DNA from: Magnetospirillum sp. WYHS-4
Lineage (GTDB): Bacteria; Pseudomonadota; Alphaproteobacteria; Rhodospirillales; GLO-3
NCBI GenBank assembly: GCA_039908345.1
Contig: JAMOBD010000015.1
Coordinates: 1-53,967, forward strand
Length of the DNA stretch: 53,967 nucleotides
Direction: 5' to 3'
The notes below the pieces were generated by a model, which saw only the letters and a program-made list of their open reading frames with translations, made no database searches and had not been told where the DNA came from. Position numbers and translations under genes: made by a program. The first letter of the stretch is position 1; every line of letters begins with the position of its first letter. Positions 1-53,967 of this stretch are shown in pieces.

Positions 1-11
1 TGGGCACCTGG

Positions 12-947
12 TTGATCGCCGAAATCGAGGGGCTGGGCCTGCCGGTCGTCATGCCGCGCTGGGCGCTGGTCGTCCTGGCCGTGCTGTCGAGCATCGCCAT
101 CGTCGACCGGATCGTACGGCCGCTCACGGGCTGGTTCATGCGCCGCCGCGCCGAGCATGCGTTCGAGCGCCTCAACGCCGAACTGCGCCTCAAACTGCAG
201 TCCTTCAAGATGACGCGCCGCCGCGTGCTCATCGAGCGGCTGCTGCACGACCCCGAGGTCGTGTTCGCCGTCGAGGCCTACGCGCGCGAACAGAACATCC
301 CGCTCAAGGCCGCGAACCGCAAGGCCATGGCCTACGCGCGCGAAATCGTGCCGGCCTTTTCGACCTACGCCTATTTCCGCATCGGCACGCGGCTCGCGCG
401 CTGGATCTCGCGCTCGCTCTACCGGGTCCGCCTCGGCGTCATCGTCGGGGCACGGGGTCTCAGGGGCGAACTGCGCGTCCAGAGCTTTACCGCCGACCCG
501 GCCGACATCGGGGCATACGGGCCGCTGTCCGACGACACCGGAGCGCGGGTCTTCCGTCTGAAGGTCAGGTCGGTGGTCAAGGGCGTGGTCATCGCCGTCG
601 TCGACGGAGTCCGCGACCGCGACGCCGCCGAGGCGTTGAAGGGCACGAGCCTCCATGTGGAGCGCAAGGCCCTCCCGGCGCCCGCGGACGCGGACGAGTT
701 CTACCACGCCGATTTGATCGGACTGACAGTGGAACTGGCAGGGGGCGGTAGCCTGGGGACGGTCAAGGCGGTACACGATTTCGGCGCCGGCACCGTCCTG
801 GAAGTGACGGGCGGACAAGGCCCGACGGCGATGCTGCCCTTCACCAAGGCCGTGGTGCCGGTGGTGGATCTGGCGGGCGGCCGGATGGTGGTGGACCCGC
901 CGCCGGGATTGCTGGAGACCGCGGAACCGGAAGGGGACGTCGGATGA
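12..947 (+). CDS. rimM: Chimeric ORF: acyltransferase N-terminus fused to RimM
   Basis: Residues from about 138 to the end read as RimM, the 16S rRNA processing factor that binds ribosomal protein S19 during 30S assembly: [15 protein letters not shown], then [15 protein letters not shown], and a PRC-barrel part with [10 protein letters not shown] and [13 protein letters not shown]. Residues 1 to about 140 do not belong to RimM. They look like the N-terminus of a PlsB-like glycerolipid acyltransferase: one membrane segment (about 15-35), a basic RRR stretch, then [20 protein letters not shown]. The acyltransferase catalytic NHxxxxD block that should follow is absent. The frame is open to the left edge, and position 12 is only a TTG, so the true start may lie outside. 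The last codons overlap trmD by 4 bases, as expected for rimM. In most relatives rpsP stands upstream of rimM. The RimM half is sure; whether the fusion is real or an assembly join is open. Confidence 0.75.
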
Positions 948-1657
948 GCGAAGCCTGGCAGGCGAGGGTGCTGACCCTCTTCCCGGAAATGTTTCCGGGG
1001 CCGCTCGGGTTCTCGCTGGCGGGGCAGGCGCTGAAAGACGGCGTCTGGTCGCTGGAAACGGTGGACATTCGCGATTTTGCCTGCGATAAACACCGCTCCG
1101 TCGACGACACCCCCTTCGGCGGAGGGCCCGGCATGGTGATGCGGGCCGACGTGGTCGATCGGGCCGTCGGGGCGGCGCTGGACAAGGATCCGGCCCTGCC
1201 CCTGGTCTATCTGACCCCCAGGGGGCGGCCCCTGGATCAGGCGCGGGCGAAGGCCTTGGCGGCCGGCCGGGGGGTGGCGTTGCTTTGCGGGCGCTTCGAG
1301 GGCGTCGACGAAAGGGTCCTCGAGGCGCGCGGCGCGGAAGAAATCAGCCTGGGGGACTTCGTGCTCTCGGGCGGCGAGCCGGCGGCGCTGGTCCTGCTCG
1401 ATGCCTGCATCCGGCTGCTGCCGGGCGTGATGGGCAAGGACGCGTCGCTGGACGAGGAAAGTTTCGAGCGGGGGCTCCTCGAGTACCCGCACTACACCCG
1501 GCCCCAAGTCTGGGACGGGCGGACGGTTCCCGAGGTTCTGGTCTCGGGCCACCACGGAAGGATCGGAGCCTGGCGCCTTGCCCGGTCCGAAGAGATCACA
1601 AAGGCGAGAAGGCCCGACCTCTGGGCCCGTTACGTCGAAGCCAAAGGTCGAGAGTAA
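944..1657 (+). CDS. trmD: tRNA (guanine37-N1)-methyltransferase TrmD
   Basis: SAM-dependent enzyme that methylates G37 next to the anticodon and prevents +1 frameshifting. The 237-residue product opens with [17 protein letters not shown], has the knotted SPOUT-fold signatures [22 protein letters not shown] and [16 protein letters not shown], and ends with the substrate-binding tail [22 protein letters not shown]. Length is normal for the family. Its ATG overlaps the RimM stop in an ATGA arrangement and rplS starts 10 bases behind its stop, so rimM-trmD-rplS are almost certainly one transcript. Confidence 0.97.
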
Positions 1658-1667
1658 GGAAAGAGCC

Positions 1668-2072
1668 ATGAACATCATTCAGCAGATCGAGCAGGAGCAG
1701 ATCGCCAAGCTCACCGAGGGCAAGACCATGCCGAAGTTCGGCCCCGGCGACACGCTCCGGGTCAACGTGAAGGTGGTGGAAGGCCAGCGCGAGCGCCTGC
1801 AGGCCTTCGAGGGCGTCTGCATCGCCCGGTCCAACCGCGGCCTGAATTCGGCCTTCACGGTGCGCAAGATCTCCTATGGCGAGGGCGTCGAACGCGTCTT
1901 CCCGCTCTATTCCCCCGCCGTGGCCAGCATCGACGTGCTGCGCCGGGGCGACGTCCGCCGCGCCAAGCTCTATTACCTGCGCGGCCGGACCGGCAAGGCG
2001 GCCCGCATCACCGAAAAGACCGATTACGTGAAGGCCCCGGACGCGGCGGCCGCCGTTCCGGCCGCCGAGTAG
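1668..2072 (+). CDS. rplS: 50S ribosomal protein L19
   Basis: Structural protein of the large ribosomal subunit at the interface with 30S. The 134-residue product starts [15 protein letters not shown] and carries the L19 core [32 protein letters not shown] and [13 protein letters not shown], plus [24 protein letters not shown]. The ATG at 1668 is chosen over in-frame upstream starts because GGAAAGAG stands just before it and the family begins there. The tail has a short Ala-rich extension (AAAAVPAAE) common in alphaproteobacteria. Confidence 0.97.
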
Positions 2073-2106
2073 GAAATCGGCGCGACGATCACGAAGGCCC
2101 GGCCCG

Positions 2107-2122
2107 ACCGGCGCCAGCCGGT
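2107..2122. terminator. Short GC hairpin between rplS and leuC
   Basis: ACCGGC and GCCGGT form a perfect 6-bp stem around a GCCA loop, 35 bases after the rplS stop. No T-run follows, so it could be an attenuator-like or mRNA-end structure rather than an intrinsic terminator. Confidence 0.35.
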
Positions 2123-2146
2123 GCGGGCGGGCGGGACGAGGGTATC

Positions 2147-3547
2147 ATGGCCAAGACGCTGTTCGACAAGATCTGGGACGCCCATGTGGTCAGCACCCAG
2201 GACGACGGCACCTGTCTGCTCTACATCGACCGCCACCTGGTGCACGAGGTGACCAGTCCGCAGGCCTTCGAGGGCCTGCGCATGGCGGGCCGCAAGATCC
2301 ACCGGCCGGACGCGGTGCTGGCGGTGGCCGACCACAACGTCCCCACCACCGACCGCAGCAAGGGCATCGCCGATCCCGAGTCCCGCATCCAGGTGGAAAC
2401 CCTGGAAGCCAACGCCAGGGATTTCGGCGTCACCTACTTCCCCACTTCGGACATCCGCCAAGGCGTGGTCCATATCATCGGCCCGGAACAGGGATTCACG
2501 CTACCCGGCATGACCGTGGTCTGCGGCGATTCCCATACCTCGACCCATGGCGCCTTCGGGGCCCTGGCCTTCGGCATCGGCACCTCGGAAGTCGAACACG
2601 TCCTGGCCACCCAGACCCTGATCCAGCAGCCGGCCAAGAACATGCTGGTGCGCGTCGACGGCGCCCTGCCGCCCGGCGTCACCGCCAAGGATCTGGCCCT
2701 GTCCATCATCGGCAAGATCGGTACCGCCGGCGGTACCGGCCATGTGATCGAATACGCGGGCGACGCCGTGCGCGCGCTTTCCATGGAAGGCCGCATGACG
2801 CTCTGCAACCTGACCATCGAGGGCGGGGCGCGGGCTGGCTTGGTGGCGCCGGACGAGACCACCTTCGAATACCTGAAGGGCAAGCCGCGGGCCCCCAAGG
2901 GCGCCGCCTGGGAAACCGCCGTCCGGCAGTGGCAAGGTTTCAAGAGCGACGAGGGCGCCCGGTACGACGCCACCGTGGTGATCGACGCCTCCAGCCTGGA
3001 ACCCACCGTGACATGGGGCACCAGCCCCGAGGACGCCCTGCCGATTTCGGCCAAGGTTCCCGATCCTGCTTCCGCCCGCGACGAGGCCAAGCGCCGTGCC
3101 ATGCAGCGGGCGCTCGACTACATGGGCCTGACGGCCGGCCAGGCGCTGACCGACATCGCCGTGGACGTGGTGTTCATCGGGTCCTGCACCAACGGGCGCA
3201 TCGAGGACCTGCGCGCCGCCGCCGCCGTGCTCAAGGGCCGCAAGGTGGCCGCCGGGGTGCAGGCGCTGATCGTTCCGGGTTCCGGCCTGGTCAAGGAACA
3301 GGCGGAAGCGGAAGGCCTGGACAAGATCTTCCTTGCGGCCGGCGCCGAATGGCGGGAAGCCGGCTGTTCCATGTGCCTGGCGATGAACGCCGACCGGCTG
3401 GAGCCAGGCCAGCGGTCCGCCTCCACCTCGAACCGCAACTTCGAGGGCCGCCAGGGCCGCGGCGGGCGCACCCACCTGATGAGCCCCGCCATGGCCGCCG
3501 CCGCCGCGGTGACCGGGCATATCGTGGATGTGCGGAAGCTGGACTGA
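2147..3547 (+). CDS. leuC: 3-isopropylmalate dehydratase, large subunit
   Basis: Catalyses the 2- to 3-isopropylmalate isomerisation of leucine synthesis together with LeuD, using a [4Fe-4S] cluster. The 466-residue protein is full length: it begins [15 protein letters not shown], has the aconitase-family [18 protein letters not shown] motif and the cluster cysteines in [11 protein letters not shown] and [10 protein letters not shown], and ends ITGHIVDV-like ([12 protein letters not shown]). No leuD follows; instead an ATPase gene begins one base after the stop. LeuD must therefore be encoded elsewhere. The last 36 bases have a diverged second copy at 5431-5466. Confidence 0.97.
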
Positions 3548-3548
3548 C

Positions 3549-4790
3549 ATGGTCGACCTTTCCGGAACCGAGCGCAGGACCAGCCCGCACCGCACTTCGG
3601 TGAAGCTGGAAGCCCTCAGGGTTCGGAACTATCGGTGTTTCCGGAATGTCGACATTCCCGATATTCCCCAATTCTGCGTCCTGGTTGGTGCCAACGGTGC
3701 CGGCAAGACGACGTTTTTCGACGTCTTCGGCTTCCTGCGCGACGCCCTGACCAACAACGTCCGCCAGGCCTTGCAGGTTCGTGGAGGATTCGGGGAAGTG
3801 ATTTCCCGCGGGGCCGAGCAGGAAACCATCCAGATCGACCTGAAGTTCCGCATGCCGCTGGTCGGCAAGGAACGGCTCGTCGCCTACCGACTGGAAATCG
3901 GACTGGATGAACAGAAGCAGCCCTGCGTAAGGCGGGAAGTGCTGCGCTACAAACGCAGCACCTATGGCTCGCCCTATCATTTCCTGGATTTCCAGAATGG
4001 TCAGGGCTTCGCGATTTCCAACGAGGAGGATTTCGACAAGCCAGACGAAAAACTCAATCGCGAACTCCAGTCGCTGGACGATCCGCACATTCTGGCCATC
4101 AAGGGATTGGGGCAATTCCAGCGCTTCAAGGCGGCGAGTTCGCTGCGGTCGCTGATCGAAAGTTGGCATCTGTCCGATTTCCATATCGGTGCCGCCCATG
4201 GCGCGACGGCGCATGGGTACGCCGAACACCTGTCGGTCCAGGGGGACAACCTGCCCCTGGTGGCCCAGTTCCTGTACGAACGGTACCCGCCACTGTTCGA
4301 TGCGATTCTGAAGAAGATGGAACGCCGGGTTCCGGGCGTGGTGAACGTTCAAGCCAAGCCGACGGAAGACGGCCGGCTCGTGCTTCGTTTCCAGGACGGC
4401 AGCTTCAAGGATCCCTTCGTGTCGCGATGGGTATCCGACGGTACGATCAAGATGTTCGCCTATCTCGTGCTTCTCCATGATCCCGCACCGCATCCGCTGC
4501 TTTGCGTCGAGGAACCCGAGAACCAACTCTACCCGTCGCTGCTGCGGGAACTGGCGGAGGAATTCCAGGAATACGCCCAACGAGGTGGACAGGCTTTCGT
4601 GTCCACCCATTCTCCCGATTTCCTCAATGCGGTCCCGCTGGAATCGATTTATTGGCTGGAGAAGGTTGCGGGCTATACGCGCTTCGTCAAGGCTAGCGGC
4701 GACGAAACCTTGCGCAACCTGATCCGCGAGGGGGATCGGCCGGGTTATCTGTGGTCGCAGGGTCTTTTCGGGAGAGTCGATCCGCGATGA
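3549..4790 (+). CDS. AAA-type (OLD/ABC-like) ATPase of a two-gene module
   Basis: Predicted cytoplasmic ATPase of 413 residues. It opens with the typical AAA15/AAA21 N-terminus (LEALRVRNYRCFRNVDI), then Walker A GANGAGKT at about residues 47-54. The C-terminal half has VSDGTIKMFAYL (signature-like), Walker B LLCVEEPENQLYP and the switch histidine in FVSTHSPDFL. The ATG at 3549 is one base behind the leuC stop, so translation is probably coupled to leuC. The last bases overlap the next gene in an ATGA. ATPases of this type paired with a DUF4276 or TOPRIM partner are known or suspected in abortive-infection and OLD-like defence. The defence role is inference from the pairing. Confidence 0.85.
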   Translation: MVDLSGTERRTSPHRTSVKLEALRVRNYRCFRNVDIPDIPQFCVLVGANGAGKTTFFDVFGFLRDALTNNVRQALQVRGGFGEVISRGAEQETIQIDLKFRMPLVGKERLVAYRLEIGLDEQKQPCVRREVLRYKRSTYGSPYHFLDFQNGQGFAISNEEDFDKPDEKLNRELQSLDDPHILAIKGLGQFQRFKAASSLRSLIESWHLSDFHIGAAHGATAHGYAEHLSVQGDNLPLVAQFLYERYPPLFDAILKKMERRVPGVVNVQAKPTEDGRLVLRFQDGSFKDPFVSRWVSDGTIKMFAYLVLLHDPAPHPLLCVEEPENQLYPSLLRELAEEFQEYAQRGGQAFVSTHSPDFLNAVPLESIYWLEKVAGYTRFVKASGDETLRNLIREGDRPGYLWSQGLFGRVDPR

Positions 4791-5347
4791 AGGAGATCGT
4801 CTGCCTCGTCGAGGAACCTTCGATGAAGGCGGTGCTCGATGCGCTTCTTCCCCGCATCCTGCCCAGGGACGTCAAGATCACGACTATCGGACACCAGGGC
4901 AAGAACGATCTCGAGAAATCCGTTCCCCGCAAACTTCGGGCCTGGGCCAATCCGGAGGCCCTGTTCGTCGTCATGCGCGATAACGGAGGCGGAGACTGCA
5001 GCCTCCTTAAAGGGAAGCTGCTGTCTCTATGCGATGGACCGCGCCGGTCTCGTTCCCTGGTGCGCATCGTATGCCAGGAACTGGAATCCTGGTTTCTGGG
5101 CGACCTTGCCGCCGTCGATCGGTCGGGGTTGCCGGGGACCGGCCGTCTGGCGCGCGATCAGGGGCGGAAGAAGTTCGCCGATCCCGACCGCCTGGTCAAT
5201 GCGAAGGAAGAGCTTCGGAAGCTGGTCCCCGCCTACTATCCGGAGTCGGGAGCCAAGGCCATCGCCCCCCATCTCGCCATCGAAGGCAACCGGTCGCAAA
5301 GCTTTGTCGTCTTCGTCGCTGGCGTTCGCAACCTTCTGACCAATTAG
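4787..5347 (+). CDS. DUF4276-like partner protein of the ATPase
   Basis: 186-residue protein coupled to the ATPase by a 4-base overlap. It shows the DUF4276 layout, which resembles a TOPRIM nuclease fold: a first strand with an acidic pair (CLVEEPS, E9-E10), a strand ending VVMRDNGGGDC (D65, D70) and CQELESWFLGD. In family members I recall, the second block usually reads RDQDxxDC, so G67 here replaces an acidic residue that may bind metal; the protein may be inactive or use another residue. The ending NRSQSFVVFVAGVRNLL is also typical of the family. Family call fairly firm, biochemical activity not shown. Confidence 0.75.
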   Translation: MKEIVCLVEEPSMKAVLDALLPRILPRDVKITTIGHQGKNDLEKSVPRKLRAWANPEALFVVMRDNGGGDCSLLKGKLLSLCDGPRRSRSLVRIVCQELESWFLGDLAAVDRSGLPGTGRLARDQGRKKFADPDRLVNAKEELRKLVPAYYPESGAKAIAPHLAIEGNRSQSFVVFVAGVRNLLTN

Positions 5348-5430
5348 CCACCTCTTCCTTCCCGGAAGGTTCCGGGATATGGCTACCCCCTCGCCTTCCC
5401 CCCCTGCGGACGAAGCGGCCGTCGTGCGGG

Positions 5431-5554
5431 GTGGCCGGGCATATCGTGGACGCACGGATGCTGGATCTGCCGGCCAGCCCCGGATTCCGGCGAAGCGATC
5501 TTCCGGGTTCGGAATTATCGATACGATTTTTTCCGCGACGATCGCCAGGCCTAG
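5431..5554 (+). repeat. Decayed second copy of the leuC end and ATPase start
   Basis: Bases 5431-5466 match leuC 3509-3544 at 30 of 36 positions and translate VAGHIVDARMLD against [12 protein letters not shown]. Bases 5505-5520 match ATPase bases 3619-3634 at 15 of 16 and translate, from 5501, FRVRNYRYDFFRDDRQA before a TAG at 5552, against LRVRNYRCFRN in the intact ATPase. The distance between the two matches is 74 bases here and 110 in the intact copy. The stretch 5348-5550 holds no other gene. It looks like the eroded remains of a tandem copy of the leuC-ATPase junction. Confidence 0.7.
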
Positions 5555-5925
5555 ATGATCGCCGCAACCAGGGCCACGGCCGATCGCTCGATGACCTTCT
5601 CGACGGCCATCCCCAACATGAACTTGCCGAAGTTCTCGCCGGCCTTGCTGGCAAGATCCTGCCAATTGTCGGGCTCGCCCGATGCGGCGATCTCGGAATT
5701 CATGTGGCCCTCGCGGCGGAGTGCCTGGAACAGATGGGAGGCATCGGTCTCGGCTTGGTCGTAGACCACGGTGACGCTGCCGGTCACCGTGCTGATCTCC
5801 ACCGACTCGACCCCCGGCAGCTCCTCGAGCAGGGCGGATACCCGGCGGGCGCGCCGCTCGTTGCGCTTGACGGAGGCCAGCCGCACCCGCAGCCGGCCGG
5901 GAACATGATGGACGTAGCTCGCCAT
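5551..5925 (-). CDS. HMA-like (HMA_2 type) small protein
   Basis: 124 residues. The N-terminal 70 residues have the beta-alpha-beta pattern of a heavy-metal-associated-like domain (VHHVPGRLRVRLASVK, then LPGVESVEISTVTGSVTVVYD) but without the CxxC metal-binding pair, which fits the HMA_2 group. The C-terminal part (KFMLGMAVEKVIERSAVALVAAII) is hydrophobic and could anchor it at the membrane. It is the last gene of a minus-strand cluster with UspA and TerC genes, and a second protein with the same N-terminal pattern is encoded at 8003-8470. Function unknown. Confidence 0.7.
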   Translation of the reverse strand: MASYVHHVPGRLRVRLASVKRNERRARRVSALLEELPGVESVEISTVTGSVTVVYDQAETDASHLFQALRREGHMNSEIAASGEPDNWQDLASKAGENFGKFMLGMAVEKVIERSAVALVAAII

Positions 5926-5994
5926 GGGATCTGGACCTGTCCGGTTGAACGTTGGGACAGAGTCTAGCGGGCGGTCGTGACCGTTTGATGACGT

Positions 5995-6423
5995 CTATTT
6001 CACCAAGGCGACGGGAACGGCGCTCAGGTGGACTACCCGCATGGCGACCGATCCCACCAGCATGCCGGCCAGCTTGCCCAGGCCGCGGGTTCCCACGACG
6101 ATCAGGGCGCAGTCCTTGTCCTTGGCGAAATCCACGATGGCCTCCGCTACCGGCCCGACCTTGATGTGGGCGCTGAAATCGATCTTCTCCTTCTCCGCCA
6201 GGTCCCTGGCCTCCTTGAGTGCGTCCTTGCCCTGATCCTCGTAGTAGCCTTCCAAGGCCTTCTTCTTCACGAACTTCTTGATGTTGCCGAAGGTAATGGG
6301 CGGCTGCACGGTCAAGAGGTACAGCTTGGCGTCCTTCTTGCCGCCTTGAACGAGATCGATGGCGAATTCCACCGCCTTCTTCGCGGACTTGGAGCCATCC
6401 ACGGCGACCAGTATCTTCTGCAT
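5995..6423 (-). CDS. Universal stress protein, UspA family
   Basis: 142-residue single-domain Usp. It begins MQKILVAVDGSKSAKKAVEFA and ends with the ATP-binding signature LIVVGTRGLGKLAGMLVGSVAMRVVHLSAVPVALVK, i.e. G-2x-G-9x-G-S. Such proteins bind ATP and act in stress survival. A GAAGGGA ribosome site precedes the ATG. Twelve bases separate it from the TerC-family gene upstream, so both are likely cotranscribed. Confidence 0.93.
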   Translation of the reverse strand: MQKILVAVDGSKSAKKAVEFAIDLVQGGKKDAKLYLLTVQPPITFGNIKKFVKKKALEGYYEDQGKDALKEARDLAEKEKIDFSAHIKVGPVAEAIVDFAKDKDCALIVVGTRGLGKLAGMLVGSVAMRVVHLSAVPVALVK

Positions 6424-6435
6424 GGCGGTCCCTTC

Positions 6436-7161
6436 TCAGGCGTTCGCGGTTTCGATGTCGACGGTCTTGGGCGCCCGGTTCGTCCGCAGGCGCCAGCCCA
6501 CGGCCACTACCCCTGCGGCACCCAGGGCGGGGAGCCCGTGCCCCAGGAAGGCGAAGTCCGGGTCGGCCAGCAGGGGCGCCACCAAACTGTCGGAAACCGC
6601 CATCTCCGCCGCCACGAAGCCCAGCATCGCGGCGCCGGCCGCAACCAGGATGGGAAAGCGGCTTATCAGGCGGATCAGCACGGTGCTGCCCAGGACGATC
6701 AACGGCGCGCTGACCAGCAGCCCGAAGGCCATCAGTCCCAGATGGCCATCGGCCACCGCGGCCACCGCCAGAACGTTGTCCGCGCTCATCACCAGATCGG
6801 CGACGAAGATGGTGCGGACGGCACCCCAGAGGGCGCCATTGCCGTCATCGCCGCCGGCCCCCTCCTCGTCGTCGCCGTTGGGAATCATCAGCTTGGTGGC
6901 GATGTGGAGCAGCGCCGCGCCCCCTAGCAGCCGCATCAGCGGCAGGGCGAGCAAGCCGGCAACGAATCCGGTGAGCAACATGCGCAGAGCGACCGCAAGG
7001 GCGGCTCCGCCGATCATCGCCCGGACCCGGTAGGCGGGCGGCAGCCCGCGGCAGGCGAGCGCGATGACGATGCCGTTGTCGGCGCTCAACATCACGTTGA
7101 CGCCGACGATGGTGGCCAGCGTCCCGGCCGCCTGGGAATCGAGGTAGCTCCACCAGTCCAT
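6436..7161 (-). CDS. TerC/YjbE-family integral membrane protein
   Basis: 241 residues with about seven membrane segments. The two family motifs are present: MLSADNGIVIALA near residue 25 and LVMSADNVLAVAA near residue 125, whose Asp/Asn residues line the ion path in TerC proteins (manganese or other metal export, tellurite resistance). The loop between the halves is acidic (GDDEEGAGGDDG). Sits in the same minus-strand cluster as UspA and HMA-like proteins, consistent with metal or envelope stress. No yybP-ykoY riboswitch was recognised in the 97 bases upstream. Confidence 0.88.
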   Translation of the reverse strand: MDWWSYLDSQAAGTLATIVGVNVMLSADNGIVIALACRGLPPAYRVRAMIGGAALAVALRMLLTGFVAGLLALPLMRLLGGAALLHIATKLMIPNGDDEEGAGGDDGNGALWGAVRTIFVADLVMSADNVLAVAAVADGHLGLMAFGLLVSAPLIVLGSTVLIRLISRFPILVAAGAAMLGFVAAEMAVSDSLVAPLLADPDFAFLGHGLPALGAAGVVAVGWRLRTNRAPKTVDIETANA

Positions 7162-7258
7162 GGAACGAACTCCCCCACCCGGCTTGCGTGCCGGTCGATG
7201 TCTCGGGTCTTGCGAAAAGGCCGGGGGACGGCGGTGCCGTCCCCCGGAGTCCCGATGG

Positions 7259-7951
7259 CTACTCGGCGTCCTTGCCCTTGCCCCGGCCTTCGGGCACCTG
7301 AGGCAGGATCGCCGTCAGCACGTCCTTCATGCCGCCGGCCACGCCGACCAGAAGGTCGCGCACCGTGTTGACCGCCGTGTTCCCGATGGCGCCGGCCGCC
7401 TCGATGGCGCCGATGGCCGCCGCCTTGGCGACGCCGCCCACGTTGCCGCCGATTTCCACGGTGGCCTCGATGACGCCGTCCACCGCGCGCTTGGCGGTGA
7501 TGCCGACGTCGCCGCCGACCCCCGCCACGCCCTTGACGGCGGCGCGGGCCACTTCGCTGGAAGCCATGATGACGTCGCCGCCCACGTCGCTGACCCCCAG
7601 GATGACGCCCTTGGCGACGCTCTTGGTGGTCATCACCGCGCCGGTGCCGACTTCCTCGACCGCCGCCAGGGCGCCGCCCACCACTTGGCGGACCACGCCG
7701 ACCGTCTCGCCGGCCACCGTGCCGCCGACGCTGAGCGCGCCGGAAACCGTGCTGCGCACCAGGGAGACGATCTCGGCCTCGACCTCCTCGATGCCGCGCA
7801 GGCCGCGCACGATGCCGTTCTTCACCGCCGCTCCGGCGCCGTCCAGGTCGGCGGCGGCCTTGCCGCCGTTCTTCTTGCCGGCCTTGGGAGCTTCGTCGAT
7901 GGCTTCGACCTCGGGGGCGGCCTTGGGCCGCCGCTTCTCCTGCTCGCTCAT
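7259..7951 (-). CDS. Amphipathic Val/Gly repeat protein, unknown function
   Basis: 230 residues. After a charged start (MSEQEKRRPKAAPEVEAIDE) nearly the whole protein is a chain of imperfect 11/22-residue units such as KSVAKGVILGVSDVGGDV, VARAAVKGVAGVGGDVGI and AVDGVIEATVEIGGNVGG. Spacing of Val and Ala every 3-4 residues with Lys/Glu at the edges predicts long amphipathic helices, reminiscent of synuclein or apolipoprotein membrane-binding repeats; this is analogy, not homology. The tail is charged (GRGKGKDAE). ATG at 7951 chosen because AGGAGAAG precedes it. No cysteines or catalytic motif seen. Confidence 0.75.
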   Translation of the reverse strand: MSEQEKRRPKAAPEVEAIDEAPKAGKKNGGKAAADLDGAGAAVKNGIVRGLRGIEEVEAEIVSLVRSTVSGALSVGGTVAGETVGVVRQVVGGALAAVEEVGTGAVMTTKSVAKGVILGVSDVGGDVIMASSEVARAAVKGVAGVGGDVGITAKRAVDGVIEATVEIGGNVGGVAKAAAIGAIEAAGAIGNTAVNTVRDLLVGVAGGMKDVLTAILPQVPEGRGKGKDAE

Positions 7952-8002
7952 GGTTCTTCTCCTCGCCCAGTATCGCACCCGCCCCTTGCGGATGCGCGGA
8001 AA

Positions 8003-8470
8003 CTACTTACCGGCTTTTCGTGACATCAGAACGACGCTCGCGGCGTACCAGAAGGCGGTGATGGCTGGAATCGCCACCCGGCCGCGGAATACCTGCGCCA
8101 CCCCCAAGGTGACGAAGAACAGGAAGGCGACGACCGCCAGATCGGCCTGGCCGCCGGTCCATTGGCCGAGCGCTCGGCTAACCGCCGCCCCGCCCTTTCC
8201 CACGCTGTCGGTGAGCGTCTTGGCGGGGATGGGGCCCGACCGCAGGTCGAACAGGTCCCGGTCGCGGGCCAGGCGGGCCAGCGCTTCAACGTCGCCGGCA
8301 TGAGAGACCAGAAGACTGGCCGTCAGCGCATTGGCCTCCACCGCCTCGATGCCGGGACAGGCGGCCAGGACGCGGGCGACGCGCTCGAAATAGTCCGAAT
8401 CGCGCCGCCGTTCCGGAATCCGGACGCGGGTCCGGCCCAGGGCACGGTGACAGAGGTAGCCGGGTTCCAC
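8003..8470 (-). CDS. HMA-like domain protein with membrane tail
   Basis: 155 residues starting at GTG 8470, which follows the stop of the upstream gene by one base. Residues 8-80 form an HMA_2-like domain (ALGRTRVRIPERR, then CPGIEAVEANALTASLLVSH) again without CxxC. Two hydrophobic segments near the C-terminus (ADLAVVAFLFFVTLGVAQVF and IPAITAFWYAASVVLM) should place it in the inner membrane. It pairs with the DUF5132-like gene next to it; such proteins often neighbour metal-transporting P-type ATPases, but none is encoded here. Confidence 0.7.
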   Translation of the reverse strand: MEPGYLCHRALGRTRVRIPERRRDSDYFERVARVLAACPGIEAVEANALTASLLVSHAGDVEALARLARDRDLFDLRSGPIPAKTLTDSVGKGGAAVSRALGQWTGGQADLAVVAFLFFVTLGVAQVFRGRVAIPAITAFWYAASVVLMSRKAGK

Positions 8471-8471
8471 C

Positions 8472-8834
8472 TCAGGCCCCCTGGGCTGCCCGCCGCCGCG
8501 CCGGCTTGCGCGGCTTGGGCGCCGGTTCGACCTCTTCCGCTTCCTCGACGGATGCCGCAGTCGCGCCCATGATCGCAGCCTCCTCCGCCACCACCTCCTC
8601 GGCCAGTTCGGCCCGGGCCTCGGCGACGATATCCTCGGCGACCTCGCCCATCTCGGCGATGGTCTCGCGGCCCTTCTCGTAGAGAGTGATGACCGACTTG
8701 ACGGCGGCCTTGGCGAAAGGCTTCCCGACCCGGACCGCGATCGGCAGGGCGATGGGCGCCACAACCGTCACGCCCAGGCCGACAGCCAGGCCGATCAGGA
8801 TATTGCGTTGCATGAGGACCTTCAGAAAGTCCAT
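8472..8834 (-). CDS. DUF5132-like small membrane protein
   Basis: 120 residues: one N-terminal hydrophobic segment (NILIGLAVGLGVTVVAPIAL), an amphipathic helix (KPFAKAAVKSVITLYEKGRE), a long acidic Ala/Glu helix (EDIVAEARAELAEEVVAEEA) and a basic Pro/Ala tail ending RRRAAQGA. The DUF5132 label is a recollection of this layout next to HMA_2 proteins. Start at 8834 is supported by AAAGGAG seven bases upstream. It is the first gene of the minus-strand cluster, so its promoter should lie in 8835-9079. Confidence 0.65.
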   Translation of the reverse strand: MDFLKVLMQRNILIGLAVGLGVTVVAPIALPIAVRVGKPFAKAAVKSVITLYEKGRETIAEMGEVAEDIVAEARAELAEEVVAEEAAIMGATAASVEEAEEVEPAPKPRKPARRRAAQGA

Positions 8835-9079
8835 GGCCTTGCTCCTTTGTGGCCCCAATCCGCCACGGGGTTTCTTTCAACGATAAACGCCGATTATACG
8901 GCACTGGTGAGGTAATTTGTTATAGAAAAATGGAATGTATGTCACGAACGAGGTGCGCATTATTTCATGACGACTTGGTGACAGAAATGTTACATTTATA
9001 TGTGTTGCCGCGTTTCCTCTTGCCTGTCTGAAATATTCCAATATCTATGACCAACGTCGTTGCTGAAGGAGGTTGGTCC
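8835..9079. promoter_or_regulatory. AT-rich divergent regulatory region
   Basis: This stretch is clearly richer in A and T than its surroundings and separates the minus-strand envelope cluster from a plus-strand small gene. It contains the inverted pair TGTCAC (8940-8945) and GTGACA (8978-8983), and several TATA-like strings (GATTATAC, TTATAGAA, ATTTATATG). It should hold two divergent promoters. I cannot name the regulator. Confidence 0.5.
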
Positions 9080-9271
9080 GTGAAGGCGAAGATCGTGTTC
9101 CATACCGCCTTTGACCCCGAGGAACGGGTCTTCACCGACGTGGACATCCGCAAGGAGGGCCTCGCCCTCAAGATCGCCTTCGCCGACCGCGAGGGCGACC
9201 GTCTGGACGTCATCCTGGATCGCCGCGACCTGCGGAAGATCCTGGATTGGAAGTTCCTCATGTCCCTGTGA
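9080..9271 (+). CDS. Small conserved-looking protein, unknown
   Basis: 63 residues from GTG 9080, chosen because a near-perfect GAAGGAGGT stands eight bases upstream. The product (VKAKIVFHTAFDPEERVFTD, then KEGLALKIAFADREGDRL) is strongly patterned with alternating hydrophobic residues, as in a small beta-rich fold. No family recognised. It ends 14 bases inside the convergent btaB gene. Confidence 0.6.
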   Translation: MKAKIVFHTAFDPEERVFTDVDIRKEGLALKIAFADREGDRLDVILDRRDLRKILDWKFLMSL

Positions 9272-9923
9272 GGGGAGCGGTGCGAAAGCGCAGGCGATAA
9301 GCGTAGCCGCCCAGCACCCTGTCGATGCGCAAATGCCCGAGCCCGGCTTCGGCCAGGGCGGCGAAATGGCCGACGGCTTCGGGCTGCGGCGTGACATGGA
9401 AGCGGGCCAGCCAAGCCTGAAGGCCCTTGCGGAACCACCCGGGCCAGCCCCTCTGGTCGTCGAAATCGACTACGGCGACCAACCCTTCCGGCCGGGCCAG
9501 TTCGATGGCCCGGCGAACGGCGCCCGGCCAGTCGGGGATCATGGACAGCACGTAGGAAAGCACCACGACGTCGAAGCCGCCGGGTTCCCCGAAGCCGGCT
9601 TGCGAATCGAAGTCTTGGGCCAGGCCGCGCGCCAGGCGCACGCGCGCCTCCAGTCCGGCCGCCGCCACCGTCGTCGCCGCCGACTTCAGCATCTCGCCGG
9701 ATGCGTCCAGGCCGAACAGGTGGGCATCGGGATAGCGTCGCGCCAGGGCCACCAGATTGCGCCCGGTGCCGCAGCCGATTTCCAGGATGCGGGCGCCCGG
9801 GGGCGGGTCCAGGGTCCGGATCAGATCGTCGCGGCCGAACAGGTAGTACTTCCGCGTCAAGTCGTAGATGTGCCGCTGATGGCGGTACATCCGGTCCATG
9901 CGGACGAAGGCGTCGGCCGTCAT
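9258..9923 (-). CDS. btaB: BtaB-like S-adenosylmethionine N-methyltransferase
   Basis: 221 residues with a class I methyltransferase fold: motif I ILEIGCGTGRNLVALA, acidic residue after strand 2 in HLFGLDASGEML, and FDVVVLSYVLSMIPD. In betaine-lipid synthesis BtaB adds three methyl groups to the homoserine head group made by BtaA to give diacylglyceryl-trimethylhomoserine. The call leans on context: its ATG lies four bases after the btaA stop. Such lipids usually replace phospholipids under phosphate limitation; no Pho box was recognised. Confidence 0.82.
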   Translation of the reverse strand: MTADAFVRMDRMYRHQRHIYDLTRKYYLFGRDDLIRTLDPPPGARILEIGCGTGRNLVALARRYPDAHLFGLDASGEMLKSAATTVAAAGLEARVRLARGLAQDFDSQAGFGEPGGFDVVVLSYVLSMIPDWPGAVRRAIELARPEGLVAVVDFDDQRGWPGWFRKGLQAWLARFHVTPQPEAVGHFAALAEAGLGHLRIDRVLGGYAYRLRFRTAPLTGT

Positions 9924-9927
9924 GGGA

Positions 9928-11139
9928 TCACTTGAGGACGTAGAGATGGAAGCCCCCGTAGATGGCCGAGCGATCCTGGGCGAAGAGGGCCTTGCTCAGG
10001 CCGTCCTCGTAGTGCCAGGGCGCCAGCACCTCCGCGGGGAGGGCGGCCTCCAGCGGCGAGGCCGAACCGGCGGTACGGAAGATCGCCCGCGCGCCGGGCC
10101 GGGCCGTGCGTCCGATCTCGCGCCACAGCGCGGTCATCTGGGCCGGGGTCATCCAATCCTGGGCGTCCAGCAGCACCACCCGGTCGACACTGGCCACCGG
10201 CTGCGCCGCCAGGAAATCGGTCATCGATCCCAGACGCGTATCGATGCGCCCCGCCCGCTCGCGCAGCAGGGCGAAATTCTCGGGGCGCAGGTAGTCGGGA
10301 ACGGCGCGCATGGCTTCGTGGTCGTAGCGGCGGCCGAAGGCCTGCCAGGCGAAATAGTTCTCGCCGATGGGAAAGTCGCAGGCCAGCCGCCGCACCCGCT
10401 CGCGCATGGTCGCCGCCATGTCGCCCGCCGCATCCCGATGCATGGCGTCGAACTGGGCCGGCGGGATTCCCAGGTGGTAGAACAGCACCGGCAGCTTGGT
10501 TACGGCACGCACCAGGGGGTTGTCGAACAGCGGACCGAAGGTGGCATCGAAGATGCGGGCCTGTTCTTCCACATCGGCGGCGGTCAACAGGTGCGCCGGA
10601 TTGCGGCCCATGGCGCGGGCGGCGAAATGCAAAAAGCCGATGAAGCCGCCAAGGAGCCCGTGGCGATAGAAGTCGGACGAGAAGTAGTCGATGCGCGGCC
10701 GTCCGGTGAGGGTGCGCGTCTCCCACCACGCACGGGTGTCCGCATCCAGATGGGGACGCAGGGTGGAGAAGTAGAGGTCGCGGTTGGCCGGGTCGCAGGC
10801 CTGCCCGAAGAAGCGGAAGAACCCTGCGTGGTCCGGAGTGTGGCTTAGCGCCGCCACCTTAAGCCGGGTCAGCGCCAGATGGGCGGGGTTGAGGTCGACG
10901 GCAACGATCTCGGCCGGATTTGCCAGCAGGTAGTTGAGCAGGTTGCAGCCGCCGGAGGCGATGGTCACCACCCGCGAAGTCGGCTCCAGGCGGAGCGCCG
11001 TCAGGTCGACCGCCGGGTCCTCCCAGATCTGGGTATAGACCAAGCGGGAGAACCAGAGGGTGAACAGCCTTTCCAGCATGCCGCGTGCCGTGGCGGCGGG
11101 AGTGGATTCGATGGCGCTACGCAGAATGGCGGTCGTCAT
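9928..11139 (-). CDS. btaA: BtaA: diacylglycerol 3-amino-3-carboxypropyl transferase
   Basis: 403-residue DUF3419 protein. BtaA transfers the aminocarboxypropyl part of SAM to diacylglycerol, the first step of betaine-lipid synthesis. Typical stretches are LVYTQIWEDPAVDLTAL, the SAM-site VVTIASGGCNLLNYLL, EIVAVDLNPAHLALTRLK, and later VVLLDAQDWMTPAQM. ATG 11139 is preferred over longer frames because GAGGAG precedes it and the family starts near there. Operon order is btaA then btaB. Confidence 0.9.
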   Translation of the reverse strand: MTTAILRSAIESTPAATARGMLERLFTLWFSRLVYTQIWEDPAVDLTALRLEPTSRVVTIASGGCNLLNYLLANPAEIVAVDLNPAHLALTRLKVAALSHTPDHAGFFRFFGQACDPANRDLYFSTLRPHLDADTRAWWETRTLTGRPRIDYFSSDFYRHGLLGGFIGFLHFAARAMGRNPAHLLTAADVEEQARIFDATFGPLFDNPLVRAVTKLPVLFYHLGIPPAQFDAMHRDAAGDMAATMRERVRRLACDFPIGENYFAWQAFGRRYDHEAMRAVPDYLRPENFALLRERAGRIDTRLGSMTDFLAAQPVASVDRVVLLDAQDWMTPAQMTALWREIGRTARPGARAIFRTAGSASPLEAALPAEVLAPWHYEDGLSKALFAQDRSAIYGGFHLYVLK

Positions 11140-11295
11140 GGGGAGACTCTCCTCGCTTCCAGCCTGGCCCCCTTTGTCACGAGCGGGATTCCTTAGGCAA
11201 ATGAAGCTTTTGCGACAATGGGGCGGCGCGCGGAGCGTCATTGTCCTGTCATCGGACCACGGTAGAAATGGCGCCCAAAACGAAAGGGAGCGGCG

Positions 11296-11808
11296 ATGTT
11301 CAAGACCATCCTGGTGGCGACCGAAGGTTCCGAGGCCGGCAATCGGGCCGTAGAGACGGCGGCCCGTCTGGCCCACACTCTCCGTGCGGCGCTGACCGTC
11401 GCCATGGTCATCGAACCGGCGATGGCCGCGGCCCTACACGCTTGGCGGCGGGGTGAACACGATGCCGGCGAAGCGGGACCGCCGCACCCTCTGCTTACCG
11501 GGGTTCCGGGCTGGCTGGACCGGGCACGGGAGCACGTCGGCCATAGCCGCGAGTTCGACGACGAACTGGCCGAGATCGTTCTCAACCACGCCCGGACGCG
11601 GGCCCTGGCCGAGGGAATGGCGGAGGTCCGCACCATCGCCGGACATGGCGATGCCGTGGAATCCATCATCGAGATCGCGGCGAGCGAAAGGCCGGATCTT
11701 CTTGTATTCGGCAGCCGGGGCCTGGGAGTGATGAGAGGCCTGCTGCTAGGCAGCGTATCGCTCCAGCTTTCCCAGTTGGCGCCCTGTCCCTGCCTGATCG
11801 TGCGCTAG
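11296..11808 (+). CDS. Universal stress protein, UspA family
   Basis: 170 residues, longer than the Usp at 5995-6423 owing to an insertion of about 30 residues (WRRGEHDAGEAGPPHPLLTG) after strand 2. Begins MFKTILVATEGSEAGNRAVE and ends with LLVFGSRGLGVMRGLLLGSVSLQLSQLAPCPCLIVR, the ATP-binding signature. An AAAGGGAGC ribosome site precedes the ATG. Divergent from btaA, with 156 bases between them. Confidence 0.92.
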   Translation: MFKTILVATEGSEAGNRAVETAARLAHTLRAALTVAMVIEPAMAAALHAWRRGEHDAGEAGPPHPLLTGVPGWLDRAREHVGHSREFDDELAEIVLNHARTRALAEGMAEVRTIAGHGDAVESIIEIAASERPDLLVFGSRGLGVMRGLLLGSVSLQLSQLAPCPCLIVR

Positions 11809-11816
11809 AGCAATCG

Positions 11817-12200
11817 TCACCGCCCGCAGAGTCGCTTGTACAACTGCCAGGGCGTGAAGACCCAGGGGGCCCTGAGACCCAGCGCTCTCTTTACCGCCTC
11901 GACGCAGGTATAAGGTCGCCAAGGGGCTGGAATTCGCGGGGCTTCGCCGGCCGGGGCGGGAACCACTCGGTAGCCCTTCTCGGCGAACCAGCAGGCCAGA
12001 TCCGCCGCCGGCCGGTCGGCCAGAACCTGAATCTCGGTCCAGTGGCTCAAGGGGTTGTAGACGACCCAGTGTCCCTGCCGTCGCAGAACCACGAAGCAGT
12101 GCCGGAAGCCGGGCCGCAGCAGCCGCAAACCCTTCAAATCGGCCTGGCCGGCGAAGACCACCAGGGCGAGCGAGTCGATTCGAGGGTTGTCCGGTATCAC
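11817..12200 (-). CDS. Unknown 127-residue protein, second gene of an SOS-type operon
   Basis: Soluble-looking protein of 127 residues. A conserved-looking core has GFRHCFVVLRRQGHWVVYNP in the middle and RPYTCVEAVKRALGL toward the end; the spaced His/Cys and Cys residues could hint at a small papain-like or NlpC-like hydrolase, or a phage-derived protein, but I cannot name a family. Its start overlaps the end of the 12197-12562 gene by four bases (ATGA), so they form an operon controlled from the LexA box at 12592. Ends nine bases from the convergent Usp gene. Confidence 0.6.
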   Translation of the reverse strand: MIPDNPRIDSLALVVFAGQADLKGLRLLRPGFRHCFVVLRRQGHWVVYNPLSHWTEIQVLADRPAADLACWFAEKGYRVVPAPAGEAPRIPAPWRPYTCVEAVKRALGLRAPWVFTPWQLYKRLCGR

Positions 12201-12562
12201 TGGACCATTCCCTTGTCCCGTAGCTTGCCGTCAAGGCGTGCCATGGCCTCATCCCACAGACGGGCCTCGCGGGCCTCTTCCTCCTCCCGTCCGTCCGGTG
12301 CCCGGTCCTTCAGGCCGAACATGGCCATGACCCGCAAATGCTCCCGGTGGAGATCGCCGTCGCGGACCATGGTCATGACGTAGCGGTAGATATCGTCGGG
12401 ATCGCACGGACGGGAATCCTTGCGGACTGCATCCCGAAAGCGCGCGCCCTCGTTTCGTGCCCGTTGGCAACGAGCGTACCAGAACCAAGCCTCCTCGCCA
12501 TCGGCAAAGGGTTCCTGCCTAATTTCAAAGTACGGCTTATATATATGTCGGAACGTAGTCAT
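12197..12562 (-). CDS. Unknown 121-residue protein, first gene of an SOS-type operon
   Basis: Starts MTTFRHIYKPYFEIRQEPFA, contains EEAWFWYARCQRARNEGARF, a DDIYRYVMTMVRDGDLHREH helix and a charged Glu/Arg stretch near the C-terminus. Trp/Tyr-rich and highly charged; no membrane segment. AGGAGG stands seven bases before the ATG, and a GTTC-N7-GTTC LexA box lies 30-44 bases upstream, the right place for repression. No family recognised; a phage origin is possible. Confidence 0.6.
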   Translation of the reverse strand: MTTFRHIYKPYFEIRQEPFADGEEAWFWYARCQRARNEGARFRDAVRKDSRPCDPDDIYRYVMTMVRDGDLHREHLRVMAMFGLKDRAPDGREEEEAREARLWDEAMARLDGKLRDKGMVQ

Positions 12563-12591
12563 CGATATCCTCCTGCCACAGCCTTTTTAAG

Positions 12592-12606
12592 GAACATCGC
12601 GCGAAC
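12592..12606 (-). promoter_or_regulatory. LexA (SOS) box
   Basis: On the minus strand it reads GTTCGCGCGATGTTC, which is exactly the alphaproteobacterial LexA consensus GTTC-N7-GTTC. It lies 30 bases upstream of the 12562 start. A further CGATGTTC at 12621-12628 is the inverted match of GAACATCG at 12592-12599 and widens the dyad toward the divergent S24 regulator gene. Confidence 0.7.
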
Positions 12607-12699
12607 ACGATCAATCTACCCGATGTTCTCTATGTGTCAAGACGATTGTAGCAAAAAGTTCCTACTGACCCCCCGCCCGATTTGTAAGACCCTGTTCCC

Positions 12700-13332
12700 A
12701 TGCTCAAGCACTCGCAAATCTGGCGTGCCATCGACCGGCTGGCCCAGGAAAAGGGCCTTACCGCCTCCGGCTTGGCCCGCCGCGCCGGCCTCGATCCGAC
12801 CACTTTCAACAAGAGCAAACGCATCACCCGCGAAGGCAAGCTGCGCTGGCCCAGCACGGAAAGTGTCGCCAAAATCCTGACCTCGACCGAAACCACCCTT
12901 GGGGAATTCGTTTCCTTCATCGGGGAAGCGGACAGTGCGGCGGTCTACAAGAACATCCCGTTGATCGGCTTCGCCCAAGCCGGCAATTCCGGCTATTTCG
13001 ACGACGCCGGCTATCCGGCGGGCGGCGGCTGGGACGAGATTCCCTTCCCCGATCTGGCCGACCCGCACGCCTACGCCCTGGAGATCAGCGGCGACAGCAT
13101 GCAGCCGGTCTTTCGCGACGGCGACATCGTCATCGTCGCGCCCTCGGCGAGCATCCGCAAGGGTGACCGGGTGGTGGTCAAGACCCGCGAGGGCGAAGTG
13201 CTGGTGAAGGAACTGCTGCGCCGTTCGATCAAGCGCATCGAGCTTCTGTCGCTCAACCGCGCCCACGAAGACCGCGTCCTGTCGGTGGACGAAGTCGACT
13301 GGATCGCCCGGGTCATCTGGGCCAGCCAATAG
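12700..13332 (+). CDS. S24-family (LexA/CI-like) transcriptional regulator
   Basis: 210 residues. The N-terminal 70 residues are an HTH of the phage-repressor type (KGLTASGLARRAGLDPTTFN). The C-terminal half is an S24 peptidase domain with the nucleophile in EISGDSMQPVFRDGD and the general-base lysine in VVVKTREGEVLVKEL. A possible self-cleavage Ala-Gly lies in FAQAGNSG. It is divergent from the two SOS-type genes, sharing a 137-base control region, and may control them alongside LexA. Not LexA itself: the HTH differs and the linker is longer. Confidence 0.85.
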   Translation: MLKHSQIWRAIDRLAQEKGLTASGLARRAGLDPTTFNKSKRITREGKLRWPSTESVAKILTSTETTLGEFVSFIGEADSAAVYKNIPLIGFAQAGNSGYFDDAGYPAGGGWDEIPFPDLADPHAYALEISGDSMQPVFRDGDIVIVAPSASIRKGDRVVVKTREGEVLVKELLRRSIKRIELLSLNRAHEDRVLSVDEVDWIARVIWASQ

Positions 13333-13398
13333 CGGTCTTTCCGGTTTTGCCTTTCGGATGCTATCCTGTCCCTTCTCCAGGGAACAGGGAGGCGGATC

Positions 13399-14256
13399 AT
13401 GGCGAGGGGAGTCGCGGGCAAGACCCTGGCTTATGTGGATGGGCAGTGGCGGCACGGCAATCCCTTGCTCATGGGTCCCCGGCACCATGCGGTCTGGCTG
13501 TCGTCGGTGGTCTTCGACGGCGCGCGGGCCTTTGACGGGGTGGTGCCCGACCTGCGTCTCCATTGCGCCCGGGTGGTGGCTTCGGCCCACGTCCTGGGCA
13601 TGATGCCCATGCTGACGGCGGCCGAGATCGAGGATATCGCCTGGGACGGCGTGCACCGCTTCGCGGCCGATGCCGACCTTTACATCTGTCCCATGTTTTA
13701 CGCCGAAGGGGGGTTCGTCTGGCCAGACCCGGCGACCACGCGCTTCGTTCTCACGGTCCATGAGGCGCCGTTGCCCGCCGCCGACGGCTTCAGCGCCTGC
13801 TTGTCCAGTTTCCGCCGGCCGGCCCGCGACATGGCTCCGACCGAGGCCAAGGCCTCCTGCCTCTATCCCAATATCGCGCGCATCGGCCGCGAGGCCGCCG
13901 GCAAGGGCTTCGACACGGCGGTGGTCCTCGATCCCTGCGGCAACGTGGCCGAGTTCGCCTATACCAACCTGTTCCTGGTGCGCGGCGGAGTGGTCCATAC
14001 CCCGGCGCCCAACGGGACATTTCTCAACGGCATCACCCGGCAAAGGGTCATCCGGCTGCTGCGCAAGGATGGTTTCGAGGTGATCGAGCGGGCGATCCTC
14101 TACGACGAGGTTCTGACCGCCGACGAACTGTTCGCCACCGGGAACTACGCCAAGGTCCAACCCTGCACCAGGATCGAGGCCCGGGCACTGAACATCGGGC
14201 CCGTTTACGAGCGGGCGCGCGAACTCTATTTCGCCTTTGCGCACCAGGCGCGTTAG
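13399..14256 (+). CDS. Class IV aminotransferase, branched-chain type
   Basis: 285-residue PLP enzyme of the IlvE/DAAT fold. Signals are SSVVFDGARAFDG near the N-terminus, a probable PLP lysine in APTEAKASCLYPN, VAEFAYTNLFLV, and HTPAPNGTFLNGITRQRVI (phosphate-binding region). Family members transfer amino groups between glutamate and branched-chain 2-oxo acids; some are D-amino acid transaminases or aminodeoxychorismate lyases. The length and FAEGGFVWPDP-like region favour the branched-chain group. Ends one base before the convergent lysS stop. Confidence 0.82.
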   Translation: MARGVAGKTLAYVDGQWRHGNPLLMGPRHHAVWLSSVVFDGARAFDGVVPDLRLHCARVVASAHVLGMMPMLTAAEIEDIAWDGVHRFAADADLYICPMFYAEGGFVWPDPATTRFVLTVHEAPLPAADGFSACLSSFRRPARDMAPTEAKASCLYPNIARIGREAAGKGFDTAVVLDPCGNVAEFAYTNLFLVRGGVVHTPAPNGTFLNGITRQRVIRLLRKDGFEVIERAILYDEVLTADELFATGNYAKVQPCTRIEARALNIGPVYERARELYFAFAHQAR

Positions 14257-14257
14257 G

Positions 14258-15874
14258 TCAGGTCCCGGCCAGATCCTCGCCGGCCAGGGCCTTGCCGATC
14301 AGGGCCACCGTCTCGTCGCGGCCGTAAAGGGCGATGAAGGACCCCATGCGCGGCCCCGTGGCTTGGCCCAGCAGGACCTCGTAGAGCGCCTGGAACCAGG
14401 CCTTGAGGTCGCCGAATCCGGGATGGGCCTTGCCGACTTCATAGACGGCGTTCTGGGCGTCTTCGGCGGAAGCCCCGGCGGGCAGGGCGCGCAACGACGC
14501 CGCCAGGTCCTCCAACGCCTTGCGCTCGTCGTCCGTGGGCGCCCGGTACTTCTTGGCCGGTTTGACGAAATCCCGATAGTAGGTGATGGCGTATTCCACC
14601 AGCTTGTCCAGGATCGGATGGGTGGCCGGGCTGGCGTCGGGGCGGGTCCGCGAAATGAAATGCCAGAGCACCGCCTTGTCCTCGGTATGGCAAACCGACG
14701 CCAGGTTGAGCAGGATGCCGTAGCTCAACTGGCTGTCCTCCACGGGCGGCTCGCCGCGATGGATGTGCCAGACCGGATTGTCCAGCCGCTTGGCGTCCTC
14801 GGAACCGGGGAAGGCGGACAAATGGCTCAGGTACTCGTCCACGGTGCGCGGGATGACGTCGAAGAACAGCCGCTTGGCGGTCTTCGGCTTGTTGTACATG
14901 TAGAGGGCCAGGCTTTCGGGCGGGGCATAGCGCAGCCATTCTTCCACCGCCAAGCCGTTGCCCTTGGACTTGGAGATCTTCTCTCCCCGGTCGTCGAGAA
15001 ACAGTTCGTAGGTGAAGCCGACCGGCGGCCTTTCCCCCAGGATGCGGCATATGCGCCCCGACAGCTTGACCGAGTCGATCAGGTCCTTGCCCGACATCTC
15101 GTAGTCGACGCCGAGCGCCGCCCAGCGCATGGCCCAGTCGCACTTCCATTGCAGCTTGCAGGCGCCGCCGGTGACCGGGGTCTCGACCGTGGAGCCGTCC
15201 TCGTTCCGGTAGACGATGGTCCCTGCCGCCACGTCGCGCTCGACCACCGGGACCTGCAGAACGCGACCGGTCTTGGGGCAGACGGGCAGGAAGGGGCTGT
15301 AGGTGGCGCGGCGTTCCGGCCCCAGCGTGGGCAGGACGACGTCGATCACCGCGTCGTAGCGTTCCAGCACCCGGCGCAGCATGGCGTCGAAACGTCCGGC
15401 GCGGTAGCACTCGGTGGCGCTCTGGAACTCGTACTCGAAGCCGAAGGTATCCAGGAAGGAGCGCAAACGGGCGTTGTTGTGATGTCCGAAGCTCTCGTGG
15501 GTGCCGAAGGGATCGGGGATGGCGGTCAACGGCTTGCCCAGATGCCGGGCGACCATTTCCTGGTTGGGGACGTTGTCGGGTACCTTGCGCAGGCCGTCCA
15601 TGTCGTCCGAGAAGGCGAACAGCCGGGTCGGGATGTCGGACAGCAGCGAGAACGCGTGCCGCACCATGGACGTTCTCGCCACCTCGCCGAAAGTGCCGAT
15701 GTGCGGCAGGCCGGACGGTCCGTAGCCGGTTTCGAACAGCACGTAGCCCTTGTCCGGCGTCCTGCCAGCCAAGGATTTCAGCACCTCGCGCGCCTCGGCG
15801 AAGGGCCAGGCGTTGCTGTGGACGGCATGCTCGCGCAAATGTTCGTGTTGCGGACCGAGTCTCTGCTGGGCCAT
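14258..15874 (-). CDS. lysS: Class I lysyl-tRNA synthetase
   Basis: 538-residue cytoplasmic enzyme charging tRNA-Lys, of the archaeal-type class I, the normal form in alphaproteobacteria. HIGH-type motif in [15 protein letters not shown] and KMSKS-type motif in [16 protein letters not shown]; further family blocks [14 protein letters not shown] and [19 protein letters not shown] 15874 ([13 protein letters not shown]) is preferred to a longer frame because it has a GGGAG site and fits the family length. Confidence 0.96.
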
Positions 15875-16109
15875 TGGGCTGCTCCCATCCTTGAACCCGT
15901 TGCTACTACGGGCCCGGCGCGCCGACGTCAAGGTTATGTCGGTCGACGGGCACGTAGACGGCCGGACGGCTCCGCGGCTGAACGGCAACAAGAAGGGTTT
16001 TACATCGATGGGATTTTAGCGCCATGATCGGCAGCAGGAAGACGCCTTGACTTCGCCGCCAAGCCGTCCGAACAACCGAGACGGTCCTCCTCCACTTCCC
16101 CCAAGCGAT

Positions 16110-16748
16110 ATGACCCACCCCGCCTGCCGCCTCTACCTGATCACTCCGCCGACCCTCGATCCGGGGGCCTTCGCGCCGGTGCTGGCGGCGGCGCTGGATG
16201 CGGGAGACGTGGCTTGCCTGCAGTTGCGGCTGAAGGACGCGCCGGACGACGTGGTGCGTCGCGCGGTGGATCGCCTGCGGCCGGTGGCGCAGGGGCGCGA
16301 TGTCGCGTTCCTGCTCAACGACCGGCCCGACTTGGCCAAGGCCACGGGATGCGACGGAGTCCATGTCGGCCAGGAGGACACCGCTTGCCGCGAGGCGAGG
16401 CGCGTCATGGGGGCCGACGCCATCGTCGGCGTCACCTGCCACGATTCGCGCCATCTGGCCATGGAGGCGGCCGAAGCCGGCGCCGACTACGTGGCCTTCG
16501 GCGCCTTCCACCCCACCGGCACCAAGGTGCCGAAGCATCGGGCCGAGCCCGAAATCCTCGAATGGTGGAGTTCGATGATGGTGGTGCCTTGCGTCGCCAT
16601 CGGGGGCATCACGGTGGAGAATTGTCGGCCCTTGGTGGCGGCCGGCGCCGACTTCCTGGCCGCGGTGGCCGGGGTCTGGAATCATCCGGACGGCCCCGCC
16701 GCCGCCGTCAAGGCCTTCAACCGCGCCATCGCCGAGGTGTCGGCATAA
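16110..16748 (+). CDS. thiE: Thiamine-phosphate synthase
   Basis: Joins hydroxymethylpyrimidine pyrophosphate with thiazole phosphate. 212 residues from ATG 16110 ([19 protein letters not shown]); a TTG at 16047 in the same frame is possible but less likely. TIM-barrel motifs: [64 protein letters not shown] and [12 protein letters not shown]. The 235 bases between this start and the divergent lysS hold no other gene. Confidence 0.88.
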
Positions 16749-16754
16749 AGAAAA

Positions 16755-16782
16755 ACCGGGAGACCCTGCGGCCTCCCGGTTC
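16755..16782. terminator. Bidirectional terminator hairpin
   Basis: AACCGGGAG and CTCCCGGTT form a perfect 9-bp stem around a 10-base loop between the convergent thiE and OmpA-lipoprotein genes. A-rich sequence on the left gives a U-run for the minus-strand transcript. Confidence 0.8.
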
Positions 16783-16806
16783 CATTCGCACACGGCCGAA
16801 AAATCC

Positions 16807-17709
16807 TTACTTGAGATGGATTTCCACGCGGCGGTTTTCCTGTTCGCGCACGCCGTCCGGAGTCTTGACCCGCGGATCGGCCTCACCCTTGCCGACGGTG
16901 GTCATGTTGGCGGCAGGAACGCCCTTGGCGGTCAGCCAGTTCTTGATCGAAGCCGCGCGGCGTTCCGAGAGCCTCTGGTTGTAGGCGTCGGCGCCCGCCC
17001 GGTCGGCGTGGCCGATCAGGGCCATGGCCTTGAGGCCGAGGGCCTCGCGGGCCTTCATCATCTTGTCCAGGATGCTCGCCGCATCCTCGCGGACGTTGGC
17101 CTTGTCGAAATCGAAGAACACCAAATAGTCCTGGGCCGGCGGCTCGACGGGCTCGGCCGCCTTCTTCGGCGGCTCGGCCGGCTTGCGCATGGCGGCCATC
17201 GCATCCTCGAAGCCCTTCCGGCAGGCCGCGATCTCGTCGAACTGCCAGTTTTCCTCCTGCTCCTGAACCCAGCAGTCGAACATGGTCTGGGCGGTGGAAG
17301 CCAAGTCGGGGAATTTCTCGCGGCCGCCGCCATTCAATGCCGACAGCAGTTCCCCCCGCGCCTTGGTCAGCTCGGGCACGGCCGGATTGGGTTCCCAGAA
17401 GGCGTCGTCGACCGGAAGGGCGGGCAGCACCAATTCGCCCTTGCCGGCCCGGCCGGCGTTGCGGGCGAAGTAGGCGGCATCCATCCAGTCGTATTCGGCG
17501 CGCTCAAGATCGGCCAGGGCCAAGTACTTGACCCGCAGATGTTCGTTGAACGAGCCTTCGGGCGCCTTCGCCGCGCGCGCGCGTTCGAAATCGCCATCCA
17601 CGGTCCAGCCGTGGGTGACAAGCAGTTCCAGGTAAGGACCGCTGCAAGCGCCGGTTACGACGGACGCGGCAACCAAGGCGGCCAAAGTCAGACCCTTGTG
17701 CATCGACAT
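16807..17709 (-). CDS. OmpA-family peptidoglycan-binding lipoprotein
   Basis: 300 residues with a lipoprotein signal (ALVAASVVTGACSG, Cys 22), so probably anchored in the outer membrane. Residues 25-180 are a family-specific helical region; a Pro/Glu hinge (PAEPPKKAAEPVEPP) follows. The last 110 residues form an OmpA/Pal domain: VFFDFDKANVREDAASILDK, ALIGHADRAGADAYNQRLSERRA and TVGKGEADPRV, with the diaminopimelate-binding Asp and Arg. Tethers the outer membrane to the cell wall. Confidence 0.92.
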   Translation of the reverse strand: MSMHKGLTLAALVAASVVTGACSGPYLELLVTHGWTVDGDFERARAAKAPEGSFNEHLRVKYLALADLERAEYDWMDAAYFARNAGRAGKGELVLPALPVDDAFWEPNPAVPELTKARGELLSALNGGGREKFPDLASTAQTMFDCWVQEQEENWQFDEIAACRKGFEDAMAAMRKPAEPPKKAAEPVEPPAQDYLVFFDFDKANVREDAASILDKMMKAREALGLKAMALIGHADRAGADAYNQRLSERRAASIKNWLTAKGVPAANMTTVGKGEADPRVKTPDGVREQENRRVEIHLK

Positions 17710-17775
17710 TCTCCTACGCGAAAACGGCTTCCCCCTCGTTCGATCCCGAATTCTATACCCGAGGGAAGGCAGGGA

Positions 17776-18258
17776 TCAACGCACGTTGACGATTCCGACG
17801 CTCCCGCCCGAGAAGACCAGGGGGATCAAGTCGTCCTGGAATTCGTAGTGGCCGTCGTTCAGGGGAACGAAATGAATTTCCACCGTCCTCTGGGCCGGGA
17901 TGGTCAGCAGGCTGTGGCAGCCCGGTCCATCCTCGTCGGTGCCGCGGGTCACCTTGGCGATGGAGATGTTGCGGAAGAACTCGGGGGCCTTGAAGGTATG
18001 GAATTCGTCGTCGCCATTGACGATCCGCAGAATGGTCGGCCGCCCTTTCGCTGCATGGACGACCATGGGCGAGAAATTGCCTTGGCGGATGCGGATGGCG
18101 GCGACGTCGGCCTTCTCCCAGACCTCCGCTTCGATTCCGCGCGCCGTCCCGGTGTCGCAGCCCCCGAACAGGCCGCCGCGCGCCGTTCCGTTGGTCTCGC
18201 AAGCGGCCAAGCCCAAAGCCACGATCGCCGCCAGACTTGCCTGCAAAGCTTTTCGCAT
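17776..18258 (-). CDS. Cupredoxin-like periplasmic lipoprotein
   Basis: 160 residues from ATG 18258, preceded by GGGAGA. Lipobox LAAC near residue 19. The mature part looks like a cupredoxin fold: PTILRIVNGDDEFHTFKAPEF carries a His where the first copper ligand sits, and GCHSLLTIPAQRTVEIHFVPL has Cys-His close together, followed by a short C-terminal strand with no clear Met ligand. Copper binding is therefore only plausible. Could act in periplasmic copper handling or electron transfer. Confidence 0.65.
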   Translation of the reverse strand: MRKALQASLAAIVALGLAACETNGTARGGLFGGCDTGTARGIEAEVWEKADVAAIRIRQGNFSPMVVHAAKGRPTILRIVNGDDEFHTFKAPEFFRNISIAKVTRGTDEDGPGCHSLLTIPAQRTVEIHFVPLNDGHYEFQDDLIPLVFSGGSVGIVNVR

Positions 18259-18320
18259 GGGAGTCTCCCTCGCCACGTGCCCCGGAATCTAGCGTATCCG
18301 CCGCGCCCTCGCTACCAGAT

Positions 18321-18821
18321 TTATGAGGCAGGGCGTCCCAGAATGGCACGTCCCAGCTTTTCCAGGCTGGCTCGCAATTCGGGATCGGCAATGCCGGCGA
18401 TGCTGCGGGCGAGGGCTTCCTCCTCCTCCGGTTCCAAAGGGCGGAGAACGGGCGGGCGGGGCGGGACGGGGCGGGAAGGCAGGGGACCCTGCAGCAGCTT
18501 CACCCGGCCCACCGCCCGGTAGCCGAAGTAGCCGTTGATCCTCTCGATCAGCAGCGGCAGCAGGTGCTGCAACTCGGTGGCGAAGCTTCCGGAATCGATA
18601 CGTAGCGTCAAGGTCCCGCCGGTGCCGTCGTGGGGTGGATAGGAGATGCGTTCCGGCAAGGTATGGCGGGCCAGCTCCGGCCCGACGATTTGCGGCCAGT
18701 CGGCGGCGACGGCGCCGTCGGACATTCCGCGCTCGCGGAACAAAGGGCGAGCGACGCGCAGGACCGCCTCGCCCAAGGCACGGGGGCCGCCATGGCGTCG
18801 GGATTGGCCATCCTTGCTCAT
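18321..18821 (-). CDS. dciA: DciA-like (DUF721) protein
   Basis: 166 residues. The N-terminal DUF721 domain has VARPLFRERGMSDGAVAADWPQIVGPELARHTLPERI and TLTLRIDSGSFATELQHLLPLLIERIN, followed by VGRVKLLQGPLP. DciA proteins load the replicative helicase DnaB in bacteria lacking DnaC. The C-terminal third is Pro-rich then acidic and helical. Divergent from mutY with only 20 bases between starts, the usual alphaproteobacterial neighbour. Confidence 0.82.
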   Translation of the reverse strand: MSKDGQSRRHGGPRALGEAVLRVARPLFRERGMSDGAVAADWPQIVGPELARHTLPERISYPPHDGTGGTLTLRIDSGSFATELQHLLPLLIERINGYFGYRAVGRVKLLQGPLPSRPVPPRPPVLRPLEPEEEEALARSIAGIADPELRASLEKLGRAILGRPAS

Positions 18822-18841
18822 GGCCCTATGCTACGCGCCCC

Positions 18842-19870
18842 ATGACGCCCCGGCAACTCACCTCCGCCTTGCTCGCCTGGTACGACCGCCATCGTCGGCG
18901 CCTGCCTTGGCGCGCCCTGCCCGGCGAGACTCCCGATCCCTATCGGGTTTGGCTGTCCGAAATCATGCTCCAGCAGACCACGGTGGCCACCGTCGGCCCC
19001 TACTACGAGGCCTTCCTGAGGCGCTGGCCGACCGTCGAGGCCCTGGCCGCCGCGCCTCTGGACGATGTCCTGCATGCCTGGCAGGGCTTGGGCTACTACG
19101 CCCGGGGCCGCCATCTGCATCGCTGCGCCCGGGAAGTGGCGGCGGCGGGCGGCCGTTTTCCCGATACCGAGGAGGAGCTGCGGCGGCTGCCCGGCGTCGG
19201 GACCTACACTGCGGGGGCCATCGCCGCCATCGCCTTTGGGCGTGCGGCCGCGGCCATCGACGGCAACGTCAAGCGGGTGATCGGCCGGCTGGTCGCGTCG
19301 GCAGCCGTCGAGGCGCTTGCTCGTGCCCTGGTGCCGGCCGACCGGCCGGGCGATTTCGCCCAGGCCCTGATGGACCTGGGGGCCACGGTCTGCCGACCCC
19401 GCTCTCCGGATTGCGATGCCTGTCCTTGGTGCAAGGCCTGCAAAGCGCGGGCGGAGGGCAATCCGGAATCATATCCGGCCCGGTCCCCCCGCAAGCCCAA
19501 GCCGACCCGTCACGGCGTGGTCTATTGGATGGTACGGGCCGGGGACGGCGCGGTATTGGTGCAACGGCGTCCGCCCGAAGGATTGCTGGGCGGCATGGCC
19601 GGATTCCCCACCGGCGAGTGGCGGGAAGAGCCCTGGACCATCGCCGCCGCTCGCGCCGCCGCCCCCTTGCCCGCGGACTGGCGGGAAGTCCATGGGCGGC
19701 TGCGCCACACTTTCACTCACTTCCACCTGGACCTGACGGTGCTGGCCGCCCAAGTTCCGGCCCGAACGGAACCGGGCGGGCTGTGGTGCCCGCCCGATCG
19801 CTTGTCGGACCATGCCTTGCCGACCCTGATGAAGAAGGTGGCGCGGCTGGCCTTGGGTTATTCGTCGTAG
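18842..19870 (+). CDS. mutY: A/G-specific adenine DNA glycosylase MutY
   Basis: Removes adenine mispaired with 8-oxoguanine. 342 residues: [20 protein letters not shown], the helix-hairpin-helix [18 protein letters not shown] with catalytic Asp in [12 protein letters not shown], the Fe-S loop [17 protein letters not shown] and a C-terminal Nudix-like 8-oxoG reader ([25 protein letters not shown] kept short in the family, ending [13 protein letters not shown]). ATG 18842 opens [17 protein letters not shown]. Overlaps the convergent apt gene by 13 bases. Confidence 0.95.
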
Positions 19871-20373
19871 GACATCAGGGAAGCGAAGGGCACGTCCAGT
19901 TTGGCGCGGCCGTTCAGGAAGGCCAGTTCGATGATCGAGGCCGCCCCGGTGACGTTGCCGCCCACCTCGCGCAGCAGCTTGATCGATGCCGCCAGGGTGC
20001 CGCCGGTCGCCAGCAGGTCATCCAGGACCACGACGCGCTGGCCGGGCTTGATGGCGTCCTTCTGGACCTCGATGGTGTCGCTCCCGTATTCCAGGTCGTA
20101 GGTGTGGCGGACGGTCTCGCCGGGCAGCTTGCCCTTCTTGCGGATCATCACGAAGCCGCAGCCGAGCTTGAGCGCCAGCGGCGCCGCCACCAGGAAGCCG
20201 CGGGATTCGATGCCGGCCAGGATGTCGGGATGCCAGGCGCGCACCGCCTTGGCCATGCGGCCCATGGCCACCTGCCAGGCGTCCTCGTGGGCGAGCAGGG
20301 TGGAGACGTCGTAGAAAAGGATGCCCGGCTTGGGAAAGTCGGGGATGGAGCGAATGTGGTCCTTGAGATCCAT
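19858..20373 (-). CDS. apt: Adenine phosphoribosyltransferase
   Basis: Salvages adenine to AMP with PRPP. 171 residues: [20 protein letters not shown], the adenine-side [27 protein letters not shown] and the PRPP loop [17 protein letters not shown]. Typical length. Monocistronic on the minus strand, 139 bases from the cytochrome gene upstream. Confidence 0.97.
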
Positions 20374-20457
20374 GGTGCTGCGGCCCGTGTCCGGTTGAAG
20401 CGATGTGGCGGTGCCATCCTAACCGCGCCGGGCCGCGGATGGCGAGCCGGAAAAGCG

Positions 20458-20488
20458 GACGCCCCGCCGCGGGAGGCGACGGGGCGTC
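20458..20488 (-). terminator. Terminator hairpin after the cytochrome c gene
   Basis: GACGCCCCG and CGGGGCGTC pair in a 9-bp stem around a 13-base loop, 25 bases after the minus-strand cytochrome stop. The T-run behind it is short (CTTTTCC). Confidence 0.65.
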
Positions 20489-20512
20489 GTCGAAAAAGGC
20501 GGAAAAGAGGCC

Positions 20513-20914
20513 TTACTTCTGGGTCGCCAGGTAGGCGGCGACGTCGCCGCGCTCCTTGGCGTCCGGCAGCTTGAACGCCATGTTGCTCTTGGCGTTGGCG
20601 TCGCCGGAGACCTTCTTCAGGTAGGCGGTCGGATCGGCCAGGTACTCGTCGACCTTGGCGGCATCCCAGGCGCCGATCTTGGCCGCGGCGCCGCTGACGC
20701 CCGCGCCGTACTTGAAACCTTCGACGGTGCCGGCCGCGCGGCCCATGACGCCGAACAGCTTCGGGCCGACCTTGTTCTTGCCGTCCTTGTCGATGGAATG
20801 GCAGGCCAGGCACTTCTTGAACACCTTTTCGCCGTTGGCGGCGTCGCCCGCGAAGGCGGAACCGCCGACAAGCGTCAGGGCGGCGGCGACGGCCAGGAAA
20901 CCAAGCTTCTTCAT
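20513..20914 (-). CDS. Periplasmic class I cytochrome c (c2/c550 type)
   Basis: 133 residues with a clear Sec signal (FLAVAAALTLVGGSAFA, cleaved before GDAANG). The mature part has the haem attachment site CLACH, DGKNKVGPKLFGVMGRAAG, GFKYGAGVSGAAAKIGAWDA and the axial methionine in KSNMAFKLPDAKERGDVAAYL. Small electron carrier between respiratory complexes. A GAGGAGAAAC site precedes the ATG. Confidence 0.94.
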   Translation of the reverse strand: MKKLGFLAVAAALTLVGGSAFAGDAANGEKVFKKCLACHSIDKDGKNKVGPKLFGVMGRAAGTVEGFKYGAGVSGAAAKIGAWDAAKVDEYLADPTAYLKKVSGDANAKSNMAFKLPDAKERGDVAAYLATQK

Positions 20915-21160
20915 ATTTCGTTTCTCCTCAAACCGGGTAAGGTAAGCCGAAGGCTCTCAGGACAGAGTGGGGCGCATTATTAAGGCTTTACGCGTCCCCA
21001 TGCAACTCCCCGAGAGTGGAAAAGGAATGTGGCCGCAGAGTGGCGGATGACGGGCACGAAAAGTTGCCCGCAACGTCGCTATGGTCTTGAGGAGTCATCA
21101 AGGCTATATTGCCATTCTTGGAGTGGACCGCCCCCTTCTGGGAGCGAGGGAAGGAATGCG
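20915..21160. promoter_or_regulatory. Divergent control region, cytochrome c / DUF2336 gene
   Basis: No gene seen. For the cytochrome gene a TTAATAAT string on the minus strand (around 20975-20985) is a possible -10. Toward the DUF2336 gene there is an inverted repeat CTTGA-N7-TCAAG at 21086-21102 followed by TATATT at 21105-21110. It resembles but does not fit an FNR box (spacing is too long). Confidence 0.35.
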
Positions 21161-22297
21161 ATGACGCGGGCGACGTTGTCGGAAGAGGATGTCAGAAAGC
21201 TCCTCTCCAATCCGTCCGGAGCGAATCGGGCCGAGACCGCGGCGAAAATCGCTACCGACTTCGGTTCCGGTCGGCTGAGTCCGTCCGAGCGGGCCCTGGC
21301 GGAGGAAATCTTCCGCCTGCTGGTGCGCGACGCCGAGGTGCGCGTCCGCGAGGCCCTGGCCCAGAATCTCAAGCAGAATCCGGCCATGCCGCACGATGTG
21401 GCCCTGGCGTTGGCCCGCGACGTGGCTTCGGTGGCCTTGCCGGTGTTGCAGTTTTCGGACGTGCTGACCGACGACGACCTGATCGAGATCATCAAAGACC
21501 GGGAGATCATCGCCCAGGTAGCCATCGCCACCCGTGCCCACATTTCGGAGACCGTTTCCGGCGCCCTCGTCGAGAGCCGCGACGAGAGGGTGGTTTCCAC
21601 CTTGGTGGCGAACCAGGGCGCGTCGATCACCGAACAATCGCTGCAAACGGTGATTTCCACCCTTGGCGACCGGGAAATGGTACAGGCCGCCATGGTCAAC
21701 CGGTCCAGGCTGCCGGTGACCGTCATCGAACGCTTGGTCGCCGTGGTCTCCGAAAAGATGCGCGAACAACTCATCGCCAAGCAGGATATGCCGGCCGACC
21801 TGGCTTCGGACTTGCTGTTGCAGACTCGCGAGCGGGCCACCGTGACGCTATCCACCGAATCCGACCAGGGTGACGTCGAGCGCATGGTCCGCCAGATCCG
21901 GGAGAACGGCCGCCTGACGCCTTCCCTGGTGCTGCGCGCGCTCTGCATGGGCGATTTGCGATTTTTCGAGGCCGCGATGGCCGAACTGGTCCGTCTGCCT
22001 TTGGTCAACGTGCGCCAGTTGCTCCACGATTCGGGCCGTCTGGGACTGAAGGCGATCTTCGACCGGAGCGGGCTGCCCCCCACCTTCCTGCCGGCGGTGC
22101 GTGCCGCCATCGACGTGGCGCGCGAGATTCGCATGGATGGCGGCGAGAACGACCGCGAGCGCTATTCGCGCCGCATGATCGAGCGCATCCTCACCCAGTA
22201 CGGCGACCTGGGGGTGACTTTCGAGGCCTCGGATCTGGAATACCTTCTGGCCAAGATGGGAACCCTTCCCCACGATACGTTGGACAAGGCTGCCTGA
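21161..22297 (+). CDS. DUF2336 domain protein
   Basis: 378 residues from ATG 21161, preceded by GGAAGGAA. All-helical, HEAT-like pattern: LSEEDVRKLLSNPSGANRAE, then repeated units around DVALALARDVASVALPVLQF, IIAQVAIATRAHISETVSGA and DERVVSTLVANQGASITEQ. This is the DUF2336 arrangement, common and often multicopy in Rhodospirillales and Caulobacterales. Biochemical role is unknown; a scaffold or sensory-partner role is likely. Confidence 0.82.
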   Translation: MTRATLSEEDVRKLLSNPSGANRAETAAKIATDFGSGRLSPSERALAEEIFRLLVRDAEVRVREALAQNLKQNPAMPHDVALALARDVASVALPVLQFSDVLTDDDLIEIIKDREIIAQVAIATRAHISETVSGALVESRDERVVSTLVANQGASITEQSLQTVISTLGDREMVQAAMVNRSRLPVTVIERLVAVVSEKMREQLIAKQDMPADLASDLLLQTRERATVTLSTESDQGDVERMVRQIRENGRLTPSLVLRALCMGDLRFFEAAMAELVRLPLVNVRQLLHDSGRLGLKAIFDRSGLPPTFLPAVRAAIDVAREIRMDGGENDRERYSRRMIERILTQYGDLGVTFEASDLEYLLAKMGTLPHDTLDKAA

Positions 22298-22344
22298 TGG
22301 GCGATCATGCCATCTCCGGCTGAACCGATCAGTCGGATTCCGTA

Positions 22345-23505
22345 TCACTCCGGCGCCAGGTAGCCCAATTCCCGCCAGATGGCATGGTCCTCGCGGAATT
22401 CGTCGAGCGACTGCCAAGTTTCGTGGAACAGGGGGTCGGCCCCGGTTTCCTCCGTTGCCACTTGCTTCCAAGCCTTGCGCAACGCGCCCAGAACCTCGGC
22501 CGGCCAGTGGTGCAGCTTGACGTTCTTGGCTTGCATTTCCTTCAGGGCCGGAAACTGCGCGGCTTCCCCTTCGGCCAGCCCGAAGCGCAGGTTATCGCCG
22601 CAAACCGTTTCGACCTGTAGCCTCTGCGTGGCGGAAAGGGCCTTCCAGCGATCCAGGTTGATCGCCAAGTCATGGAACCCCGCCGGTCGGTGCCAGGCGG
22701 GGAAGTGATAATGCCGGAGCTGTCGGCGGAACCCAGCCTTGGCGTCGATGGCCGGCGTCGAAAAGCCCACCCCGTCCAATTCGCTGGAATCGAGCGCGGC
22801 GAAGATGTCGGCGCCGCGCAGGGGCTTCGGGTCGGCGCCCACGCGGGCCAGGACCCTGGCCGGTAGGCCGACGGCCGCCAGGCGCAAGCCCTGAAGGTCG
22901 GCCAAGGACCTTATCTGACGTCGGGTCCAGCCGCCCCCCTCGGCTCCGGTGATGCCGCAGGGTAGGGCGAAGAGATTGTGCTTGGCGTAGGCATCCTGAT
23001 GGAACTGCCGCCCCCCGCCGAACTCGTACCAAGCCAGGAGTTCGGGCCCGTCCGGCCCGAAGGGAACGCCGCCGAAGATCTGCAGGGCGGGAATGCGGGC
23101 GCTCCACTGGGAGGGCGAGGCGAAAACCGCATCCACCTTACCGGTTGCGACGGCATCGAACATCTCTTCCGAGCCCACCAGGACGCCCGGCTCGTGGAAC
23201 TTGATGCCGAAGGTTCCGTCGGAAACGCGCCAGAGATTCTTGTCCAGACGTTGGACCAACGGGCCCAGTTGCGGCAGGGCGGTGGCGTAGGCGCTGGCCA
23301 GGCGCCACTGGACGGCCCCCGGCTTGGCGGGCGGGGGCGGCTCCGACTTGGCGGCGAATTCGACCGGCGGTTCCGTTCTGGGGGCGGCGGCTTCCTTGCC
23401 GGCCGGCTCGGGTTGTCGTTGGAGGCTGCGAGGCGCCACCACGGTAACGCCGACCACGATGCCGATTACCGCACCGATCACAAGTCCGATCACTCCGCCG
23501 CGCAT
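22345..23505 (-). CDS. TRAP-type (DctP-like) substrate-binding protein, membrane-anchored
   Basis: 386 residues. Starts with an uncleaved-looking hydrophobic anchor (GGVIGLVIGAVIGIVVGVTVV) and a Pro/Glu-rich linker to about residue 65, then a DctP fold: WRLASAYATALPQLGPLVQR, GKVDAVFASPSQWSARIPAL, IRSLADLQGLRLAAVGLPARV and a DLAINLDRWKALSATQRLQVE block. Resembles periplasmic binders for 2-oxo acids used by DctQM carriers, but no dctQ or dctM is nearby. The anchor instead of a cleaved signal suggests a sensory or tethered role. Confidence 0.82.
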   Translation of the reverse strand: MRGGVIGLVIGAVIGIVVGVTVVAPRSLQRQPEPAGKEAAAPRTEPPVEFAAKSEPPPPAKPGAVQWRLASAYATALPQLGPLVQRLDKNLWRVSDGTFGIKFHEPGVLVGSEEMFDAVATGKVDAVFASPSQWSARIPALQIFGGVPFGPDGPELLAWYEFGGGRQFHQDAYAKHNLFALPCGITGAEGGGWTRRQIRSLADLQGLRLAAVGLPARVLARVGADPKPLRGADIFAALDSSELDGVGFSTPAIDAKAGFRRQLRHYHFPAWHRPAGFHDLAINLDRWKALSATQRLQVETVCGDNLRFGLAEGEAAQFPALKEMQAKNVKLHHWPAEVLGALRKAWKQVATEETGADPLFHETWQSLDEFREDHAIWRELGYLAPE

Positions 23506-23656
23506 GATTGCCCCCTGTCCTCCGCGTCCGGAGAATACTCCGCCCCCTGTCCAAGGGCAAAGGGTGCCTTCCGGTTCCGGACCGGGGTTGCGTCGGTCGT
23601 CCCCCGCGAACGATAGTCAAGGGCGGAAGATCCAACGGGGGACCGGGAGATCGGGC

Positions 23657-24016
23657 ATGGCGGAATCGAGAACCTGGCAGCACGTCGGCATGCGGATCGA
23701 TTTTCATCATCCGGACAGCGATCTTTTGGAACTGACGCCCGAGGCCGAGGACCTTTACGGGGCGGAGAAGGAGCGGGCGCGGCTCTTCCTCCGGATGTCG
23801 GACGGGAATCGGCGAAGTGCCGAAGACCTTCTGGCCGAATGGCTGGCGGGCGAGGGCCGGAACTTCGTCGATCTGGCCGCCGGATGGGGGGCGACCGGGA
23901 CTCTCGTCCTCGACTATCCGCCCGGCCGCTACGTCCTGGAAACCAAGGGGGGGCGCATGGATCTGCGGCGCCTCCGGTTGGCCTTCCGCCGGACGGGGGC
24001 GGGTCGGGTCCGTTGA
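23657..24016 (+). CDS. Unknown 119-residue protein
   Basis: Starts MAESRTWQHVGMRIDFHHPD with GGGAGA upstream of ATG 23657. Continues with an Arg/Glu-rich helix (AEKERARLFLRMSDGNRRSA kept as seen around residues 37-55), AEWLAGEGRNFVDLAAGW and LDYPPGRYVLETKGGRMDLR. No family recognised. Codon use matches its neighbours, so it is probably real. Followed by the long leader of the ornithine decarboxylase gene. Confidence 0.6.
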   Translation: MAESRTWQHVGMRIDFHHPDSDLLELTPEAEDLYGAEKERARLFLRMSDGNRRSAEDLLAEWLAGEGRNFVDLAAGWGATGTLVLDYPPGRYVLETKGGRMDLRRLRLAFRRTGAGRVR

Positions 24017-24049
24017 CGCGATTTTTCTCTTTTCATTTCGTCGGGATGC

Positions 24050-24405
24050 CGTATAAGGGCCGTTACGACGCCAAGCGCACGAGCCATGAGGCCAGATGGC
24101 CAGGCAACGACGCCCAAGCGTCCTGTTGGAGTGGTCCGGCCCGATCCGGCCGGTTTGCCCGATGGGAGGGTGGTATGGTCAGTCTGCTGCGCGGCGCGTC
24201 GCCGTCCGATATCAGCCGAGGGGAAGCCCGGATGGGGGCCCGCGCCCGCGACTTGGTGGCGCGCCAACGGCTTGCCTACATCTGTATTCTCGGGCGCAAA
24301 AATCCCCATTCCAGTCTGAGGGCGGCCTAACCAAGCCGCCGCTGTACAAGCTGCCCTCCGGGGCGCGGTTCCTTTCCCTAACCGCTTGTATGGGACATCG
24401 CTGGG
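24050..24405 (+). ncRNA. speF_leader: speF-like structured leader RNA
   Basis: The 389 bases before the decarboxylase ATG contain no convincing gene but several hairpins: GGCGGC/GCCGCC around CTAACCAA (24321-24340), GCCC-TCCG-GGGC (24353-24364) and GCGGTT/AACCGC (24365-24385), the last just before the start. A long structured leader before ornithine decarboxylase in an alphaproteobacterium fits the speF RNA motif. A possible promoter is TTTTCA (24030-24035) and TATAAG (24052-24057) with 16 bases between. Short ORFs inside (e.g. from ATG 24096, MARQRRPSVLLEW) could be leader peptides or chance. Ligand and mechanism of this motif are not settled; polyamine feedback is inferred. Confidence 0.65.
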
Positions 24406-25542
24406 ATGACTCCGAAGATCGAACGTTTTATCGCCGACCGACGTCCAGAGACCCCCTGCCTGATCGTCGACCTGGACGTGGTCGCCGCCAAGTACAAGAA
24501 CCTCGCCCGCGCCCTGCCGGGCGTGCGCATCTACTACGCCGTCAAGGCCAATCCGGCGCAGCCGGTGCTGGAGACCCTGGTGGGTCTCGGCTCCTGCTTC
24601 GATGCGGCCGGGGCGGAAGAGATCGAGATGTGTCTGGCCTCGGGGGCCAAGGCCGATGACATCTCCTACGGCCACACGGTGAAGAAGCGGCGCGACATCG
24701 CGCGGGCCCATGAACTGGGTGTGCGCCTGTTCGCCTTCGACAGCGAGGACGAACTGAAGAAGCTGGCCGAGTTGGCGCCGGGTTCCAAGGTCTACTGTCG
24801 CATCCTGGTGGAAAACGCCGGTGCCGACTGGCCGCTATCGCGCAAGTTCGGCTGCTCGCTGGACATGGCCCGCGATCTGATGCTTCAGGCCCGCGACCTC
24901 GGGCTCGACCCCTACGGCCTGTCGTTCCATGTCGGGTCGCAGCAAACCAACCCCCAACAGTGGGAAGGCGCCATCGGCCGTGCGGCCATGGTCTTCACCG
25001 ACCTGCGCGAGCAAGGGGTGGAACTGCGCATGCTGAACATCGGGGGCGGCTTCCCGGCCCGTTATCGCGACGACAGGCTGCCGCCGCTGGACGCCTACTC
25101 GGACTCGATCATGCAGGCCATGCGCCGCCACTTCGGCAACAATATTCCCGAGATGATCATGGAACCGGGCCGCGGCATCGTCGCCGAGGCCGGGGTGGTC
25201 CATGCCGAGGTGGTGTTGATCTCGCGCAAGTCCAACGCGCCCGACGAGGCCCGCTGGATCTACCTGGACGTGGGCAAGTTCGGGGGCTTGGCCGAAACCA
25301 TGGACGAGGCCATCAAGTACGGCTTCCGCACGCCCCACGACGGCGGGCGCGAGGGCCCGGTGGTGATCGCGGGCCCCACCTGCGATGGCGCCGACATCCT
25401 CTACGAAAAGACGCCCTACACCCTGCCGCTCGACCTGAAGACGGGCGATGCGGTGCAACTGCTGGCGACCGGGGCCTATACCACGGTCTACGCGGCCTCG
25501 TCGTTCAACGGCTTCGCCGCGCCGAAGGAATACTATATCTGA
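24406..25542 (+). CDS. Ornithine/lysine decarboxylase, group IV (alanine-racemase fold)
   Basis: 378 residues. PLP lysine in IYYAVKANPAQPVLETL, GSCFDAAGAEEIEMCLASGA, the phosphate-binding LNIGGGFPARY, EPGRGIVAEAGVVHAEV and the active-site CDGADILYEK near the C-terminus with GAYTTVYAASSFNGF. Makes putrescine (or cadaverine) from ornithine (or lysine) and feeds polyamine synthesis. Specificity between the two cannot be read with certainty. The speF-type leader favours ornithine. Confidence 0.93.
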   Translation: MTPKIERFIADRRPETPCLIVDLDVVAAKYKNLARALPGVRIYYAVKANPAQPVLETLVGLGSCFDAAGAEEIEMCLASGAKADDISYGHTVKKRRDIARAHELGVRLFAFDSEDELKKLAELAPGSKVYCRILVENAGADWPLSRKFGCSLDMARDLMLQARDLGLDPYGLSFHVGSQQTNPQQWEGAIGRAAMVFTDLREQGVELRMLNIGGGFPARYRDDRLPPLDAYSDSIMQAMRRHFGNNIPEMIMEPGRGIVAEAGVVHAEVVLISRKSNAPDEARWIYLDVGKFGGLAETMDEAIKYGFRTPHDGGREGPVVIAGPTCDGADILYEKTPYTLPLDLKTGDAVQLLATGAYTTVYAASSFNGFAAPKEYYI

Positions 25543-25570
25543 CCTTGCGGCTTCGGACGGCTTTCCCAAC

Positions 25571-25596
25571 CCGGCCCCTCCCTCGCGAGGGGCCGG
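25571..25596 (+). terminator. Terminator of the decarboxylase gene
   Basis: A perfect 10-bp stem CCGGCCCCTC/GAGGGGCCGG with a 6-base loop, 28 bases after the stop, followed by GTTTTGG. Confidence 0.75.
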
Positions 25597-25636
25597 ATGC
25601 GTTTTGGTGGGCATCCCTTCTTCCTCCCAAGAAAAA

Positions 25637-25656
25637 GGGGCGGCCGGAGCCGCCCC
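25637..25656 (-). terminator. Terminator of nrdJ
   Basis: GGGGCGGC/GCCGCCCC stem of 8 bp with a 4-base loop, followed on the minus strand by five T residues. It lies 27 bases after the nrdJ stop and faces the decarboxylase terminator. Confidence 0.82.
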
Positions 25657-25683
25657 AGTCTTGCCTTGGGAGGAACCACGCCT

Positions 25684-28600
25684 TCAGGAACAACCGCTGG
25701 TCGACCCGCAGGTCACGCACTTCAGGCAGGTGCCGTTGCGCACCAGGGTGAAGTTTCCGCATTCGCCGCAGGGATCGCCCTCGTAGCCCTTCATGCGCGC
25801 TTCGCGCACCTGCTCCAGGAAACCGTCGGTGCTGGCCACCACGGTTTGCGAAATGGAGACGTGCTGGCCTCCGCCGCCCACCGCCATCTGCAGGCCGCCA
25901 CCCATGGCGGCGGTGGCCACGCCGACAGCTTGGGCGATCTTCTCCTTGCCGCCCGAGCCGCCCTTGATGACCAGAAGCTTCTTGCTTCGCACGAAACCCT
26001 GGCTGGCGATGCGCTCGACCACTTCCTCCAGCATGTTCATGCTGGGATTGCCGGCCGCCCGTTCCCTCTCGCTGCGCCCCAGCGCGTCGGGAGAGACCAG
26101 ATCGTTGGGCTCCACATGGGCAAGATCGTTGCGCCCCAGGTAGGAAACGGCCAGTTCGCGGAAGATATAGTCCAGGATCGAGGTCGCCATCTTGATGGTC
26201 TCGTTGCCTTCCACCATGCCCGCCGGCTCGAAGCGGGTGAAGGTGAAGGCCTCGACGAATTCCTCCAGCGGCACGCCGTACTGCAGACCGATGGAAATGG
26301 CGATGGCGAAGTTGTTCATCAGGCTGCGGAAAGCGGCGCCTTCCTTGTGCATGTCGATGAAGATCTCGCCCAGGTGCCCGTCTTCGTATTCGCCGGTGCG
26401 CAAATAGACCTTGTGGCCGCCCACGGTCGCTTTCTGGGTATACCCCTTTCGGCGGTCGGGAAGCTGCTTGCGGCGCGCCGCGATCACCCGTTCGACCACC
26501 TGCTGGGCAAGGATCTCGGCGCGCTGGCCGGCCGGGGCCTCGATCAGGTCCTGGATCAGGTCTTCCTCGTCGCCCTCCAGGATGGAGGACTGCAACGGCT
26601 GCGACAGTTTGGAGCCGTCGCGGTAGAGGGCGTTGGCCTTCAGGCCCAGGCGCCAGGACAGCAGATAGGCATCCTTGCAGTCCTCGACCGATGCGTCGTT
26701 GGGCATGTTGATGGTCTTGGAGATGGCCCCCGTGACGAAGGGCTGCGCGGCCGCCATCATGCGGATGTGGCTTTCCACCGACAGGTAGCGCTTGCCCAGG
26801 CGGCCGCAGGGATTGGCGCAGTCGAACACCGGCAGGTGTTCGTTCTTCAGATAAGGTGCGCCTTCCAGGGTCATGGCGCCGCAGACGTAGGTGTTGGCGG
26901 CGTCGACCTCCTTCTTCGAAAAGCCGAGCGCGCCCAGCATGTCGAAGGAGACGTCATCGAGGTCCTCGCGCGACATGCCGAGGGATTCGGTGCAGAATTC
27001 CTCGCCCAACGTCCACTTGTTGAAGACGAACTTGATGTCGTAGGCGTCCTTGAGCCCCTTCTCCACCGCGGCGATCGCCTCGGGGGTGAAGCCCTTGGCG
27101 CGCAACGCCTCATGGCTGACGGACGGCGCCCCCTTCAGGGTACCGTGGCCGACCGCGTAGCGGACGATCTCCTCCACCTGCATGGCGGCATAGCCCAGGC
27201 GCCGCAGGGCTTCGGGGACCATGCGGTTGATGATCTTGAAGTAGCCGCCGCCGGCCAGCTTCTTGAACTTGACCAGGGCGTAGTCGGGCTCGATGCCGGT
27301 GGTGTCGCAGTCCATCACCAGGCCGATGGTGCCGGTGGGGGCCAGCACGGTGACCTGGGCGTTGCGGAACCCGTGTTCCTCGCCCAAAGCCAGGGCACGG
27401 TCCCAGGAGGCTGCCGCCGCCGCCGTCAGGCTGGCATCGCGGCAGGATTCGGCGTCCAGGGGCACCGGTAACACCGACAGGCCCTCGTAGGAATCGCTTT
27501 CGCCATGGGCGGCGCGGCGATGGTTGCGGATCACCCGCAGCATGGCGTCGCGGTTGGTCCAGTAATGGGGAAAGGCACCCAATTCGGACGCCATTTCCGC
27601 CGACGTGGCGTAGGACTCGCCGGTCATCAGGGCCGAGATGGCGGCGCAGATGGCGCGCCCTTCCTCGGAATCGTAGGGAATGCCGGCCGCCATGAGATAA
27701 CCGCCGATGTTGGCGAAACCCAGGCCCAGCGTCCGGTACTGGTAGGACAGCTCGGCGATCTTGGCCGACGGGAACTGGGCCATCATCACCGAGATTTCGA
27801 GCGCGATGGTCCAAAGCCTGACCGCGTAGGCGAAGGACTGGGCGTTGAAGGTCCCGTCCTCGCCGGCAAAGGTCATCAGGTTGAGCGAGGCCAAGTTGCA
27901 GGCCGTGTCGTCCAGGAACATGTACTCGGAGCAGGGATTGGAGGCGTTGATCCGTCCCGACTCCGGACAGGTGTGCCACTCGTTGATCGTGGTATCGAAC
28001 TGCAGGCCGGGGTCGGCGCAGGCCCAGGCGGCGTAGGCGATGCGGTCCCACAGGTCGCGCGCCCGCAGCTTCTTGGCGACCTTGCGGTCGATGCGGCGGG
28101 TCAGTTCCCACTCGCCGTTCTGCTGGACGCGGTCCAGGAAGGCGTTGGACAGGCGCACCGTGTTGTTGGAATTCTGCCCGGAAACCGTGAGGTAGGCCTC
28201 GGAATCCCAGTCGGTGTTGTAGACCGGGAAGTCGATGGCGGTATAGCCCTGGCGGGCGAAATGGATCACCCGCTGGACGTAGTTTTCGGGAATCATCGAC
28301 TTGCGCGCGGCCAGGACGGCCTTTTTCAGCGCCTTGTTCTTCTTGGGATCGAAGCGGTCGTCGCCGGCCATCTCGCCGCAAGCGGCCATGATGGCGTTGA
28401 GGTGCTTGTTGGAAAGCGCCGACCCGGCCACCAGGGCGGCGACCTTCTGTTCCTCGTAGACCTTCCAGTTGATGAAGTTCTCGACGTCCGGATGGTCGAC
28501 GTCGACGATCACCATCTTGGCGGCCCGGCGCGTGGTGCCGCCCGACTTGATGGCACCCGCCGCGCGGTCGCCGATCTTCAGGAAGCTCATCAGGCCCGAC

Positions 28601-29352
28601 GACTTGCCGCCGCCCGATAGAGGCTCGTTCTCGCCGCGCAGGGACGAGAAGTTGGTGCCGGTGCCGGAACCGTACTTGAACAGCCGCGCCTCGCGGACCC
28701 AAAGATCCATGATGCCGCCCTCGTTCACCAGGTCGTCACCGATGCTCTGGATGAAACAGGCGTGCGGCTGGGGATGCTCGTAGGCGGAACGGGACTTGAC
28801 CAGCTTGCCGGTGCGGAAGTCGACGTAGGAATGGCCCTGGGCCGGCCCGTCGATGCCGTAGGCCCAATGCAGGCCGGTATTGAACCACTGCGGCGAATTG
28901 GGGGCGCCCATCTGTCCGCAGAGCATGAAGCGCATCTCGTCGAAATAGGCCTGGGCGTCGGACTCGGTGTCGAAATAGCCGCCCTTCCAGCCCCAGTAGG
29001 TCCAGGTGCCGGCCATGCGGTCGAACACTTGGCGGGCGGTGGTCTCGGAGCCCGAGCGCTCGGCTTCCGGCAGTTCCTTCAAGGCCTTGTCGTCGGGCAG
29101 GCTGCGCCACAGCCAGGACGGGACGTCGTGTTCCTCATAGCGCTTCAGACGGGCGGGCACGCCGGCCTTGCGAAAGTACTTCTGGGCCAGCACGTCGCAG
29201 GCCACTTGCGACCAGCCGGCCGGCACTTCCATGGATTCCAGGCGGAAAACCACCGAACCGTCCGGATTCCGGATCTCGCTGGAAGCGTTCCTGAACGTGA
29301 AGGACTGGTAGGGGGATTCCCCTTCCCGAGTAAACAGGCGCTGAATCCGCAC
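25684..29352 (-). CDS. nrdJ: Adenosylcobalamin-dependent ribonucleotide reductase (class II)
   Basis: 1222 residues, the long alphaproteobacterial form. Reduces ribonucleotides to deoxyribonucleotides with B12 and works with or without oxygen. Seen: [41 protein letters not shown], the active-site region with [40 protein letters not shown], a DUF-type insertion, and a C-terminal zinc-finger-like [22 protein letters not shown]. Start is GTG 29352. No cobalamin riboswitch or NrdR box was recognised in the 354 bases upstream. It seems to be the only reductase in the window. Confidence 0.96.
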
Positions 29353-29706
29353 GGTGCCCCCCGCAATGTTATCGTTAATCCAATGACCCCAACCTCGCCG
29401 AACGCCCGCCCCATCCGTGGGCGTTCATACCCGCTGACGGCGAATTCTCGCCTGGCCACTAGATTACGTGGTCTGCTCGGGTGCGTGGCGCTAAATCTAG
29501 CCGAAGGGTCATCGGGCTGCAACAAGATTTCGGGGGTAGGCGGGCTTCTGGACACCAGGGAAGGTATCCAGGCTCTTGGAAATCCAGGGAAATGATAGAC
29601 GGGCGAGCGGTGACGGGGGACTCATTCCGGCAGTCCCTCGGACGGCGGGCGGCCGGGACGAGCCCGGCCGCGATGTCGCCGCAACGGCGATTCCTGGGGG
29701 CGGAAT
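29353..29706. other. Intergenic region between ferredoxin gene and nrdJ
   Basis: No gene supported. It contains a perfect 9-bp hairpin GCGGCCGGG/CCCGGCCGC at 29649-29671 (probably the end of the minus-strand ferredoxin transcript, though no T-run), a weak dyad CTAGATT (29460) / AATCTAG (29494), and three closely spaced TCCAGG/CCAGGG strings around 29555-29590. The nrdJ promoter should be here. Not recognisable as a cobalamin riboswitch. Confidence 0.4.
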
Positions 29707-30024
29707 CTAAAGCGCCATCAGGAGTCGGTCGACCTTCCTGCCGCCCTTCAGGTGGGTTTCGAATATCTCGTCCATGTCTTCCTTGGTCTTGACCGAGTAC
29801 CAGGTGCCCTCGGGATAGACCACCAGGGCCGGTCCGCGGTCGCACATGCCCAGGCAAGATGAGGGATTGATGCGCACTCCCTCCAACTCCACTTCCTTCA
29901 CCTTGTCCTTCAGATAGGCGGCCAGGTCCATGGCACCGGCCGGGCCGCAACTCGGATGCGGGACGCCTGGCGGGCGGGCGGTGGTGCAACAGAACACATG
30001 GTATTTGTAGACGGGATCGGACAT
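29707..30024 (-). CDS. Thioredoxin-like [2Fe-2S] ferredoxin
   Basis: 105 residues from ATG 30024, which has AAGGAG upstream. Begins MSDPVYKYHVFCCTTARPPG and carries the cluster ligands of the Shethna/NuoE-like fold: cysteines near the start, in HPSCGPAG, and the pair in INPSSCLGMCDRGPALVVYPEG. Ends with the expected EIFETHLKGGRKVDRLLM. Electron carrier; partner not evident from context. Confidence 0.88.
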   Translation of the reverse strand: MSDPVYKYHVFCCTTARPPGVPHPSCGPAGAMDLAAYLKDKVKEVELEGVRINPSSCLGMCDRGPALVVYPEGTWYSVKTKEDMDEIFETHLKGGRKVDRLLMAL

Positions 30025-30163
30025 TCCGGGGCTCCTTGATTGGAACGATTCGAATGGAAATTGAAGTCTAAGCATCCGCCGGCGGGATGGGAAGGCCTCT
30101 TGCACCGACGCCCGGCTTGGTCATAATCGCCGGTCTCACGCTCGCAGCCGAGGGGGAAGACCG

Positions 30164-31468
30164 ATGGCGACCTATATGTTCGCGCCCGAGATCGAGACCA
30201 TGCCGCGCGACAAGCTGGCGACTTTGCAACTGGAAAAGCTGAAGAAGATCGCCGCCCATGCCTATGCCAAGGTGCCCCTCTACAGGAAGAAGTTCGATGC
30301 CGCCGGGGTGAAGCCGGAGGATATCGAGTCCCTCGACGACTTCGCCCGCTTTCCCTTCACGGTCAAGGACGACCTGCGTGACAACTACCCCTTCGGCATG
30401 TTCGCCGTGCCCCAGGATCAGGTGGCGCGCGTCCATGCCTCGTCGGGCACCACCGGCAAGCCGACGGTGGTCGGGTATACCCGGGAGGACCTGGACACCT
30501 GGTCCAACCTGATGGCCCGCTCCATGGCGGCGGCCGGCGCCCGCCCCGGCGACATGGTGCACAACGCCTATGGCTATGGCCTGTTCACCGGCGGCCTGGG
30601 CGCCCATTACGGGGCGGAACGGCTGGGCTGCACCGTGACTCCGGCCTCGGGCGGCTTCACCGAACGCCAGATCGTGCTGATCCAGGATTTCGGCTCGCGC
30701 GTGCTCTGCGCCACGCCTTCCTATGCGCTCAACCTGGCCGAGGTGGCGGACAAGGAGGGCGCCGACCTGCGCAAGTCGAAGCTGGAGATCGGCATCTTCG
30801 GCGCCGAGCCCTGGAGCGAGTCCATGCGCAAGGAACTGGACGAGCGCCTGGGGATCAAGTCGGTGGACCTCTACGGCCTGTCGGAGATCATCGGACCGGG
30901 CGTCGCCGCCGAGTGCCTGGAGGCCCGCGCCGGCTTGCACGGCTGGGAAGACTGCTTCCTGTTCGAGGTGATCGATCCGGAGTCCGGCCAGCGCCTGCCC
31001 ATGGGCGAGTCGGGCGAGTTGGTCATCACCACGCTGGCCAAATGGGCCCAGCCGATGATTCGCTACCGGACCCGCGACATCACCCGCCTCACCGACGAGG
31101 CCTGCGTCTGCGGCCGCACCCACCTGCGCATCCTGCGCGTCACCGGGCGTAACGACGACATGCTGATTATCCGCGGCGTCAACGTCTATCCGTCGCAGGT
31201 GGAAGCGGTGCTGATCGGCCGCCCGAGGATCGAGCCCCACTACCAGTTGGTCATCCAGCGCGAGGGGATCATGGATACCATGACCGTCGAGGTGGAAGCG
31301 AAGGCCGGCGTCGGCGTGGAGGATTATCCCGCCATCGCCAAGGACGTGGAGCATCACATCAAGTCGCGGGTCGGCGTCACCTGCCGCACGGTGGTGCTCA
31401 GTCCCGGCGAGGTGCCGCGTTCCCAGGGCAAGGCCGTGCGTGTCCGCGATTTGCGGCCGAAGGGCTGA
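30164..31468 (+). CDS. paaK: Phenylacetate-CoA ligase family enzyme
   Basis: 434-residue adenylate-forming enzyme. ATP-binding signature VHASSGTTGKPTVVGYT, then GIFGAEPWSESMRKEL, DLYGLSEIIGPGVAAEC, IRYRTRDITRLTDEACVCGR and the hinge/lysine region RSQGKAVRVRDL. Converts phenylacetate (or a related aryl acid) to its CoA ester. No other paa genes are adjacent, so the in vivo substrate could differ. Confidence 0.9.
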   Translation: MATYMFAPEIETMPRDKLATLQLEKLKKIAAHAYAKVPLYRKKFDAAGVKPEDIESLDDFARFPFTVKDDLRDNYPFGMFAVPQDQVARVHASSGTTGKPTVVGYTREDLDTWSNLMARSMAAAGARPGDMVHNAYGYGLFTGGLGAHYGAERLGCTVTPASGGFTERQIVLIQDFGSRVLCATPSYALNLAEVADKEGADLRKSKLEIGIFGAEPWSESMRKELDERLGIKSVDLYGLSEIIGPGVAAECLEARAGLHGWEDCFLFEVIDPESGQRLPMGESGELVITTLAKWAQPMIRYRTRDITRLTDEACVCGRTHLRILRVTGRNDDMLIIRGVNVYPSQVEAVLIGRPRIEPHYQLVIQREGIMDTMTVEVEAKAGVGVEDYPAIAKDVEHHIKSRVGVTCRTVVLSPGEVPRSQGKAVRVRDLRPKG

Positions 31469-31485
31469 GAGCGGCGGCGCTCCCG

Positions 31486-31992
31486 CTACTCGATGGCCTC
31501 CGGCAGAGGTCGGGGATAGGCGGTGCCGCGGGGCGGGCAGCGATGGACGGCGACGGCGATCAGGACCAGCATCGCCGCACCCGCCAGCACCGGAAGGAAC
31601 AGGTAGGTCCAGTCCGGATTTTCCGACGCCACCAGGATGGGAATGGCTCCGGCCGGCGGATGGAGGACCCGCAAGGCGGCCATACCCAGCAAACCCAGTG
31701 AAACGGCGATGGCCACCATCCACCAATGGCCGGGCAGCAGGGCCTGCAATAGCAGTCCGGCCAGGGTCGCCACCACGTAACCGCCCATCACGTTGGCCGG
31801 CTGGGCGAGGGCGCTGTCGGGAAGGCCGAACAGCAAGGCGATGGTAGCGCCGAAAGGCCCGATCAGAAAGGGCGAGCCGGTTTCCTGTCCCAGCCAGCCG
31901 ATCCAGCCCAGCGCCAACAGGCTGCCGACCCCGGCCTTGATCCAAGCCGCGGTGGAAATGGCTTCCTGATGGCGATGAACGAAGCGCCGCAT
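31486..31992 (-). CDS. HPP-family integral membrane protein
   Basis: 168 residues with four hydrophobic helices and the family motif LRVLHPPAGAIPI; also IGPFGATIALLFGLPDSALAQP. HPP proteins in plants and cyanobacteria have been linked to nitrite transport. ATG 31992 is chosen because GAGG lies eight bases before it; a GTG at 32001 is possible. An FNR-type box lies about 108 bases upstream. Confidence 0.85.
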   Translation of the reverse strand: MRRFVHRHQEAISTAAWIKAGVGSLLALGWIGWLGQETGSPFLIGPFGATIALLFGLPDSALAQPANVMGGYVVATLAGLLLQALLPGHWWMVAIAVSLGLLGMAALRVLHPPAGAIPILVASENPDWTYLFLPVLAGAAMLVLIAVAVHRCPPRGTAYPRPLPEAIE

Positions 31993-32093
31993 GGGGATCA
32001 CCTCGCCCGTACGGCACGGTGCCGGCCTTGATGGGGGTCAAATCCGGCCCTCCTCACGGCGATTTGATGAAATCGATTAAAATCGCTCTCAAT

Positions 32094-32107
32094 TTGATAT
32101 AAATCAC
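32094..32107. promoter_or_regulatory. FNR/FixK-type box in an AT-rich divergent region
   Basis: TTGATATAAATCAC matches TTGAT-N4-ATCAA at 9 of 10 defined positions. It sits in 31993-32213, a strikingly AT-rich stretch (runs such as ATATATATATCG and TATTATATC) between the HPP gene and a plus-strand gene, about 108 and 107 bases from the two starts. Which gene it controls cannot be told. Confidence 0.55.
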
Positions 32108-32213
32108 CGAATATATATATCGTATTATATCTTTGTATTATTAAGTCGATATCAGGCATGGTTAATACTATACTTATGATGTTCGGATCATCGCCAAAAA
32201 AGGGCCAGTCCCC

Positions 32214-32867
32214 ATGCGATCCATGAGCGCCGGATACCGAGGAGCGAACGACGACGGCCCGGCCAATGTCGGTCGGCACGCCTTGGTCTTCGTCGTGGTG
32301 GTGTTGGTTTCCCTCAGCATCCTTTCCCTGGTCGGCCTGCTGTTGCATTTTTTCGCCTCGCCGCCGGTGACGATCAAGCTGCGCGGCCAGGAGGCCCGCC
32401 AGTCGGGTCAGGCCTTCACCTGGAAAGGCATCGCTCTGGGCAGCGACCCGGCGACGGTGCGGCTTGACCATCCCGGGCTGGTCCTGTCCGGTGGGCGCAA
32501 CGGCTTGCGGCTCGGCACCGCCGGCGACAAGGGAACCAGCCTCAAGGTCTCCTTCCTGGATTCGGCCAGGGGCGGCAAGGCTTACCGCGTCCAGTCCACC
32601 GAGACTCTGCCGACCCTGGATATGAACGAGGTGCTGGCTCCGCTGGTGAAGGTCCATGGCCGTCCCATTTCCCGCAGTTGCCGCGAGGAGCCGTTGTACG
32701 GCGCCCGCGAATGCGAGGTTTCCTGGTGGCTGCAGGATGTCACGCGGCTGGAGGTCACGTTGCGGATTCCCGTGCCGCCGCGCAATCCACCAGGGATACT
32801 GATGGTGGCGACCGCCACCAACACCTACTTGGAAGGCTTGGCCTTGTGGCCCGGCATGGCCCGCTGA
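32214..32867 (+). CDS. Unknown single-pass membrane protein
   Basis: 217 residues. A cytoplasmic N-terminus of about 22 residues, one membrane segment (ALVFVVVVLVSLSILSLVGL), then a periplasmic domain with a predicted beta-rich pattern (PVTIKLRGQEARQSGQ, GLVLSGGRNGLRLGTAGDKG, REEPLYGARECEVSWWL) and two cysteines that could form a disulfide. No family recognised. Its last 43 bases overlap the convergent gene at 32825-33979. Confidence 0.65.
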   Translation: MRSMSAGYRGANDDGPANVGRHALVFVVVVLVSLSILSLVGLLLHFFASPPVTIKLRGQEARQSGQAFTWKGIALGSDPATVRLDHPGLVLSGGRNGLRLGTAGDKGTSLKVSFLDSARGGKAYRVQSTETLPTLDMNEVLAPLVKVHGRPISRSCREEPLYGARECEVSWWLQDVTRLEVTLRIPVPPRNPPGILMVATATNTYLEGLALWPGMAR

Positions 32868-33979
32868 GGGGTGGCCGGGCGGGCCGCCGGCTTTCCACGC
32901 GGATGGGGTTGCCCGTCTTCCTTCCTCTCGTCCACTTCCGCCTCGTCGCTCTCGGGCTTGCGGCCGCCGATACCCAAACGGGCCAGCAAGCCGGAGAACC
33001 CGCCCTTCTTCTTCGGTTCCGCTTCTTCCTCGTCATCGTCGTCGGGAATTTCCTTGGCACTGCCGTGGGCCGGCGGATGACCCTTCGCCGAGGCATGGCG
33101 GGCCGGCGGCGCCTCTTCGTCGCTCTCGGCCTCTTCCGCCAAATCCTTGTGCTTGCCGTGGGTCGTCAGCCAGAGGACGGCGGCGGCGCCCAGGAGCAAT
33201 CCGCTGGCCCCGGCCAGGATGATCCACAGCAGGGAGCCGTCATCCCTGCCCTTGGCTTCGGCCTTTCCCGGTGTCACGCCGGCAACCCGGCCGCGGGCCT
33301 CTCCCGCCAAGTCGGGCGCGATGACCATGCCGGACATGCCGCCCGGGTCGGGAGTCGCCGGTTCGGCCAAATCGATGGCTCCGAAACAGATGCGCGGCAA
33401 GGTCCTGTCGTCGGGCAACTGAAGCTCCGGAACGGTATTGCCGCCCACGTCCCCCGATTGCGGGAGATACTGCAGGGTCACCTCGCGTCCCTGGGCCGAC
33501 TTGAGGCGGAAGCCCAGGTTGTCGGTGCGGCCGTCGTCCTCGTAGTCGATGGTATAGACTCGGGTCAGCCAGAACAACTCGCCGCCCAGCCGCACCCGTG
33601 TGGCCCCGTAAAGGCCTTCGATGCGCAATTCGCACCGCGGCGGCGGTGGCTTGGGCGGAGGAACCGGCGGTTGTGCGGCCGTGACGGGCGTCGTCTCGGG
33701 GGCCGCCGGCTCGGGCGGAGCGGTAGCCGCCAAGCTTGGAGTCTGGACCCGGCGGGACGCCCACTTTCCCGCGGCCTCGCGGCAAGCTCCGCGCGAGGTG
33801 CGCAGTTCCACCGCCTTGCTTTGCGGGTCGACGACCACGGCCGGAATCTCGCCGCCCTTGAGGGCTTCCGCCACCAGGGCGTCGCAAGACGGTTCCTGGG
33901 CCGCGACGCCGGACAAACCGACGGCGGCCCCCAGAGCCGTTCCTGCGATCATGCCGGGAAGCCGATAGCGAAAGGCCAT
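32825..33979 (-). CDS. Unknown protein with signal, TM segment and charged tail
   Basis: 384 residues. A signal-like N-terminus (MIAGTALGAAVGLSGVAAQ), a periplasmic domain with GACREAAGKW and a Pro-rich linker (PPVPPPKPPPP), then CELRIEGLYGATRVRLGGEL and VYTIDYEDDGRTDNLGFRLK, an EF-hand-like acidic loop. A membrane helix follows at about 250-272 (LLWIILAGASGLLLGAAAVL), then a very acidic and finally basic cytoplasmic tail (DDDDEEEAEPKKK; HKAKPSK end). Possibly a trans-envelope connector; no family known to me. Confidence 0.65.
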   Translation of the reverse strand: MAFRYRLPGMIAGTALGAAVGLSGVAAQEPSCDALVAEALKGGEIPAVVVDPQSKAVELRTSRGACREAAGKWASRRVQTPSLAATAPPEPAAPETTPVTAAQPPVPPPKPPPPRCELRIEGLYGATRVRLGGELFWLTRVYTIDYEDDGRTDNLGFRLKSAQGREVTLQYLPQSGDVGGNTVPELQLPDDRTLPRICFGAIDLAEPATPDPGGMSGMVIAPDLAGEARGRVAGVTPGKAEAKGRDDGSLLWIILAGASGLLLGAAAVLWLTTHGKHKDLAEEAESDEEAPPARHASAKGHPPAHGSAKEIPDDDDEEEAEPKKKGGFSGLLARLGIGGRKPESDEAEVDERKEDGQPHPRGKPAARPATPQRAMPGHKAKPSK

Positions 33980-34123
33980 GACCAGCCATCCCCTCCTTCG
34001 GGTTGCTCAGGCTCCCATGCCCTTGACGATGCCCTGAATCTATTACCGAATCGCTAACGCGACAAGAGGCCGCCCATAGGCAGATGGCGACATCGGCCCG
34101 CAGTTCTCCCTTGCCAAGCCATG

Positions 34124-34138
34124 TTTTCTATTAGAAAA
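34124..34138. promoter_or_regulatory. Perfect palindrome upstream of rpe
   Basis: TTTTCTATTAGAAAA is a 7+1+7 palindrome 46 bases before the rpe ATG, in an otherwise gene-free 204-base gap. It shares ATTAGAAAA with the region before the ArsR gene at 35907, so it may be an operator. Confidence 0.45.
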
Positions 34139-34183
34139 CTCTAATCCAAATCAAACCCAGGGACACGCCGCACGGAGGACACC

Positions 34184-34834
34184 ATGGACGTCAGGATCGC
34201 CCCCAGCATTCTTTCCGCCGACTTCGCCCGCCTGGGCGAGGAAGTCAAGGCGGTCGACGAAGCCGGCGCCGACTACATCCACATCGACGTCATGGACGGC
34301 CACTTCGTCCCCAACCTGACCTTCGGCCCGCCGGTCATCAAGTGCATACGCTCCTGGACCAAGGTGCCCTTCGATGTCCATCTCATGATCGATCCGGCCC
34401 AGCCTTTCCTGGAGGACTACGCCAAGGCCGGCGCCGACCTGATTACCGTCCATGCCGAGGCGGACGTGCACCTGGACCGCAGCCTCCAGTTCATCAAGAG
34501 CATCGGCAAGAAGGCGGGCGCCTCGCTCAACCCCTCGACGCCCGAGACGGTGCTGGAATATGTCATGGACCGCCTGGACCTGATCCTCGTCATGTCGGTC
34601 AACCCCGGATTCGGCGGCCAGAGCTTCATCGAGTCGCAGGTGGAGAAGATCCGCCGGATTCGCAAGATGATCGGCAACCGCCCCATCGAGTTGATGGTGG
34701 ATGGCGGGGTCAACGTCAAGACCATCCGAAGCGTCGTCGAGGCCGGCGCCACGGCCGTGGTGGCCGGCAGCGCCGTGTTCCAGGGCAATGATTACAAGAA
34801 GACCATCGGCGACCTGCGCGCGGCTCTCAAGTGA
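34184..34834 (+). CDS. rpe: Ribulose-phosphate 3-epimerase
   Basis: Interconverts ribulose-5-phosphate and xylulose-5-phosphate in the pentose phosphate and Calvin pathways. 216 residues: [47 protein letters not shown]-type [39 protein letters not shown] and [10 protein letters not shown]. Metal ligands His and Asp are all in place. Confidence 0.97.
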
Positions 34835-35035
34835 CGGTTCTCGACATAGCCGTTGACGGCGGCGGACGGGCGGCCTAAACAGGAAGCGGACGGTTTGATC
34901 TTGGTCAAGCCTCCGGGGCGGTTGGCGTGGAGGCGTCTTCCGCCTGGAACGCGAGGGGTGTGGGCGGCGCCGGAAGGCGCGGAGGTCGTCAGTGGCGTGA
35001 AGTCGCCATTGCGGCCGTTGATTGAGGTCATCGAC

Positions 35036-35803
35036 ATGGTCGGCATGACTCCGTTGAGCGACATCGCGGCGGCCGGTGGGGTTGCTCCCACCGCCGGAGG
35101 TGCCATCGTGGTCATCCTGGACGGGGAAGGCCGGATCGCCTATGTCAACGATTCCTGGCGCAACTTCTGCTTGACGCGGGAAGGCGAGTCGCCTTCCGCC
35201 TGGCTGGGCCGGAACTTCCTCGACATCTGCCGCCAAGCCCAGATCGACGAAGGCGCCGACGGCATGCTGGTCTCGGCGGCGCTCGCCGACCTGCTGTCGG
35301 GCAAGCGCAAGCGCTTCGAGATCGTCTATGCCTGTCGCCAGGGCAAGTGCCCGCGCTGGTTCAAGATGCTCTGCCGCGGGGTGTCCAATTCCAGCAGCAT
35401 CGGCGCGGTGGTGATGCTGATCGACGTCACCGAAATGCATTTGGGCGAACGTCTGGTGCGCGAGAGCGAGGATCGCCTCTGCGCCTGGATCGAGGAGGAC
35501 CGGGAAAGCGAGGACCTCGACGGTCCGGCCATTGAGGCCGTGCTGTCCGCATCGCGCCCGCCCGAGGTGGCGCCCGGCGTCAATCTCGGCACGCCGCGTC
35601 CGCGGGTCTCCCTGTCCCCGCGCGAGGCCGAGTGCCTGCTCTGGACCGCCTATGGCCTGCGTTCCAAGGAAATCGCCGAGAAGCTCGGCATCACCACGAA
35701 AACCGTGGAACACCACTTGGCCAAGGCCAAGGACAAGTTGGGCAGCAAGAACCGTGTCGAAGCCGTGATGCGGGCCGTTTCCCTGGGCCTCATCCGTCCC
35801 TGA
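35036..35803 (+). CDS. PAS domain - LuxR-type response protein
   Basis: 255 residues from ATG 35036 (MVGMTPLSDIAAAGG); the frame is open further upstream to a TTG at 34853 and the start is not certain. Residues 15-140 are a PAS sensor (GAIVVILDGEGRIAYVNDSW, then RGVSNSSSIGAVVMLIDVTE). The C-terminal 65 residues are a LuxR HTH: LSPREAECLLWTAYGLRSKEIAEKLGITTKTVEHHLAKAK. DNA-binding regulator sensing an unknown cytoplasmic cue; not a quorum-sensing LuxR since there is no autoinducer domain. About 200 bases after rpe. Confidence 0.85.
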   Translation: MVGMTPLSDIAAAGGVAPTAGGAIVVILDGEGRIAYVNDSWRNFCLTREGESPSAWLGRNFLDICRQAQIDEGADGMLVSAALADLLSGKRKRFEIVYACRQGKCPRWFKMLCRGVSNSSSIGAVVMLIDVTEMHLGERLVRESEDRLCAWIEEDRESEDLDGPAIEAVLSASRPPEVAPGVNLGTPRPRVSLSPREAECLLWTAYGLRSKEIAEKLGITTKTVEHHLAKAKDKLGSKNRVEAVMRAVSLGLIRP

Positions 35804-35858
35804 CCCCTTCCCGTCGTTCGTCGCCGGTCGGCGCGGGATTTCTTGACATCAGAACTAG

Positions 35859-35876
35859 TATTAGTTAGACCTAATA
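35859..35876. promoter_or_regulatory. Inverted repeat and promoter of the ArsR gene
   Basis: TATTAG-N6-CTAATA lies 31 bases before the ATG, behind TTGACA (35843-35848), a perfect -35 box. The repeat overlaps the expected -10 region, a usual place for autorepression by ArsR proteins. Confidence 0.65.
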
Positions 35877-35906
35877 TTAGAAAAATGGGAGGGGACCCGT
35901 TTCCCT

Positions 35907-36257
35907 ATGGATGTCGAAGAATTCGCCAGGCAAGCCCTGGCCGCCAGCAACTTGCTGAAGGCCATGAGCAACGAAAGCCGGCTGATGATCCTTTGCCAAC
36001 TCGTGCACGGGGAAAAGACGGTCGGCGAGTTGGAAGACGTGGTCCACCTCAGCCAGTCGGCCCTGTCCCAGCACTTGGCCGTGCTGCGCCAAAGCGATCT
36101 GGTCAAGACCCGCCGCGCCGCCCAATCCATTTTCTATTCCCTGGCCGGCCCCGCTCCGCAGGCGGTGATCGAGACTCTCTACCGTCTCTACGGCGGTCCC
36201 GACAACCAATGCATTCCCGTACCGCGTGGTGTCGGCAAGGCCTGTTCGCAGTCCTGA
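35907..36257 (+). CDS. ArsR-family repressor (BigR/SqrR-like)
   Basis: 116 residues: AMSNESRLMILCQLVHGEKTVGELEDVVHLSQSALSQHLAVLRQ is the winged HTH, with KTRRAAQSIFYSL the wing. No CVC metal motif in the recognition helix; a Cys in LMILCQLV and another in DNQCIPVP recall persulfide- or thiol-sensing members, which use two distant cysteines. Likely autoregulated through the inverted repeat upstream. Its target beyond itself is unknown. Confidence 0.85.
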   Translation: MDVEEFARQALAASNLLKAMSNESRLMILCQLVHGEKTVGELEDVVHLSQSALSQHLAVLRQSDLVKTRRAAQSIFYSLAGPAPQAVIETLYRLYGGPDNQCIPVPRGVGKACSQS

Positions 36258-36603
36258 CGGCTTCAGGAAGAACGAGTGACGAAGGTGGGCCGGAGGCTTG
36301 AGGAGGAGCCCCCGGCCCCGCCCGGGTCTCGCTTCGCGAGGGGGGGTCCTTTTGAAGAAACGATCCCCGGATGGACTTCGTTCGACGAAGGGGGGAGGAG
36401 TCGCCGGAGCGATCCCCTTCGATCCTGACGACCTTGACAGGAACGCCGTCACGGCAAAAGCCGGCAAAACTCCCATCGGGAAAACCCCTTAACGCCTAGC
36501 GTGCACCGCTTGCGGAATGCGGCCCCTTTCCCGGGCCTCCCTCGCGGTGCTACGATGGTTCCGGTGCGGAGGGGTCGGAATCTCGGATCGAAAAGGGATG
36601 GGA
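36258..36603. other. Gene-free stretch with two small hairpins
   Basis: Holds CTCGC-TTC-GCGAG (36328-36340) and CTTCGT-TCG-ACGAAG (36376-36390), either of which may end the ArsR transcript. Nothing coding recognised. Confidence 0.4.
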
Positions 36604-37959
<1,356 letters not shown>

Positions 37960-37967
37960 CCCGTCGA

Positions 37968-40016
37968 TCAGACGCGCTTGATGCCGGTCAGGAAGTCTTC
38001 GACCTCCTTGCGCAAGACATCGGACTCATGAAGGAGTTGGCGCGTGGCGCCCAACACCTCGGTGGCCGATTCGCCGGTATCGGTGGCTGCCTGGTTGACG
38101 CCCGCGATGTTGGAACTGACGTCTGTGGTCGCCTTCGAGGCTTCCTCGACGTTGCGGGCGATTTCGCGGGTCGCCGCGCCTTGTTCCTCGACCGCCGCCG
38201 CGATGGCGGAGGCCGCGGCACTGACATCCGAAATCGTGCGGGAGATGCCCTGGATGGCGGTCACCGCGTCGCCGGTGGCGGTCTGGATGCCGGCGATCTG
38301 GGCGCCGATCTCATCGGTGGCGCGCGCTGTCTGGTTGGCCAGGTTCTTGACTTCCGACGCCACGACGGCGAAGCCCTTGCCGGCGTCGCCGGCCCTTGCG
38401 GCCTCGATGGTGGCGTTCAAGGCCAGAAGGTTGGTCTGCTCGGCGATATCGGTGATCAGCGCGACCACTTCGCCGATCTTCTGGGCGGCGTCGGCCAGGC
38501 TCCTGACCTGGGCATTGGTGCGCTCCGCCTCCGATGCCGCGTTGGCGGCGATGGTGTTGGCCTGGTTGACCTGACGGCTGATCTCGGCGATGGAGGCCGA
38601 CAGTTCCTCGGTGGCGGCGGCGACCGTCTGCACGTTGGTCGAGGCTTCCTCGGCCGCGGCGGCCACATGGGTGGCCTGCCGGCTGGTCTCCTCGGCCGTG
38701 GCGGCCATGCCTTGGGCGGTACCTTCCATGGTGGTGGAGGCGGTCTTGACGGCTCCCAGCACCCCCGTGACGCCCTTCTCGAAGACGTTCATCAGCCGTT
38801 CCATGGCCTGGCGGCGCTGTTCCTTGGACGCTTCCTCGCGGCGCTGGTCCTCGGCCATGCGGTCGGCGGCGATGCGGTTGTCCTTGAAGATCTGGACGGC
38901 GGCGGCCATGTGGCCGATCTCGTCGCCGCGGCCGACGCCGGGAATGGCTACCGAGGTGTCGCCGCGGGCCAGTTGTCCCATCGCATCCGTCATGCCGGCG
39001 ATGGGGCCGGTGATGCCCCGCACGATGACGGCGGTCAGCGCGGCGGCGGCGGCCAGCAGGACCAGGGTGAGGGCCGAATAGAGGGTCAGGTCGCGCACGG
39101 CGGAGGAATGGATTTCCTCCACCAGCTTCTCCAGGCCGACGGCGGCCTCGTCCTCGACGGCCTTCAGCAGGTCGATCTTCTGCGTGGCGGCGGCGAACCA
39201 CTGGGGCGCCTCGACGCCCTGGACGCTGCCGGTGGCCAAGCTCTCGATGGCGACCTTGCGCATGCGTTCAACATCGTCCACGGCCTTGCCCTTGACGGTC
39301 TCGCGGAAACGCGACACCAGCTTGTCACCGGCGTACGCTTCGAAGGTGCGGAAGTAGGTCTGCTGCTCGGCGCCCCGTTCGCAGAACTGCTTGTAAAGCG
39401 CCGACGAGAAAGTGCCGGCACCGAAGCCGGCGGCGCCCAGGGCACGTTCGATGCCGGACCTCTCCTTGCCGTATAGCAGGCTGGTGTAGGCGACGATCTG
39501 TTTGGTCACCAGGGCGTCGGTGCTGAGGAGGGCGGTTTCTTCCACGATGGCCAGCAGCTTGGCAATGGTGCCTGTGTAATAGCCAGCCGAATCAGGCGGT
39601 GCGATGCCCAGGGCGGAAACCTGCCTGCGGGTATCGTCCAGCTTGCCGACGGCGGCTTCGGCATCGCGCACCTTGGCGGCGAACTGGGCGCCGTAGCGGC
39701 CAAGGTCGATGCCCTTCAGAGCCTTCTCGGCCAGGGTCCGCTTGTCGTCGGCGGTCTTGCGCTGCTTGGGCAGATCGTCCTTGAAGCTTTCGCCCTTGCT
39801 GGACAGGAAACCGGCGGACATGCCGCGTTCCTTCTGCATCTCGTGGACGAAGGCACTGATGACCGGACCGGTTGTGACCAGAGCCTCGAGCTGCCGGGTC
39901 TTGCTTTCCTCGCCCATGCGGTCGACAACCACGAGACCGGAAAATAGCAGCAGGCCCAGGATGGGCAATACCAGGGCGATGGCGATGCGCGCGCCGATGC
40001 GGACGTTGGACAGCAT
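37968..40016 (-). CDS. Methyl-accepting chemotaxis protein with NIT domain
   Basis: 682 residues from ATG 40016, with GGGGGAG close before it; a GTG at 40034 is possible. TM1 ([20 protein letters not shown]), a periplasmic NIT (nitrate/nitrite-sensing) domain of about 270 residues containing [22 protein letters not shown]2 ([20 protein letters not shown]), HAMP, and the signalling hairpin [35 protein letters not shown]. Ligand not read from sequence; nitrate or nitrite is a guess from the domain name and the neighbouring FNR-linked genes. Confidence 0.93.
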
Positions 40017-40115
40017 GGACTCCCCCTGAGACACTTGGTCTCGCGAATTTGGGCCACACTATATACATGGAACCGATTTGTAGAAACCCCAAAGAATTTC
40101 GACATCTCGGGACGA

Positions 40116-40129
40116 TTGATTGCCATCAA
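40116..40129. promoter_or_regulatory. Perfect FNR/FixK-type box
   Basis: TTGATTGCCATCAA matches TTGAT-N4-ATCAA fully. If activation is at the usual -41.5 position, transcription toward the DUF2249 gene would start near 40164, which rules out ATG 40160 and supports ATG 40220. It may also serve the divergent chemoreceptor gene. Confidence 0.75.
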
Positions 40130-40219
40130 GGAGAATGGAGGCTCGCAGAGCTTAGTGTCATGGCCGGTGCAACGAGGGATTTCCGGGCGACGAAGAAAGC
40201 GCCTGCGGTTGTTTCCAAG

Positions 40220-40972
40220 ATGACGCGTTTCACGGTATCCGATCCTGTCGCGCGGGTCATGGCGGTCCGGCCGGCGGCCTTGGAGGAACTGCGCAGGCGG
40301 TTTCCCGCCCTCGGCTGTTTCGCCGATCCCGCCCTGGCCGGCGAGGTGACCCTCGGCGAGGCTGCCCACATGGCGGAGGTCGGCCCGCTTTCCCTGGTCG
40401 CCTTCGTCAACGGGGAAGCCGATGGCCTGGGGGCCACCCAGGACGAGGCCGAGACCGTTCCCTCCTGGATGGGCGAGGCCGCGGCGCAGGATATCCCGCT
40501 GGACGTCCGGCCGCAGATCGCCGCCGGGGAAGATCCGCGCGACCGCATTGTCGGCTTGGCCCGGGCCGTGCCCGAGCGGGGATACCTCTCCATCCTGGCG
40601 CCTTTCGATCCCCTGCCCTTGCGGCGGCTGCTGGGGGGGGCTGGCTTTTCCAGCCATGCGCGGCGCGAGGCGCCGGGGCGTTGGCGGGTGGTCTTCCATC
40701 GCGACGGGGGCGGGATGTCGCCCTCTCATCCGGTGGCGCCCCTGGACATGGCCGTGCTGGATCTGCGGAGGATGGAGGCGCCGGGCCCCCTGGTCGCCAT
40801 CTTGTCGCGCATCGATAGCGGGCAGGGACGGGGCGGGCCGTTCGAAGTCCTGCTGGCCCGCGACCCCATCTTCCTTTACCCCGAATTGGCGGAGCGTGGC
40901 TGGCAGGCCGAAGCCCTGCCGGCGTCCGATGGCGGGGTACGGCTGCGTCTATCGAAGGCAGAAGGCGCATGA
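40220..40972 (+). CDS. DUF1858/DUF2249 tandem-domain protein
   Basis: 250 residues from ATG 40220. Residues 1-65 resemble DUF1858 (FTVSDPVARVMAVRPAALEE, FPALGCF), followed by two DUF2249 units (IPLDVRPQIAAGEDPRDRIV through RRLLGGAGFSSHARR; and MAVLDLRRMEAPGPLVAILS through YPELAERGWQAEAL). These domains are common near denitrification and nitrogen-oxide genes. First gene of an operon with ATGA overlap to the next gene and an FNR-type box upstream. An earlier in-frame ATG at 40160 is possible but less likely. Confidence 0.8.
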   Translation: MTRFTVSDPVARVMAVRPAALEELRRRFPALGCFADPALAGEVTLGEAAHMAEVGPLSLVAFVNGEADGLGATQDEAETVPSWMGEAAAQDIPLDVRPQIAAGEDPRDRIVGLARAVPERGYLSILAPFDPLPLRRLLGGAGFSSHARREAPGRWRVVFHRDGGGMSPSHPVAPLDMAVLDLRRMEAPGPLVAILSRIDSGQGRGGPFEVLLARDPIFLYPELAERGWQAEALPASDGGVRLRLSKAEGA

Positions 40973-42318
40973 GCTTTCCCGGCGCCATCCTGATGGGAGC
41001 CCAGAAGCGGTTGCTGCCTGTCTCCGTGCCCTATCGGTTTTTCCTGGGGGCGGCGGCCGGCCATGTGCTGGCTTGGCTGCTGCTCGCCCTGGCGGCCGAC
41101 CAGGTGCCCGGCTACGGCGGCGGTCCAGGGCCGGTGCTGGCGGTGGTCCACGCCCTGACCCTGGGGGTGTTCGCCGCCACCGCCATGGGCGCCTCCTTCC
41201 AGATGTTGCCGGTGGCGACGGGACAGGAATTGGTCGCTCTCTGGCCCTGTCGGCTGGCTTTCTGGCTGCTGTTTCCCGGCGCCCTCGTGCTGCTGGCCGG
41301 CTTCCATCTCGGCAAGCCGGGCGTCATGGCGATCGGCGCCGGGACGGTCAGTCTGGCTTTTCTGCCGTTCGCCTGGGTGGTGGGCGACCTGTTATGGAAA
41401 ACGCGGGGCATCCTCCTTGTCCTGCGGTTCCACGCCTGGACGGCGCTTGCCGCCCTGGGCGGCCTGGCGCTGCTGGGGCTGGCCCTGATCGCCGACTACG
41501 ACCATGGCTTCCTGCCCGACCGCTCGTCGGCGGGACTGGCCCACCTGATCCTGGCGGTCTTCGGCTTCATGGGGTTCCTCGCCTTCGGCTACAGTCACAT
41601 CCTGGTGCCCATGTTCGCCTTGTCTCCGGCTTCCGATCCGGGCCGGGCCAAGCTGGGCTACGGTCTGGCCCTGGCCGCCCTGCTGGCGGGCGTGTCCGGA
41701 GCCCTTTCCGGCATTTCGGTCCTACTGGTCGGGGCGGCCATCCTTGGCCTGGCGGCGACCGGAGTGCACCTGCACCAGATGCGTCTCAGCCTGAAGACCG
41801 GCATGCGCAAGAACCTGGGCCTGTCCTTCGTCCTGGTGAAAACCGCCTGGGGCCTGCTGCCCCTGACCTTAACCGTCGGGGGGCTGGCGGCGGCTGGCGG
41901 CGGCGGCGGGCGGATGGTCGCGCTGTTCGGCTTTTTGGCGCTATTCGGCTGGCTGCTGACCTTCCTGACCGGCATCCTCCAACGGATCGTCCCTTTCCTG
42001 GCTTCCATGAACGCCGGCAAGGGCAAGGGCGGACGCACGCCCAGGCTTTCGGAATTGGCGGCGGAAGGTCCCCTGAAGGTCCACGCCGCCTGCCATTTCG
42101 CCGCCCTGGCGCTGGGGGCGGTGGGGATCGGCGGCGGCTGGCCGGCCGTCATCCAGGGCGCCGCCTCGATCGGCCTGGCCGGGGCGGCCGCCTTTTTCTG
42201 GTTCGTGGCGGACGTCTACCGGCGCCTGCTGCGCTCGCGCGCGCAACAACAACACCAAGCAACGGAAACCGAAACCGATGTTCTACCTCCGACTGCCCAT
42301 CCTGCAGACCCTGCATGA
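40969..42318 (+). CDS. Polytopic membrane protein, NnrS / haem-copper-oxidase-I-like
   Basis: 449 residues with about 12 membrane helices. Several helices carry single histidines in oxidase-subunit-I-like settings (FLGAAAGHVLAWLLL; VVHALTLGVFAATAMGASFQ; LVLRFHAWTALAALGG; FGYSHILVPMFALS), as in NnrS proteins that bind haem and copper and protect against NO. Exact family is uncertain. Overlaps the DUF2249 gene by four bases and the hemerythrin gene by 41. Confidence 0.72.
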   Translation: MSFPGAILMGAQKRLLPVSVPYRFFLGAAAGHVLAWLLLALAADQVPGYGGGPGPVLAVVHALTLGVFAATAMGASFQMLPVATGQELVALWPCRLAFWLLFPGALVLLAGFHLGKPGVMAIGAGTVSLAFLPFAWVVGDLLWKTRGILLVLRFHAWTALAALGGLALLGLALIADYDHGFLPDRSSAGLAHLILAVFGFMGFLAFGYSHILVPMFALSPASDPGRAKLGYGLALAALLAGVSGALSGISVLLVGAAILGLAATGVHLHQMRLSLKTGMRKNLGLSFVLVKTAWGLLPLTLTVGGLAAAGGGGGRMVALFGFLALFGWLLTFLTGILQRIVPFLASMNAGKGKGGRTPRLSELAAEGPLKVHAACHFAALALGAVGIGGGWPAVIQGAASIGLAGAAAFFWFVADVYRRLLRSRAQQQHQATETETDVLPPTAHPADPA

Positions 42319-42790
42319 GGAACACATGTCCGTCCTGGCGCTGCTCGAGCGCCTGGAAACCTATCTCGGCAAGCGCGACGCCGGCTCCCCGCCGTCGGCC
42401 GGCGACGGCGAGACGGCGGCCCTGCTGGGCGACCTGGTCGCCAGCATGGAGGGCGAGATATCCCATCACTATTCCTTCGAGGAGCAGCACCTGTTCCCGC
42501 GCTTCATGGAATTGGCCGGGCCCGGCATCCCGATGATGCTGAAGGACGAGCACGACTCGATCCGCCCGGTGGCCAAGCGCCTGGCCGACCTGGGCCGCGC
42601 CGCCCAGGCGGGCGCGTTCGACGCGGCGACCTGGAAGGAATTCCACGAACTGGGCCTGGAAATGGTCGAACGCGAGGTCTTCCACGTCCAGAAGGAGGAA
42701 ATGGGCTTCCTGCCGGCCCTGGACCAGATGCTTCCTCCCGATGCCGGCCCGGCCCTGGCCGATGCCTACGCCGCCCTGAAGAAGGGGTGA
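42278..42790 (+). CDS. Hemerythrin HHE domain protein
   Basis: 170 residues. Iron-ligand pattern of a four-helix hemerythrin: LHEEHMSVLALLERLE, GEISHHYSFEEQHLFPRF, KDEHDSIRPVAKRL and REVFHVQKEEMGFLP. Such proteins bind a di-iron centre and sense or detoxify O2 or NO (compare YtfE). Starts inside the previous gene, so translation is coupled. Third gene of the FNR-linked operon. Confidence 0.9.
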   Translation: MFYLRLPILQTLHEEHMSVLALLERLETYLGKRDAGSPPSAGDGETAALLGDLVASMEGEISHHYSFEEQHLFPRFMELAGPGIPMMLKDEHDSIRPVAKRLADLGRAAQAGAFDAATWKEFHELGLEMVEREVFHVQKEEMGFLPALDQMLPPDAGPALADAYAALKKG

Positions 42791-42816
42791 GCGGCGCAAC
42801 CCCTTGAACTTCCGGT

Positions 42817-42837
42817 CCCGGAGCCCCAGACTCCGGG
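42817..42837 (+). terminator. Hairpin after the hemerythrin gene
   Basis: CCCGGAG/CTCCGGG 7-bp stem with a 7-base loop, 27 bases after the stop. No T-run follows, so termination would be imperfect. Confidence 0.5.
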
Positions 42838-42957
42838 AAATCGGATTGCTTGTCGGAAGCATTTGGGCCGGAAGGTAAAATGGGGTATGGTGCCGCGGGA
42901 AGGAGTCGGGGGTGTCTGCCCGGTCGACCCTCTGCCGGATGTAACGGGGGATAGATT

Positions 42958-43890
42958 ATGAGCGAAAAGAAATTCCGCCTGGTGACCCGCAGCGACTTCG
43001 ACGGCTTGGCCTGTGCCGTGCTGTTGAAGGAACTCGACATGATCAACGAGATCAAGTTCGTCCATCCCAAGGACATGCAGGACGGCACGATCCTGATCTC
43101 GGATTCGGACATCACCACCAACCTGCCCTACGTCAAGGGCGTGCACTTGGCTTTCGACCATCACCTGAGCGAAACCATTCGCCTGGGCGAGAGGGCCGCG
43201 AATCACATCATCGAGGCGGAAGCCCCGTCGGCGGCCCGCGTGGTCTACAACTACTACGGCGGCAAGAAGGCCTTCCCCACGGTCTCCGACGCGATGATGG
43301 ACGCGGTGGACAAGGGCGACTCGGCGCAGTTCAGCCGCGAGGAGATCCTCGACCCCCAGGGCTGGGTGCTGATGAACTTCCTGATGGACGCCCGCACCGG
43401 GCTCGGCCGCTTCAAGGAATTCCGCATCTCCAATTACCAGTTGATGATGCAGCTGATCGACTACTGCCGGAACCACGACATCGGCCAGATTCTGGCGCTG
43501 CCGGACGTCAAGGAACGCGTCGATCTCTACATGGAACACCGGGAACCCTTCCGCCGCCAGCTCGAACGCTGCGCCACGGTGCATGGCAACGTGGTGGTAT
43601 TGGATTTGCGCAAGGAAGACACCATCTATGCCGGCAACCGGTTCATGATCTACGCCCTGCATCCGCAGACCAACATCTCGATCCATGCGCTTTGGGGGCT
43701 GAACAAGCTGAACACGGTGTTCGCGGTCGGCAAGTCCATCTTGAACCGCAGTTCGAAGACCAACATCGGCGAACTGATGCTGAAGTACGGCGGCGGCGGC
43801 CATGCCAATGCCGGCACCTGCCAGGTCGACAACGACGAATCCGAAGCGGTGCTGAAGGATCTGATCGCCAAGATGATCGCGGACGGCTAG
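42958..43890 (+). CDS. DHH-family phosphoesterase
   Basis: 310 residues. DHH core: LVTRSDFDGLACAVLLKELD, ISDSDITTN, LAFDHHLSET, and a C-terminal DHHA1 end with LKYGGGGHANAGTCQVD. Metal-dependent phosphoesterases of this kind include exopolyphosphatases, nanoRNases and cyclic-di-AMP hydrolases. Which one cannot be settled. Starts 28 bases before the CtpA protease gene with no visible terminator between. Confidence 0.87.
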   Translation: MSEKKFRLVTRSDFDGLACAVLLKELDMINEIKFVHPKDMQDGTILISDSDITTNLPYVKGVHLAFDHHLSETIRLGERAANHIIEAEAPSAARVVYNYYGGKKAFPTVSDAMMDAVDKGDSAQFSREEILDPQGWVLMNFLMDARTGLGRFKEFRISNYQLMMQLIDYCRNHDIGQILALPDVKERVDLYMEHREPFRRQLERCATVHGNVVVLDLRKEDTIYAGNRFMIYALHPQTNISIHALWGLNKLNTVFAVGKSILNRSSKTNIGELMLKYGGGGHANAGTCQVDNDESEAVLKDLIAKMIADG

Positions 43891-43918
43891 AGTCGATCCG
43901 AAGTCAGAAGGAGTACGG

Positions 43919-45436
43919 ATGAGCTGGAACCGCCTGTCGCGGGCGTTGGTGCTGGCGGCGAGCTTCGCCGCCGGGGCTGTCCTGCCGTCCCTGGTCGGCT
44001 GCTCGGGCGGCGACTCTCCCTTCGCCGTCGGGCGGGTGGCCGGGCTGTTTTCCGGCGATGCGCTGTCCCTGGACGCCGAGGGCGAGCGGCAGCTCAAGCG
44101 TTTCGAGGAGACCTACCGGGGCTACGTCAAGCCCAAGGACGACGGCCAGGCGGGGCGGCAACTCAAGCATTTCTCGGACGCCTTCAAGCGGGTGCGGGCC
44201 AACTACGTCCATCCGGTGGCCGACCGCGAGCTGATCGAGGCGGCGATCAAGGGCGTCAAGGACAAGAACCCGGACCCCAAGTCCATGGACCCGGCGGTCC
44301 TGGTGGAAACGGCGTTGGACGCCATGCTGACGTCCCTGGACCCCCATTCCGGCTACCTCAATCCCGACGAGTTCAAGGAAGTGGGCGTCGCCACCAAGGG
44401 CGAATTCGGCGGCCTGGGGATCGAGGTCTCCAGCGAGGACGGCTACGTCAAGGTCATCGCCCCCATGGAGGAAACTCCGGCGGCGCGGGCCGGCATCAAG
44501 ACGGGCGACCTGATCACCCACCTGGATGGGCAGTCGATCAAGGACATCCAGTTGGCCGACGCGGTCAAGCGCATGCGGGGCAAGCCGGGCACCAAGATCC
44601 GTCTGACCGTCAAGCGGGGCGAACAGGCGCCTTTCGACGTGACCCTGATCCGGGCGGTCATCGAGGTGAAGGCGGCCCGCTGGCGGCTGGAAGGCGACGT
44701 GGGCTACCTGCGGGTGACCCGGTTCAACGCGAAGCTGGAAGAAACCGTTTCCCAAGCCATCGACGACATCCGGGCCAAGGCGGGCGGCAAGCTGCGCGGC
44801 ATGGTGCTCGACCTGCGCAACAATCCCGGTGGCCTGCTCGACCAGTCGGTGGCGCTGGCCGACGCCTTTCTGGATCACGGGACGGTGGTCAGCGTGCGCG
44901 GCCGCGACAAGGACGACAGCCGTTCCTACGATGCGGGCGGCGGCGACGCGGCGCCGGGGCTGCCGCTGGTGGTCCTGATCAACGGCGGCTCCGCTTCCGC
45001 TTCCGAGATTGTGGCCGGGGCCTTGCAGGACCAGCGCCGGGCCGTGGTCATGGGGACCCGTTCCTTCGGCAAGGGCTCGGTGCAGACCATCCTGCCCTTG
45101 CCGGTGGAAGGCGGCCTGCGCCTGACCACCCAGCTCTACTACACGCCGTCAGGGCGCGCCATCCAGGCCCTGGGCGTGGAACCCGACATCGCCGTAACCT
45201 CGCCGGAGGACCCGGAAAAGCAGGCCAAGCGCCGCCGCGAGGCCGACCTGCCCCATGCCATTCCGGCGCAGAACGAAGCCGCCAGCCGGACCCGCGCCAC
45301 CCTCGCCGAAGCCGACTGCCCGCTGGCCAAGGACGGCGACAAGGAAGACCGGATGCTGGGCTGCGCCCTGGACCTGGTCCGCGCCGGTTCCGCCGAGGCC
45401 TACCTCAGCCACCGCCGCACCGCGCAGAAGTTCTGA
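43919..45436 (+). CDS. ctpA: Carboxyl-terminal processing protease, lipoprotein form
   Basis: 505 residues, S41 family. A lipoprotein signal ends at LVGCSGG (Cys 28). PDZ domain about 150-240 (GEFGGLGIEVSSEDGYVKVI, AGIKTGDLITHLDGQSI), protease core with LDLRNNPGGLLDQSVALADA, the nucleophile in INGGSASASEIVAGAL and the lysine in GTRSFGKGSVQTIL. Degrades or trims periplasmic proteins. C-terminal extension with two cysteines (ADCPLAKDG, LGCALDLV). Confidence 0.95.
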   Translation: MSWNRLSRALVLAASFAAGAVLPSLVGCSGGDSPFAVGRVAGLFSGDALSLDAEGERQLKRFEETYRGYVKPKDDGQAGRQLKHFSDAFKRVRANYVHPVADRELIEAAIKGVKDKNPDPKSMDPAVLVETALDAMLTSLDPHSGYLNPDEFKEVGVATKGEFGGLGIEVSSEDGYVKVIAPMEETPAARAGIKTGDLITHLDGQSIKDIQLADAVKRMRGKPGTKIRLTVKRGEQAPFDVTLIRAVIEVKAARWRLEGDVGYLRVTRFNAKLEETVSQAIDDIRAKAGGKLRGMVLDLRNNPGGLLDQSVALADAFLDHGTVVSVRGRDKDDSRSYDAGGGDAAPGLPLVVLINGGSASASEIVAGALQDQRRAVVMGTRSFGKGSVQTILPLPVEGGLRLTTQLYYTPSGRAIQALGVEPDIAVTSPEDPEKQAKRRREADLPHAIPAQNEAASRTRATLAEADCPLAKDGDKEDRMLGCALDLVRAGSAEAYLSHRRTAQKF

Positions 45437-45477
45437 ACCTAAATCCGGCGGTTTGGGTCCGCTGATGAATTACCGCC

Positions 45478-45725
45478 CTAATTTGGAGCGTGCGCCAAAA
45501 TGGTGTAGTTCCAATCGCCATGGCACTCATGGCGTTGGATGTTGATTTCGGCCATCTCTGCGGCGATGACCTATACGCCGGCGGGATAGGGTCTCGGACT
45601 GGACCTTGAGGACGGCCTGTGTGGTGGTGGCGGCACTCAGTTGGACGATGGCTTGGTAGCTGACCAGCGGTCGGGCACGCCAATTCTGGGTGATGAACGA
45701 GAAGCGGCGGTGTTCGATCTTGTTC
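45478..45725 (-). pseudogene. C-terminal fragment of an ISAzo13-type transposase
   Basis: Minus-strand reading from about 45725: NKIEHRRFSFITQNWRARPL, VSYQAIVQLSAATTTQAVLK, then, after a frame break, MAEINIQRHECHGDWNYTIL and a TAG at 45478-45480. This is the recognisable end of ISAzo13-family transposases. The rest of the element and its ends are missing, and the fragment joins straight to DUF255 sequence. Confidence 0.75.
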
Positions 45726-46540
45726 CATCTGCTGGTGCCAGTCGTCCAGGACCGACCCGCCCGGGCGGCCGTCCCGCCACCAGTGGACCAGTCCTTCCCC
45801 CGACATGAGATGACGGGCAACGAAGCGCCAGGCATCCTCGGCCGCCGCGATCCAGCCCGGCTCTCCCAGCGCCACGCCGGCCTCGGCCAGGGCGGCGATG
45901 GCAAGGCCGTTGGCATCGGCCAGCAACTTGTCGTCCAGGCGGGGCCGCGCCTTGCGCACGGCCCGGAACCGAACCCGCCGCCGGGCAGGCGCATGTCGTC
46001 GAGAAGGAAATGGACCGTGCCCCGGATGCGGTCCTCCAGAAGGGGGGGAGCAGGTCTCCTTCCAGACCTCCACCAGGAGCGACAGCATCGCGGCGTGAGG
46101 TCCAGCATCTTCTCGAAATGGGGCTCCCGCCAAGCGGCATCGACCGCGTAGCGGAAGAACCCGCCGCCCACATGGTCGTAGAGGCCTCCCAGGGCCATTC
46201 GCTCCAGGCTCAGGGTCACGATCTCCCGCCAGTCCGCACAGCCCTCGCGCCGGGATGCCCGCCACAGGGCCAGAAGGGCGGGAAGGCGCGGATGCTTGGG
46301 CGCCGCACCGAAACCGCCCTCGAAGGGATCGGCCTCGGCAGCCAGGCGGGTCAAGGCGTCCCCTCCGGAGGCGGGGTGGCGCTTTCCGGTATCGGCCACC
46401 GTCTTTCCTTGGCGATGGAGAGCCACGGCTTGGTCCAGAACCTCGCGGAAGGACGGTATGCCGCCGCGTGGATCGGGCGGAAAGTAGCCGCCGCCCAGGA
46501 TCGGCCGGCCGTCGGGGGCAAGGAACATGGTCAAAGGCCG
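45726..46540 (-). pseudogene. Frameshifted fragment of a DUF255 (thioredoxin-domain, YyaL-like) protein
   Basis: Begins at RPLTMFLAPDGRPILGGGYFPP and FGAAPKHPRLPALLALWRA, LERMALGGLYDHVGGGFFRY, DAAWREPHFEKML; then the frame changes at least three times (LLVEVWKETC; LEDRIRGTVHFLLDDMRLPG; RPRLDDKLLADANGLAIAAL, FVARHLMSGEGLVHWWRDG). Both ends are missing: the N-terminal CHWC thioredoxin part and about the last third. Dead gene. Confidence 0.82.
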
Positions 46541-46680
46541 GCCGGTCTGCATGTAAACGGTGTCATTGTGCACCTCGACCCAGTCGCCGCTCTCGATGCC
46601 CCGGCTGGCCGCGTCCTTGGTGTTGATGACCAGGAAGTTATCCGGCCAGCGCTGGGAGAGATAGGGCTTGCCCTTGCCGA
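46541..46680 (-). pseudogene. Fragment of a molybdopterin oxidoreductase (arsenite-oxidase-like) C-terminal domain
   Basis: Minus strand reads GKGKPYLSQRWPDNFLVINT, KDAASRGIESGDWVEVHNDT, VYMQTG. This pattern (KDAxxRGIxxGDWVxVxND) is typical of the molybdopterin-dinucleotide-binding domain in DMSO-reductase-type enzymes, with the arsenite-oxidase group the closest I recall. It is fused in frame to DUF255 sequence on one side and abuts a plus-strand PPOX fragment on the other. Confidence 0.5.
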
Positions 46681-47133
46681 CGCCGGTGGGCTACTTGGCC
46701 CCTTCGGTCGAGAAGCGCTCGGCGCTCGGCATGCTGTTCTCCTCGACCCGTTTTCCCGGCCGCGCGCCTCCGGGGTACGTCGCGCTCACCGCCTTTGTGG
46801 GGGGGCGCCCGCCAACCGGAGCCGGCCCGTCTGCCCGTCCCCGAACTGAAGGCTCTCGCCATGGGGGAGGCTCGGGCGTTGCTGGGCGTCACCGGCCCCC
46901 CGGTCGTCGCCCGCAGCCGTTACTGGATGCGCGGCCTGCCCCAGTACGGGATGGACCATGCCGTAAGGCTGGAAACCCTGCGCGGCCTGGAGGAATCCCA
47001 TGCCGGCCTGTTCGTCACCGGGAACTTCCTGGCCGGCATGTCCACCACGGCCTGCATCGCCCAGGATTTGGCCACCGCCCGGCGGGCAGCCGCCTATCTC
47101 GGCGACGGAGAAATGCCAAGCTCCTTGACGGGG
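46681..47133 (+). pseudogene. C-terminal fragment of a HemY-type protoporphyrinogen oxidase
   Basis: Plus strand reads GYLAPSVEKRSALGMLFSST, RFPGRAPPGYVALTAFVGG, then at a run of eight G (46798-46805 region) the frame changes to GGARQPEPARLPVPELKALA, EARALLGVTGPPVVARSRYW, RGLPQYGMDHAVRL and LFVTGNFLAGMSTTACIAQD, the FAD-binding end of PPOX. The N-terminal two thirds are absent. The functional haem-synthesis gene must be elsewhere. Confidence 0.82.
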
Positions 47134-47145
47134 GGCATGAAAATG

Positions 47146-47161
47146 GTCATCAATCGATGAC
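47146..47161. promoter_or_regulatory. Palindromic operator candidate of vapBC
   Basis: GTCATC-AATC-GATGAC is a perfect inverted repeat 26 bases before the vapB ATG, behind a TTGACG (47125-47130). VapB-type antitoxins usually bind such dyads to repress their own operon. Confidence 0.6.
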
Positions 47162-47187
47162 ATATCGGATGCGCCTGAAGGAGCCCA

Positions 47188-47388
47188 ATGGCGATGCGCA
47201 CGACGCTGGCCCTCGACGACGAACTGCTGTCCAAGGCCCAGGCCTTCACGGGATTGACGGAAAAGACGGCGCTGGTCCGGGAAGCTCTCAAAGCGCTCAT
47301 CGAGCGCGAGAGCGCGCGGCGACTGGCCCGGCTCGGCGGCAGCGAGCCGGATCTGGCGCCGCCGCCCCGGCGACGGAAACCGGCGTGA
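47188..47388 (+). CDS. vapB: VapB-like antitoxin
   Basis: 66 residues. N-terminal ribbon-helix-helix/AbrB-like DNA-binding part of the DUF2191 kind (MRTTLALDDELLSKAQAFTG, KTALVREALKALIERESARR) and a Pro/Arg-rich tail that would wrap the toxin. AAGGAG lies seven bases upstream. Overlaps vapC by four bases, the standard arrangement. Confidence 0.88.
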   Translation: MAMRTTLALDDELLSKAQAFTGLTEKTALVREALKALIERESARRLARLGGSEPDLAPPPRRRKPA

Positions 47389-47753
47389 TCCTGGTCGATA
47401 CATCGGTCTGGGTCGATCATCTCCGCGCGGGCGATGCCGGGCTGGCTACGCTTCTCGGCAGGGGGGAGGTCCTGACCCATCCCTTCGTGATCGGCGAAAT
47501 CGCCCTCGGCGGGTTGCGGCACCGCCACCAAGTTCTCGACGCTTTGGGGAATCTTCCCCAGGTTTGCGTCGCGACCGACCGGGAGGCGCTTCACTTCATC
47601 GACCGCCACAAGATACATGGCCTGGGAGTCGGCTATGTCGATGTCCATCTACTGGCCGCCGTCAAGCTGACGGCCGAGGCTGCGCTGTGGACGCGGGACA
47701 GGAATCTTCTCCGGGTTGCCGCTCGTCTGGACCTTGCCGCGACTCTTTCCTGA
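47385..47753 (+). CDS. vapC: VapC-like PIN-domain toxin
   Basis: 122 residues from GTG 47385. PIN-domain acidic residues are present: ILVDTSVWVDHL (first Asp), FVIGEIALGG (Glu), GVGYVDVHLLAA (Asp) and LWTRDRNLLRVA (Asp). Ribonuclease toxin, usually cutting tRNA or rRNA. Intact, unlike the neighbours on both sides, so selection on the pair seems to continue. Confidence 0.92.
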   Translation: MILVDTSVWVDHLRAGDAGLATLLGRGEVLTHPFVIGEIALGGLRHRHQVLDALGNLPQVCVATDREALHFIDRHKIHGLGVGYVDVHLLAAVKLTAEAALWTRDRNLLRVAARLDLAATLS

Positions 47754-47754
47754 C

Positions 47755-48233
47755 GAGCCAGGGGGGCCGGTTCCGCAGCATGAATTCCGGCGTGATCTCG
47801 ACCAGCCCCTCCGCCGCCGCGATGCCATCCTGGGCCCCCAGCCAGGCGCCCTTGCGGCCCCGCAGGTCGTCGTGAAACCCCGGATCGGTGGAATCCCGCC
47901 CCAGCCGCCTTGAGGGAAATGGCCCGCGCCTCATCCAGGAGGGTTCCGTTGGTTCCGATCACCGGCATCAGCTCCCGCGAGGCGCAAGCCCCAACCAGAA
48001 CCTCCAGGTCGGCGCGCAGCAGCGGCTCCCCGCCGGTCAGCACGACCATGGCCCCGGGCGCCGAACGGGCCAGGCCGTCGATGACCGCCAGGGCCTCGTC
48101 CGGCGTCATCTCCCCCTCGCCGCCGGCCCGCCGCTGCTCGGCGTCGAGGTAGCAGGCCAGGTTGCAGGCCCGAGTCAGGTTCCAGGAGACCAGCCGGACA
48201 CCAAGCCGTCGAAGCTGCTCGAAGGCCCGCTCC
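47755..48233 (-). pseudogene. Broken radical SAM enzyme fragment
   Basis: Minus strand reads RAFEQLRRLGVRLVSWNLTR, ACNLACYLDAEQRRAGGEGE, MVVLTGGEPLLRADLEVLVG, VIGTNGTLLDEARAISLKAA; then a frame change to DSTDPGFHDDLRGRKGAWLG. The Fe-S motif should be CxxxCxxC but reads C-N-L-A-C-Y-L, apparently missing three residues including the third cysteine. Resembles the N-terminal half of NirJ/PqqE-type enzymes. Ends overlap neither vapC nor hepT. Confidence 0.8.
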
Positions 48234-48578
48234 TCAATCCTCCCCGGCCAGCATCTCCCGGACGGCGGTGCCGAGGACCGGCAGATGTTCGCGAACGATC
48301 TCCTTGAGGAGGCCGGGATCGACGCGGTGATAGGCGTGGCGGAGCTCGTTGCCGAGGTCGGCGACCTTGCGCCATGCGATATTCGGATACCGCCCCTTCC
48401 GCTCGTTTGGAATGTGGCGGCTCGCCTCGGAGACGATCTCCAGTTCGCGCTCGATGGCCCGATAGACCGTCGGATTGGTCTCGAAACCGTCCAGCGGCAC
48501 CAGCCGCAAGTGGCCCTCGACGGCCTCGATGGCATCCGCGATGTCGATCAGGCGGGCCTTCAGGGACCGGAAAGCCAT
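48234..48578 (-). CDS. hepT: HepT-like (DUF86) HEPN ribonuclease toxin
   Basis: 114 residues from ATG 48578. All-helical HEPN fold: LKARLIDIADAIEAVEGHLR, VYRAIERELEIVSEASRHIP and IAWRKVADLGNELRHAYHRV. The usual RxxxxHxY motif appears here as G-NELR-HAY, with Gly in the place of the first Arg. I recall this variant in a DUF86 subgroup. Paired with MntA in intact systems, which AMPylates HepT to silence it; here the partner is damaged. Confidence 0.85.
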   Translation of the reverse strand: MAFRSLKARLIDIADAIEAVEGHLRLVPLDGFETNPTVYRAIERELEIVSEASRHIPNERKGRYPNIAWRKVADLGNELRHAYHRVDPGLLKEIVREHLPVLGTAVREMLAGED

Positions 48579-48785
48579 CAGAACACCCTTTCCGCTTCGG
48601 CCTCGATGGCCTCCTTGAGGGCCGGGTGCAGGGAGCGGCGGGTCGCGATATCGACAGGCACGTGGATGGAATCCTCCAGGAAATACCGGATTTCCAGGAG
48701 GTCGAACAACGAGAAGCGGCCCGATTCCTCCGCGGAGGCGGGCCTCCCTGGCCCTCAGTTCGGAGATGGCGGTTCGACGGTCCAT
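48578..48785 (-). pseudogene. MntA-like nucleotidyltransferase antitoxin with internal deletion
   Basis: Opens MDRRTAISELRAREARLRGG from ATG 48785 and ends, in another frame, GRFSLFDLLEIRYFLEDSIH, VPVDIATRRSLHPALKEAIE, AEAERVF with its stop overlapping the hepT start. The central part, with the catalytic GSxxRGxxxxxSDxD of MNT enzymes (about 30 residues), is missing and the frame is broken (208 bases in total). Confidence 0.82.
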
Positions 48786-48841
48786 GGGCCGAGTATACGG
48801 CCGGCCGGCCGGCGTCCTCAAGCCCTCCGGCCCCTCTTGTT

Positions 48842-48921
48842 CTACTCCTCCTCGTCCTCGGCGACGCCGTACTGCTTCAGCTTGTTGCGCAACGTCAGCC
48901 GGGATATGTCGAGGCGCTTGG
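48842..48921 (-). pseudogene. Fis-type HTH tail fragment
   Basis: Minus strand reads KRLDISRLTLRNKLKQYGVA followed by EDEEE and a stop. This is the C-terminal HTH of NtrC-family or Fis-like regulators (LGISRxTLRxKLxxYG). It is joined in frame to IS66 transposase sequence; the rest of the regulator is gone. Confidence 0.7.
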
Positions 48922-49132
48922 CGGCCAGGGTGGTATCGGCGAGATCGGCGCGGCGCCGCCCGATACGGATGGCCCGCTTCAGCAGCGCCATGATGGCCGG
49001 CGCCAGGGCGACATCGCCGCTGTCGATCACATACTGAATATCGCGCGGCAGGGGAGCAAGGCAGACCTGATGATCCTTGGCCGCCCACCCCATCTGGGCG
49101 CCGAGGCGGTCGGACACCCAGAAATCGGGCCG
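48922..49132 (-). pseudogene. IS66 transposase fragment
   Basis: Minus strand reads RPDFWVSDRLGAQMGWAAKD, HQVCLAPLPRDIQYVIDSGD, LKRAIRIGRRRADLADTTLA. This is the central DDE part of IS66 transposases, with the second catalytic Asp in WVSD. The sequence from 49133 to 49237 in the same frame (CGRYGLKITKSGRKSG) could not be assigned. No inverted repeats or partner ORFs seen. Confidence 0.75.
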
Positions 49133-49285
49133 GACCCCCGATTTTCGCCCCGATTTTGTGATTTTCAGGCCGTAGCGCCCGCAACCGCGATGGCTGAAAT
49201 CCGCAAGCGTCGCGTGCCGCCATCCTGCCAACGGCATGGGAACGGGGCAAGGGCGGCAATTCCGCCAGGCGCCTGCGCTCCCGGT

Positions 49286-49882
49286 TCAGGCGAAGCAGGC
49301 GGCGACCAGGCGGCGGAAGGCTTCGGCGCGATGGCTCATCTCGTGCTTTTCGGCCGGTTCCATCTCGGCGAAGGTGATCTGTCGGTCCTTGGGCAAGAAG
49401 ATCGGATCGTAGCCGAAACCCTTGTCGCCCCGCGGCGGCCAGGTCACGGTCCCGAAGACCTTGCCCTGAAAGGTCTCGCAATGGCCGTCGGGCCAGCAGA
49501 GCGCCAGCACGCAGGCGAAATGGGCCCGGTGGTCGTCGACGCCGGCCAGGGCGTTCCAGACCTTCTTCATGGCGAGCCCGAAATCCTTTTCCGGGCCCGC
49601 CCAGCGGGCCGAATGGATGCCCGGCTTGCCCCCCAGGGCTTCCACCGCCAGGCCCGAATCGTCGGCCAGGGCGGGCAGGCCCGACGCCTGGGCCGCCGCC
49701 CGGGCCTTGATGAGGGCGTTTTCGACGAAGTTCCAGCCGGTTTCCTCCGGCTCGGCCAGGCCCAGGGCGCCGGCCGACACAACTTCGACCCCGAAGGGCG
49801 CCAGCAGCTCGCCGATTTCCCGGACCTTGCCGGCGTTGTGGCTGGCGATGACCAGCTTCCCGTCTTCAAAGCGACGCGCCAT
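49286..49882 (-). CDS. rdgB: dITP/XTP pyrophosphatase RdgB
   Basis: Removes deaminated purine triphosphates from the nucleotide pool. 198 residues from ATG 49882: [61 protein letters not shown] and the core [13 protein letters not shown], ending [15 protein letters not shown]. Overlaps rph by one base in an ATGA-like join, the usual rph-rdgB order. Confidence 0.96.
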
Positions 49883-50607
49883 CAGGGCTGCTCCAGCCCC
49901 AGGACCTGGCGTTGCAGACCGGTCAGGTGGTCGACGCCCCAGCGGGCCAGTCCCAGAAGGTCGAGGAACTGGGTCTCGCTGAACGGCCGGTCCTCGGCGG
50001 TACCCTGGATTTCCACGATGCCGCCCTTGGCGGTGAGCACGAAATTGGCGTCGGCCTCGGCATCCGAATCCTCGGCGTAGTCCAGATCCAGCAGGGCATG
50101 CCCCTTGTAGAGCCCGCAAGACACCGCGGCCACCTGGTCGACCAGTGGGATGGCCTTCAGCATGCCCAGTTCCACCAGTCGCCGGAAAGCCAGATGCAAG
50201 GCCACGTAGGCCCCGGTGATGGAAGCGGTGCGGGTGCCGCCGTCGGCCTGGATGACGTCGCAGTCGATGCGCACCTGGATCTCGCCCATGGCCTTCAGGT
50301 CGGTAACCGCCCGGAGGGAACGGCCGATCAGGCGCTGGATTTCCTGGCTGCGCCCCGACTGCCCGCCCTTGGCGGCCTCGCGCGCCGTGCGCTGGGAGGT
50401 GGCGCGGGGCAGCATGCCGTATTCGGCCGTCACCCAGCCGTGGCCGGCGTCGCGCAGCCAACTGGGCAGGCGGTCCTCGACGGACGCGAGGCAAAGCACG
50501 TGGGTGTCGCCGAACCGCACCAGGCAAGAGCCTTCGGCGTACTTGTTGACGTCAGGTTCCAGCGCCACGGTGCGGAGCTGGTCTAGGGCGCGGCCGGAAG
50601 GTCTCAT
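49882..50607 (-). CDS. rph: Ribonuclease PH
   Basis: Phosphate-dependent trimming of tRNA 3' ends. 241 residues from ATG 50607: [88 protein letters not shown] and [19 protein letters not shown]. Complete. Divergent from hrcA with 88 bases between. Confidence 0.97.
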
Positions 50608-50695
50608 CTGGGGTTCCTCGGGCGAATCGTTGACCTCGGAAGCTAGCGCGGTCGGGCTTGCGCGTAAACCCCAGCTTTCATAGAGTCCGCCCCGC

Positions 50696-51736
50696 ATGAT
50701 TACCGAACTCAACGAACGCTCGCGCGAGGTCTTCCGTCAGATCGTCGACGCCTACCTGGAAACGGGGGAACCCGTGGGCTCGCGCACGGTGGCGCGACGG
50801 CTGCGCATGGCCCTGTCCCCGGCCACCATCCGCAACACCATGGCCGACCTGGAGGAGGCCGGGCTGTTGTTCGCCCCCCATACCTCGGCCGGGCGCCTGC
50901 CCACCGAGCCGGGGCTCCGGCTGTTCGTCGACGGGCTCTTGGAGGTCGGCAACCTGACCGACGCCGAACGGCGCGACATCGACGCCAAGTGCGCCGCTTC
51001 CGGCCAGAGCCTGGAAGGCGTGCTGGAACAGGCGTCTTCCACCCTGTCCGGCCTGTCCCACTGCGCCGGGCTGGTGGTGGCGCCCAAGACCGACAGTCCG
51101 CTCCGCCATATCGAACTCGTTTCCTTGAGCCCCGGCCGCGCCCTGGTGGTGATGGTCACCGAAAACGGCGTGGTGGAAAACCGCATCATCGAGACGCCGC
51201 CAGGCCTGCCTCCGTCCGCCCTGGTGCAGGCCAGCAACTTCCTTTCGGCGCGCCTGGTCGGGCGCACCCTGGCGGAAGCCCAGGACGAGATCGTCCGCGA
51301 ACTGCGGGACCACCGCGCCCAGTTGGACGAACTGACCGCCAAGGTGGTGGCGACCGGCCTGGCCACCTGGGCCGGCGATCCCAAGGAAGGTTCGCTGATC
51401 GTGCGCGGCCAGGCCAACCTTCTGGGCGACATCGGCGCGCTCGCCGACCTGGAACAGATCCGCGGCCTGTTCGCCGCCCTGGAGACCAAGGAGTCGGTGC
51501 TGAAGCTGCTCTCCCTTGCGGACTCGGCGGAAGGAGTCCAAATCTTCATCGGCGCCGACAGCCAACTGTTCGGCGTGGCGGGCTGCTCGGCCATCGTCGG
51601 GCCCTACCGCGACGCCCGCAACCGGGTGGTCGGCGCCATCGGGGTCATCGGCCCGACGCGGATGAACTACGCCCGCATCATTCCGATGGTGGATTACACG
51701 GCCCAGGTCATCGGGCGGCTGATTTCAGGGGGATAG
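50696..51736 (+). CDS. hrcA: Heat-inducible transcription repressor HrcA
   Basis: 346 residues. N-terminal winged HTH ([54 protein letters not shown]), then the GAF-like dimer domain with insertion, ending [16 protein letters not shown] and [20 protein letters not shown]. Represses groEL/dnaK-type operons through CIRCE. No CIRCE element was found before hrcA itself in 50608-50695. Confidence 0.95.
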
Positions 51737-51743
51737 GAAGACC

Positions 51744-52460
51744 ATGTCCGACGAAAACGCGAACGCCGCAACCCAGGAGACTCCGGCCGCCGAGGCTCCC
51801 GCCGCCGAAACCGCCCCGCCCGAGGCCGAGGCCCCGGCCCCCGACGCCCGCCTGGCCGAACTGGAAGCCAAGGTGGCGGACCTGGACGACAAGTGGCGTC
51901 GCTCCCTCGCCGAAGCCGAAAACGTGCGCCGCCGCGCCGAACGGGACAAGCAGGATGCCGCCAAGTACGGCACCGCCGGCTTCGCCAAGGAAATGCTGAG
52001 CGTCGCCGACAACCTGGCCCGCGCGCTGGCCAGCGTCGACGAGGCGGCGCGGGCCGCCCACGAGGGCCTGGCCAACCTCTGGACCGGCATCGAGATGACC
52101 CAGCGCGACATGCTGAACGCCTTCGAGCGCTTAGGCGTCAAGCCGGTGGCGGCGGAAGGCCAGCGACTCAATCCCCATGTCCACGAAGCGATGATGGAAC
52201 TGGACAATCCCAACGTCCCGGCCGGCACGGTGCTGCACGTGGCGCAGACCGGCTACATCCTGCACGACCGGCTCTTGCGCCCGGCCAAGGTGGTGGTTTC
52301 CAAGGGCGGCCCCAAGGAAGCCCCGCCCCCCGCCCCCGAAGCCAAGGCCGAAAGCCACCCCCACGGCCACCACGGCCACAAGGCCAAGGAGAAGGCCCAG
52401 GCCTACGAAGGCAAGGCGGAGGACAAGGACAAGGGCGCCCAGCTGGACGAGAAGCTGTAG
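51744..52460 (+). CDS. grpE: Nucleotide exchange factor GrpE
   Basis: 238 residues. N-terminal low-complexity Ala/Glu/Pro, a long coiled-coil (KVADLDDKWRRSLAEAENVR, RRAERDKQDAAKYGTAGFAK) and the beta domain binding DnaK (LNPHVHEAMMELDNPNVPAG, VAQTGYILHDRLLRPAKVVV). A long charged tail with HPHGHHGHKAKEKAQ, His-rich and longer than usual. ADP release factor of DnaK. Seven bases after hrcA, so one transcript. Confidence 0.96.
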   Translation: MSDENANAATQETPAAEAPAAETAPPEAEAPAPDARLAELEAKVADLDDKWRRSLAEAENVRRRAERDKQDAAKYGTAGFAKEMLSVADNLARALASVDEAARAAHEGLANLWTGIEMTQRDMLNAFERLGVKPVAAEGQRLNPHVHEAMMELDNPNVPAGTVLHVAQTGYILHDRLLRPAKVVVSKGGPKEAPPPAPEAKAESHPHGHHGHKAKEKAQAYEGKAEDKDKGAQLDEKL

Positions 52461-52518
52461 GAAGCCCGCCCGCCTCGCGGCGCTTTCCGAAGGCGGCGAA
52501 TCCCGCTAGACAGAAGCC

Positions 52519-53967
52519 ATGGCTCTGCTGCGTTCCATCGCCACCGTCGGCGGCATGACGATGATAAGCCGCATCCTGGGCTTCGTCCGGGATGTGCTGG
52601 TGGCCGCCGCCCTGGGCGCCGGGCCGGTGGCCGATGCCTTCTTCGTCGCCTTCAAGTTCCCCAACCTGTTCCGCCGCCTGTTCGCCGAAGGGGCCTTCAG
52701 CCTGGCCTTCGTGCCCATCCAGGCCGGCATCGTCGAGACCGAAGGCCGGGACGCCGCCCGCGCCTTCGCCGAACAGGCCTTCGCGGTGCTGCTCTGGGCC
52801 CTGCTGGTCCTGGTGCTGGCGGTGGAAGTCGCCATGCCTTGGATATTGATGGCCTTCGTGCCCGGTTTCCTGGGCGAGCCGGGCAAGTTCGATCTGACCG
52901 TCGAACTGACCCGCATCACCTTTCCCTACATCCTGTTCATCTCGCTGGTCTCGCTGCTGGGCGGCGTGCTCAATTCCCTGCACCGCTTCGCCGCCGCCGC
53001 TTTCGCCCCGGCGCTGCTGAACCTTTGCCTGATCGGCGCCGTCCTGGGGCTGGGCAAGATCCTGCCCACCGCCGGCCATGCCCTGGCCTGGGGGGTTGCG
53101 GCGGCCGGCGTCGTGCAGTTCGCCTGGCTCTATGGCGCCGCCTGGCGGGCCGGCATCCGCGTCCGCTGGGTGCGTCCCCGCCTGACGCCCCAGGTGCGCA
53201 TCTTGCTGAAGCGCATGGTGCCGGTGGCGGTGGGGGCGGGTATCTACCAGATCAACCTGGTGGCCGACACGGTGCTGGCTTCCCTGCTGCCGTCCGGGTC
53301 CATATCATACCTGTTCTACGCCGACCGCGTGACCCAACTGCCCTTGGGGGTGGTCGGGGTGGCGGTGGGTACCGCCCTGCTGCCCCTGATGGCGCGCCAG
53401 CTCAGGGCAGGCAAGGTGGCCGAGGCCCTTTACAACCAGAACCGGGCCATCGAGGTGGCCTTCCTGTTCACCCTGCCGGCGGCGGTGGCGCTGGCGGTGG
53501 CCGCCGATCCCATCGTGCGGGTGCTGTTCCAGCGCGGCCACTTCGGGCCCGAACAGGCGGGCGCCACCGCCGGGGCCCTGGCCGCCTTCGCCTTGGGCCT
53601 GCCCGCCTATGTGCTGGTCAAGGCCCTGTCGCCCGGCTTCTACGCCCGCGAGGACACGCGGACCCCGGTCAAGGTGGCCGCGCTCTGCATGGGGCTGAAC
53701 ATCGCCTTCAACCTGGTGCTGATGTGGCCCTTCAAGCATGTGGGCATCGCCATCGGCACCGTGCTGTCGGCCTGGATCAACGCGGGCATTCTGGCCTACC
53801 TGTTGGGCAGGCGCGGCCATCTGGAGCCGGACGCGCGCCTGAAATCGCGCCTGCCGCGCGGCCTGGCCGCCAGCCTCGCCATGGGCGCGGTGCTGTGGGG
53901 GACGATGATGGCGCTCGATCCCTGGCTGGCGGGCGGGGAAGCGACGCGGGCGGCGGCGCTGGCGGTC
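52519..53967 (+). CDS. murJ: Lipid II flippase MurJ (truncated by window edge)
   Basis: The frame is open to the right edge; 483 codons are visible. Opens MALLRSIATVGGMTMISRIL with the MviN/MurJ hallmark GFVRDVLVAAALGAGPVADAFF and FRRLFAEGAFSLAFVPI, and later ITFPYILFISLVSLLGGVLN, LVADTVLASLLPSGSISYLF, YADRVTQLPLGVVGVAVGTALLP and FYAREDTRTPVKVA. Flips the peptidoglycan precursor across the inner membrane. About 11-12 of the expected 14 helices lie in the window. Confidence 0.95.
   Translation, partial: MALLRSIATVGGMTMISRILGFVRDVLVAAALGAGPVADAFFVAFKFPNLFRRLFAEGAFSLAFVPIQAGIVETEGRDAARAFAEQAFAVLLWALLVLVLAVEVAMPWILMAFVPGFLGEPGKFDLTVELTRITFPYILFISLVSLLGGVLNSLHRFAAAAFAPALLNLCLIGAVLGLGKILPTAGHALAWGVAAAGVVQFAWLYGAAWRAGIRVRWVRPRLTPQVRILLKRMVPVAVGAGIYQINLVADTVLASLLPSGSISYLFYADRVTQLPLGVVGVAVGTALLPLMARQLRAGKVAEALYNQNRAIEVAFLFTLPAAVALAVAADPIVRVLFQRGHFGPEQAGATAGALAAFALGLPAYVLVKALSPGFYAREDTRTPVKVAALCMGLNIAFNLVLMWPFKHVGIAIGTVLSAWINAGILAYLLGRRGHLEPDARLKSRLPRGLAASLAMGAVLWGTMMALDPWLAGGEATRAAALAV

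Follow-up and report, generated by a model that had tools for sequence, protein, structure and literature searches.

Introduction

The genes for the gene transfer agent (GTA) RcGTA are domesticated, lie dispersed and have been passed on by vertical descent. For the GTA of Caulobacter crescentus, passages of the published reports describe an S24-type repressor, RogA, that acts on the activators gafYZ through the operator GGAA-N4-TTCC and is reported to lack cleavage residues (PMC9632790), an ability of GafZ to let polymerase past terminators (PMC11150451), and a natural trigger that is termed elusive (PMC13236601). For the Rhodospirillales, a single table row in PMC6821227 reads 24, 10, 0, 15, 0, 0; under the column meaning that we assume, the zeros seem to indicate that the order has no GTA-type RcGTA cluster. 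No description of a podovirus-derived GTA in Rhodospirillales, or of LexA control of one, was present among the literature matches listed, which comprise titles and abstract openings and cover subscription journals thinly, and a term search of the text of PMC9662315, on GTA taxonomy, and of the review PMC11841831 returned neither a podovirus-derived alphaproteobacterial GTA nor LexA.

Here we describe a locus of Magnetospirillum sp. WYHS-4, a member of the Rhodospirillales, in which a gene for an S24-type repressor stands back to back with a two-gene operon, g1-g2, that has a LexA-type box at its promoter. We think it likely that g1-g2, together with the S24 gene and the promoter region between them, make up the regulatory head of the particle gene set of a domesticated T7-like podovirus, and that this set is most likely a GTA. 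As far as the passages cited above describe the Caulobacter system, the two resemble each other in having a small repressor with helix-turn-helix and S24 domains (RogA 213 aa; here 210) over a two-gene operon, in the GG-N8-CC operator geometry of RogA, which equals that of a palindrome AGG-N8-CCT found here, and in dispersed loci with leaders whose terminators suggest antitermination. They differ in that exact GGAA-N4-TTCC occurs in none of the 84 spacers between S24 gene and g1 that we read, in that the S24 protein here retains the cleavage residues that RogA has reportedly lost, and in that the present system has T7-like podoviral virion genes and a LexA box at the g1 promoter, GafY and GafZ being compared by description only. 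With the RcGTA-like GTAs (Rhodogtaviriformidae) it shares domestication, dispersal and vertical descent; the virion genes here match podoviral families, which may set them apart from the RcGTA head-tail cluster.

Results

The g1-g2 operon and its divergent S24 gene

The window, by which we mean the whole stretch of 53,967 nucleotides analysed (contig JAMOBD010000015.1), contains the features listed in Table 1. The first gene of the operon, g1, is preceded by AGGAGG, as expected from the strong ribosome site that an initial annotation of the sequence had assigned to it; the box GTTCGCGCGATGTTC lies 29 bases from its ATG, a TTGACA element stands 34 nt ahead of the box start, and the reading frames of g1 and g2 share 4 bases. 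The interval given in the initial annotation, 11817-12606, is correct for the operon and box and omits both the rest of the promoter and the S24 gene, which had rightly been described as divergent from the operon. An 8-bp inverted repeat, GAACATCG/CGATGTTC at 12592-12599 and 12621-12628, links the box with upstream sequence. No phage gene adjoins the operon in the window. One flank is a universal stress protein gene; on the opposite flank, 13399-14256 is presumably an aminotransferase gene, and 8 of the 33 loci from a first search likewise have this gene next to S24.

Table 1. Features of the g1-g2 locus in the window, and copies of the promoter-leader element elsewhere in the same genome
Feature	Position	Strand	Basis
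Putative LexA box GTTC-N7-GTTC, GTTCGCGCGATGTTC	12592-12606	minus	Sequence, conservation, word shared with lexA
g1, 121 aa, first gene of the LexA-box operon	12197-12562	minus	Open reading frame and AGGAGG
g2, 127 aa	11817-12200	minus	Open reading frame; predicted permuted papain-like fold; podoviral ancestry
S24 repressor, 210 aa, LexA/RogA-like	12700-13332	plus	Helix-turn-helix and S24 peptidase domain
Divergent promoter region S24/g1, 137 bp	12563-12699	none	Spacer sequence
-35 element TTGACA of the g1 promoter	12635-12640	minus	Sequence; same layout in orthologues
Shared promoter-leader copies	L322:17230-17370; L330:6286-6424; L329:1039-1178		

Conservation of the LexA-type box

Counting was uninformative as to the significance of the box, the counts being no higher than chance: GTTC-N7-GTTC occurs 3 times in the window against 1.7 expected, and 67 times in the genome against 76 reversed-control words. 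The two other exact words in the window, at 28667-28681 and 38787-38801, are probably nothing given that expectation. We judge the box to be above chance because it is conserved at its exact spacing in orthologous promoters. From 115 g1 places in the order, 112 including the window were read, G001, G152 and G180 being dropped as fragments or contig ends (the partial matches in G180 and G152 have an internal stop and are decaying copies), and the word was sought in either orientation within 120 bp of g1. It is present in 40 of the 84 promoters that adjoin an S24 gene and in none of the 28 that do not, one of which has the word far out, at -207. Among the same 84 promoters, the control spacings 3-6 and 8-12 gave 0-1 occurrences, words of similar composition at spacing 7 gave none, and 100 dinucleotide shuffles gave a mean of 0.18 boxes and a maximum of 1. 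A search before orthologues had been proposed in the initial annotation as a check on the box, and its outcome is in favour. S24-adjacent promoters occur in 16 family codes, of which 13 are represented among the 40 boxed promoters, and in 37 of these 40 the box starts 29-37 nt past the TTGAC of the -35 element, over the -10/+1 region; the remaining 44 of the 84 are without the exact box. Outside the order, 6 of 20 sampled loci have it within 220 bp of g1.

The 28 loci (among L100-L205) with neither an S24-adjacent promoter nor the box belong to three family codes, f29 (22), f27 (3) and f18 (3), and their genomes retain g1-g2, with virion genes as well in most of these genomes.

The same word is found at the lexA genes of the order. 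Of 31 lexA loci, 26 could be scored, no start having been located in five, and 25 of the 26 have GTTC-N7-GTTC, with 0-2 at other spacings; the lexA box of the window's own genome is GAACTAAAATAGAAC. At recA of this genome there are near-misses only, with no exact box within 250 bp. Since one word is found at both the lexA and the g1 promoters of these organisms, it is their LexA box, and the claim of such a box ahead of g1 was therefore real; g1-g2 are in consequence predicted members of the SOS regulon. It is extremely unlikely, in our estimation, that the box is instead a chance match and the S24 protein the sole controller of the operon: exact words that are no commoner in the genome than control words would be consistent with chance, whereas a spacing kept exactly in 40 of 84 promoters and 13 of 16 family codes, a fixed place after the -35 element and an identical word at lexA argue strongly against it.

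The S24 protein and a second candidate operator

The S24 protein matches PF00717 (E 3.5e-24, above cut-off) and a PHROG transcriptional repressor (E 7.9e-31), and scores 21.5 bits against HTH_26, slightly below the cut-off of 22. In an alignment of 87 S24 proteins, A94 is present in 87 and G95, S133 and K170 in 85 each. We take Ala94-Gly95, Ser133 and Lys170 to have the roles in self-cleavage that they would have by analogy with LexA, and since they are kept, the S24 protein may itself be a sensor of damage. The palindrome AGG-N8-CCT occurs in 29 of the 84 S24-g1 spacers, against 0-4 for other spacings, and is placed over the start of S24, about 36 bases inside, or between the -35 and -10 elements of g1. 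It is the probable S24 operator; the copies in the window are degenerate.

Linkage to virion genes and descent along host families

In the order, g1 has matches in 114 of 199 genomes. At the 112 places read, g1 is followed by g2 in 109, and in 84 a divergent S24 gene lies no more than 260 bp away. A capsid gene is found in 111 and a terminase gene in 97 of the 199 genomes, mostly in single copy. Capsid or terminase genes accompany g1 in 102 of 114 genomes, compared with 9 of 85 genomes lacking g1, a contrast that ignores kinship and leaves out five of the 111 capsid genomes, which fall below 60% identity and have no g1 (14 of 85 if they are counted). Where g1 and terminase are both present (92 genomes), they share a contig in 66 and lie within 30 kb in 59; two genomes that consist of a single contig have them at distances of 1.38 and 1.45 Mb.

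Linkage extends beyond the order. In a sample of 289 genomes of the class, whose number of order-mates is not fully listed, g1 was found in 37, 35 of them from other orders, and at 20 of these 35 loci g2 was present in 19, an S24 gene in 17 and a portal gene just downstream in 11. The g1 relatives of G270, G389 and G482 come from genomes of only 0.9 Mb that are at least 99% complete, and the system perhaps survives in reduced genomes; G270 (L391) has a weak g2 match and neither an S24 gene nor a portal gene nearby.

These associations bear on whether the S24-g1-g2 unit could be a separate host stress module that stands before phage genes by happenstance, with g1-g2 acting alone after damage. 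The universal stress protein gene beside the operon, with no phage gene there, is what such a module might show, as are the 12 of 114 g1 genomes that have neither capsid nor terminase. Seven of these 12 are at least 95% complete, and g1-g2 may therefore act on their own in them, though gaps in the assembly or fragments may account for some. Set against this are the strength of the co-occurrence, the portal gene just downstream at 11 of 20 loci outside the order, and a g2 relative between the terminase and portal genes of a Vibrio phage (see below), and we regard the idea as very improbable. Rather than standing alone as an SOS module, the S24/g1-g2 unit precedes podoviral genes in related genomes.

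The capsid tree follows the host families, with 9 host-family changes where the minimum is 8 and the mean for shuffled labels is 20, in a tree of 31 rows made by a quick method with 13 of 28 inner branches weak. For the six closest capsid pairs dN/dS is 0.02-0.21. Pairwise medians are 0.21 for capsid, 0.27 for S24, 0.44 for g1 and 0.46 for g2. Many of the pairs approach saturation, and the g2 value is as high as 1.39 in one of them.

Podoviral particle genes downstream of g1-g2

The related cluster L241/L324 gives the contiguous arrangement. It starts with the S24 gene, divergent from g1, g2, a small open reading frame, portal, scaffold candidate (named from its position alone) and capsid, and after the capsid gene come tail genes, a methyltransferase, the terminase, a small spanin-like protein of membrane type and an endolysin. 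The virion genes match podoviral families of PHROGs and Pfam: portal PF12236 (E 2.7e-141), capsid phrog_3437 (E 1.4e-69), tail phrog_376 (E 2e-145), tail fibre PF03906 of T7 (E 2.5e-6), and terminase phrog_38 (E 6.2e-78) and PF22530 of T7 (E 4.4e-6). The endolysin matches PF07486 (E 1.8e-20) and the spanin-like protein has a weak match to phrog_214 (E 0.008). In the Terasakiella-like cluster an extra gene, L325:4496-5140, sits between scaffold candidate and capsid; by eye we take it to resemble a glutathione S-transferase gene, in which case host genes interleave with virion genes.

That endolysin and spanin-like genes are kept beside the terminase, under control of a damage type, would also suit a particle retained for SOS-triggered lysis, the killing of rivals or protein delivery rather than for gene transfer. 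We consider this unlikely, as the genomes have retained terminase and capsid along with the tail, and a killer free of DNA would not need them.

A g2 profile scan of the viral contigs of IMG/VR found 270 relatives, and among the best 80 of these 270 loci g1 is present in 68 and an S24 gene in 56. IMG/VR classes these stretches as viral, the genes for the S24 repressor, for lysis and for packaging are of phage type, and relatives of g2 occur in 49 Vibrio phage records, all of which would be in keeping with a lineage of temperate podoviruses, alive or in decay, whose clusters are prophages and whose S24-g1-g2 unit is the immunity region. Several observations count against that proposal. The genes are mostly single copy and the capsid tree tracks host families; in the window's genome the parts are spread over the chromosome (see below); and no integrase or replication family was found among the L241/L324 proteins scanned (14 against PHROGs and 10 against Pfam, from the 17.9-kb record with the exception of 12.9-14.5 kb). 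Moreover, the best 25 of 2498 phage terminase matches are 27-32% identical, as against 55-74% for most genomes of the order. Here too our assessment is of an improbable alternative.

The T7-like Vibrio phage 1.138.O (MG592509) has relatives of the portal, capsid and tail proteins at 24-30% identity. The Rhodospirillales set differs from T7-like podoviruses in being conserved along host families and in showing no replication gene among the L241/L324 proteins scanned.

Dispersed virion blocks and a shared leader in the window's genome

In the genome from which the window comes, the particle genes lie on three other contigs. C8 has the portal (71% identity), a small open reading frame and the scaffold candidate, C64 the capsid (75% identity) and a small open reading frame, and C27 the tail, fibre and terminase (68% identity), the spanin-like gene and the endolysin. 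The capsid gene is at G000:C64:5159-5977 (L330), between genes that by eye we take to be dnaA and an aminotransferase gene; given the dnaA-like neighbour, it is perhaps near the replication origin.

A promoter-leader element is common to the three blocks (74-76% identity, E 1e-17 to 5e-30; Table 1). It consists of a palindrome GAACA...TGTTC, imperfect at the capsid block, upstream of TTGAC, followed by a leader that the three have in common and by a GC hairpin and then T. A model of the element found no fourth copy in the genome, the three blocks scoring 117-126 bits by construction and the next match 19.5. In L324 and in L325/L347, too, virion blocks are preceded by a leader with a terminator hairpin, and the folding z values there are -3.0 to -4.6; for the blocks of the window's genome they are about -0.5 to -2.0, with two of the three leader RNAs folding no better than shuffles (z -0.47 and -0.61). 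In the 300-900 bp read at each of the three dispersed blocks there is no LexA box. The capsid block of family f16 has a LexA box of its own in 4 of 6 loci, compared with 0 of 24 in other families.

Because the virion genes are on three other contigs, each block behind the shared promoter, leader and terminator-like hairpin, a trans-acting factor would be needed to reach them. That such a factor may act at these leaders is suggested by analogy with the passage of GafZ past terminators, as the published passages describe it.

The g1 and g2 proteins

Neither g1 nor g2 matches a family of Pfam, NCBIfam, PHROGs or PADLOC, the last of which covers anti-phage defence and gave 0 matches for either; the initial annotation had likewise matched the 121- and 127-aa proteins to no SOS gene. 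A sequence search of the PDB gave chance matches only. For g1, an AlphaFold2 model has four predicted helices (pLDDT 83.1). The role of g1 remains a guess, as the fold search gave no notable structural match (best Z 2.4). We consider g1 unlikely to be the small terminase, because this genome has a 117-aa open reading frame directly before TerL.

The model predicted for g2 has a pLDDT of 88.7. Residues H34, C35 and C99 are invariant in an alignment of 28 sequences, and the best structural alignments, by VIA-align, are to TseH (6v98; Z 7.2, 112 aligned, rmsd 3.9) and then to a Bacillus cereus cysteine peptidase (3kw0; Z 5.3), at values of Z below 8 that may arise by chance. Both are permuted papain-like enzymes, and the invariant histidine followed by cysteine, together with these top alignments, therefore fits g2 to an enzyme of this kind. 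We accordingly regard a permuted papain-like active site as a prediction from the model. As in permuted papain-like and NlpC-P60 enzymes, the histidine precedes the cysteine and the cysteine is at a helix start; unlike them, g2 has no sequence-family match. Foldseek against the PDB gave nothing at E 0.001, with TseH and the B. cereus peptidase absent from the 50 matches listed, and family scans of the 28 g2 relatives gave stray weak matches only, in one or two of the relatives, and no Pfam match of the permuted papain type.

Viral proteins match g2 at E 1.7e-7, and Foldseek gave six matches among viral models, all unnamed or uncharacterised. In Vibrio phage 1.138.O a relative of about 30% identity lies between the terminase and portal genes, just before portal, and g2 is therefore an old podoviral gene. 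In 22.4 kb of this phage, tblastn found no relative of g1.

Discussion

The initial annotation, made without sight of the virion genes on other contigs, had taken the locus for either a new module for DNA damage or a piece of phage that has been domesticated. Both halves are now supported, by a conserved box of the lexA form and the cleavage residues of the S24 protein on the one hand and by a podovirus-derived virion set on the other. The best reading of the sequences is a podovirus-derived GTA, or a GTA-like particle, under the control of LexA and the S24 protein, for which particle formation, transfer and induction are predicted.

A working model for its control is as follows. The g1 promoter would be shut jointly by LexA, bound to the box across -10/+1, and by the S24 protein, bound to AGG-N8-CCT around the -35 element and at its own start. 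Upon damage, activated RecA would remove LexA and probably also trigger self-cleavage of the S24 protein, and loss of the two repressors would lead to transcription of g1-g2. In contiguous sets, polymerase would then have to read past the leader and its intrinsic terminator to reach the genes for virion, packaging and lysis. Where the blocks are dispersed, as in the genome of the window, a trans-acting factor would instead switch them on, and g1 is the best candidate for this factor, either as an activator or as an antiterminator. We infer that the induced particle would package host DNA, and on this model binding by LexA and the S24 protein, induction by damage and the roles of g1 and g2 are all expectations.

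With a little more confidence than doubt, we further propose that these genes represent an additional, independent GTA lineage that arose from a T7-like podovirus and is widespread and old in Alphaproteobacteria. According to this proposal, LexA boxes at the regulator operon, and in one family at the capsid block, have together with a self-cleavable S24 protein wired the lineage to the SOS response, while g1-g2 and the terminator leaders would switch the dispersed virion blocks together.

If this is correct, a LexA-boxed GTA would have a defined trigger that can be switched, and would link DNA repair with gene transfer. It would provide a GTA system for an order in which the RcGTA-type survey, by the table row of PMC6821227 and the column meaning assumed for it, seems to show none. 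Many of the 'prophages' in databases would have to be reclassified. Many alphaproteobacteria appear to retain the particle as their own, probably for packaging DNA and passing it on when the genome is damaged.
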